A DNA stretch of 32,532 nt from an uncultured Bacilli bacterium (GTDB taxonomy: Bacteria > Bacillota_I > Bacilli_A > RF39 > UBA660). Below are positions 1 to 32,532 of the stretch, piece after piece. A program made the translations under genes and the position numbers. Below the pieces are notes generated by a model. That model did not search any database. It was not told the origin of the DNA and saw only the letters and a program-made list of their open reading frames with translations. Position 1 is the first letter of the stretch. Each line of letters opens with the position of its first letter. The DNA lies in the NCBI GenBank assembly GCA_944359065.1, contig CALVSP010000010.1, positions 1-32,532 on the forward strand. The letters are read 5' to 3'.

Positions 1-83
1 CACTAGAAATTCTTGCTTTTTTATTTTTCGCATCTATTTTTATAGAATTTTACTTCACACCAGAAATCCTAGACCCAGTTTAA
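1..83 (+). CDS. C-terminal end of an unknown, probably membrane, protein (cut by window edge)
   Basis: An open frame runs from the left edge to a TAA at 81-83. Its last 26 residues are hydrophobic and aromatic (including AFLFFASIFIEFYF) and end in EILDPV, which looks like a final membrane helix with a short tail. The start lies outside the window and I do not recognise the family. The stop is followed by a hairpin at 101-129. The only support is an unbroken frame of 27 codons in AT-rich DNA and a protein-like composition. Confidence 0.35.
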   Translation, partial: LEILAFLFFASIFIEFYFTPEILDPV

Positions 84-100
84 TATTTATATAAAATAAA

Positions 101-129
101 AACTTACGAACCATTACAGTCCGTAAGTT
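101..129 (-). terminator. Intrinsic terminator of tRNA-Gly
   Basis: The arms 101-108 and 122-129 form a perfect 8-bp stem (AACTTACG/CGTAAGTT) with a 13-nt loop. On the minus strand the stem is followed by TTTATTTTAT. It lies about 10 nt beyond the tRNA 3' end. It could also stop the plus-strand gene ending at 83, but the T-run on that side is poor. Confidence 0.75.
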
Positions 130-138
130 GTATTCAAA

Positions 139-213
139 TGGAGCAAGTGAGCGGAATCGAACCGCCGTCTCAGCCTTGGCAAGGCCGTATACTAACCGCT
201 GTACTACACCTGC
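139..213 (-). tRNA. tRNA-Gly(GCC)
   Basis: Read on the minus strand this is a complete cloverleaf. The acceptor arms GCAGGTG and CACTTGC pair with one G-U. There is a D arm, an anticodon loop centred on GCC, a T arm with GGTTCGATTCC, discriminator T and an encoded CCA end. A promoter with a 17-bp spacer lies just upstream (227-255) and a hairpin terminator downstream (101-129), so it appears to be a single-gene transcript. Confidence 0.95.
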
Positions 214-226
214 AAAACTAAATATA

Positions 227-255
227 ATTATACATTAATTATATTTAAATGTAAA
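227..255 (-). promoter_or_regulatory. Promoter of tRNA-Gly
   Basis: On the minus strand a TTTACA box (250-255) and a TATAAT box (227-232) are separated by exactly 17 bp. The -10 box ends about 14 nt before the tRNA 5' end, as expected for a vegetative promoter of a stable RNA. Confidence 0.75.
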
Positions 256-263
256 TACTTTTA

Positions 264-1181
264 TTAAAAAAATATTAAATAACTGTAATAAAGAAAAAAT
301 ACAAATATCATTAATATTCCTTCTAATCTTGTAATAGTCATTTTGCTTTTACAAAATATATAAAATAATAAAGGAGATAAAATCAACATAAATAAGTCAA
401 CATAATTAAATGAACTTGATATTACACCACCAAAAATTAAAATAGGAAGTCCTAAAACTATACAAATATTGAATATATTAGAACCTATAATATTACCTAC
501 TGTCATATCAAATTCACCTTTTTTAGCTGAAGTAATAGTAATCATTAATTCTGGTAAAGATGTTCCTATTACTATAACAATCATCGATATCAATTTAGGT
601 GCTATATTATATGTTTCGGATAAATATAGTGTTGAATCAACAACCAATTCACTTCCCTCTACAATCATAAATACTGAAAATATAGTTATAATAAATGATT
701 TTAATTTATTAATTTTAACAGATTCTTCTTCAACTTTTTTAAACCTTTTTATCATCTTATATAAATACAAACAAAACAACAAAAATAATAACATTAATAC
801 TAATGAATCATACCTAGATATATTACCATCTAAAAAAAGTAAACAAAATACAAAAGAGCATAATATTAAAAGCGGTATTTCTTTTTTTACTGTTGCCGTT
901 TCTATTTTAATCGGCTTAATTAAACTTCCTATCCCAATAATAAGTAATATATTTGCTATACAACTACCTATTACATTTGCGATAGAAACATCATAATTTT
1001 CTAAACTCGAAAAAGATACTGCCAGTTCAGGAGCACAAGTACAAAATGATGCTATAGTTAAAGCTATGACCATTTTAGGTATTTTAAAACCATTTGCTAA
1101 ATTTGTTGAACTATCGACAAATATATTAGAAAACACAATTAATAAAATAAGACCTAATATTAATAAAAATACTTGCAACAT
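264..1181 (-). CDS. Calcium/sodium antiporter (CaCA superfamily, YrbG-like)
   Basis: An integral membrane exchanger of 305 residues with about ten hydrophobic segments. The family moves Ca2+ or other cations out against Na+ or H+. It shows the two inverted alpha-repeats of the superfamily. Repeat 1 has a CAPELAVS motif near residue 50 followed by NVIGSCIANILL. Repeat 2 has GTSLPELMIT near residue 207 followed by NIIGSNIFNI. The acidic residue in each (A/L)PE motif is the family's ion ligand. Length is typical of bacterial members (300-330). A GGTGATAG ribosome site precedes the ATG. It lies downstream of gltX but beyond a terminator, so it may have its own promoter. The ion specificity cannot be read from the sequence. 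Confidence 0.9.
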   Translation of the reverse strand: MLQVFLLILGLILLIVFSNIFVDSSTNLANGFKIPKMVIALTIASFCTCAPELAVSFSSLENYDVSIANVIGSCIANILLIIGIGSLIKPIKIETATVKKEIPLLILCSFVFCLLFLDGNISRYDSLVLMLLFLLFCLYLYKMIKRFKKVEEESVKINKLKSFIITIFSVFMIVEGSELVVDSTLYLSETYNIAPKLISMIVIVIGTSLPELMITITSAKKGEFDMTVGNIIGSNIFNICIVLGLPILIFGGVISSSFNYVDLFMLILSPLLFYIFCKSKMTITRLEGILMIFVFFLYYSYLIFF

Positions 1182-1214
1182 TCTATCACCTATTATTATT
1201 TTAACATAAAAAAA

Positions 1215-1236
1215 AGATTTAAACCATATTAAACCT
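1215..1236 (-). terminator. Terminator of gltX
   Basis: On the minus strand AGGTTTAA (229-236 of the 1200s) pairs with TTTAAATCT across a TATGG loop, with one G-U pair, and a run of T follows. It overlaps the gltX stop codon. Confidence 0.55.
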
Positions 1237-2853
1237 TTTTTCTATTCTTTCTTTACCTAATAATTTCATTATTTCATATAAATCTGGTGTCATTGCTTTA
1301 GTAGTAAGGCTTACTCTTAACACATTACTTACATCGGCAATATTTCCTTTATAATTATTAGGATTTTCTTTATATGCTTTCATATCAGAAGCATACCCCA
1401 AAGTATCACATACTTCTTTCATTTTATTAAACCAAGTTTCTTTATCATCATTTACATCATATTTACTAATATATAAATTTAATATTTCTTTTATTTCTTT
1501 TTTATCAGTTATATTTTGCCATTCATAATTTAAATCTTTAAATAATTCATCATACATATACCAATTTTGTTTTCTAAAATCAGAAAACATAGCTAAATCT
1601 TTACGAGGTTTCTTTTGTTCTCTTTCAATATTCATTACACTAATACTATAATCTTTATATTTAGTTAACAAATCAAATAATTCTTTATCATAATTTTCAC
1701 TATATTCTAATGTTTTATTATAAACATCAACAGCACTTAATAAACTAATATAATTTTTAGATATATTTAATAGTTTATCAACATCAAATAAAGAACCACT
1801 AGCACTTATTTTTTTAAATTCTAATTTAAAATCATCGATTGTTTTATCCTTATTTTGTAAATACCACATTTCAAAATTAGAATTAGCAACTGTACATAAA
1901 TATAATAATACTGCTTCAGTTGGAATTCCTTTTTCGTGATAATACGAAATAGCGGCTTCTGGATCTTTTCTTTTCGATAGTTTTCTTCGTATTCCATTAT
2001 CTTCTTTTAATAATGGTGAAATATGAGCATACTTAGGTGGTTTAAAGCCAAATACTTTAAACAATTGTAAATGAATTGGTACACTTGGTAACCACTCATC
2101 TCCCCTAATAACATGCGTAGTTCCCATTAAATAATCATCGACTAAATGGGCAAAATGATAAGTTGGTAATCCATCACCTTTAATAATTATAATATCCATA
2201 TCATTTTCAGGAAGTTCTAATTTACCTTTAACTAAATCATCATAAACTATTTTATTTTCAAATTTACCAGGTGATTTTAATCTTATTACATATTTTTCAC
2301 CATTATTTATTTTACTTATAACTTCTTCTTTAGACAAATATCTATCTCTTGCCCATTTACCATAATAACCGATTCTATCTTTAATACTTTCTTGTTCTTT
2401 ACGAATATTTTCTAAATCTTCTTCGGTACAAAAGCAAGGATAAGCTAAATCATTCATAATTAAATGTTTAGCAAATGTTTGATAAATTTCTTTTCTTTGA
2501 CTTTGAATATAAGGACCATATTCCCCTATCCATTCTGTCTCACTAATCATACCTTCATCGATTTTAATACCATAATTTTTTAAATCTTTAATAATTCCAG
2601 TTACACCATTTTCAATTTCTCTTTTTTTATCGGTATCTTCGATTCTTAAAAAGAAAACTCCGTTACTTTGTTTCGCCATTTTACTAGCAATAAAAGCAGA
2701 AAATAATGCCCCCATATGAACATATCCCGTTGGACTTGGAGCGTATCTTGTTACAATAGCGCCTTCACTTAGATTACGATTAGGATATATCTTTTTATAA
2801 TCTTCGATTGTTTTATCAATATTTGGTAATAATAAATCTGCATATTCTTTCAT
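1219..2853 (-). CDS. gltX: Glutamate--tRNA ligase
   Basis: Cytoplasmic class I aminoacyl-tRNA synthetase that charges tRNA-Glu. At 544 residues it carries an N-terminal extension of about 33 residues before RYAPSPTG. The HIGH-type signature is GYVHMG (43-48). The KMSKS-type loop is KLSKR near residue 293. A CFC motif near residue 140 is the remnant of the zinc knuckle; the second ligand pair is not obvious. The C-terminal half is the helical anticodon-binding region. The long form resembles the GltX variant of Clostridia and related Bacilli, as far as I recall. An AAGAGGAG ribosome site fixes the ATG. Whether it also charges tRNA-Gln cannot be decided here because no gatCAB or glnS is in view. 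Confidence 0.96.
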   Translation of the reverse strand: MKEYADLLLPNIDKTIEDYKKIYPNRNLSEGAIVTRYAPSPTGYVHMGALFSAFIASKMAKQSNGVFFLRIEDTDKKREIENGVTGIIKDLKNYGIKIDEGMISETEWIGEYGPYIQSQRKEIYQTFAKHLIMNDLAYPCFCTEEDLENIRKEQESIKDRIGYYGKWARDRYLSKEEVISKINNGEKYVIRLKSPGKFENKIVYDDLVKGKLELPENDMDIIIIKGDGLPTYHFAHLVDDYLMGTTHVIRGDEWLPSVPIHLQLFKVFGFKPPKYAHISPLLKEDNGIRRKLSKRKDPEAAISYYHEKGIPTEAVLLYLCTVANSNFEMWYLQNKDKTIDDFKLEFKKISASGSLFDVDKLLNISKNYISLLSAVDVYNKTLEYSENYDKELFDLLTKYKDYSISVMNIEREQKKPRKDLAMFSDFRKQNWYMYDELFKDLNYEWQNITDKKEIKEILNLYISKYDVNDDKETWFNKMKEVCDTLGYASDMKAYKENPNNYKGNIADVSNVLRVSLTTKAMTPDLYEIMKLLGKERIEKRFNMV

Positions 2854-2875
2854 AATAATTCTCCTCTTACTATTA

Positions 2876-2899
2876 AAAAAAGTATATAAAATACTTTTT
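2876..2899 (-). terminator. Terminator of the tkt-sirA-yneF unit
   Basis: On the minus strand AAAAAGTAT and ATACTTTTT flank a short T/A-rich loop and the stem runs into a T-tract. It starts at the yneF stop codon and separates this unit from gltX. Confidence 0.6.
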
Positions 2900-3113
2900 A
2901 CATATATTTTGTCATTTGCTTCATCATTTGATTAACTTGCTTTTGACTAGGAGTTCTTCCCATTTGAGTCATCATCGCTTTAATCATTTGTTCGTTAATA
3001 GGAGGATTTTTCTTCAATTGATCTTTTATCAACTTACGAGCAACAAAAAATCCGATTGCTCCACCTATTAATACACCAACTAACAAATATAATAAATTCC
3101 ATAACATTTTCAA
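2898..3113 (-). CDS. yneF: YneF-family small membrane protein (UPF0154)
   Basis: A 71-residue protein with one N-terminal membrane helix (about residues 5-25, [20 protein letters not shown]). The conserved tail has [20 protein letters not shown] and a Q/M-rich end ([10 protein letters not shown]). These are the hallmarks of the YneF/UPF0154 family, whose molecular role is unknown. In Bacillus subtilis yneF follows tkt and sirA (yneE), and that order is kept here. The ribosome site is AGGTGA, 6 nt before the ATG. Confidence 0.92.
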
Positions 3114-3150
3114 TCACCTATAAACATTTTACTATTTTTTAAATTATTTT

Positions 3151-3531
3151 TCAACAATATTGTAACTTATTTAAGTAAAAATAATCATTATTTATAAAAT
3201 CACATACAAATATATATTTATTATATTCATTTAAATCATCAATTATATCTAAATTTTTACTTCTTACAATAATCCTTGTATGCCTTATTTCAATAAATGT
3301 TTTATCAATATAAAATGTTTTATTATTATCTAAATTATATTTTTTATTAATAAAATGTTTTAAAGTAAAAGGATTAACTCGTTCACATAATTGACTATAT
3401 AAGGATATACCATAATTAAAATCTTCTTTTAAAGTATATAATTTTTTTAAAGTATCGAATAAAAATAAAGGATTTTTTCGATAATAATCATAATATTCTT
3501 TCTTAATAATAAAAAGATTATATTCTCTCAT
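3151..3531 (-). CDS. sirA: SirA-like sporulation inhibitor of replication
   Basis: 126 residues, soluble, aromatic-rich. The assignment rests on gene order and weak similarity. In B. subtilis sirA (yneE) sits between tkt and yneF, exactly as here. The N-terminus (MREYNLFIIKKEYYDYY) matches the family's 'YxxFLIKxEYxxxY' opening as I remember it. Near the C-terminus FIEIRHTRIIV and VCDFINNDYFYLNKL resemble the end of SirA. In Bacillus SirA binds domain I of DnaA and blocks replication restarts once Spo0A is active. Here it is slightly shorter than the Bacillus protein (about 148 aa). GGTGAT precedes the ATG and no separate promoter is visible, so it is probably read from the tkt promoter. If it were not SirA it would be an unknown tkt-linked protein. 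Confidence 0.72.
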   Translation of the reverse strand: MREYNLFIIKKEYYDYYRKNPLFLFDTLKKLYTLKEDFNYGISLYSQLCERVNPFTLKHFINKKYNLDNNKTFYIDKTFIEIRHTRIIVRSKNLDIIDDLNEYNKYIFVCDFINNDYFYLNKLQYC

Positions 3532-3579
3532 TAGTAATCACCAATAAAATTATATAATCTTAGATTTAAAAATTTTGTC

Positions 3580-5481
3580 TTATTTTAGTAATTTTATAAT
3601 TTTTTGTAATATTTTATCATAACTAAAATCCATTTCGTTTAATACTTCATCCATAGTACCACTACAACCAAATTTATCTAAAGTAATTAAGTATTTATCG
3701 TTATAAACAAATCCTTCCCAACCATATTTAGATCCTGCTTCAATAACGATTGTTCGATATCCTTTAGGAATTATATTTTCTTGATATTCTTTACTTTGTT
3801 TTAAAAACAATTCACGATTAGGCATACTTACTACTCTAATATCAATTTTATAATTTTCATATAAATAATCCGCTATTTTGATACTTAATTCTACTTCACT
3901 ACCTGTACTTACAATAGTAGCAAATAAATTGTTTTCTTTTCTTACGATATACCCACCATACATAACTGCTTTGGCATTAGTTAATTTATTTAAACCAACT
4001 TCATTTCGTGATAAAACTAGACAACTTGGCTTTTTATTATTAATTATATATTCCCAACAACCAACTATTTCTTTAGCATCGGCTGGTCTAAATACAGACA
4101 TATTAGGAATACTTCTTAAAGATATTAATTGTTCAATTGGTTGATGCGTTGGTCCATCTTGCCCAATATTGATAGAATCGTGAGTAAATATATAAGTAAC
4201 AGGTAAATTCATTAAACAAGATAATCGCATACTAGGTTTTAAATAATCTGAAAAAACTAAAAATGTCGAACCAAATGCATAATAATTAGATAATGCTAAA
4301 CCATTTAATATAGCTCCCATAGCGTGTTCTCTTACGCCAAAATTAATATTATTATTTATTATTGTCTTAGTAGAAGATGATAAATCAGCTGACCCACCGA
4401 TAAAATTAGGTAATTTTTTTTCTATTTCTTTCATTATTTTACCATTAGTAACTCTTAAAGATTCTTTTAAATTAGAATCAAATACCAAATGACTTAAATC
4501 AATTCTATATTCTTGTTTAGTATAGCCAAATTCTAAACTTAATTGATTAAACAAATTATATTTTTTTAAACTTCTTTCACTTATTTGTTTACTAAAATTT
4601 TCTTTGGCCTCTAAATCAACATAAAATTCTTCTGGCTCTATTTTTAACTTCAATTTTAATTTAGTTATATCATCTTTATCTAAAGGACTACCGTGAACTT
4701 TATTAGTGTTTTCATTAATAGATCCTTCACCTAAAATAGTTTTTATTTGAATTAATGTTGGTTTATCACTATTTTTAGCTTCTTCAATCGCTTTATCGAT
4801 ATTAGATATTAAATTACCATCTTTAACTAAAATTGTATTCCAATTTAAAGCTTCAAATCTCTTAATAATATCATCATCAAATACCCCTTCAGTTTTACCA
4901 TCTAAACTTATATCATTAGAATCATATAAAACAATTAAATTATTTAGTTTTAAACTACCAGCTAAGGAAGTTGCTTCATAACTTATTCCTTCCATCAAAT
5001 CGCCATCGCCACATAAAACATAAACGTGATAATCAAATAAACTTTGTTCTTTACCTAATTTGCTTCTTTTAGGTATTTCATATTTTTTATTTAATTGTTT
5101 TCCAGCTATAGCCATTCCCACAGCCGAAGCTATTCCTTGACCTAATGGACCAGTTGACATATCAACACCATTAGTTACACCATATTCAGGATGGCCTGGT
5201 GTTTTAGAGTCAATATGCCTAAACTGTTTTAAATCATCAAGTGATATAAAACCTGCCATATATAAAGTAGCATACAATAAAGCTGAACCATGTCCTGCTG
5301 ATAAAACAAACCTATCTCTATTTTCCCATAATGGATCATTAACATATACATTCATATGTTTAGCATATAAAGTATATATAATAGGCGCGGCACTTAAAGC
5401 AATACCAGGATGACCACTTCCAGCTTTATCAATCATATCAATACCTAGTGTTTTTATATTGTTTACTATTTCTCTATCCAT
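3580..5481 (-). CDS. tkt: Transketolase
   Basis: Thiamine-diphosphate enzyme of the non-oxidative pentose phosphate pathway, interconverting C5, C3, C7, C6 and C4 sugar phosphates in the cytoplasm. Seen in order: SGHPG near the N-terminus, the substrate-loop GPLGQG, the ThDP/Mg2+ motif CGDGDLMEG with NN further on, then NFGVREHAMG with the catalytic Glu, and the C-terminal transketolase domain. I chose the ATG at 5481 (633 residues). An in-frame ATG nine codons earlier lies inside the -10 box of the promoter, while AGAAGGTGA sits just before 5481. It heads the unit tkt-sirA-yneF. The rpe gene of the same pathway lies at 16118. Confidence 0.96.
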   Translation of the reverse strand: MDREIVNNIKTLGIDMIDKAGSGHPGIALSAAPIIYTLYAKHMNVYVNDPLWENRDRFVLSAGHGSALLYATLYMAGFISLDDLKQFRHIDSKTPGHPEYGVTNGVDMSTGPLGQGIASAVGMAIAGKQLNKKYEIPKRSKLGKEQSLFDYHVYVLCGDGDLMEGISYEATSLAGSLKLNNLIVLYDSNDISLDGKTEGVFDDDIIKRFEALNWNTILVKDGNLISNIDKAIEEAKNSDKPTLIQIKTILGEGSINENTNKVHGSPLDKDDITKLKLKLKIEPEEFYVDLEAKENFSKQISERSLKKYNLFNQLSLEFGYTKQEYRIDLSHLVFDSNLKESLRVTNGKIMKEIEKKLPNFIGGSADLSSSTKTIINNNINFGVREHAMGAILNGLALSNYYAFGSTFLVFSDYLKPSMRLSCLMNLPVTYIFTHDSINIGQDGPTHQPIEQLISLRSIPNMSVFRPADAKEIVGCWEYIINNKKPSCLVLSRNEVGLNKLTNAKAVMYGGYIVRKENNLFATIVSTGSEVELSIKIADYLYENYKIDIRVVSMPNRELFLKQSKEYQENIIPKGYRTIVIEAGSKYGWEGFVYNDKYLITLDKFGCSGTMDEVLNEMDFSYDKILQKIIKLLK

Positions 5482-5506
5482 TTTATCACCTTCTATTACT
5501 TTTCTC

Positions 5507-5515
5507 ATTATACCA
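5507..5515 (-). promoter_or_regulatory. Extended -10 promoter of tkt
   Basis: The minus strand reads TGGTATAAT, an extended -10 element, about 26 nt before the tkt ATG. No good -35 box is seen; that position is occupied by the T-run ending the 6S RNA gene. Confidence 0.6.
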
Positions 5516-5525
5516 TATTTTATAC

Positions 5526-5708
5526 AAAAAAAAAAGGTCCAAGAATACGGGCTCTTAACGATAAAACCTAGTCTCTACCAGGTGGGCATCACATCATCGA
5601 TATTAGGATTCTCAAATATTTTGAGCATTCAACACCATCAACGAATTAAATTCCCAATGTTCGTTAATTAGTCGGTTTTTCTAAATGAGCTTATCGCTAT
5701 TCCTAGAC
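5526..5708 (-). ncRNA. ssrS: 6S RNA
   Basis: No gene fits here, but the minus strand folds like 6S RNA, the regulator that traps the vegetative RNA polymerase holoenzyme. The 5' end (5698-5708) pairs over 11 bp with the 3' end (5537-5547). Inside it AGCGATAA pairs with TTATCGTT. A large asymmetric bubble follows, with an unpaired 5' strand and a hairpin (ACCTGGT/ACTAGGT, loop AGAG) on the 3' strand. A terminal arm (ATTGGGA/TCCTAAT, capped by CTCAAAATATTTGAG) completes the fold. The length, about 183 nt including a run of T as terminator, fits 6S RNA. A TGATATAAT promoter sits just upstream. Identification is by architecture, not by a search. Confidence 0.78.
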
Positions 5709-5714
5709 AACTAT

Positions 5715-5723
5715 ATTATATCA
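5715..5723 (-). promoter_or_regulatory. Extended -10 promoter of 6S RNA
   Basis: The minus strand reads TGATATAAT, ending about 7 nt before the first base of the predicted closing stem at 5708. The -35 region is only A/T-rich. Position relative to the RNA 5' end is what supports it. Confidence 0.65.
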
Positions 5724-5776
5724 TATTTTTTATAAAAATATACTAAAATAGATAAATTTAATAATTTCCCAAAATG

Positions 5777-6730
5777 TTAATTTATTGTTTGTCTAAACTT
5801 ATATAACTGTTTACATAATGGTTTCTTTCTCGTACCATTGTGAATTTCAACTTTATCTAAATCTGTATGAATATTAGGTGTTTTAATCCCCATTTTATTT
5901 AATAATTCAATATCAAATTCTTTAAATGCTGGACAAGGTAACACCGTACCATCGTATTTAATAACCATTTTATCTAGACCGGCTGTACATAAATGTTCAT
6001 CCTTAGAAAGTAATGGTATTCCTACTCTAATATGTCCATTAAATCTACTTTGCTTATAAATATTTATAAATTCTTCCATTTCTTCAGTTGATAATTGTAA
6101 TTCTTCTTGATTAATAAATCCTCTACCTTGTGGTACAAAATTAAGAATACTAATTTGTTTTATTTCACATATTTCTAAAATTTCTAATATATCTAAAAAT
6201 TCTTTATAATTTGTTTTTAAAGGAATAAAATGAACATCGACATTTAAACCAACTAAACTTGCTCTTAACATCGAATCAGCAACATAAGTAAATCTATTTT
6301 TAGTTCCCATTAAATTATTATAAGTATCTACTGAAGCTCCTTGAAAATCAAAAACAATTTTATCTAAACCAATTTCTTTTAATAATATTAAATCTTTTTT
6401 ATCGATACCAGAAAAGTTATAATCAGGTATCAACTTTTTACATATACTATCAATATACTTTCTTCTTACAATACCACTCGTAAATAATACGACTCTAATA
6501 TTTCTATCTTTACAATATTTAATCATTTCAAATATATTAGGATGTAATAATGGTTCCCCTCCTGATAAAGATATCTCTTCAATACCACCTTTACTTATTA
6601 AATAATCGATAGTTTTTTTAAATAAATTAAAATCGATCATTTTAGTTTTAGTTATTAAAGAACAAGATGAACAAAATAAACAATTATTAGGACAAGTTTC
6701 AATTATTTCAAAACATAAATCTTTAATCAT
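5777..6730 (-). CDS. Radical SAM enzyme with SPASM-like C-terminus, partner of the TtcA-like gene
   Basis: 317 residues. The radical SAM cluster motif is CPNNCLFC (Cys13, 17, 20), with another Cys at 23. It is followed by LSGGEPLLHPN, the S-adenosylmethionine GGE motif, and a (beta/alpha) barrel. Near residue 248 a stretch CTAGLDKMVIKYDGTVLPCP has the Cys...DG.V.PC layout of SPASM/twitch domains that hold an auxiliary Fe-S cluster; a further Cys is near the C-terminus. The substrate is unknown. It overlaps the end of the upstream TtcA-like gene by 8 nt and its ribosome site (AGGAGT) lies inside that gene, so the two are translated together. A joint role in RNA or sulfur modification is inference. 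Confidence 0.85.
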   Translation of the reverse strand: MIKDLCFEIIETCPNNCLFCSSCSLITKTKMIDFNLFKKTIDYLISKGGIEEISLSGGEPLLHPNIFEMIKYCKDRNIRVVLFTSGIVRRKYIDSICKKLIPDYNFSGIDKKDLILLKEIGLDKIVFDFQGASVDTYNNLMGTKNRFTYVADSMLRASLVGLNVDVHFIPLKTNYKEFLDILEILEICEIKQISILNFVPQGRGFINQEELQLSTEEMEEFINIYKQSRFNGHIRVGIPLLSKDEHLCTAGLDKMVIKYDGTVLPCPAFKEFDIELLNKMGIKTPNIHTDLDKVEIHNGTRKKPLCKQLYKFRQTIN

Positions 6731-7487
6731 TTTTAACTCCTAAAATCGTATTTAAATTAACATTTTTCGTACTTGTCATAATATTTATATCAGCTTTACT
6801 ATATATTTTATTTAATTCTTTAACTAAGTTTTTAATAACTAATCTTTGACCACTATTTTTTTTTGTAACCGAACAAGCACAGTCTAAAAATTCTAGTTCA
6901 TTAGAACTTGCCCATTTAATTATATCTTCTTCGTGAACATAATAAAGTGGTCTTATTAAAGACATATTTTCAAAATTAGTGCTTTTTACTTTTGGAACCA
7001 TACTACTAAAATTACCGGTAAAAATCATATTTAGTAATACTGTTTCGATAACATCGTTAAAATGATGACCTAAAGCAATTTTGTTACATCCTAGTTTCTT
7101 TGCATAACTATATAAATAGCCTCGACGCATTTTGGCACACATATAACAAGGATTATCAGTTTTATCAGCTATATTAAATATTGGTGTTTCAAATATATGA
7201 GCATCAATATTTAATTTAGCTAAATTCTCTTTTATTTTATTTAAATTAGCAATATTATATCCAGGATTCATAACAATAAATTCTAAATTAAAATTAAATT
7301 TACCGTGTTTCTTTATCTCTTGCATACATTTAGCTAGTAAAAAAGAATCTTTTCCTCCACTAATACAAACAGCAATTTTATCGTTTTCTTCTATCAAATT
7401 AAATTCTTTAATTGATTTTACAAAAGGGGCAAATATTTTTTTACGATATTTTTTAATAATACTTCTTTCAATTTCTTTTAATTCCAT
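6723..7487 (-). CDS. TtcA-like PP-loop ATPase (tRNA thiolation-type)
   Basis: 254 residues from the ATG at 7487. An in-frame GTG three codons earlier is part of the AAGTGA ribosome site and is unlikely to be the start. The PP-loop SGGKDS (43-48) adenylates a base. PCYMCAKMRRG gives the CxxC, LGHHFNDVIET is the family's second motif, and CAC near residue 205 provides the third cluster Cys, matching the [4Fe-4S] TtcA/TtuA class. TtcA makes 2-thiocytidine at tRNA position 32. This protein is shorter than E. coli TtcA (about 311) and could act on another base or small molecule. It is coupled to the radical SAM gene that follows. Confidence 0.85.
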   Translation of the reverse strand: MELKEIERSIIKKYRKKIFAPFVKSIKEFNLIEENDKIAVCISGGKDSFLLAKCMQEIKKHGKFNFNLEFIVMNPGYNIANLNKIKENLAKLNIDAHIFETPIFNIADKTDNPCYMCAKMRRGYLYSYAKKLGCNKIALGHHFNDVIETVLLNMIFTGNFSSMVPKVKSTNFENMSLIRPLYYVHEEDIIKWASSNELEFLDCACSVTKKNSGQRLVIKNLVKELNKIYSKADINIMTSTKNVNLNTILGVKND

Positions 7488-7514
7488 AAACATCACTTGT
7501 AATATTATATCAAA

Positions 7515-7538
7515 AAAAGTTTAATTTCTTAAACTTTT
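7515..7538 (-). terminator. Terminator after the lysozyme-like gene
   Basis: Arms 7515-7524 and 7529-7538 form a perfect 10-bp stem (AAAAGTTTAA/TTAAACTTTT, loop of 4) running into T's on the minus strand. It begins at the stop codon of the gene ending at 7537 and separates it from the TtcA-like/radical SAM pair. Confidence 0.85.
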
Positions 7539-8865
7539 ATGATATTTTATAATTATTTTGATTAGAATAAGTATTTCTTACAACACTATTATCTAATAAA
7601 TTTATTTCAATAACTTCCCCATCAACAATATTTTTACTATATATACCAATGTAATATGAAAATAAATTATTTATATAATCACCATTACCATAAGTTCCAT
7701 ACTGCCAATTTTTTAAGGCTCTAATAGTTGCCCCATATTGTTCATATTGTTCATATTTTTTAGCAAATTCTTTAGGATTTTCATGAGCTTCTTTTACATA
7801 TTTTAACCATCCAATATCTTCATAATTGTTTACAACATCATCAAAAGAAGTCCCAATCTCGTCAGCATATATTGCAACAATTAAATCGACTAAACCATGA
7901 CCGTAATTGTATGATTGAAAAGCTAGTTTTTCATTACCATGATAACGATTTAAAATGTTTTGATATTTCATTATTCCTAACTTAATATTACTTTTTATAT
8001 TTGTTGCATTTTCCATTGTTTCATATGTTGTTTCTTCTTGATTAGTCGTATAATTAAAAGCTGTAACTTCTTGACCATTTGGAGTTTCTAATTGACTGAT
8101 ACCAACTGCAAAACCGTTATAATTTTCGCCACCTGGTATTGTTTGATTATGTTCTAAACTAGATTCATTCATCATTAAACAAACATAACCATATGGATCT
8201 ACTCCAAAATCATTACAAACTTCAAAACAATATTTTCCATTATCAGAATTAATAAAATCAACTATTTTATTAAGCGCAAAATCAGTTAATCTAGAACCAA
8301 TCGGTAAATTAGAATTATTAATTAATTTACCATCAAGTAATTCTTTTGATTGTTCTAATCTTGTTAATAATTCATAATTACTTTCATCAGCCAACTGAAG
8401 TTGATCTGGCTCTTCCACAACTACTTGTTGTTCTATTTCTGTTTGAGAAGACGGAGTATCATAAGTTGTTACAACTTCATTTTCTATTGTTGTATTAGTA
8501 GAAGGTACAATTTTGGGAATTGCAATACTAACAAAAACTACTGATGATAAGCTAAGTACTGCTAACTTTAATTTATTTATTTTTTTTACATTTTTTACAA
8601 TTGGTGTATCTTCAGAAATACCATTAAAAATTGTCTCATAAAGAGGATGATTTAAATGTTTTTGATAATCTTTTAAAATTAACTTAATTCCTTCTTTATA
8701 TATTATTTTAGCATCTTTTTTATCTACTTTAATAACAATTGGATCAATTGGTAATTTCATTATTGTATCTTCAATTCTTGCAATATTACTAGTTCTTTTT
8801 TTATTTGATTTAGTAATAGTTTCCATTTTAAATCTATTATTTACATAGCTTATCGTTATTTCCAT
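7537..8865 (-). CDS. Membrane-anchored lysozyme-fold (transglycosylase-like) protein with cytoplasmic N-domain
   Basis: 442 residues in three parts. Residues 1-97 are a charged, presumably cytoplasmic region of unknown fold. Residues about 98-117 (LAVLSLSSVVFVSIAIPKIV) form one membrane helix. The rest is outside, starting with an acidic, Q/E/T-rich linker. The distal domain is of lysozyme/SLT type: DPYGYVCLMMNESSLEHN with candidate catalytic Glu234, then AVGISQLETPNG, a helix with KLGIMKYQNIL and AFQSYNYGHG. It therefore probably cleaves peptidoglycan strands. It starts 5 nt from the end of trmR and has AGGTGA before its ATG, so it belongs to the mltG-trmR operon. The large N-domain is unusual. 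Confidence 0.75.
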   Translation of the reverse strand: MEITISYVNNRFKMETITKSNKKRTSNIARIEDTIMKLPIDPIVIKVDKKDAKIIYKEGIKLILKDYQKHLNHPLYETIFNGISEDTPIVKNVKKINKLKLAVLSLSSVVFVSIAIPKIVPSTNTTIENEVVTTYDTPSSQTEIEQQVVVEEPDQLQLADESNYELLTRLEQSKELLDGKLINNSNLPIGSRLTDFALNKIVDFINSDNGKYCFEVCNDFGVDPYGYVCLMMNESSLEHNQTIPGGENYNGFAVGISQLETPNGQEVTAFNYTTNQEETTYETMENATNIKSNIKLGIMKYQNILNRYHGNEKLAFQSYNYGHGLVDLIVAIYADEIGTSFDDVVNNYEDIGWLKYVKEAHENPKEFAKKYEQYEQYGATIRALKNWQYGTYGNGDYINNLFSYYIGIYSKNIVDGEVIEINLLDNSVVRNTYSNQNNYKIS

Positions 8866-8869
8866 AAAA

Positions 8870-9454
8870 TCACCTTTTTTTACTTACACTAATTCCATCT
8901 CCAAAATCGTAAAATATAGTTTCATAATCCCTATTTTCTTTTAAGAATTCAATATAATCTTTTATTTTTTTTACTAATTGTCTTAAGTTTTTACTTAATT
9001 TTTCATTACTTTCAACTAAACCATGAAATTTTAAATTATCGGTTATTATATATTTATTTTTATTTAAATTCTTTTCGAATTTATTAAAAAACTTGATACT
9101 TTGTGCTTTAGCAGCATCGATAAAAATCAAATCAAATTTTTCATTTAATTCAACATTGAAAGCATCATCTTTAATAAGTTTAATCCTATTATTTAATTTG
9201 AATTTTTTTATATTTTTAACTGCCTTATTATATCTATCTTCATCTCTTTCAATAGAAACAACATTAATATCATTATCAACTAAAGCCATTTTAATAGCAG
9301 AATAACCAATAGCAGTGCCTATTTCTAATATATTCTTAACATTATTTTCTTTTATAAATTTAGTTAAAAAATTAATTCCTTCTTTTTGCATAATAGGAAT
9401 ATTATATTTTTTAGCATATTTTTCTAACAACCATAACCTAAATACTGTAAACAT
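8870..9454 (-). CDS. trmR: tRNA 5-hydroxyuridine methyltransferase-like (YrrM/TrmR)
   Basis: 194 residues. Class I S-adenosylmethionine methyltransferase of the O-methyltransferase 3 family. Motif I is ILEIGTAIGYSAI; VVSIERDEDR holds the acidic residue binding the ribose; FDLIFIDAAKAQ and YIITDN follow. In B. subtilis TrmR (YrrM) methylates 5-hydroxyuridine at position 34 of tRNA, and its gene follows mltG (yrrL), as here. The protein lacks about 15-20 N-terminal residues found in Bacillus. The listed ATG has no ribosome site; a TTG at 9430 has AGG at good spacing and keeps the conserved EKYAKKYNIPIMQ, so it may be the true start. The ATG overlaps mltG by 31 nt. Confidence 0.85.
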   Translation of the reverse strand: MFTVFRLWLLEKYAKKYNIPIMQKEGINFLTKFIKENNVKNILEIGTAIGYSAIKMALVDNDINVVSIERDEDRYNKAVKNIKKFKLNNRIKLIKDDAFNVELNEKFDLIFIDAAKAQSIKFFNKFEKNLNKNKYIITDNLKFHGLVESNEKLSKNLRQLVKKIKDYIEFLKENRDYETIFYDFGDGISVSKKR

Positions 9455-10470
9455 TTTTGTTGATGCTCCGCATAAGTTTTAGAATAATATGTCTGATTAG
9501 AATTAGAATCAAAAACATTAGCTAAAAAATATAAATAATCATTATCATCAGGATAAATAACTGCTTTAATACTTGCTTCACCAGGTAAACCACCGGGTCC
9601 AACTGGTAAACCATAATATTTATAAGTGTTATATAAAGAATCAACCGCTAAATCTGAATTAGTATAAGTTAATTTCCACTCATTTATAGCATAACCAATT
9701 GTAGCACAACTTTGTAACATCATACCTTTATCTAATCTATTTAAAAACACTTTAGCAATTTTAGGACGATCTTCATTTAATATTGCCTCATGTTCAACAA
9801 TAGAAGCTAAAGTTAAAATCTCATGTACTGAATAATTTTTTATATCATCTTTATATTTAGATAATACTTCATCCATTTTGTCTAACATTTTATATGTTAT
9901 TTCTTCAATAGAACTATCTTTATATATTTCATAAGTAGCAGGAAAAAAATATCCTTCTAAATTATATCTTAAATTAGTATTTTTTACTTCATCAGTTACA
10001 AACCAATATTTATTAACTATATTATTTATAACATCATCATTTTGCCAATAATTTAACAATTCCTCACTAGTATAATTAGTAACTTCACTTATATATTCTG
10101 CAACGTCTGTAATATGTTTACCTTCAGGAATTACAAAACTAATTGTTTCAATATTACTGCTATTTTCTAATGTTTCAACTATTTTTTTTACTCCCATATT
10201 AGTATTCAATGTATAGGTACCTTTTTGTAAATTACTTGGATTAAATATTTTAATGTAAATTTTATAAAAATTAATCGATCTAATTAAATTTTTTTCTTTT
10301 AATTCACTTGCAATCGATAAATAGGTACTATTTTCGTCAACACTAAAACTTATTTCATTACTTTCTTTAGTTGTGGGACTTATACCAATATTATAAGACA
10401 CACAACTAGTAACTATTATAATACCTAAAATTACAATAGCAAAAATATATACATTAACTAACTTCTTCAT
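9424..10470 (-). CDS. mltG: Endolytic murein transglycosylase MltG
   Basis: 348 residues, anchored by an N-terminal helix (about 5-25) with the catalytic part outside the membrane. It cuts nascent glycan strands and so sets their length. The YceG/MltG signature is clear: ASIVEHEA with catalytic Glu226, IAKVFLNRLDKGMMLQS, YNTYKYYGLPVGPGG and the C-terminal YYSKTYAEH. An N-terminal LysM-like part (residues about 45-105) precedes it. Position between yrzB and trmR matches Bacillus. There is no Shine-Dalgarno before the ATG; a perfect hairpin (10478-10494) occupies that space. Confidence 0.95.
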   Translation of the reverse strand: MKKLVNVYIFAIVILGIIIVTSCVSYNIGISPTTKESNEISFSVDENSTYLSIASELKEKNLIRSINFYKIYIKIFNPSNLQKGTYTLNTNMGVKKIVETLENSSNIETISFVIPEGKHITDVAEYISEVTNYTSEELLNYWQNDDVINNIVNKYWFVTDEVKNTNLRYNLEGYFFPATYEIYKDSSIEEITYKMLDKMDEVLSKYKDDIKNYSVHEILTLASIVEHEAILNEDRPKIAKVFLNRLDKGMMLQSCATIGYAINEWKLTYTNSDLAVDSLYNTYKYYGLPVGPGGLPGEASIKAVIYPDDNDYLYFLANVFDSNSNQTYYSKTYAEHQQKCLQYLGYGC

Positions 10471-10477
10471 AATATAA

Positions 10478-10494
10478 AGCGAGTTTTACTCGCT
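10478..10494 (-). promoter_or_regulatory. Hairpin over the yrzB stop, in place of the mltG ribosome site
   Basis: AGCGAGT (10478-10484) and ACTCGCT (10488-10494) form a perfect 7-bp stem with a 3-nt loop. On the minus strand TTTATATT follows, then the mltG ATG. The stem includes the yrzB stop codon. It may be a weak terminator or attenuator, or a translational control element, because no AGGAGG-like site precedes mltG. Confidence 0.5.
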
Positions 10495-10776
10495 ATCCTC
10501 CATACTAGATTTAACTTCTTCTTGTAATTCATTTAATATTGTTTCAATTATTTTCCATTCTTTATCAGTTTCAATAGGTTGCAAATTTAAGTTTTCACTA
10601 TCTGGTGTATAAATTGAAGCATACACTTTTGTATTCCCACCTTCATCAGTTGTATTATCGGTATAAACTATATAGTTTTTATTTGTTTCATCAGATTCAA
10701 ACGTGAATAACACTTCACATTCAATTTCCTTTCCATTTTCATCTATCACTTTAAATCTCATTTGTTCTTCTTTCAT
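10486..10776 (-). CDS. yrzB: YrzB-family protein (DUF1292)
   Basis: 96 residues, acidic and soluble. It shows the DUF1292 pattern: a beta-rich start (FKVIDENGKEIECEVLFTFE), NYIVYTDN, an acidic middle and ETDKEWKIIETILNELQEE at the end. Function is unknown. The family lies between ruvX and mltG in most Bacillota, as here. The ATG at 10776 has AAGGAG 7 nt before it, so the 26-nt overlap with ruvX appears genuine and the two are likely co-translated. Confidence 0.9.
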   Translation of the reverse strand: MKEEQMRFKVIDENGKEIECEVLFTFESDETNKNYIVYTDNTTDEGGNTKVYASIYTPDSENLNLQPIETDKEWKIIETILNELQEEVKSSMEDSE

Positions 10777-11179
10777 TATTATTCTCCTTATCTAAATATG
10801 TTTGTAATATTATAGTGGCAGCTAAAGCATCTACTTTTTCTTTTCTTTTTTTTCTTGATAAATCGGCTTTAATCATATAATTATGAGCAGATACAGTAGA
10901 TAATCTTTCATCTTGTAAAACTACTTTATAATTTAGTTTTTCTAATTTTTCTTTAAATTCTAAAGTCTCTAATGCCCGTGGTCCTATGGTATTATTCATA
11001 TTTTTAGGTAATCCTAAAACTAATAACTCAATATTATATTCTGCTATAATATTTTGAAGTTTTAAAATTAATTTATCTATATCTTCATACCTTATGGTTT
11101 TTAAAGATGTCGCTATCTTACCATTTGATAAAGATAGCCCTAATGTTTTAGTTCCTAAATCTAAACCTAAATATTTCAT
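10751..11179 (-). CDS. ruvX: RuvX/YqgF-type RNase H-fold nuclease
   Basis: 142 residues, the usual length. The RNase H-fold active site residues are in LGLDLGTKTLGLS (Asp at residue 6), LVLGLPKNM, QDERLSTVSA (Glu) and KVDALAATIILQ (Asp). The family processes 16S rRNA precursors and/or Holliday junctions; the in vivo role differs between bacteria. The start overlaps the ireB stop as ATGA. Confidence 0.94.
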   Translation of the reverse strand: MKYLGLDLGTKTLGLSLSNGKIATSLKTIRYEDIDKLILKLQNIIAEYNIELLVLGLPKNMNNTIGPRALETLEFKEKLEKLNYKVVLQDERLSTVSAHNYMIKADLSRKKRKEKVDALAATIILQTYLDKENNNERRTNEI

Positions 11180-11415
11180 TTTATAAAATTATCAACTAAA
11201 ACTTCTAAAATCCTAATTCGGTCAAATTTAGTTATTTTGTTTCTGGCTTCTTTATGACTTGATATATACCCTGGATCACCACTAATCAGATAACCGATCA
11301 ATTGATTTTTGGCATTATAACCTCTTTCATCTAAAATTTCTACTACTTCTTTAATTGTTTCTGCTATTAAAGCTTCTTCTATTTCATCAGTAGTAAATAT
11401 TTTTGTTTCTTCCAT
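11176..11415 (-). CDS. ireB: IreB-family regulator (YrzL, UPF0297)
   Basis: 79 residues, helical and soluble. The conserved family text is visible: EEALIAETIKEVVEILDERG, NAKNQLIGYLISGDPGYISS and ARNKI. In Enterococcus IreB is phosphorylated by the PASTA kinase IreK and dephosphorylated by IreP, and lowers cephalosporin resistance. The kinase and phosphatase homologues are in this window (prkC, prpC). A consensus promoter (11441-11469) and AAGGTGG ribosome site precede it, so it heads the ireB-ruvX-yrzB-mltG-trmR operon separately from alaS. Confidence 0.95.
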   Translation of the reverse strand: MEETKIFTTDEIEEALIAETIKEVVEILDERGYNAKNQLIGYLISGDPGYISSHKEARNKITKFDRIRILEVLVDNFIK

Positions 11416-11440
11416 AATAACACCACCTTATTACAATTTA

Positions 11441-11469
11441 ATTTTATCAAATTTTTTTGCTTTTTTCAA
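11441..11469 (-). promoter_or_regulatory. Promoter of the ireB-ruvX-yrzB-mltG operon
   Basis: On the minus strand TTGAAA (11464-11469) and TAAAAT (11441-11446) are 17 bp apart, with TG one base before the -10 box. The expected transcript starts near 11434. Confidence 0.75.
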
Positions 11470-11481
11470 TACATTTTAAAA

Positions 11482-11499
11482 GACTATTCTAAAATAGCC
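11482..11499 (-). terminator. Terminator at the alaS stop codon
   Basis: GGCTATT and AATAGTC form a 7-bp stem with loop TTAG on the minus strand, followed by TTTT. The stem contains the alaS stop codon. It indicates that the short alaS reading frame ends where transcription ends. Confidence 0.5.
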
Positions 11500-13220
11500 T
11501 TTATTCTTCTAATCCCCGCACTACTAGCTTCTTCCTTAATTATCTTAAACTTACCTAATTCGCTAGTATTTTTTACGTGTGGTCCACCACATAATTCTTT
11601 TGATATATCCCCTATTGAATAAACTGTAACTATATCAGGATACTTTTCAATAAACATACATTCTGCACCTGATTTAATTGCTTCTTCTTTAGACATTTCT
11701 TTAACAGTTACATCAATTTTTTCATTTATCCAATTATTTACTAATTCTTCAACTTTTTGTTTTTCTTCATCACTTAATTTGTGGTCACAAGAAAAGTCAA
11801 ATCGCATTCTTTCAGACGTAATATTACTTCCTTTTTGATGAACATTTTTATCAACTACCTGTTTCAAAGCCGCATTTAATAAATGAGTAGCCGTATGATA
11901 TTTAATTTCTTTATCAGAATCACCAGCTAAACCACCTTTAAATTTACCACTTGAAGCAGTTCTCGACAATTCTTGGTGTGCCTTAAATTTTTCTTTAAAT
12001 CCTGCGATATCTACTTTAATTCCTTTTTCTTTAGCAAGTTCTTCTGTTAATTCGATAGGAAAACCATAGGTATCATATAATTTAAACGCTAAATCTTTAT
12101 TTAATTCTTTATCGACATTAACTATTATTTTTTCAAATTCTTTTAATCCTTTTTCTAATGTCTTATTAAATTTATTTTTTTCTTTAGTTAATTCATCTAA
12201 TATAATATCTTTGTTTTTTTCTAATTCACTATAATATTTTTTATATTTATCGATAATCATATTAGCAATAGTAACTTCCCAATCATTAGATTCAATTTCT
12301 AATTTTTTAGCATGTCTTATTGCTCTTCTAATCAATCTTCTTAAAATATATCCTTGATCAGTATTAGATGGTTTTATTCCCGCTTCATCACCTAATATAA
12401 ATACAGCAGTTCTGATATGATCAGCAATAATTCTAATACTTTCAGGATTTTCTTCATAACTATATTTAGATAATGATTCAATTTTTTTTATTATATCTAT
12501 CCAAACACTAGATAAATAATTATCATTAACACCTTCTAATATCGCAGTAACTCTTTCATAACCCATACCAGTATCGACATTTTTTTTAGGTAATTCGGTT
12601 ATACCATTATTATCTTTATAATACTGCATAAAGACATTATTCCATATTTCAACCCATCTATCATCATTTGGATCAAAAGTATCTGGTACTTCATCATCAC
12701 TTCTAAAATAGAATATTTCCGTATCAGGTCCACATGGTCCGGATTCACCTGCTATCCAAAAATTATCTTCTTTACCTAAATAAGCAATTTTATTAATTCC
12801 TAAATTTTTCCATATTTCAGCTGACTCAGTATCTTTAGGAATACCATCTTCTCCATTAAATACAGTAACCGCTAATTTGTTAATTGGTATATTTAATACT
12901 TTAGTTAAAAATTCAAAACTATATTTTATACTTTCTTCCTTAAAATAATCACCTAAAGACCAATTACCTAACATTTCAAAAAATGTATGATGAGTTTTGT
13001 CACCAATACTATCTAAATCATTTGTTCTTATACATTTTTGATAATCAACTAATCTTGTTCCATAAGGATGTGGTTGTCCCATTAAATAAGGAATTAAAGG
13101 TTGCATTCCTGCTGTATTAAATAATACCGAAGGATCATTTTCTGGTACAACTGGAGCTGATGGTATTTGTTTATGCCCTTTACTTACAAAAAAATCAATA
13201 TATAAATCTTTAAGATTCAT
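11484..13220 (-). CDS. alaS: Alanine--tRNA ligase, miniature form
   Basis: 578 residues from the ATG at 13220 (GGTGAT ribosome site; a GTG three codons earlier lies inside that site). Normal bacterial AlaRS has about 875. The class II catalytic core is complete (FFVSKGHKQIPSAPVVP, FEMLGNWSLGDYFKEE, the helical tRNA-binding domain with YGFPIELTEE). The editing site keeps HTATH (near 442) and CGGPH (near 544). Missing are the beta-barrel that normally precedes HTATH (its FYAESGGQVGD motif is absent) and the whole C-terminal C-Ala region. The frame ends at a terminator, and no C-Ala fragment follows, so this is not a frameshift. It overlaps the end of cmk by 11 nt. Confidence 0.95.
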   Translation of the reverse strand: MNLKDLYIDFFVSKGHKQIPSAPVVPENDPSVLFNTAGMQPLIPYLMGQPHPYGTRLVDYQKCIRTNDLDSIGDKTHHTFFEMLGNWSLGDYFKEESIKYSFEFLTKVLNIPINKLAVTVFNGEDGIPKDTESAEIWKNLGINKIAYLGKEDNFWIAGESGPCGPDTEIFYFRSDDEVPDTFDPNDDRWVEIWNNVFMQYYKDNNGITELPKKNVDTGMGYERVTAILEGVNDNYLSSVWIDIIKKIESLSKYSYEENPESIRIIADHIRTAVFILGDEAGIKPSNTDQGYILRRLIRRAIRHAKKLEIESNDWEVTIANMIIDKYKKYYSELEKNKDIILDELTKEKNKFNKTLEKGLKEFEKIIVNVDKELNKDLAFKLYDTYGFPIELTEELAKEKGIKVDIAGFKEKFKAHQELSRTASSGKFKGGLAGDSDKEIKYHTATHLLNAALKQVVDKNVHQKGSNITSERMRFDFSCDHKLSDEEKQKVEELVNNWINEKIDVTVKEMSKEEAIKSGAECMFIEKYPDIVTVYSIGDISKELCGGPHVKNTSELGKFKIIKEEASSAGIRRIKAILE

Positions 13221-13869
13221 TTTTATCACCTTCTATTATTTTAATAAATTCATTTGTTACTTCATCGATAGTTAAATTAGTAGAATCAATATAATGTTGG
13301 TCATCAGTACGCATTAAAGATCCCACTTCTTTATGTGAATCATTATAATCTCTATTCTTTATATTTTCATATATTTCATCATAACTCATATCAATTTGTT
13401 TTTCTTGATATTCTTTAAATCTTCTTTTGGCCCTTTCTTCTAAAGTCGCATCTAAATAAAATTTATAATCTGCATTAGGAAAAACTACTGTTGTTATATC
13501 TCTACCCTCCATAACAACATTATTAGAGTTACCTAATCTTCTTTGTAAATCAACCATATTTTTTCTTACTTCAACAATACTTGATATAGGTGAAACAATA
13601 TTAGTTACTTCCTTACTTCTTATTTCTTTAGTAACATCTTCGCCATCTAAATAAACATTGTTATTTAAATCGAATTTTATATCAATATTATTAGATAATT
13701 CAATAATTTTTTCTTTATCTTCTATATTTAAATTATTTCTTAATGCTTTTAAAGCCACACAACGATATGTTGCTCCTGTATCAATATTAACTAAATTTAA
13801 TTTTTTTGATAAAACACTTGCAATAGTTCCTTTACCACTACCTGCTGGTCCATCAATTGCTACTATCAT
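13210..13869 (-). CDS. cmk: Cytidylate kinase
   Basis: 219 residues. Phosphorylates CMP and dCMP with ATP. The P-loop is GPAGSGKGT at the N-terminus, NIDTGATYRCVA follows, then VVMEGRDITTVVFPNAD, and the lid/acceptor region with ATLEERAKRR and RNYNDSHKEVGSL-type residues. Length is normal. The start overlaps the end of the dNMP-kinase-like gene as ATGA, and the end overlaps alaS. Two nucleotide kinases thus lie in tandem upstream of alaS. Confidence 0.95.
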   Translation of the reverse strand: MIVAIDGPAGSGKGTIASVLSKKLNLVNIDTGATYRCVALKALRNNLNIEDKEKIIELSNNIDIKFDLNNNVYLDGEDVTKEIRSKEVTNIVSPISSIVEVRKNMVDLQRRLGNSNNVVMEGRDITTVVFPNADYKFYLDATLEERAKRRFKEYQEKQIDMSYDEIYENIKNRDYNDSHKEVGSLMRTDDQHYIDSTNLTIDEVTNEFIKIIEGDKNES

Positions 13870-14390
13870 TTTATACCTCCTAATATTTTTAATACTTGTT
13901 CTTTTGTTTTATTTATATTAATATTATCGATAACATAATCAAATTTATAATCATCTAAATCTGTTTCTGTTATATGATTTTTTTGTTCTAAAGTTAAATC
14001 ATTATCTTTACCATTAATTCTAATCGTCGTACATTTAAATAATTTTTTAGGAATGTCTACTTCTTCTTTTAATCTAGCATCTGTTACAATAATAACATCA
14101 AAGAAATAACTATATACTTTAATATCTTCTATAACTCTTCTAATTAATAATTCTTTATCTATTTTTTTAATTAAATCGATTCCTAATGATTGCAATAAAT
14201 CTCTTGGCTTAGTTTCTTCTTTCTCATCCCAATTAGTTATTTTTTTTATGTATTGTTTTAAATAATAGGCATAAGATATTTGAATACTATTTTTATAATA
14301 ATCACTTATAATATCTGCAACATAATTTTTACCACTTTTAGCTTTGCCAGATAAAATAAATATTTTTGGATTTTTATTAATGTATTGCAT
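13866..14390 (-). CDS. P-loop kinase, deoxynucleoside monophosphate kinase-like
   Basis: 174 residues. Walker A is SGKAKSGKN (14-22). VTDARLKEEVD near residue 104 is the DxR...E pattern of the dNMP kinase family known from phages. The C-terminus has a D(Y/F)VIDN strand as in these kinases. The likely reaction is phosphorylation of a (deoxy)nucleoside monophosphate, but the substrate cannot be told and dephospho-CoA kinase-like or phosphomevalonate kinase-like use is possible. It heads the operon with cmk and alaS; ribosome site TGGTGG. Confidence 0.7.
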   Translation of the reverse strand: MQYINKNPKIFILSGKAKSGKNYVADIISDYYKNSIQISYAYYLKQYIKKITNWDEKEETKPRDLLQSLGIDLIKKIDKELLIRRVIEDIKVYSYFFDVIIVTDARLKEEVDIPKKLFKCTTIRINGKDNDLTLEQKNHITETDLDDYKFDYVIDNININKTKEQVLKILGGIK

Positions 14391-14416
14391 AAAACCACCA
14401 TATATAGTATAACATA

Positions 14417-14445
14417 AAAACCTAATATTTTATCTATTAGGTTTT
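14417..14445 (-). terminator. Terminator between the AI-2E-family gene and the dNMP-kinase-like gene
   Basis: Arms 14417-14427 and 14435-14445 form a perfect 11-bp stem (AAAACCTAATA/TATTAGGTTTT, 7-nt loop) ending in T's on the minus strand. It starts in the stop codon of the gene ending at 14444 and closes the long rlmN-to-permease operon. Confidence 0.85.
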
Positions 14446-15571
14446 AACTAAAATTCAAAAAATCATATTTATCATCAAAAAAGTTAACTAATTCTTTAAT
14501 AGCTCCAATCAAAGGAGTTGAAATAATCATACCTAAAATACCAAAGAAATGACCAAATACTAATAAACCTAATATAATTGTTACAGGACTTAATTTAGTT
14601 GTTTTACTCATTATTAATGGTTGGAAGAAGTTACCTTCAATAGTTTGAACAACTACGATAAATATTAAAATTGATATACCAATTGGTGTTGACTGAGTTA
14701 ACCCTACAAACACAGCAGGAGCACCGCCTATATAAGGTCCAGCATAAGGTATAACATTTGTTAAAGCACAAAATAAAGCAAATAATAATGGAGCTTTTAA
14801 ACCAATAAATGAAAAACCAATAGCTGTTATAACAAACACAACTGTACAATCTATTAAAGCACCATTAACAAATCTTTTTAAAGGTTTATTAACTGCTGAT
14901 AAGCACCTTTTAGTTTCACTACGATATTTTTTAGGAATTAAGGTATATAAAGTATCAATATTATCATCAAAATCTAATAATAAATAAAAGCCAATAATTA
15001 AGCCAATACCAAATACCCCTAACCAAGAAAATATTGCTTTTAATGATACCATTAACATATCTGGTAACGAATTAGCTAAATTAGTTGTTGTTAATTCTAG
15101 TTTTTTAAATATTTCATTACGCATTGCAATAGCATCAAATCCTTCAATATTATTAACATTACTTAAAATGCTATCAATCCAATTTTTTGATGTTTCATAT
15201 AGCGAAGGAATAGTTGTCGATACAAAGTCGTTTATTTGTTCAGATAAAAGTGGTATTATAGTATAAATAATTAAAAATATAATTCCTAAAAATACGACAT
15301 AACACAAAATAGTACCAATTAATCGTCTTATACCTTTTTTATCTAATTTAGTTACGATTGGATCAAATAACCATGCAATAAATACCCCAACAAATAAGGG
15401 AGCAATTATTTTAAATATTGAAAATATAAAAGGCAATATTTTTACTTCTTTTATTAACATAATAATTGCATATAATCCAATTATTATTAGTAAAATAAAT
15501 AATATTTTAAATATTTTATAAGATAAGGAAATTAAATCATTTAATTTTGAATAATTAATTTCTTTTTTCAT
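14444..15571 (-). CDS. AI-2E family transporter (YrrI/YtvI-like permease)
   Basis: 375 residues, mainly hydrophobic, with the layout of the family: two helix pairs near the N-terminus, a long soluble stretch (about 120-180) and four to five further helices. The signature PYAGPYIGGAPAVFVG lies near residue 275. Members include autoinducer-2 exporters and Na+/H+ antiporters, so the substrate is open. In B. subtilis a member (yrrI) is next to alaS, and the same neighbourhood holds here, although a terminator separates them. Confidence 0.88.
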   Translation of the reverse strand: MKKEINYSKLNDLISLSYKIFKILFILLIIIGLYAIIMLIKEVKILPFIFSIFKIIAPLFVGVFIAWLFDPIVTKLDKKGIRRLIGTILCYVVFLGIIFLIIYTIIPLLSEQINDFVSTTIPSLYETSKNWIDSILSNVNNIEGFDAIAMRNEIFKKLELTTTNLANSLPDMLMVSLKAIFSWLGVFGIGLIIGFYLLLDFDDNIDTLYTLIPKKYRSETKRCLSAVNKPLKRFVNGALIDCTVVFVITAIGFSFIGLKAPLLFALFCALTNVIPYAGPYIGGAPAVFVGLTQSTPIGISILIFIVVVQTIEGNFFQPLIMSKTTKLSPVTIILGLLVFGHFFGILGMIISTPLIGAIKELVNFFDDKYDFLNFS

Positions 15572-15582
15572 AATATCACCCT

Positions 15583-16125
15583 TTATACACTCAATAATTC
15601 TTTTTCTTTAACACTTAATTTTTCATCGACTATTTTATTATATTTATTAATTAATTCTTGTATTTCTTCAGTACAATATTTAATATCATCTTCAGGTACT
15701 TCTAATTTTTTAACCTCGTTATTAGCATCTTGTCTTATATTTCTTAAAGCAATTTTAGCTTCTTCTGCAATATTTTTAGCTTGTTTTACATATTCTTTTC
15801 TTGTTTCTTCAGTTAAAGCTGGTATATTTAAAATTATTATTTCACCATTATTATTAGGCGTTAATCCGATATTTGCTTCATATATTCCTTTTTCAATAGC
15901 ATTTAAACAACTTCTATCAAAAGGTTTAATGCATAATTGTCTTGCTTCAGGAATTGAAATATTAGCTAATTGTTTTAATGGTGTATCAACACCATAATAA
16001 TTAACTACGACACTATCTAACATACTAGGATTTGCTCTTCCTGCCCTAATATTAATTAATCTTTTTTCTAAAGATTCAATAGCTGAATCCATTCTACTTT
16101 CTGTTTCTAATAAAATATCATCCAT
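15583..16125 (-). CDS. frr: Ribosome recycling factor
   Basis: 180 residues, near the family length (185). RRF, with EF-G, splits post-termination ribosomes. It begins with ETESRMDSAIESLEKRL and has the conserved RAGRANPSMLD, PEARQLCIKPFD, NIGLTPNNNGEIIILNIPALTEETR and KQAKNIAEEAK. The ATG is overlapped by the end of rpe (ATGGATGA). In most Bacillota frr follows pyrH; here it is translationally linked to rpe in the rsgA operon, an unusual place. Confidence 0.96.
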   Translation of the reverse strand: MDDILLETESRMDSAIESLEKRLINIRAGRANPSMLDSVVVNYYGVDTPLKQLANISIPEARQLCIKPFDRSCLNAIEKGIYEANIGLTPNNNGEIIILNIPALTEETRKEYVKQAKNIAEEAKIALRNIRQDANNEVKKLEVPEDDIKYCTEEIQELINKYNKIVDEKLSVKEKELLSV

Positions 16126-16723
16126 AAATTTTCTCCTTTAAATTTTTAATTCTTTCTTCATAATTTCCACTAGTAATATAACTTCCAACCACTACGATGT
16201 CCGCGTCACTAACATATTTGATAGTACTATCATTAATACCACCATCTACTTCGATTACATAGTTACCTTTTAATTCTTTTAACTTCTTTATTTTATCGAT
16301 ACTATCCATAATAAATGTTTGACCACCTTTGCCTGGTTCGACACTCATTACTAATACTAAATCTAGATATGGTAAATAAGGGATAATCTCTTCTACTTTA
16401 GTAGATGGTTTAATTGATAATCCAACTTTAATATTAAACTTTTTAATATAATTAATAATAGATAATATGTCTTTACCTACCTCATAATGAAAGGTAATAT
16501 ATAATGGATTAAATGTTTTATATTTATCGACATATTTATAAACATCACTAACCATTAAATGAATATCAAGTGGTTTAATATGTGGTACATCTAAAATTTC
16601 ATTTTTATTATCAACAAATATACCATCCATTATATCCAAATGAAGATAATCAATATCACAATTAACCAATTTATTTACGTTATCGATATTATCTATCGTT
16701 AAAAATGAAGCGGATATTTTCAT
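16118..16723 (-). CDS. rpe: Ribulose-phosphate 3-epimerase
   Basis: 201 residues, TIM barrel, interconverts ribulose 5-phosphate and xylulose 5-phosphate. Seen: the N-terminal SASFLTID, the metal site in YLHLDIMDGIFV, HLMV, MSVEPGKGGQTFI and the phosphate-binding VDGGIN and VVGSYI near the C-terminus. It ends with TGA and the start overlaps rsgA (ATGA). As in Bacillus it directly follows rsgA; thiN, which often follows, is replaced by frr. It feeds tkt at 3580. Confidence 0.96.
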   Translation of the reverse strand: MKISASFLTIDNIDNVNKLVNCDIDYLHLDIMDGIFVDNKNEILDVPHIKPLDIHLMVSDVYKYVDKYKTFNPLYITFHYEVGKDILSIINYIKKFNIKVGLSIKPSTKVEEIIPYLPYLDLVLVMSVEPGKGGQTFIMDSIDKIKKLKELKGNYVIEVDGGINDSTIKYVSDADIVVVGSYITSGNYEERIKNLKEKIYG

Positions 16724-17544
16724 ATTTTTTCCTTTCTTATTAATTTAATATAATTATTATATCTAGATTCTAATATGTCTTTATTTATTCTTCTTTTAAT
16801 TTCACAGTCATTTTCTTTATCGTGCATACAATCTTTATAAGCACATTTATCACGATATAAATTAAATTCAATAAAGTTATCTCTTATATCGGATAGACTC
16901 ATCTCTTTTAAATCCAAACTAGAAAATCCTGGTGTATCAGCACACCACCCATCTAATAAATTAATTAAACTTACGTGACGAGTAGTATGCTTACCACGAC
17001 CTAATGCTTTTGATATATCATTAGTTTTTAAATTTAAATTACTATCTAAAATATTTAATAAAGTTGATTTCCCAGCTCCTGATTGTCCTGCAAAAACGGT
17101 AATCTTATTTTTAAATATTTTTTTTATGTTTTCTTCTTTATTATAATAAACTTGATAACCGATTCTTTGATAATATTTTTTAATTTTATCTATATAAGTT
17201 GTATCATCTAACAAATCTAATTTAGTAAAACAAATAATCGGTTTAATGTTATTAAATTCAATTAAACATAATAGTTTATCTAATAAATATAAATCTAAAT
17301 TAGGTTCTTTAACACTTGCTACTATTACTGCTTGATCAATATTAGCAATTGGTGGTCTAATTAAACTATTTTTTCTAGTTTTTATATCTAAAATAATTTT
17401 TTTATTATTATCAAATATAACATTATCACCTACTAAAGGCGTAATTTTTAAATTTCTAAACTTTCCTCTAGCATTACAAATATATTCTTTATCACTTAAA
17501 ACAGTAAAAGAATTACTTATTATTTTTACTATTTTGCCTTCCAT
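16720..17544 (-). CDS. rsgA: Small ribosomal subunit GTPase RsgA
   Basis: 274 residues. Circularly permuted GTPase that checks late 30S assembly. An N-terminal OB-fold is followed by G4 (FTKLDLL), then G1 (GQSGAGKSTLLN), the switch GRGKHTTRHVSL and G3 (DTPGF). The C-terminal zinc knuckle is CAYKDCMHDKENDC. All features are in the usual order. The start abuts the prkC stop (shared base at 17544). In several Firmicutes RsgA is a substrate of PrkC, which is encoded next to it. Confidence 0.96.
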   Translation of the reverse strand: MEGKIVKIISNSFTVLSDKEYICNARGKFRNLKITPLVGDNVIFDNNKKIILDIKTRKNSLIRPPIANIDQAVIVASVKEPNLDLYLLDKLLCLIEFNNIKPIICFTKLDLLDDTTYIDKIKKYYQRIGYQVYYNKEENIKKIFKNKITVFAGQSGAGKSTLLNILDSNLNLKTNDISKALGRGKHTTRHVSLINLLDGWCADTPGFSSLDLKEMSLSDIRDNFIEFNLYRDKCAYKDCMHDKENDCEIKRRINKDILESRYNNYIKLIRKEKI

Positions 17545-19253
17545 TATTCTAATCCTTCTGGTACTTCAGTTTGTTGTGATGGTCTTGTAACAGTTATTGT
17601 CAATGTTGAACCACTTATTACTTCACCTGTTCGATCTTGTTTTATAATTGTATCAGCAGGATATTCATCACTTGTTTGATATTGAACTGATAAGGTTATA
17701 TCGTTTTTATCACAAAATTCTTGAACCATATCGATCGTATAATTTTCAGTAACAAAATCTGGATATTCAACAGTAAATACAGCATAATATAAGAAGATTG
17801 TATCACCTGGCTCTAGTTTAGAATCAACAGCTGCACTTTGTTCTACTATTTGATTTTCTTTATATTTATCTTGATCATCTTTAGCAATTTTTTTAGGATT
17901 TACAATAACATTTAATCCAGCATTTTCTAAATTAGTTTTAACTATTAAATAATCTTTACCTGTGTAATCTTCAATCGTTATACTATCACTTGCTTTAGCA
18001 ACGATAATCGTTACTTCGGTACCCTCTTTAACAGTTCTTCCAACTTGGGGATTAGTTCCAACTACTTTGCCTTCTTCTATTTCATCGTTTTCTTTTTCTT
18101 CAACATCACTAGCAACTAATAAGCCAAGTTTTTTTAATTCAGCTTCAGCTTCTACTACCGTTAAATTACTAACATCAGGTATTGTTACATCAGGTACTGA
18201 TACTAATTTTGGATATATTATTATGAATAAACATATCAAAGCAACTAAACCTGCAAATATGCCCCCAGTTATCCATAATAATTTATCTTTTTTTGATTTT
18301 TTCTTTTGTTTAGGCACATCATCAACCTCCTCATGTTTTTTGTCTAATCTACTTAAATTAGGCATTACTTTTGTCTCTTCTAATTCATGTTCAGGATATT
18401 TATATACTAATTTTTTTTGATTCAAATTTTCTTCTTTCAAACAAAGTTTGATATCATCATACATTTCTTTTACTGAATCATATCTGTTTTTAGGATTTTT
18501 CGCACAAGCTCTTAAAACGATATTTTCAACTGATTGTGGTATATCAGGATTTTGTTTACAGATAGAAGGTATTGGTTCTTTCATTTGTTTAATAGCGATT
18601 TCAACTGCATTATCACCTTTAAAAGGAACTTTACCAACTAATAATTCATACATCAATATACCTAATGAATAAATATCTGATTTGATAGTTGAACCACTAC
18701 CATTTGCTTGTTCAGGCGGTAAGTAGTGAACTGAGCCCATAACCGAATTAGTTTGCGTTAGTTCATTACTATTTAAGGCCATTGCAATACCAAAGTCCAT
18801 TATCTTAACTCGGCCATCATCTAATATCATAACATTTTGTGGTTTAATATCCCTATGAATTATATAACTATCGTGAGCACACATAATCGCACTAGTTAGT
18901 TGCGTCATAATATCGATTACTTCTGGTAATGTTAAAGCGCCACGTTTTTTAACTAAACTTTTTAAAGTTTTACCTTGAACATATTCCATAACGATATAAT
19001 ATCTACCATCATCTTCTCCAACATCATACATTTCAACGATATTAGGATGATTTAATTTACTAGCCGATAAAGCCTCTCTTTGAAATCTTCTTACAAATTT
19101 TTCATCATCAGCCAAATCTCCTCTTAACACTTTAACAGCAACATTACGATCTAAAATTGTATCTTTGGCTAAATAAACATTTGCCATACCACCTTCACCA
19201 ATAGTTTTGATAATTTGATATCTATCGTTTATTTTATCCCCTTTTACAATCAT
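17544..19253 (-). CDS. prkC: PASTA-domain Ser/Thr kinase PrkC
   Basis: 569 residues. The cytoplasmic Hanks-type kinase has the glycine loop GEGGMANVYLA, catalytic Lys41, HRDIKPQN (Asp135) and DFG (153-155), with a threonine-rich activation loop (LTQTNSVMGSVHYLPPEQ). A basic juxtamembrane stretch and one membrane helix (about 325-350) follow. Outside are three PASTA repeats, which in the family bind muropeptides or lipid II, and a short tail. The kinase controls cell-wall synthesis and division. Its ATG overlaps the prpC stop (ATGA), so kinase and phosphatase are co-translated; IreB, a known substrate in Enterococcus, is at 11176. Confidence 0.97.
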   Translation of the reverse strand: MIVKGDKINDRYQIIKTIGEGGMANVYLAKDTILDRNVAVKVLRGDLADDEKFVRRFQREALSASKLNHPNIVEMYDVGEDDGRYYIVMEYVQGKTLKSLVKKRGALTLPEVIDIMTQLTSAIMCAHDSYIIHRDIKPQNVMILDDGRVKIMDFGIAMALNSNELTQTNSVMGSVHYLPPEQANGSGSTIKSDIYSLGILMYELLVGKVPFKGDNAVEIAIKQMKEPIPSICKQNPDIPQSVENIVLRACAKNPKNRYDSVKEMYDDIKLCLKEENLNQKKLVYKYPEHELEETKVMPNLSRLDKKHEEVDDVPKQKKKSKKDKLLWITGGIFAGLVALICLFIIIYPKLVSVPDVTIPDVSNLTVVEAEAELKKLGLLVASDVEEKENDEIEEGKVVGTNPQVGRTVKEGTEVTIIVAKASDSITIEDYTGKDYLIVKTNLENAGLNVIVNPKKIAKDDQDKYKENQIVEQSAAVDSKLEPGDTIFLYYAVFTVEYPDFVTENYTIDMVQEFCDKNDITLSVQYQTSDEYPADTIIKQDRTGEVISGSTLTITVTRPSQQTEVPEGLE

Positions 19254-19990
19254 TTATTTACACCATCCTTTAAAAATGCAACTGAAATATTATCTGTTCC
19301 CCCTCTATTATTACACTTAACAACTAATTTTTTTAATCGATCATCTAATGAAATATCATTGTCAGTTAATACTTTAGCAATTTGTTCTTCATCTAACATA
19401 TTAGTTAATCCATCACTACATAACATAATACCATCGACATCTCTTTCCACATCAAAAATATCCATTTCCACTGTACTAGTTGCTCCTAAAGCACGCATTA
19501 AAACATTTTTTCTTGGATGTTCTTTAGCTTTCTCTAGTGATAATTCGCCTGATTTAACTAATAAATTAACCAAAGTATGATCATTAGTTATTTTTTGTAA
19601 TTTATTTTTTCTTAAAACATAACCTGATGAATCTCCAATATTACCAAACAATAAGAAATCTTTAGTTACGATAGCTAAAACGATAGTAGTTCCCATACCA
19701 GAACTTTCTTTATGTTCACTAGTATATTTATATAATAAAACATTAGCCTCGCTTACTATTTCTTTAATAAAACTAATAGCATCTTCTTTTGTTCCTACCG
19801 AACTTATCTTTCTAAATCGATCACCGATATGAGATATAGCAATACTAGAAGCAATTTCACCACCACAGTGGCCACCCATACCATCAGCAACAGCTAATAA
19901 AACTTCCCCCATTTTATTTTCATTTATAATAACACTATCTTCATTATGATCTCTTACTTTTCCAGTATCGGTTATATATGCATATTCCAT
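19250..19990 (-). CDS. prpC: PP2C-family Ser/Thr phosphatase PrpC (Stp)
   Basis: 246 residues, cytoplasmic. Reverses PrkC phosphorylation. All metal-binding motifs are present: VRDHNEDSV, ADGMGGHCGGE, GNIGDSSGYVL, SDGLTNML and GGTDNISV. Length is typical (about 245-255). It starts 2 nt after rlmN ends, with an AGGAGG-like site inside rlmN, and its stop is shared with the prkC start. Confidence 0.97.
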   Translation of the reverse strand: MEYAYITDTGKVRDHNEDSVIINENKMGEVLLAVADGMGGHCGGEIASSIAISHIGDRFRKISSVGTKEDAISFIKEIVSEANVLLYKYTSEHKESSGMGTTIVLAIVTKDFLLFGNIGDSSGYVLRKNKLQKITNDHTLVNLLVKSGELSLEKAKEHPRKNVLMRALGATSTVEMDIFDVERDVDGIMLCSDGLTNMLDEEQIAKVLTDNDISLDDRLKKLVVKCNNRGGTDNISVAFLKDGVNK

Positions 19991-19991
19991 A

Positions 19992-21011
19992 TTATTCCTC
20001 CTTGTAATTGGCTCTTAACTGTCCACAAGCTGCACTTACCTTTTTACCAAATTCTCGTCTAATTGTTACGCCAATATTGTTTTTTTTCAAGGTATCATAA
20101 AATTTTAAAATAGTATCTTGATCACTTTTTTTAAATTCAATGTGACTAGTTTCATTATAAGGTATCAAATTAACATAACAATTCATACCTTTTAATAATT
20201 TAGATAGCTCTATAGCATTTTCATATTTATCATTGATACCTTTCAATAAAATATATTCGAAAGTTACTCTTCTATTAGTTTCTTTAATATATTCTTTTAT
20301 TACTTTCATTAAATCATCCAATTTATAAACTTTACTTATTGGCATTAATTCTTGTCTTAGTTTATCATTAGATGCATGTAAAGAAATAGCCAAATTAACT
20401 TGTTTACCATCTTTAATAAATTCTTTTATTTTAGGAATTATCCCACAAGTAGATACTGTTATATGTCTACTTCCTAAAGCAATTCCTTTAGGTGTATTAA
20501 TAATATCGATAAAATTTATAACATTTTCATAATTATCAAATGGTTCACCGATTCCCATTAAAACTAAATGGGATATTCTTATATTTAAGTCTTCCTCTAT
20601 TTTAAGTAACTGTAAAACCATTTCACTAGTTTTTAAATTTCTAACTTTTTTAAGTCTTCCACTTTCACAAAATTTACATCCCATATTACATCCAACTTGA
20701 CTTGATACACATAATGAATTACCATAATCGTGTTTCATTAATACCGCTTCAATTTTGTTATCATCTTCTAATTTGAATAAATATTTTATAACATCAACAT
20801 CCTCTTGTCTCGTTAATATTTCCAAACTATTTATTTTAAAATCTTCTTTCAAATAACTAATAACTTCTTTTTTTATATTAGTCATTTCATCAAATGATTT
20901 TACTCTTTTTTGATATAACCATTCAAATACCTGAGTAGCTTTGAATTTTTTTTCACCTTTACTTAAAAAATAGTCTTCTAATTGTTTAATTGTATAGTCA
21001 TATATATTCAT
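19992..21011 (-). CDS. rlmN: Dual-specificity 23S rRNA/tRNA adenine-C2 methyltransferase RlmN
   Basis: 339 residues from the ATG at 21011; ATAGGTG precedes it, while an upstream in-frame ATG lies inside the promoter. Radical SAM enzyme that methylates C2 of A2503 in 23S rRNA and of A37 in some tRNAs. The cluster motif is CNMGCKFC, VLMGIGEPFDNYENV follows, and the C-terminal AACGQL contains the methyl-accepting Cys. The gene leads the operon to prpC and prkC, as in B. subtilis (yloN-prpC-prkC). Confidence 0.96.
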   Translation of the reverse strand: MNIYDYTIKQLEDYFLSKGEKKFKATQVFEWLYQKRVKSFDEMTNIKKEVISYLKEDFKINSLEILTRQEDVDVIKYLFKLEDDNKIEAVLMKHDYGNSLCVSSQVGCNMGCKFCESGRLKKVRNLKTSEMVLQLLKIEEDLNIRISHLVLMGIGEPFDNYENVINFIDIINTPKGIALGSRHITVSTCGIIPKIKEFIKDGKQVNLAISLHASNDKLRQELMPISKVYKLDDLMKVIKEYIKETNRRVTFEYILLKGINDKYENAIELSKLLKGMNCYVNLIPYNETSHIEFKKSDQDTILKFYDTLKKNNIGVTIRREFGKKVSAACGQLRANYKEE

Positions 21012-21027
21012 AATTACACCTATAACC

Positions 21028-21036
21028 ATTATATCA
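21028..21036 (-). promoter_or_regulatory. Extended -10 promoter of the rlmN-prpC-prkC operon
   Basis: The minus strand reads TGATATAAT about 17 nt before the rlmN ATG, with no clear -35 box. It is the only good promoter between the pilin-like gene terminator and rlmN. Confidence 0.6.
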
Positions 21037-21093
21037 TAAGTATTTAATTTTATCTATTATTTTTAATTTATGGTGTAATTTATATGTAAAAAA

Positions 21094-21115
21094 AACTTTA
21101 TTTTTTAATAAAGTT
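21094..21115 (-). terminator. Terminator of the pilin-like gene
   Basis: AACTTTATT (21094-21102) and AATAAAGTT (21107-21115) form a perfect 9-bp stem, followed on the minus strand by eight T's. It lies directly after the stop codon of the gene ending at 21116. Confidence 0.9.
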
Positions 21116-21778
21116 CTACATCGCACAAGATGAAAAAGAAAAATAATCATAATTATATTTGCCAATTCCGACAAAATTTTCTTCTAATATATTATTATTA
21201 CAAAAAGCAACAAAACTTGCATCTTCTAAGCTTGTTAGTTTTGATAAATCAATACTAGTAAGTCCTCTCCCCATAAAAGATCCTCGACTAATATATATAA
21301 CTGGTTTGTTTTCTATAGTACTAGGTATGACTACATCAGTTCCACCACATTTTACATTATATCCAGTTATACCAACGCCACCTTCATAATCTAAATAAGT
21401 AAAACATTTTTCAGGAGTCGGAGGAATGCAATTCTCATCATATTCAAATATATATTGATTTTTAGATTCGCTCCAATTATATATTACACAGCCAGGCATT
21501 TTCTTTGACGAATCCCTTGGATCTAATATTTCTCCTGACTTTAAATATCCTTTATCAATTAAAATCTCAAAATTTAATTTTTCTTGTTCCAAATTATAAT
21601 TTCCATTTTCTGTTACATATAATCTTGCTGCTTCTAAAATACTATCTTTTTGTCTTTCATATGCTTCATTTTTAGCATTAGACAAAACTTTATCAATTAT
21701 TGGAAATGTTATAAGCGCTATAACAGCTAATAGTATTAATACACCTAATAATTCAATTAAAGTAAAACCTTTTTTCAT
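21116..21778 (-). CDS. Pilin-like (type IV/pseudopilin) protein with BspA-like C-terminal domain
   Basis: 220 residues. The N-terminus has a prepilin peptidase site, MKKG|FTLIE, followed by one long hydrophobic helix (to about residue 30) and a pilin-type amphipathic helix (AKNEAYERQKDSILEAARLY). The second half is different: after CFTYLDYEGGVGITGYN it reads CGGTDVVIPSTIENKPV and LTSIDLSKLTSLEDASF, the VIPSTI..GKPV/I..AF pattern of BspA-type leucine-rich repeats used for surface adhesion. It is a single gene between its own promoter and terminator; no pilus assembly genes are in view. It may be a minor pilin displaying an adhesion module. Confidence 0.8.
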   Translation of the reverse strand: MKKGFTLIELLGVLILLAVIALITFPIIDKVLSNAKNEAYERQKDSILEAARLYVTENGNYNLEQEKLNFEILIDKGYLKSGEILDPRDSSKKMPGCVIYNWSESKNQYIFEYDENCIPPTPEKCFTYLDYEGGVGITGYNVKCGGTDVVIPSTIENKPVIYISRGSFMGRGLTSIDLSKLTSLEDASFVAFCNNNILEENFVGIGKYNYDYFSFSSCAM

Positions 21779-21804
21779 AAAATCAACCTCTATTCTACAA
21801 CAAA

Positions 21805-21834
21805 ATTATATAACATTTTTTACTATTTTGTCAA
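21805..21834 (-). promoter_or_regulatory. Promoter of the pilin-like gene
   Basis: On the minus strand a perfect TTGACA (21829-21834) and a perfect TATAAT (21805-21810) are 18 bp apart, about 27 nt before the ATG, with GAGGTTG as ribosome site. Such full consensus is rare in this window. It overlaps the end of the neighbouring DHH gene. Confidence 0.75.
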
Positions 21835-22625
21835 TTTAATTTTTTTACAAAATCATTAATTATAGTTGTACCGCGAGAAGCTAAAAAAGGATATTCTTCA
21901 GTTATAAAATTATTTTTATAATTTAAAAACACATAAGTTTTATTATTTAATGCATCAACCCAAATTCCTAAAAAATTATTTTGTTTTCTTACAAATTCTT
22001 GATAATTAACAATCCCTTCAATACCCAATCTTTCAATATATGTACTTCTTAAATCATATTTATCGTAATATTTGTAACCATTATTTTTAAAAGAATATAA
22101 ACTTAACTCTGTTTCTAAAAAATATTTAAAAAAATAATCATCAGTTATGGTAAATCCTAATTTTTCTATCAATAATTTATCTTGTTCTTGATACCTTGAA
22201 CTTCTTCCAAATTTAGAATCACTTAAAACTGCCATAAATATTTGTTTTTTTTGTTGTTCATTAAAATTATATTTATCTTTATATAGTTGATAAATAAACA
22301 AAGCTGTTGCACAATACTCCCCTATAATGGCTTTGTCATATCCTATTTTGGGATGATGGTCAATACAACCAATCACTAATTTTTCATCATTAACCGATTG
22401 TTTAACATCATTATGATCAACCAAAAAATATTTATGATTTGAAATATCATCTTTTTTTATTATAACTGGCGCATAATCCATACAATCTTTTATTAAATTA
22501 ATATCACTTTTTTCTATATCATTACCCTCTATAATAGCATACTCATATCCTAAAATATCAGCCAATAATTTAGAAGAAATAATTGTATCAGCGTCTGGAT
22601 TATTATGTCCTATTACATAAATCAT
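21831..22625 (-). CDS. DHH-family phosphoesterase (inorganic pyrophosphatase PpaC-like)
   Basis: 264 residues. Metal-binding motifs of the DHH superfamily are clear: GHNNPDADT at the N-terminus, VDHNDV near 71 and IDHHPKIG near 91, then an Asp in VLSDSKFGRS. These fit manganese-dependent pyrophosphatase (family II), but that enzyme has about 309 residues and a full DHHA2 domain. Here the C-terminal domain is shorter and its RKK-type substrate motif is not evident, so it may hydrolyse another phospho-compound. It is translationally coupled (ATGA) to the XRE regulator upstream. Confidence 0.75.
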   Translation of the reverse strand: MIYVIGHNNPDADTIISSKLLADILGYEYAIIEGNDIEKSDINLIKDCMDYAPVIIKKDDISNHKYFLVDHNDVKQSVNDEKLVIGCIDHHPKIGYDKAIIGEYCATALFIYQLYKDKYNFNEQQKKQIFMAVLSDSKFGRSSRYQEQDKLLIEKLGFTITDDYFFKYFLETELSLYSFKNNGYKYYDKYDLRSTYIERLGIEGIVNYQEFVRKQNNFLGIWVDALNNKTYVFLNYKNNFITEEYPFLASRGTTIINDFVKKLN

Positions 22626-22843
22626 CTCATATCCTCCTTTAATTCATCTAAAAATATATCATCAGGTTTAGTGTGCAGTATTTTGGCTATTTTAAAAGCC
22701 ATTTTATAAGTTATATTTCTTTTTTTATTTTCTAATTGCCAATAAAAACACTTACTAATTTTTAATTGATCAGCCATTCTTTGGTAACTATAACCATTTT
22801 TAATTCTTAATTCTTCTAATTTTTTAAAACTATTCTTTCCCAT
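22622..22843 (-). CDS. XRE-type transcriptional regulator
   Basis: 73 residues, almost only a helix-turn-helix: ELRIKNGYSYQRMADQLKIS then a recognition helix CFYWQLENKKRNIT and a C-terminal KILHTKPDDIF. It has no ligand domain. Its stop overlaps the start of the DHH phosphoesterase, so they form an operon; the regulator may control that operon. Ribosome site AGAGGA. Confidence 0.85.
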   Translation of the reverse strand: MGKNSFKKLEELRIKNGYSYQRMADQLKISKCFYWQLENKKRNITYKMAFKIAKILHTKPDDIFLDELKEDMR

Positions 22844-22888
22844 ATTAATCCTCTTTCATTATTATTTTAACATATTTTTATCATAAAG

Positions 22889-22905
22889 TACATATATTAA
22901 ATGTA
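22889..22905. promoter_or_regulatory. Inverted repeat between divergent XRE genes, candidate operator
   Basis: TACAT (22889-22893) and ATGTA (22901-22905) flank 7 A/T bases in the 106-bp gap between the two divergent XRE genes. A minus-strand TGTTAAAAT extended -10 element (near 22865-22873) lies beside it. The arms are short in AT-rich DNA, so this is only suggestive. Confidence 0.3.
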
Positions 22906-22949
22906 GTCGTTTTCTATTTGTGTATGAGAAGATTTAATTAGGTGATGCT

Positions 22950-23189
22950 ATGAAAATTGACAAAAATAATAATAAATATATCTATGTTGTAGTTGGCAAA
23001 AACATCAAAAGAGTTAGAAAAGAAAAGGGACTAACGCAAGTTCAACTAGCTGATTTAATTCAATATAATGAAGGCACTATCGCTAATATAGAAAACGATA
23101 GTTACCAAACATTTAGTTTAGAATTTTTATATATTTTATCAAAAAAATTAAATGTTCCCATCGAAGAATTTTTTAAAGGTTTACATTAA
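22950..23189 (+). CDS. XRE-type transcriptional regulator
   Basis: 79 residues. A canonical Cro/C1 helix-turn-helix occupies most of the protein: GKNIKRVRKEKGLTQVQLAD, then YNEGTIANIENDSYQTFSL and LSKKLNVPIEEFF. The AGGTGATGCT ribosome site fixes the ATG. It is divergent from the other XRE gene and one of the few plus-strand genes here; its end overlaps the convergent cls gene by 9 bp. The target is unknown. Confidence 0.87.
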   Translation: MKIDKNNNKYIYVVVGKNIKRVRKEKGLTQVQLADLIQYNEGTIANIENDSYQTFSLEFLYILSKKLNVPIEEFFKGLH

Positions 23190-24689
23190 TGGTGCGAATA
23201 GTCTTAATACTGCTCGTTGTAAACTTCTAAATAATCCTATTTTTGTATCTTTTAAAGTTATTTGTTTAGATATTTCTAATGTTTCAGAAATATCTTTTTT
23301 AATATCTTTTATACTATCAGTTTGATATAGTAATACACCACATTCAAAGTGTAAATGTAAACTACGATAATCCAAATTGACTGTTCCTATAGTTGCTATT
23401 TCATCATCGACTAAAAATGTTTTAGCGTGAACAAAACCTTTTGTATACTCGTATATTTTAACGCCACTATTTAATAAATTGTTATAATACGCCTTAGTTA
23501 CTTCATTAACCATTTTTTTATCAGGTATACCAGGGGTAATAATTCTTACATCAACCCCACTTTTAGCTGCAATACATAAAGCTGTTTCTAATTCATTATC
23601 TATAATTAAATAAGGTGTTGTAATATAAGCATATTTTTTAGCTTTGTTTATCATATTTATACAGATTGTTTCACTAACTAATTCATCATCAAAAGGACTA
23701 TCGTCATAAGGTTGTACAAAACCATTATTTTTTACTTTGATATCAGGTTTAAAATTATTTAAATCTTCTTTTTTATTATTAATATAATCCCAAAGATTTA
23801 AAAATATATTAGTTAAACTAAATACCGCATCACCTTTTATAATAATTCCATTATCTTTCCAATGACCAAATCTTTCTTTTTCATTTATATATTCATCAGC
23901 TAAATTAATTCCTCCAGTAAACCCAACATTGCCATCGATAATAGCTATTTTTCTATGATCACGATTATTTAATTTAGCTGTTAAAATAGGTACAAATTTA
24001 TTAAATGAACACGCTTTAATACCATATTTTTTTAATTCATTATAATATTTATTTGGTAAAGTTACGATGCATCCCATATCATCATAAATTACTCTTACAT
24101 CGACACCTTCTTGAACTTTTTGTTTAAGTATTTCAAGTATGCTATTCCAAAATATACCTCTTTCAATTATAAAGTATTGTAAAAATATGAATTTTTTAGC
24201 TTTCTTTAATTCTTCAATTAATCTTTTATAATATACTTCTCCTACTTTTAAATATTCAGTATCGGTATTTTCATAAATTGGATATCCAGAATTTTTATAA
24301 ATATAATTTGTTTGATTATAAAAATTAACATCTTTTATTTTATTTAATACTTTTTCATCTTGAGTTAAATATTTGTTCAACTTATTTTTATGTTCTAATA
24401 ATTTACCTTTTTTATTTACTTTATTACCAAATATTAAATATATAAATGCCCCAAAAACTGGAAATATTAAAACTGGTATAATCCAAGCTATTTTATAACT
24501 AGGATTGGCATTACCATTAATTATTTTTAATAATACTAATATACCAATTATATAAAAGAAAAAGTAAAAATAATAGCCATATTCTTCAAATTTATTTAAA
24601 ATTAAAACTAATATAACTAGTTGAATAATAAGTAAAACACCGACAATAAAAATACGATGAGTTAAAAAATCTAATATTTTTTTTAGCAT
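23181..24689 (-). CDS. cls: Cardiolipin synthase (PLD type)
   Basis: 502 residues. Two N-terminal membrane helix pairs (about 10-30, 38-58, 68-88) precede two phospholipase D halves. HKD motif 1 is RDHRKIAIIDG, in NRDHRKIAIIDGNVGFTGG near residue 250. Motif 2 is VHAKTFLVDD near residue 433, followed by IGTVNLDYRS. The enzyme joins two phosphatidylglycerols at the membrane. Ribosome site AGGTGG. Length is that of Firmicute ClsA (about 480-510). Confidence 0.95.
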   Translation of the reverse strand: MLKKILDFLTHRIFIVGVLLIIQLVILVLILNKFEEYGYYFYFFFYIIGILVLLKIINGNANPSYKIAWIIPVLIFPVFGAFIYLIFGNKVNKKGKLLEHKNKLNKYLTQDEKVLNKIKDVNFYNQTNYIYKNSGYPIYENTDTEYLKVGEVYYKRLIEELKKAKKFIFLQYFIIERGIFWNSILEILKQKVQEGVDVRVIYDDMGCIVTLPNKYYNELKKYGIKACSFNKFVPILTAKLNNRDHRKIAIIDGNVGFTGGINLADEYINEKERFGHWKDNGIIIKGDAVFSLTNIFLNLWDYINNKKEDLNNFKPDIKVKNNGFVQPYDDSPFDDELVSETICINMINKAKKYAYITTPYLIIDNELETALCIAAKSGVDVRIITPGIPDKKMVNEVTKAYYNNLLNSGVKIYEYTKGFVHAKTFLVDDEIATIGTVNLDYRSLHLHFECGVLLYQTDSIKDIKKDISETLEISKQITLKDTKIGLFRSLQRAVLRLFAPLM

Positions 24690-24739
24690 ACTACCACCTA
24701 CTTAATGATATCATATTTTTAAAATTAAATAAAGAAAAA

Positions 24740-24757
24740 AGAGTTTATTTAAACTCT
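24740..24757 (-). terminator. Terminator of secG
   Basis: AGAGTTTA (24740-24747) and TAAACTCT (24750-24757) form a hairpin; on the minus strand six T's follow. It overlaps the secG stop codon. Confidence 0.8.
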
Positions 24758-24971
24758 AAAATCCAATAACTAAACAAATGACAAAGAATAATAACCCTAA
24801 CACCATCGTTAATCTAGTTATAAATAATTCGCCACCACGTTCTTTTCTGTTAGCAAATAAAGCATCACTACCACCAGTTATTACATTAGAAGCACTTTCG
24901 GCTTTACCTGCTTGTAATAATACTATAGAAATTAATAAAATCGAAATTATTATTAATAAAATTTGTAACAT
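24756..24971 (-). CDS. secG: Preprotein translocase subunit SecG
   Basis: 71 residues from the ATG at 24971; the AGGAGG site is 11 nt upstream. An earlier in-frame ATG overlaps the -10 box and is not the start. Two membrane helices (about 1-20 and 52-70) flank the conserved loop: LLQAGKAESASNVITGG, then an R/G-rich turn (FANRKERGGELFITRLT). SecG assists SecYEG channel function. Here it is a single gene with its own promoter and terminator; rnr and smpB, frequent neighbours, are absent. Confidence 0.95.
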   Translation of the reverse strand: MLQILLIIISILLISIVLLQAGKAESASNVITGGSDALFANRKERGGELFITRLTMVLGLLFFVICLVIGF

Positions 24972-25000
24972 TTTAATACATTCCTCCTCGAACGAGTTAT

Positions 25001-25029
25001 ATTGTACCATAAAATTAAAAATAATGCAA
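25001..25029 (-). promoter_or_regulatory. Promoter of secG
   Basis: Minus strand: TTGCAT (25024-25029), 17-bp spacer, TACAAT (25001-25006) with TG one base before it. Between promoter and ribosome site is a small self-complementary CTCGTTCGAG. Confidence 0.7.
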
Positions 25030-25137
25030 ATCGGATAATTTTCCCTTATTTTATAATATATTATGGCTATTATATTATATGAAATTGATTTTTTTTCGTT
25101 AATTTTATTAAACTATCTTTAATTTTTATAAAAAATG

Positions 25138-25146
25138 TGCTATAAT
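25138..25146 (+). promoter_or_regulatory. Extended -10 promoter of tRNA-Lys
   Basis: TGCTATAAT, ending about 10 nt before the tRNA 5' end; only a weak TTTAAT is found at -35 distance. Confidence 0.65.
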
Positions 25147-25156
25147 CTACTTGTAT

Positions 25157-25232
25157 GTCTCGTTAGCTCAGTTGGTAGAGCAACAGACTCTTAATCTGTG
25201 GGTCTAGGGTTCGAGCCCCTAACGGGACACCA
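25157..25232 (+). tRNA. tRNA-Lys(CUU)
   Basis: Complete 76-nt cloverleaf: acceptor arms GTCTCGT/ACGGGAC (one G-U pair), D arm TAGCTCAGTTGGTAGAGC, anticodon stem ACAGA/TCTGT with loop CTCTTAA (anticodon CTT, reads AAG), T arm AGGGTTCGAGCCCCT, discriminator A and encoded CCA. Promoter and terminator lie directly on either side. Confidence 0.96.
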
Positions 25233-25241
25233 TTTAAAATA

Positions 25242-26426
25242 TTAATCAGGTAACTCCTGATTTTTTATTATATTTATAATATTTTGGTGTTCTAAACTAT
25301 TGAAATAAGATTCATCTAAAACATTATCATTTAAATATGTATACTTAAATAACAATATTTTTTTTACTGATTGATTTATCCTATCAATAGAAATATTTTC
25401 TTTAATTGTTTTAATTGCATTATAAGCATTATTAGGCATTAACAATATATCAACTCCAGCATTTATTGCCATTATATATATTTCTTCATCAGTATAATTA
25501 TTGTTTAATGCTCCCATATTTAAGGCATCAGTCATAACAAGTCCATCAAATCCTAATTGATTTTTTAATAAATCTGTTATTATTTTTTTAGATAAAGTTG
25601 CAGGAACTATTTCGTTAGTTATCTTTGGAAATGCAATATGTCCAGTCATTATTATTTTAGCACCATTTTCAATTGCTTTTTTAAAAGGAACTATTTCATT
25701 ATCTAATATTTCTTCATAAGTTTTATTAATTATTGGTAAAGATGTATGAGAATCAACAGCAGTGTCTCCATGACCAGGAAAATGTTTATAAATAGCTATG
25801 ATACCATTATCTTCTAATCCTTTACCTAAACTAGTGCACATACTAGCAACTAAATTTTTATCACTACCGAAACTTCTAGTACCAATAACTTTATTATTAG
25901 GATTGGAAAATATATCACAAACAGGACCATTTACAACATTAATTCCTAATACTCTCATATCTTCAGCCATAACTTTACCAACTTGATAGGCCAAATTAGT
26001 ATCTTCAGTTTTTCCCAACTCGTACATACTAGGAATATAAGTAGCCTTTTTATCCTGTAATCCTTGTAATCTTTGAACAACTCCTCCTTCTTGATCAATC
26101 GAAATAATTAAAGGTATTTTACTATTTAATTTTAAATCGTATATATATTTTTTAGTCTTAGATAATGTAGTAATATTACTTTGATTAATAATAAATCCAC
26201 TTGGTTTTATATCATTCATAAAATCAATTAATTTTTCGTTTACTATATTATGAGTATCATATATCATCAACATTTGACCAATTTTTTCTTCAATTGTCAT
26301 ATTATTCATAATATTTAATACTTTATCTTCAATTGTCTCAATTTGTGGCTTTGGTGTTTCAACAATTTTTTCTTGATAAGAACATCCGGACAATAATATT
26401 AAAAATAGCCAAAATATTTTTTTCAT
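25242..26426 (-). CDS. nagZ: Glycoside hydrolase family 3 lipoprotein, NagZ-like beta-N-acetylhexosaminidase
   Basis: 394 residues. A lipoprotein signal (FLILLSGC, lipobox Cys15) places it on the outer face of the membrane. The TIM-barrel GH3 domain has QMLMIYDTHN, SIDQEGGVVQRL, AIYKHFPGHGDTAVDSHTSL (with the Asp/His dyad of bacterial NagZ) and VMTDALNMGAL carrying the nucleophile Asp. The enzyme removes N-acetylglucosamine from cell-wall fragments. It lacks the C-terminal domain of larger GH3 enzymes. AAGGGGAT precedes the ATG; it may be read with the ABC transporter gene 34 nt upstream. Confidence 0.92.
   Translation of the reverse strand: MKKIFWLFLILLSGCSYQEKIVETPKPQIETIEDKVLNIMNNMTIEEKIGQMLMIYDTHNIVNEKLIDFMNDIKPSGFIINQSNITTLSKTKKYIYDLKLNSKIPLIISIDQEGGVVQRLQGLQDKKATYIPSMYELGKTEDTNLAYQVGKVMAEDMRVLGINVVNGPVCDIFSNPNNKVIGTRSFGSDKNLVASMCTSLGKGLEDNGIIAIYKHFPGHGDTAVDSHTSLPIINKTYEEILDNEIVPFKKAIENGAKIIMTGHIAFPKITNEIVPATLSKKIITDLLKNQLGFDGLVMTDALNMGALNNNYTDEEIYIMAINAGVDILLMPNNAYNAIKTIKENISIDRINQSVKKILLFKYTYLNDNVLDESYFNSLEHQNIINIIKNQELPD
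25244..25262 (+). terminator. Terminator of tRNA-Lys
   Basis: AATCAGG and CCTGATT form a 7-bp stem with loop TAACT, followed by a T-run. It overlaps the last codons of the convergent GH3 gene, and may serve that gene weakly in the other direction. Confidence 0.85.
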
Positions 26427-26460
26427 TTATTCATCCCCTTATTATTATGGTTATATTATT

Positions 26461-28191
26461 TTAAATTAATTCTTTTTCATATAATTTTTTATAAAATTCG
26501 TTTGTTTTAATTAAAGATTCGTGAGTTCCTTCATCTAATATTTGTCCATCATCAATAATTATTATTCTATCAGAATCAATTACTGTCGATAATCGATGAG
26601 CAATAATTAATACTGTATACTCTCCTTTTAAATTGTTAATAGCAGTTTGAATATTTTTTTGAGTTTCGTTATCTAAAGCGCTAGTAGCTTCATCAAATAA
26701 AATTATTTCCGTTTTTTTTAAGAGTGCCCTAGCAATTGCTAATCTTTGTCTTTGCCCACCAGATAAAGTTATTCCTCCCTCACCTACAATAGTATCATAA
26801 CCATCTTTTAAAGTCATAATAAAATCGTGTAAGCAAGCAAGTTTACAAACTTCAATCATCTCATCTAAAGTCGCATCTTCTTTAACTAATCTTAAATTAT
26901 CTTTTATTGAAAAATTAAATATATAAGGATTTTGCGTAATAATTGACATATTATTTCTAATCGAATCTTTAGTTAATTCATTAATATTAACATTATCAAT
27001 TAATATTTCGCCTGAATCTATTAAATATAATCTATTTAATAAACTAAAAATAGTCGATTTACCACTACCGCTTTTACCAACAAAAGCAACAGTTTCATTA
27101 GCATTTATTTTAAAACTAATATTTTTAAGTATTATCTTATCTTCATTATAAGAAAAACTAACATCTTTAAATTCAAAATCACCATTAATTTTATCTAGTA
27201 TTTTATCACCAAAATGTTCTTTTTTAAATTTGTCACTATCAATTACTTCAAAAACTCTTGTCGCAGCAACATTAAATTTTTTAGCCAACTCAATTAAAAA
27301 ACTCCAATATCTTAATAATTCTAATAATCTATCTTTATACATATAAATTATGACAAAATTGGATATGCTTAAGTAATTTTTTAAACATAAAAATATGCCT
27401 AAAAATATCAAAAACAGATTACTAAAATCTTTTATACTAGCTGTTATAATATTATATTTGGCGTTAACTTTTTGCATTTTATAATTTTCATTATTAGATT
27501 CAACTAATTTATCTTCAGCTATTTTTAAAAAATTATTTTCGACATTTAAAGATTTTATATCTCGACTTCCTCTTATTAATTCACTAATTAATCCAGTATT
27601 TTTTTCAGCTAATTTTCTTCTTTTTTTATCCAATTCAAAAAATTTTTTCATTCTCAAATGTTCAAATATAAATATAATTAATAACATAAGTATAAAATAA
27701 ACAAACATTATTTTATTAATAAAATAAATTGCTATTAAAATACCAACATTACTTACAACATCAATTACGCCATCACCTAAATCAGAAAAAATATTTACTA
27801 TTTCTCTTGTATCGTTATTAATTCTATCGATAAATACTCCTGATGAATTATTATCTAATTCCGAAACTTCTAATTTCATCGTTTCTTTAGCAATATTTAC
27901 TTGAATTCTTGAAGTTGCTATTAATGAATATTTATTAAATAAGACATTATATAAATAATTAAATAAGTTCCTTATTAATTCTACAACTAATATTATTAAT
28001 GAAATCTTAATTAAATCTTTAAATAATCCATTAGTTAAAAATAACAACATTTTAGCGGATAATAATGGTGTTATAACGCTTATACCACATAAAATCAAAG
28101 AAAAAATTAAAAATAATATTAAATATTTTTTATCTTCTTTAACAAATTTCCAAGTATTTTTAAAATTATTTAATATACTTTTTAATTCCAT
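26461..28191 (-). CDS. ABC transporter, fused membrane and ATPase domains (exporter type)
   Basis: 576 residues from the ATG at 28191 (GGAAGTGAG ribosome site; the GTG three codons earlier is within it). Six membrane helices (to about residue 310) precede an ATPase domain with Walker A GKSGSGKST (near 370), Q-loop ITQNPY, signature LSGGQRQR, Walker B IILFDEATSALD and the switch His in IIAHRLSTV. This is a half-transporter of type IV exporters (MsbA/LmrA-like). No partner gene is adjacent, so it probably works as a homodimer. The substrate is unknown. Confidence 0.93.
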   Translation of the reverse strand: MELKSILNNFKNTWKFVKEDKKYLILFLIFSLILCGISVITPLLSAKMLLFLTNGLFKDLIKISLIILVVELIRNLFNYLYNVLFNKYSLIATSRIQVNIAKETMKLEVSELDNNSSGVFIDRINNDTREIVNIFSDLGDGVIDVVSNVGILIAIYFINKIMFVYFILMLLIIFIFEHLRMKKFFELDKKRRKLAEKNTGLISELIRGSRDIKSLNVENNFLKIAEDKLVESNNENYKMQKVNAKYNIITASIKDFSNLFLIFLGIFLCLKNYLSISNFVIIYMYKDRLLELLRYWSFLIELAKKFNVAATRVFEVIDSDKFKKEHFGDKILDKINGDFEFKDVSFSYNEDKIILKNISFKINANETVAFVGKSGSGKSTIFSLLNRLYLIDSGEILIDNVNINELTKDSIRNNMSIITQNPYIFNFSIKDNLRLVKEDATLDEMIEVCKLACLHDFIMTLKDGYDTIVGEGGITLSGGQRQRLAIARALLKKTEIILFDEATSALDNETQKNIQTAINNLKGEYTVLIIAHRLSTVIDSDRIIIIDDGQILDEGTHESLIKTNEFYKKLYEKELI

Positions 28192-28211
28192 AAAACTCAC
28201 TTCCGAAGAAC

Positions 28212-28240
28212 ATTATAACATTTTTAATTTATTTAAGCAA
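28212..28240 (-). promoter_or_regulatory. Promoter of the ABC transporter gene
   Basis: Minus strand: TTGCTT (28235-28240), 17-bp spacer, TATAAT (28212-28217) preceded by TGT, giving an extended -10 box. It lies 20 nt before the ATG. Confidence 0.72.
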
Positions 28241-28254
28241 AAAAGAACTTAAAT

Positions 28255-29049
28255 TTAAGCGCTAAAATACTTTTGCATATTTTTAAATGTCATAATTGAT
28301 AGTTGTTGAATTGTCTCATTAAATAATTTAATATCACCAATTTCTAATGGATTATTCTGATAATCAGTATCAATATTTATCTCTTCAATAATAGCATAAT
28401 AAGATAATTTTTGACTTTCATTGATATTAACTGGCGGATAATTATTTTTTATCAACTCATAATTCATAATAAGACGCGCTACTCGACCATTACCATCACT
28501 AAATGGGTGAATATTAACTATAGCCATATGTAATTTAATAGCTCGTTCAAAAACAGTTAAATTTTGCCAATCATTTTCATATTTTTGTTTTAACTCTTCC
28601 ATTCTTTTAGAAACTAAACTAGGTTTAGTAAAATTTATTTCTTTACCATTACTATTTATTAAATAATTTTCTTTTATTTTATATTCACCTGCATTTATTA
28701 TGATATCTTTACCAATAATAAAATGAATATTTTTAATCACTTCAATAATATCTAAATCTTTATTTAATATATCAAAAATATATTTGAATGCATTTTGATG
28801 ATTTATAGTTTCATTAATTTCTCTTTTTTTATGTTTATCTTTAATATCTAAATTATAAGTATTATTTAATATTTGTCTTGTATCATTAAGGGTTAAAGTC
28901 ATATTTGTTCCTTCAATACGATTAGAATGAAATGTAAATAAAGTTCCAAATTCATTTATTAAATAATCATAATATTGTTTTTTTAAGTTATCATTAAAAT
29001 TAGTAATCTTATTTTGTATTTTAGCTAAATCAAATATTCTATCTAACAT
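28255..29049 (-). CDS. Fic-domain protein, class II (intrinsic inhibitory helix)
   Basis: 264 residues. The Fic core motif HPFSDGNGRVAR (181-192) is complete, with catalytic His181. The inhibitory motif (S/T)xxxE(G/N) is seen as SNRIEG at 42-47, N-terminal to the core, which defines class II. In this family the Glu blocks ATP use until relieved. Most members transfer AMP to a protein; the target is unknown. No antitoxin gene is adjacent, as expected for a self-inhibited Fic. Ribosome site TGGAGGAA; a TGATATACT extended -10 element lies about 25 nt upstream. Confidence 0.92.
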   Translation of the reverse strand: MLDRIFDLAKIQNKITNFNDNLKKQYYDYLINEFGTLFTFHSNRIEGTNMTLTLNDTRQILNNTYNLDIKDKHKKREINETINHQNAFKYIFDILNKDLDIIEVIKNIHFIIGKDIIINAGEYKIKENYLINSNGKEINFTKPSLVSKRMEELKQKYENDWQNLTVFERAIKLHMAIVNIHPFSDGNGRVARLIMNYELIKNNYPPVNINESQKLSYYAIIEEINIDTDYQNNPLEIGDIKLFNETIQQLSIMTFKNMQKYFSA

Positions 29050-29238
29050 AAAATTCCTCCATAACTAATAATAGTATATCACATTAATAAACAAATAAAT
29101 AATTTTTTAACAATATTATCTTTAAATATTAAGTCCACTTATATCAAATACTTTACTTATCATATTATTGCCTATATTACTATAAACCTTATTTTCTAAA
29201 GTAATTATATCATTTTTAATTTATTTAATCAATATAAC

Positions 29239-29267
29239 TTGAAATTAACTTAAAAATATGTTACTAT
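29239..29267 (+). promoter_or_regulatory. Promoter of the putative antitoxin RNA
   Basis: TTGAAA (29239-29244), 17-bp spacer, TACTAT (29262-29267) with TG before it (extended -10). It points toward the toxin-like gene from the opposite strand, with transcription starting near 29274. No open frame with a ribosome site follows, so the product is probably an RNA. Confidence 0.65.
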
Positions 29268-29273
29268 GTATAT

Positions 29274-29390
29274 AGATGTGATTTACATCATATAATAAAA
29301 AGGTAATGCTTGATTTAGCTAGTTAAGTATCTACCATAAGTTTGGCGTAGATACCTAATCTATGTTGATGATTAGGTATCTTATTTTATT
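29274..29390 (+). ncRNA. Putative antisense RNA (antitoxin) of a par/Fst-like locus
   Basis: Predicted RNA of about 115 nt between the promoter at 29239 and the bidirectional terminator at 29350-29380. It contains hairpin GTATCTAC/GTAGATAC (29327-29334 with 29347-29354). Its 3' half is fully complementary to the 3' end of the minus-strand toxin mRNA. In addition GTAGATACCTAA (29347-29358) is complementary to the toxin leader just upstream of its ribosome site (29497-29508). This two-point pairing is how RNA II of the enterococcal par locus controls Fst translation. The role is inferred; no expression data are available. Confidence 0.55.
29350..29380. terminator. Shared bidirectional terminator of the convergent pair
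   Basis: GATACCTAAT (29350-29359) and ATTAGGTATC (29371-29380) form a perfect 10-bp stem with an 11-nt loop. T-rich sequence follows on the plus strand (TTATTTTATTT). The toxin stop codon abuts it on the minus strand. Both RNAs must end here and so share complementary 3' hairpins. Confidence 0.8.
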
Positions 29391-29473
29391 TCTATTATGA
29401 TTAATAGAGTTACTAATAAAATGATTATAATTAATAAAAATATATTTATTATAAATACATCTTTTTTAGTCAT
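29381..29473 (-). CDS. 30-residue hydrophobic peptide, candidate type I toxin
   Basis: Too short for standard gene calling. It starts with MTKKDVF, then a helix of almost only I, L, V, F (residues 6-27), and ends EIK. AGGAGG lies 9 nt before the ATG, one of the strongest ribosome sites in the window. That site is the 3' arm of a hairpin (29483-29497). Charge and length are like Fst/Ldr and TxpA-type membrane toxins, though I see no clear match to a named family; the Fst-type proline and Arg-rich tail are missing. It lies between fic and sigK and has its own promoter (29531-29559). Confidence 0.65.
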   Translation of the reverse strand: MTKKDVFIINIFLLIIIILLVTLLIIIEIK

Positions 29474-29482
29474 TTTATCAAT

Positions 29483-29497
29483 CCTCCTTTCAGGAGG
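29483..29497 (-). promoter_or_regulatory. Hairpin that hides the toxin ribosome site
   Basis: On the minus strand CCTCCT (29492-29497) can pair with AGGAGG (29483-29488) across GAA, covering the whole Shine-Dalgarno. A similar stem keeps fst mRNA from early translation. It lies directly beside the 12-nt target of the antisense RNA. Confidence 0.7.
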
Positions 29498-29530
29498 TAG
29501 ATACCTAACAATCTTGCATTACCTATATAA

Positions 29531-29559
29531 ATTACATCATGAAATTAATTATATGTAAA
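29531..29559 (-). promoter_or_regulatory. Promoter of the toxin-like gene
   Basis: Minus strand: TTTACA (29554-29559), 17-bp spacer, TGTAAT (29531-29536); transcript start expected near 29524, giving a leader of about 50 nt. The -10 box is less perfect than that of the antisense RNA, as in other type I loci where the antitoxin is made in excess. Confidence 0.55.
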
Positions 29560-29562
29560 TAA

Positions 29563-30255
29563 TTAATTTTTATTTTGCATTTTAAATTCTTTAAATATTT
29601 TAGTTAACGCTCTTTTTTCAATTCTTGATACATAACTTCTTGATATACCTAATTGCTTAGCTATTTCCTTTTGTGTTACTTCATCATTATTATTTAATCC
29701 ATATCTTTTAATAATAATTTCTTTTTCTCTTTCATTTAAAACATTAAAATATTTTTTTAATAAAACAATATTATCTTTTTTCTGAATATCATTTTCAAAA
29801 TCAGGTTTTGGAGTCTTTAATATATCTAAAAAGGTTATTTCATTGCCATCTTTGTCAAAACCAATTGATTCATTTAAACTAATATTTTTATTATTTTTTT
29901 TATCACTTCGATAATACATCAATATTTCATTTTCGATACATTTAGCCGCATATGTAGTTAACCTTGTTCCTTTTTTATAACTAAAGCTATCAACACCTTT
30001 AATTAAACCAATTGTCCCAATACTAATTAAATCGTCGACATCATTTTTTTTATGATCATATTTTTTTACGATATGAGCAACTAATCTTAAGTTATGTTCA
30101 ATTAATTTATTTCTTGCTTCTTTATCACCCATATGCATTAATGATACATATTTTTCCTCTTCTTCTTTTGTTAATGGATCAGGAAATACATTATTAGAAT
30201 AAGCGGCTGTAAAAATATAAAAGTCTTTAAATAATTTTTTTAAAAATTCTAACAT
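29563..30255 (-). CDS. sigK: Sporulation sigma factor SigK
   Basis: 230 residues from the ATG at 30255 (GAGGTG ribosome site; the in-frame TTG four codons earlier is within that site). Group 3 sigma-70 protein of the sporulation class. Region 1.2/2: NNVFPDPLTKEEEEKY, then ARNKLIEHNLRLVAHIVKKY, DVDDLISIGTIGLIKGVDSF and GTRLTTYAAKCIENEILMYY. Region 4: LNEREKEIIIKRYGL and the HTH TQKEIAKQLGISRSYVSRIE. It is most like SigK, the late mother-cell factor, with SigE as the alternative. A short N-terminal hydrophobic stretch (FYIFTAAYS) fits a pro-peptide. A SigE/SigK-like CATAAAAT lies 17 nt upstream of the ATG. The gene is uninterrupted, but a truncated second copy is at 32096. Confidence 0.9.
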   Translation of the reverse strand: MLEFLKKLFKDFYIFTAAYSNNVFPDPLTKEEEEKYVSLMHMGDKEARNKLIEHNLRLVAHIVKKYDHKKNDVDDLISIGTIGLIKGVDSFSYKKGTRLTTYAAKCIENEILMYYRSDKKNNKNISLNESIGFDKDGNEITFLDILKTPKPDFENDIQKKDNIVLLKKYFNVLNEREKEIIIKRYGLNNNDEVTQKEIAKQLGISRSYVSRIEKRALTKIFKEFKMQNKN

Positions 30256-30379
30256 ATCACACCTCAATTAAATTTTATGTTTTTACTTTCAAAACTATTA
30301 AAACTTTAATTTTGTAGTAAAATCTTGTGATACCACAAAAATTTAAAACTTAATCATATCAAAAAAATATCAAAAAAAA

Positions 30380-30408
30380 TTTACTTTTTTATCATTATAT
30401 GTTAAAAT
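30380..30408 (+). promoter_or_regulatory. Promoter of the 33-residue membrane peptide
   Basis: TTTACT (30380-30385), 17-bp spacer, TAAAAT (30403-30408) with TG one base before the box. It lies 19 nt before the ATG at 30428. A small inverted repeat TTGTG-ATAC-CACAA (30325-30338) lies about 40 bp upstream, between this promoter and the divergent sigK. Confidence 0.55.
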
Positions 30409-30427
30409 AATTGAAGATGGAGTTGAT

Positions 30428-30529
30428 ATGGTAAGGAGATCTTTTGTTTTAATTGTTTTAGTCGCTATAGTAATAACAATATTTAAAACAACGAAATACA
30501 GAAAATTAAGAAACGAGAAATTATTTTGA
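30428..30529 (+). CDS. Small membrane peptide of 33 residues
   Basis: Too short for standard gene calling. MVRRSFV is followed by a hydrophobic helix (VLIVLVAIVITIF, residues 7-19) and a strongly basic tail (KTTKYRKLRNEKLF), so the N-terminus carries two Arg and the C-terminus at least seven basic residues. GGAG stands 5 nt before the ATG, and a good promoter lies directly upstream. It stops with TGA. No complementary RNA gene is evident opposite it. Function unknown; candidates are a small regulatory membrane protein or a toxin-like peptide. It is divergent from sigK. Confidence 0.5.
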   Translation: MVRRSFVLIVLVAIVITIFKTTKYRKLRNEKLF

Positions 30530-30622
30530 ATTAAGTTTCATAAAGTGAAAAAATAATTTTGTTCAAAATGCAGCTTTAACTTAACACTTGATAAACAATG
30601 TGATAGAAAGAAAATAATAAAA

Positions 30623-30698
30623 ATTGCTTTAATAAAATGAAAAGAGTATGAAAAAAATAATTGATAAATCAAATAGTTGTATTAATTGTAATTCTTAA
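30623..30698 (+). pseudogene. Decayed copy of the zinc-ribbon N-terminus
   Basis: The sequence follows the start of the two intact zinc-ribbon genes (31048, 31377) almost codon by codon. ATG has become ATT, then GCT TTA ATA AAA. The first Cys codon TGT is TGA (stop), the second is TAT. One extra A shifts the frame, and the rest reads as I-I-D-K-S-N-S-C-I-N-C-N-S before a stop. The missing cysteines and the frameshift mean it is dead. The 30530-31047 gap otherwise shows only A/T-rich sequence; a remote fourth trace near 30571-30605 (AATGCAGCTTTAAC...GATAAACAATGTG) is possible but weak. Confidence 0.6.
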
Positions 30699-30994
30699 TT
30701 AATAAAAAAAGAAAAACAATTGAATATAAAGTAGATTTGATGAGAATGATATTACTTATTATAACAAATTTAGGATTTATTTTATAATATGATTTTTTTG
30801 TTCTATTATCTACATAAAAAATGATTTGAAACTAAATTAAATGTTGCTAATATTTTAGTGTAAATTCAAACACTAAGTTTTATTTAATGTGTTTTTCTTT
30901 ATAGTTGTTATTGATTTACAAAAAATTACATTGCTTATTTAATAGATGAGTATAAAGTTACAAGCATCCTTTTATCTTATAATTTATTTAATGA

Positions 30995-31022
30995 TTTACT
31001 AGTAATAACATTAGCTTATATT
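30995..31022 (+). promoter_or_regulatory. Possible promoter of the zinc-ribbon pair
   Basis: TTTACT (30995-31000) and TATATT (31017-31022) lie 16 bp apart, about 25 nt before the ATG at 31048. The match is moderate in very AT-rich DNA. Confidence 0.35.
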
Positions 31023-31047
31023 TATGTGAAAGTAGGTGAAATGTAAA

Positions 31048-31386
31048 ATGGCTTTAATTAAATGTAAAGAATGTGGAAAAGAGATAAGTGATAAAACTAA
31101 ACAATGTGTTCATTGTGGTTATAATAATAGCGAAATAAATTCTTCTTTAAAAAGTGGAAATGGCGTTGCAGTTGCAATTGTTGTACTTGGAATAATGGCA
31201 GGATGTATATTATTTTTAACGGGAATAGATTTAACTCAACTTAAGTCTGTATCTGGCAATTCTGTAGCAGAAAGTTATTATCAACATATAGGCTACGCAT
31301 TAATCGGTATATCTTTATATATAATTATGATAACAATTTATATGTACAATAAAGTTAAAGGAAGTAAGGAAATAAAATGGCTTTAA
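31048..31386 (+). CDS. Zinc-ribbon membrane protein (one ribbon, two membrane helices)
   Basis: 112 residues from the ATG at 31048; an earlier GTG frame start is inside the AGGTGA ribosome site. The N-terminus CKECGKEISDKTKQCVHCGY is a CxxC...CxxC zinc ribbon. A linker follows, then two hydrophobic helices (about 37-58 and 82-103), and a basic tail. It looks like a small inner-membrane protein with a cytoplasmic zinc finger. The function is unknown. The last codons overlap the start of the next gene by 10 nt. The first 75 nt are almost identical to those of the next gene, so the two arose by tandem duplication. Confidence 0.78.
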   Translation: MALIKCKECGKEISDKTKQCVHCGYNNSEINSSLKSGNGVAVAIVVLGIMAGCILFLTGIDLTQLKSVSGNSVAESYYQHIGYALIGISLYIIMITIYMYNKVKGSKEIKWL

Positions 31387-31775
31387 TTAAATGCAAAGAA
31401 TGTGGAAAAGAGATAAGTGATAAAGCTAAACAATGTGTTCATTGTGGTTATGAGAATGATACAATAAAATGTAAAGAATGTGGAAAAGAAATAAGTAAAA
31501 ATTCTAATGTTTGCTTTCATTGTGGAAATCCAATTAATAAAAACATTAGACATAATGAAACTTATAATAATGAATTAGAAACAAAAGCATCTACTGCATA
31601 TACATTTGCAATATTAGGTTTATTATTAATAGGTCCTCTAGCCATACCAGGATTAATTATGGCAAATAGTGTATTACAAGTAAATCCTAATCATCCAAAA
31701 GCTAAAAATGCTAAAATTATAAGTATAATTGGTTTAATTTTATGGGGTCTAATTTTTATAATAACTATATCATGA
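31377..31775 (+). CDS. Zinc-ribbon membrane protein (two ribbons, two membrane helices)
   Basis: 132 residues. Two zinc ribbons in series: CKECGKEISDKAKQCVHCGY and CKECGKEISKNSNVCFHCGN, then a polar stretch and two membrane helices (about 75-98, 112-131), with a PNHPKAKNAK turn between them. This resembles DUF4190-type small membrane proteins that carry an N-terminal ribbon. The ATG is inside the end of the preceding gene and AAGGAAAT serves as ribosome site, so the two are co-translated. The second ribbon seems to be a copy of the first. No function can be assigned. Confidence 0.8.
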   Translation: MALIKCKECGKEISDKAKQCVHCGYENDTIKCKECGKEISKNSNVCFHCGNPINKNIRHNETYNNELETKASTAYTFAILGLLLIGPLAIPGLIMANSVLQVNPNHPKAKNAKIISIIGLILWGLIFIITIS

Positions 31776-31870
31776 TATTTTAAATAACTTTATTTAACAA
31801 CTGGCACACTTTTTTCTCTCATCAAACAGAACAATTATTAGATCAACTCCATTTAATAGTTAGAAAATAT

Positions 31871-31892
31871 AAATTTGGCGTATGCCAAATTT
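31871..31892 (+). terminator. Terminator of the zinc-ribbon genes
   Basis: AAATTTGGC (31871-31879) and GCCAAATTT (31884-31892) form a perfect 9-bp stem with loop GTAT and run into T's. It lies 96 nt beyond the stop at 31775. The gap 31776-32095 holds nothing else that I can identify: no ribosome site with a frame longer than a few codons. Confidence 0.85.
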
Positions 31893-32095
31893 TTTATAAT
31901 GTCAATAATAGTGTTAACCGTAGAAATTTCCTTTTAAGATTATTTATTAATTATTATGCTTGAATATAGAAATCACCTAAGGTAAAAATCAACCTACCTA
32001 CACTAAAAATGTGAATTTTGTTTTATCGCTAAAACCAATTTTTTCAACTAAAATTCTTCTAATTATCTAAAATTTTTTTAATCTATTTGACAATT

Positions 32096-32431
32096 TTATA
32101 GTGTGAACATTATTTTTTCAGTAGATTTAGCAACATATCTTGTTCCTTTTTTATAACTAAAACTATCTACTCCTTTAATTAAACCGATCGTTCCAATGCT
32201 GATTAAATCGTCAACATCATTTTTTTTATGGTCGTATTTTTTAACAATATGAGCAACTAATCTTAAATTGTGTTCAATTAATTTATTTCTTGCTTCTTTA
32301 TTCCCCATATGCATTAATGATACACATCTTTCCTCTTCTTCCTTAGTTAAAGGATCAGGAAATACATTATTTGAATAAGCAGCCGTAAAAATATAAAAGT
32401 CCTTAAATAATTTTTTTAAAAATTCTAACAT
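32096..32431 (-). pseudogene. Truncated second copy of sigK (N-terminal half)
   Basis: From the ATG at 32431 (same GAGGTG site) the first 98 residues match SigK at 29563 with only three changes by hand count (K-Y to R-C, D to N). About 26 nucleotides differ over about 320, nearly all silent. After GTR a 9-nt deletion removes L-T-T, then Y-V-A-K-S-T-E drifts away from YAAKCIE and the frame stops at 111 residues. Regions 3 and 4, needed for the -35 element, are absent. The copied segment includes about 28 bp upstream of the ATG. It is either a recent relic or an expressed fragment. No sigK C-terminal half is found downstream. Confidence 0.8.
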
Positions 32432-32498
32432 ATCACACCTCAATTAAATTTTATGTTTTGTATAATTGTCAATGATGTGAAACAAAAATTTCAATAAA

Positions 32499-32523
32499 AA
32501 TTAATTCAATAATTGAGTTAATT
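32499..32523. terminator. Bidirectional terminator near the right edge
   Basis: AATTAATTCAAT (32499-32510) and ATTGAGTTAATT (32512-32523) form a 12-bp stem with one G-T, flanked by A's on the left and seven T's on the right. It could end a minus-strand gene lying beyond the window, which would isolate the truncated sigK copy from it. Confidence 0.55.
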
Positions 32524-32532
32524 TTTTTGTTA

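What the first reader, a model, noticed from the sequence alone, without database searches (positions are those of the whole stretch)
29239..29559. Compact convergent locus with the full logic of an Fst/par type I toxin-antitoxin system
Five independent elements fit together. (1) A 30-residue hydrophobic peptide with a strong ribosome site (29381-29473). (2) A hairpin that masks that site. (3) A 17-bp-spaced promoter for it and another, stronger one on the opposite strand (29239-29267). (4) A shared bidirectional terminator. (5) A 12-bp direct repeat that gives the opposing RNA exact complementarity to the leader beside the ribosome site. Seen directly: repeats, stems, promoters, ORF. Known: this architecture describes the enterococcal par/fst locus. 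Inference: that it acts as a toxin-antitoxin here. The peptide does not look like Fst itself, so it may be a new toxin family, lodged beside a sporulation sigma factor.
Basis: partly seen in the sequence, partly recalled or inferred. Interest (0 to 1): 0.8.

Follow-up and report, generated by a model that had tools for sequence, protein, structure and literature searches.

The report
A new RNA-controlled toxin-antitoxin family
A stretch of about 320 bases in an uncultured bacterium looks like a gene for a tiny membrane peptide, probably a toxin, facing a small RNA that should silence it; many copies of this pair occur in related bacteria, yet it matches no toxin or RNA family in the libraries searched here.

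Summary
The anatomy is real: one copy of a family of convergent peptide/antisense-RNA units. An RNA model finds the antisense RNA in 16 of 18 genus and 207 of 291 family genomes, often in several copies, but in one genome outside the family in a class sample of 395. The peptide is under purifying selection. In the genus, peptide genes lacking the RNA lie at contig ends (6 of 72), whereas 4 of 73 strong RNA matches have truly lost the peptide. A type I toxin-antitoxin is the best reading; toxicity is untested. The Fst/par label fails: no Fst signature, no credible Pfam or Rfam match, no shared bidirectional terminator. Instead there are two one-way terminators, and the toxin mRNA's leader pairs with its own 3' end (42 of 42 genus mRNAs, 31 of 31 testable ones from other genera), as described for aapA and hok. 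That pairing includes 53 G-U cells on the mRNA strand, which would be mismatches on the other. Verdict: a new variant of type I toxin-antitoxin, Fst-like in layout, hok/AapA-like in mRNA folding. Its place beside sigK (11 of 18 genus genomes) is local.

The parts
29381..29473 (-). toxin-like ORF, 30 aa, MTKKDVFIINIFLLIIIILLVTLLIIIEIK (hydrophobic core, basic ends)
   Evidence: its class has dN below dS
29293..29524 (-). inferred toxin mRNA (RNA I), about 230 nt
   Evidence: promoter and T-run positions by sequence; no transcript data
29531..29559 (-). inferred toxin mRNA promoter TTTACA-17-TGTAAT
   Evidence: sequence; aligned by eye with TTGAAT-17-TATAAT of paralogues; not listed by the scan
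29483..29497 (-). hairpin CCTCCT-gaa-AGGAGG holding the Shine-Dalgarno sequence
   Evidence: folded; not distinguished from shuffles by the count
29496..29524 (-). mRNA leader strand of the 5'-3' clamp
29302..29335 (-). mRNA 3' strand of the 5'-3' clamp (complement of RNA II hairpin 1)
29293..29301 (-). U-tract taken to end the toxin mRNA
   Evidence: a run of 4 to 7 A on + stands here in the 37 aligned units (one interrupted by a T)
29239..29267 (+). antitoxin RNA promoter TTGAAA-17-TACTAT
   Evidence: aligned with TTGACA-17-TACAAT of many paralogues
29274..29392 (+). inferred antitoxin RNA (RNA II), about 119 nt
   Evidence: model R1 match 29266-29392, 78.5 bits (this unit is among the 37 rows R1 was built from)
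29269..29294 (+). RNA II 5' stem-loop (its outer pairs lie before the inferred start at 29274)
   Evidence: fold; stems with changed letters in paralogues, by eye
29302..29335 (+). RNA II hairpin 1
29349..29381 (+). RNA II hairpin 2, its terminator stem, followed by TATTTTATTT
29347..29358 (.). direct repeat copy 1, in RNA II
29497..29508 (.). direct repeat copy 2, in the toxin leader beside the ribosome site

Best explanation
It is a chromosomal type I toxin-antitoxin unit of a new family. One promoter makes an antitoxin RNA of about 119 nt (RNA II) with three stem-loops. The opposing promoter makes an mRNA of about 230 nt for a 30-residue membrane peptide. The full-length mRNA is held shut: its leader pairs with its own 3' end (some 25 pairs), next to a hairpin over the ribosome site. 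RNA II is antisense to the 3' part of the mRNA and also has a short stretch complementary to the leader. Most likely the clamp keeps new mRNA silent, 3' trimming opens it, and RNA II captures the opened mRNA through the 3' part and the leader, blocking translation and marking it for decay. Shown here by comparison of sequences: the peptide is a maintained gene, the RNA II fold, the mRNA clamp, and that toxin genes stand beside antitoxin genes. Inferred: transcription, toxicity, trimming, order of binding and decay.
For: Paralogues in the own genome and genus, tandem at about 350 bp. RNA II: in 37 sequences 80 cells changed on both sides against 26.4 in shuffles; in 52 matches from 46 sources 17 of 21 pairs have such changes against 8.6 (alignment fitted to the model). 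Clamp: in the minimum-energy fold of 42 of 42 genus mRNAs, against 4-17 of 42 with shuffled leaders; none of 2000 permutations of leader and 3' end pairs as well, overall or within classes; 31 of 31 testable mRNAs of other genera against 6.2 expected; 44 cells with two-sided change against 13.8 in 24 of the 42 mRNAs. Strand: 53 G-U cells in the clamp on the mRNA strand (my sum of the table) and many in hairpins 1 and 2 on the RNA II strand; on the opposite strands these would be A-C. Peptide: mean dN/dS 0.08 (29-aa class), 0.22 (window class), 0.44 (SKR class) and 0.44 (three 31-aa forms) in the genus; 0.10 and 0.27 in loci L137-L182, picked by motif. Pairing of genes: 66 of 72 toxin matches in the genus have RNA II beside the stop; the other 6 lie within 77 nt of a contig end. 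Of the 73 strongest R1 matches (of 109) 7 have no toxin: 3 at contig ends, 4 truly lost. Outside the genus 9 of 46 uncut matches lack an intact toxin (by eye).
Against: No transcript, toxicity or binding data. On A1 the number of pairs with two-sided change (10) is not above shuffles (8.6; 81 of 500 as high) and pair types are fewer than in shuffles (22 against 25.8); in the clamp the same two measures are likewise not above shuffles (6 against 4.3, 15 against 17.0). Many changes follow class lines, so independent events are fewer than cells. Hairpin 1 as an mRNA terminator is weak in the window class (-2.8 to -7.2 kcal/mol on the mRNA strand, against -9.3 to -12.5 in the 29-aa and 27-aa classes), so where this mRNA ends is uncertain. 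The ribosome-site hairpin is not supported by its count. Leader and RNA II 5' part might be alike by descent from an inverted duplication. Nonsynonymous single changes outnumber synonymous ones in the window class (10 to 7) and in SKR (270 to 171), though less than expected without selection. Searching by RNA II cannot show toxins without RNA II outside the genus.
Confidence: 0.8

Rival explanations
1. A small regulatory or structural membrane peptide under antisense control, not toxic at natural levels.
For: Only sequence was studied; nothing here measures toxicity.
Against: Tandem multiplication, and loss of the peptide with the RNA kept but not the reverse in the genus, fit a harmful peptide better than a useful one.
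Confidence: 0.13
2. A true member of the Fst/par family with a diverged toxin.
For: Same layout: opposing promoters, hairpin at the ribosome site, direct repeat, mRNA of about 230 nt.
Against: No W, P or G in the peptide; Pfam Fst_toxin over cut-off in 0 of 18 genus genomes (also 0 of 14 control genomes, so the control shows no positive); no Rfam match in the window stretch; no bidirectional terminator; antitoxin about 119 nt against the about 40 nt given for pAD1.
Confidence: 0.03
3. A mobile repeat whose ORF and stems are incidental.
For: Multi-copy and tandem.
Against: Selection on the peptide; two RNA structures whose G-U pairs lie on opposite strands; nine orthologues at one site beside sigK, itself 92-100% identical among them.
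Confidence: 0.02

Closest known systems
par/Fst of plasmid pAD1 (Enterococcus faecalis) and its chromosomal relatives
   Same: Convergent layout, small hydrophobic peptide, hairpin at the ribosome site, a repeat that makes the antitoxin complementary to the leader, mRNA of about 230 nt (PMC7472228: abstract, introduction and passages seen).
   Different: Peptide lacks the Trp/PxxxG/charged-tail signature; antitoxin about three times longer and antisense to the whole mRNA 3' part; two one-way terminators instead of one shared; a long 5'-3' clamp of the mRNA.
aapA/IsoA (Helicobacter pylori) and hok/sok (plasmid R1)
   Same: Full-length toxin mRNA closed by pairing of its 5' and 3' ends, with a local hairpin at the ribosome site in aapA (PMC6733600: abstract and passages seen).
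   Different: Peptide unlike any library family over cut-off; layout here is convergent with the RNA overlapping the mRNA 3' part, whereas the antisense RNAs of those systems overlap the 5' part (recalled).
txpA/RatA and bsrG/SR4 (Bacillus subtilis), CD2517.1-RCd8 and like loci (Clostridioides difficile)
   Same: Overlapping convergent antisense RNA (C. difficile: PMC6563280, passages seen; B. subtilis layout recalled).
   Different: C. difficile toxins have 50-53 residues; no Pfam or NCBIfam family over cut-off for these peptides, though I did not check that those libraries hold a model for each of these toxins.

Membership tests
type I toxin-antitoxin (general kind) | small hydrophobic peptide that is a maintained gene | tested here: met
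   mean dN below mean dS in six of six sets
type I toxin-antitoxin (general kind) | antisense RNA gene paired with the peptide gene | tested here: met
   66 of 72 toxin matches with RNA II beside them, 6 misses at contig ends; sequence only, no transcript
type I toxin-antitoxin (general kind) | peptide is toxic and the RNA neutralises it | not testable with these tools
   needs expression experiments
Fst/par | Fst toxin signature (Trp after the membrane helix, charged C-terminus, mostly PxxxG) | tested here: not met
   no W, P or G in the window peptide; PF13955 over cut-off in 0 of 18 genomes, and in 0 of 14 controls
Fst/par | shared bidirectional intrinsic terminator | tested here: not met
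   no T-run on the - strand after 29349-29381; the kept T-run lies after hairpin 1
Fst/par | direct repeats giving RNA-RNA complementarity at the translation start | tested here: inconclusive
   one exact 12-bp repeat beside the ribosome site, in 35 of 1000 shuffles; over 42 units none of 2000 permutations pairs as well
Fst/par | 5' stem-loop hiding the ribosome site | tested here: inconclusive
   perfect hairpin in the window; site mostly paired in 23 of 42 against 29.2 in shuffles
Fst/par | match to a described antitoxin RNA family | tested here: not met
   no Rfam match up to E 10 in window 28900-29900; five matches far below gathering scores in four paralogue loci
aapA/IsoA and hok/sok | 5'-3' long-distance pairing of the toxin mRNA | tested here: met
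   by folding and covariation
aapA/IsoA and hok/sok | related toxin | tested here: not met
   no Pfam, NCBIfam or PHROGs family over cut-off; that models for these toxins are held was not checked

The most novel reading that the evidence does not exclude
One antitoxin-RNA architecture has spread over several dissimilar membrane peptides within one bacterial family: the TKKDV, SKR and KKKDL peptides, a KQTEK peptide and a 22-residue MQLIV peptide all face an RNA with the same 5' stem-loop and hairpin 1 (by eye; weaker R1 matches). The RNA's 5' half resembles the toxin leader, so leader and RNA II compete for the same mRNA 3' end. That would be a modular toxin-silencing RNA with exchangeable toxins, in ten or more copies in some genomes of 1-1.5 Mb.
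Probability: 0.45. Interest if true: 0.75.

Novelty: new variant of a known kind. Interest (0 to 1): 0.6.

Why it matters
It would add a large, unlabelled type I family in a lineage known here only from assembled metagenomes, where such short genes are easily missed. It joins two regulatory ideas that are usually described apart: the convergent Fst layout and the hok/AapA closure of the toxin mRNA. Many tandem paralogues with diverged leaders are natural data on how RNA-RNA specificity changes, and antitoxins kept beside decayed toxins allow tests of addiction on a chromosome.

Tried and rejected
Pfam, NCBIfam, PHROGs and PADLOC gave nothing over cut-off for the peptides. Rfam gave nothing in the window stretch; a weak rli28 match to the MQLIV paralogue (E 6.5) I treat as chance. 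PDB sequences: one match at E 0.97, not used. Mobile DNA: an exact 25-base pattern from paralogues gave 0 in viral contigs, and one paralogue unit (L037) gave 0 in phages and plasmids; the window unit itself was not run there.

Rejected: the shared bidirectional terminator; a second RNA II promoter at TATAATAAAAAGG (it is the mRNA T-run read backwards); the C27 locus as an orphan antitoxin by rule (toxin present in 6 of 9 genomes, gone or truncated in 3, by eye); ribosome-site pairing as statistical evidence.

Rows dropped: from 72 ORF rows (several loci overlap) to 43 units: second starts beginning MIMKK, short flanks, identical copies. 42 distinct mRNAs. 37 of 39 distinct RNA II entered A1 and R1. 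24 of 42 mRNAs entered A4. One search used the 73 R1 matches of 74.9 bits or more out of 109; the 36 weaker ones are largely sister units, of which looked at 20 loci plus L040 or fewer strong ones. One search counted 32 intact toxins of 51 matches; five more were added by eye; 4 are cut by contig ends and 10 lack an intact toxin, one of these (L148) in the genus. One search was given 33 of the 37 intact units; two were skipped by the script. Copy numbers are lower bounds (12 candidates scored per genome).

Full report
What was checked. The finding lies between a sigK gene (29563-30267, -; SigK equivalog TIGR02846, 307.8 bits, cut-off 298.65) and a Fic-domain gene (28255-29049, -). The stem is not a bidirectional terminator: on the - strand it is followed by ACGCC. 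In the window alone the evidence is modest: promoter-like sites are at chance level, and the repeat and the stem occur in 35 and 9 of 1000 shuffles.

A repeated family. The 341-bp stretch has relatives in the own genome, some in tandem about 350 bp apart. In a DNA search 18 of 18 genus genomes match at E 0.01, though many of these matches are short. ORFs at the matching place encode related peptides of 26-33 residues of MTKKDV, MSKR and MKKKDL types; the odd ends lie at contig ends or look frame-shifted. I aligned 43 units. Two sister sets, with 22-residue MQLIV peptides and with MKQTEK peptides, share the promoter and the first half of the antisense RNA, by eye.

The antisense RNA. In the RNA II direction 37 sequences give two hairpins with 21 pairs, 99.4% of cells paired and 80 cells changed on both sides against 26.4 in shuffles; two other measures are not above shuffles (pairs with such change 10 against 8.6, pair types 22 against 25.8). 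A 5' stem-loop precedes them. Hairpin 2 is followed by a T-run. A covariance model, R1, matches 16 of 18 genus genomes at E 0.01; in three of these (G007, G010, G013) only at E 0.003 or weaker, and the two of those that I read (L200, L201) are MQLIV-type sisters. It matches 207 of 291 family genomes and 115 of 150 genera, and 210 of 288 genomes of an order sample at E 0.001, where every listed match is in the same family. In a class sample 34 of 395 genomes match, 33 of them in the family; the other, G586, holds a complete unit. Eleven family genomes have 12 matches, the number of candidates scored. Over 52 matches 17 of 21 pairs vary on both sides against 8.6 in shuffles (an alignment fitted to the model).

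The toxin mRNA. A run of 4 to 7 A just before hairpin 1 is a T-run for the opposing mRNA. If the mRNA runs to it, it is about 230 nt long and its leader is complementary to its own 3' end. In the window the minimum-energy fold closes the whole mRNA this way, at -74.9 kcal/mol. At least 8 such pairs form in 42 of 42 genus mRNAs (13-30 pairs), against 4-17 of 42 when the leader is shuffled. Cognate leader and 3' end pair at -34.5 kcal/mol on average against -24.8 over all combinations; none of 2000 permutations is as good, overall or within classes. It also holds in 31 of 31 mRNAs that could be tested from other genera and one named record, against 6.2 expected (5' ends placed by a simple rule). 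Over 24 of the 42 mRNAs 97.9% of cells pair, 44 cells changed on both sides against 13.8 in shuffles, and sliding the partner by 1-3 columns drops pairing to 38.5-45.5%; the number of pairs with two-sided change is not unusual (6 against 4.3, 74 of 500 shuffles as high). Fifty-three cells are G-U on the mRNA strand; on the other strand they would be A-C. Hairpins 1 and 2 show the like on the RNA II strand. So the clamp fits selection on the mRNA and the hairpins fit selection on RNA II. Hairpin 1 itself is a poor terminator stem on the mRNA strand in the window class (-2.8 to -7.2 kcal/mol), so the mRNA end needs mapping.

Leader and RNA II. The leader also pairs with the RNA II stretch before and in hairpin 2: -19.0 cognate against -15.2 over all, none of 2000 permutations as good. 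In the window this is the exact 12-bp repeat; in the other classes, by eye, it is shorter and has G-U pairs. The hairpin over the ribosome site is perfect in the window and its near relatives, but the count of paired ribosome sites is no higher than in shuffles (23 of 42 against 29.2). These data support the clamp strongly, the leader contact moderately, and the local hairpin only by its neat form.

Is the peptide a gene, and a toxin? Mean dN and dS are 0.054 and 0.703 (29-aa class), 0.012 and 0.055 (window class), 0.087 and 0.197 (SKR) and 0.030 and 0.068 (three 31-aa forms) in the genus. They are 0.057 and 0.579, and 0.204 and 0.758, for two sets picked by motif from loci L137-L182, which are mostly of other genera. 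Seventy-two toxin matches in 18 genomes include 66 with RNA II beside the stop codon; the six others lie within 77 nt of a contig end, where RNA II would be cut off. Of the 73 strongest RNA II matches (of 109) seven lack a toxin: three at contig ends, four truly lost or broken. Outside the genus, of 50 matches 4 are cut by contig ends, 37 have an intact toxin (32 by script, 5 by eye) and 9 do not, by eye. In the genus, then, no toxin was seen without RNA II except at contig ends, while RNA II is seen without toxin. A harmful peptide predicts that. It is not a measurement of toxicity.

Place in the genome. Nine orthologues at 91-100% identity lie just downstream of sigK in nine genomes, with the Fic gene beside five of them. 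Diverged units lie at the same site in G013 and G004, and seven genus genomes show none there. In a named rumen record, CACZQZ010000042.1, a unit lies upstream of sigK. Of ten flanking ORFs scanned at other units seven had a Pfam match: TPR, TsaD, DUF362, a nucleotidyltransferase, a Schlafen-type protein, acetate kinase and Dus. A role in sporulation is therefore not indicated.

Comparison with what is known. The par/Fst description has convergent promoters, one bidirectional terminator, two direct repeats, a hairpin at the ribosome site and an antitoxin of about 40 nt (PMC7472228, introduction); its toxins carry Trp, a charged tail and mostly PxxxG (passages). The present unit shares the layout but not the toxin, the terminator or the antitoxin size. 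Closure of toxin mRNA by 5'-3' pairing, with activation by 3' trimming, is described for aapA/IsoA and hok (PMC6733600, abstract and passages). Searches listed no paper that by title or abstract describes this family; I opened three papers, and the library lacks most subscription journals. That the host lineage is the order RF39 is my recollection, not shown.

Verdict. A real and widespread new variant of type I toxin-antitoxin; the steps after transcription, and toxicity, remain inferred.

Noticed in passing
window 32096-32443 (-): A truncated second copy of the sigK gene (first 113 residues, 93% identical, same sequence just upstream), also in G008; two zinc-ribbon ORFs lie between it and the full gene.
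   Followed up: partly
L213, L215, L216, L217, L218 (sigK loci of G012, G005, G011, G003, G010): The sigK match holds one TGA in frame in five of 18 genus genomes; whether it is a real break, recoding or an effect at the end was not examined.
   Followed up: no
L041:340-540 and 717-900; L191-L196, L200-L202: A sister family with a 22-residue MQLIV-type peptide, an overlapping upstream ORF and an antisense RNA with the same 5' stem-loop and hairpin 1 but an AAACACCG/CGGTGTTT terminator.
   Followed up: partly
L040:480-620 and L183-L190: A further sister unit with peptide MKQTEKCLFLIIILLIVIILIMLI and more; in the own genome, G001 and G008 the toxin is gone or truncated and the RNA kept, by eye.
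   Followed up: partly
L172 (G586): The only unit found outside the family in the class sample, complete with an SKR-type peptide; transfer and assembly contamination were not told apart.
   Followed up: no
window 28255-29049 (-): The Fic-domain neighbour matches PADLOC candidate defence models (PDC-S04, E 3.8e-36; SoFic, E 5e-18) and is beside the unit in 5 of 9 genomes.
   Followed up: no
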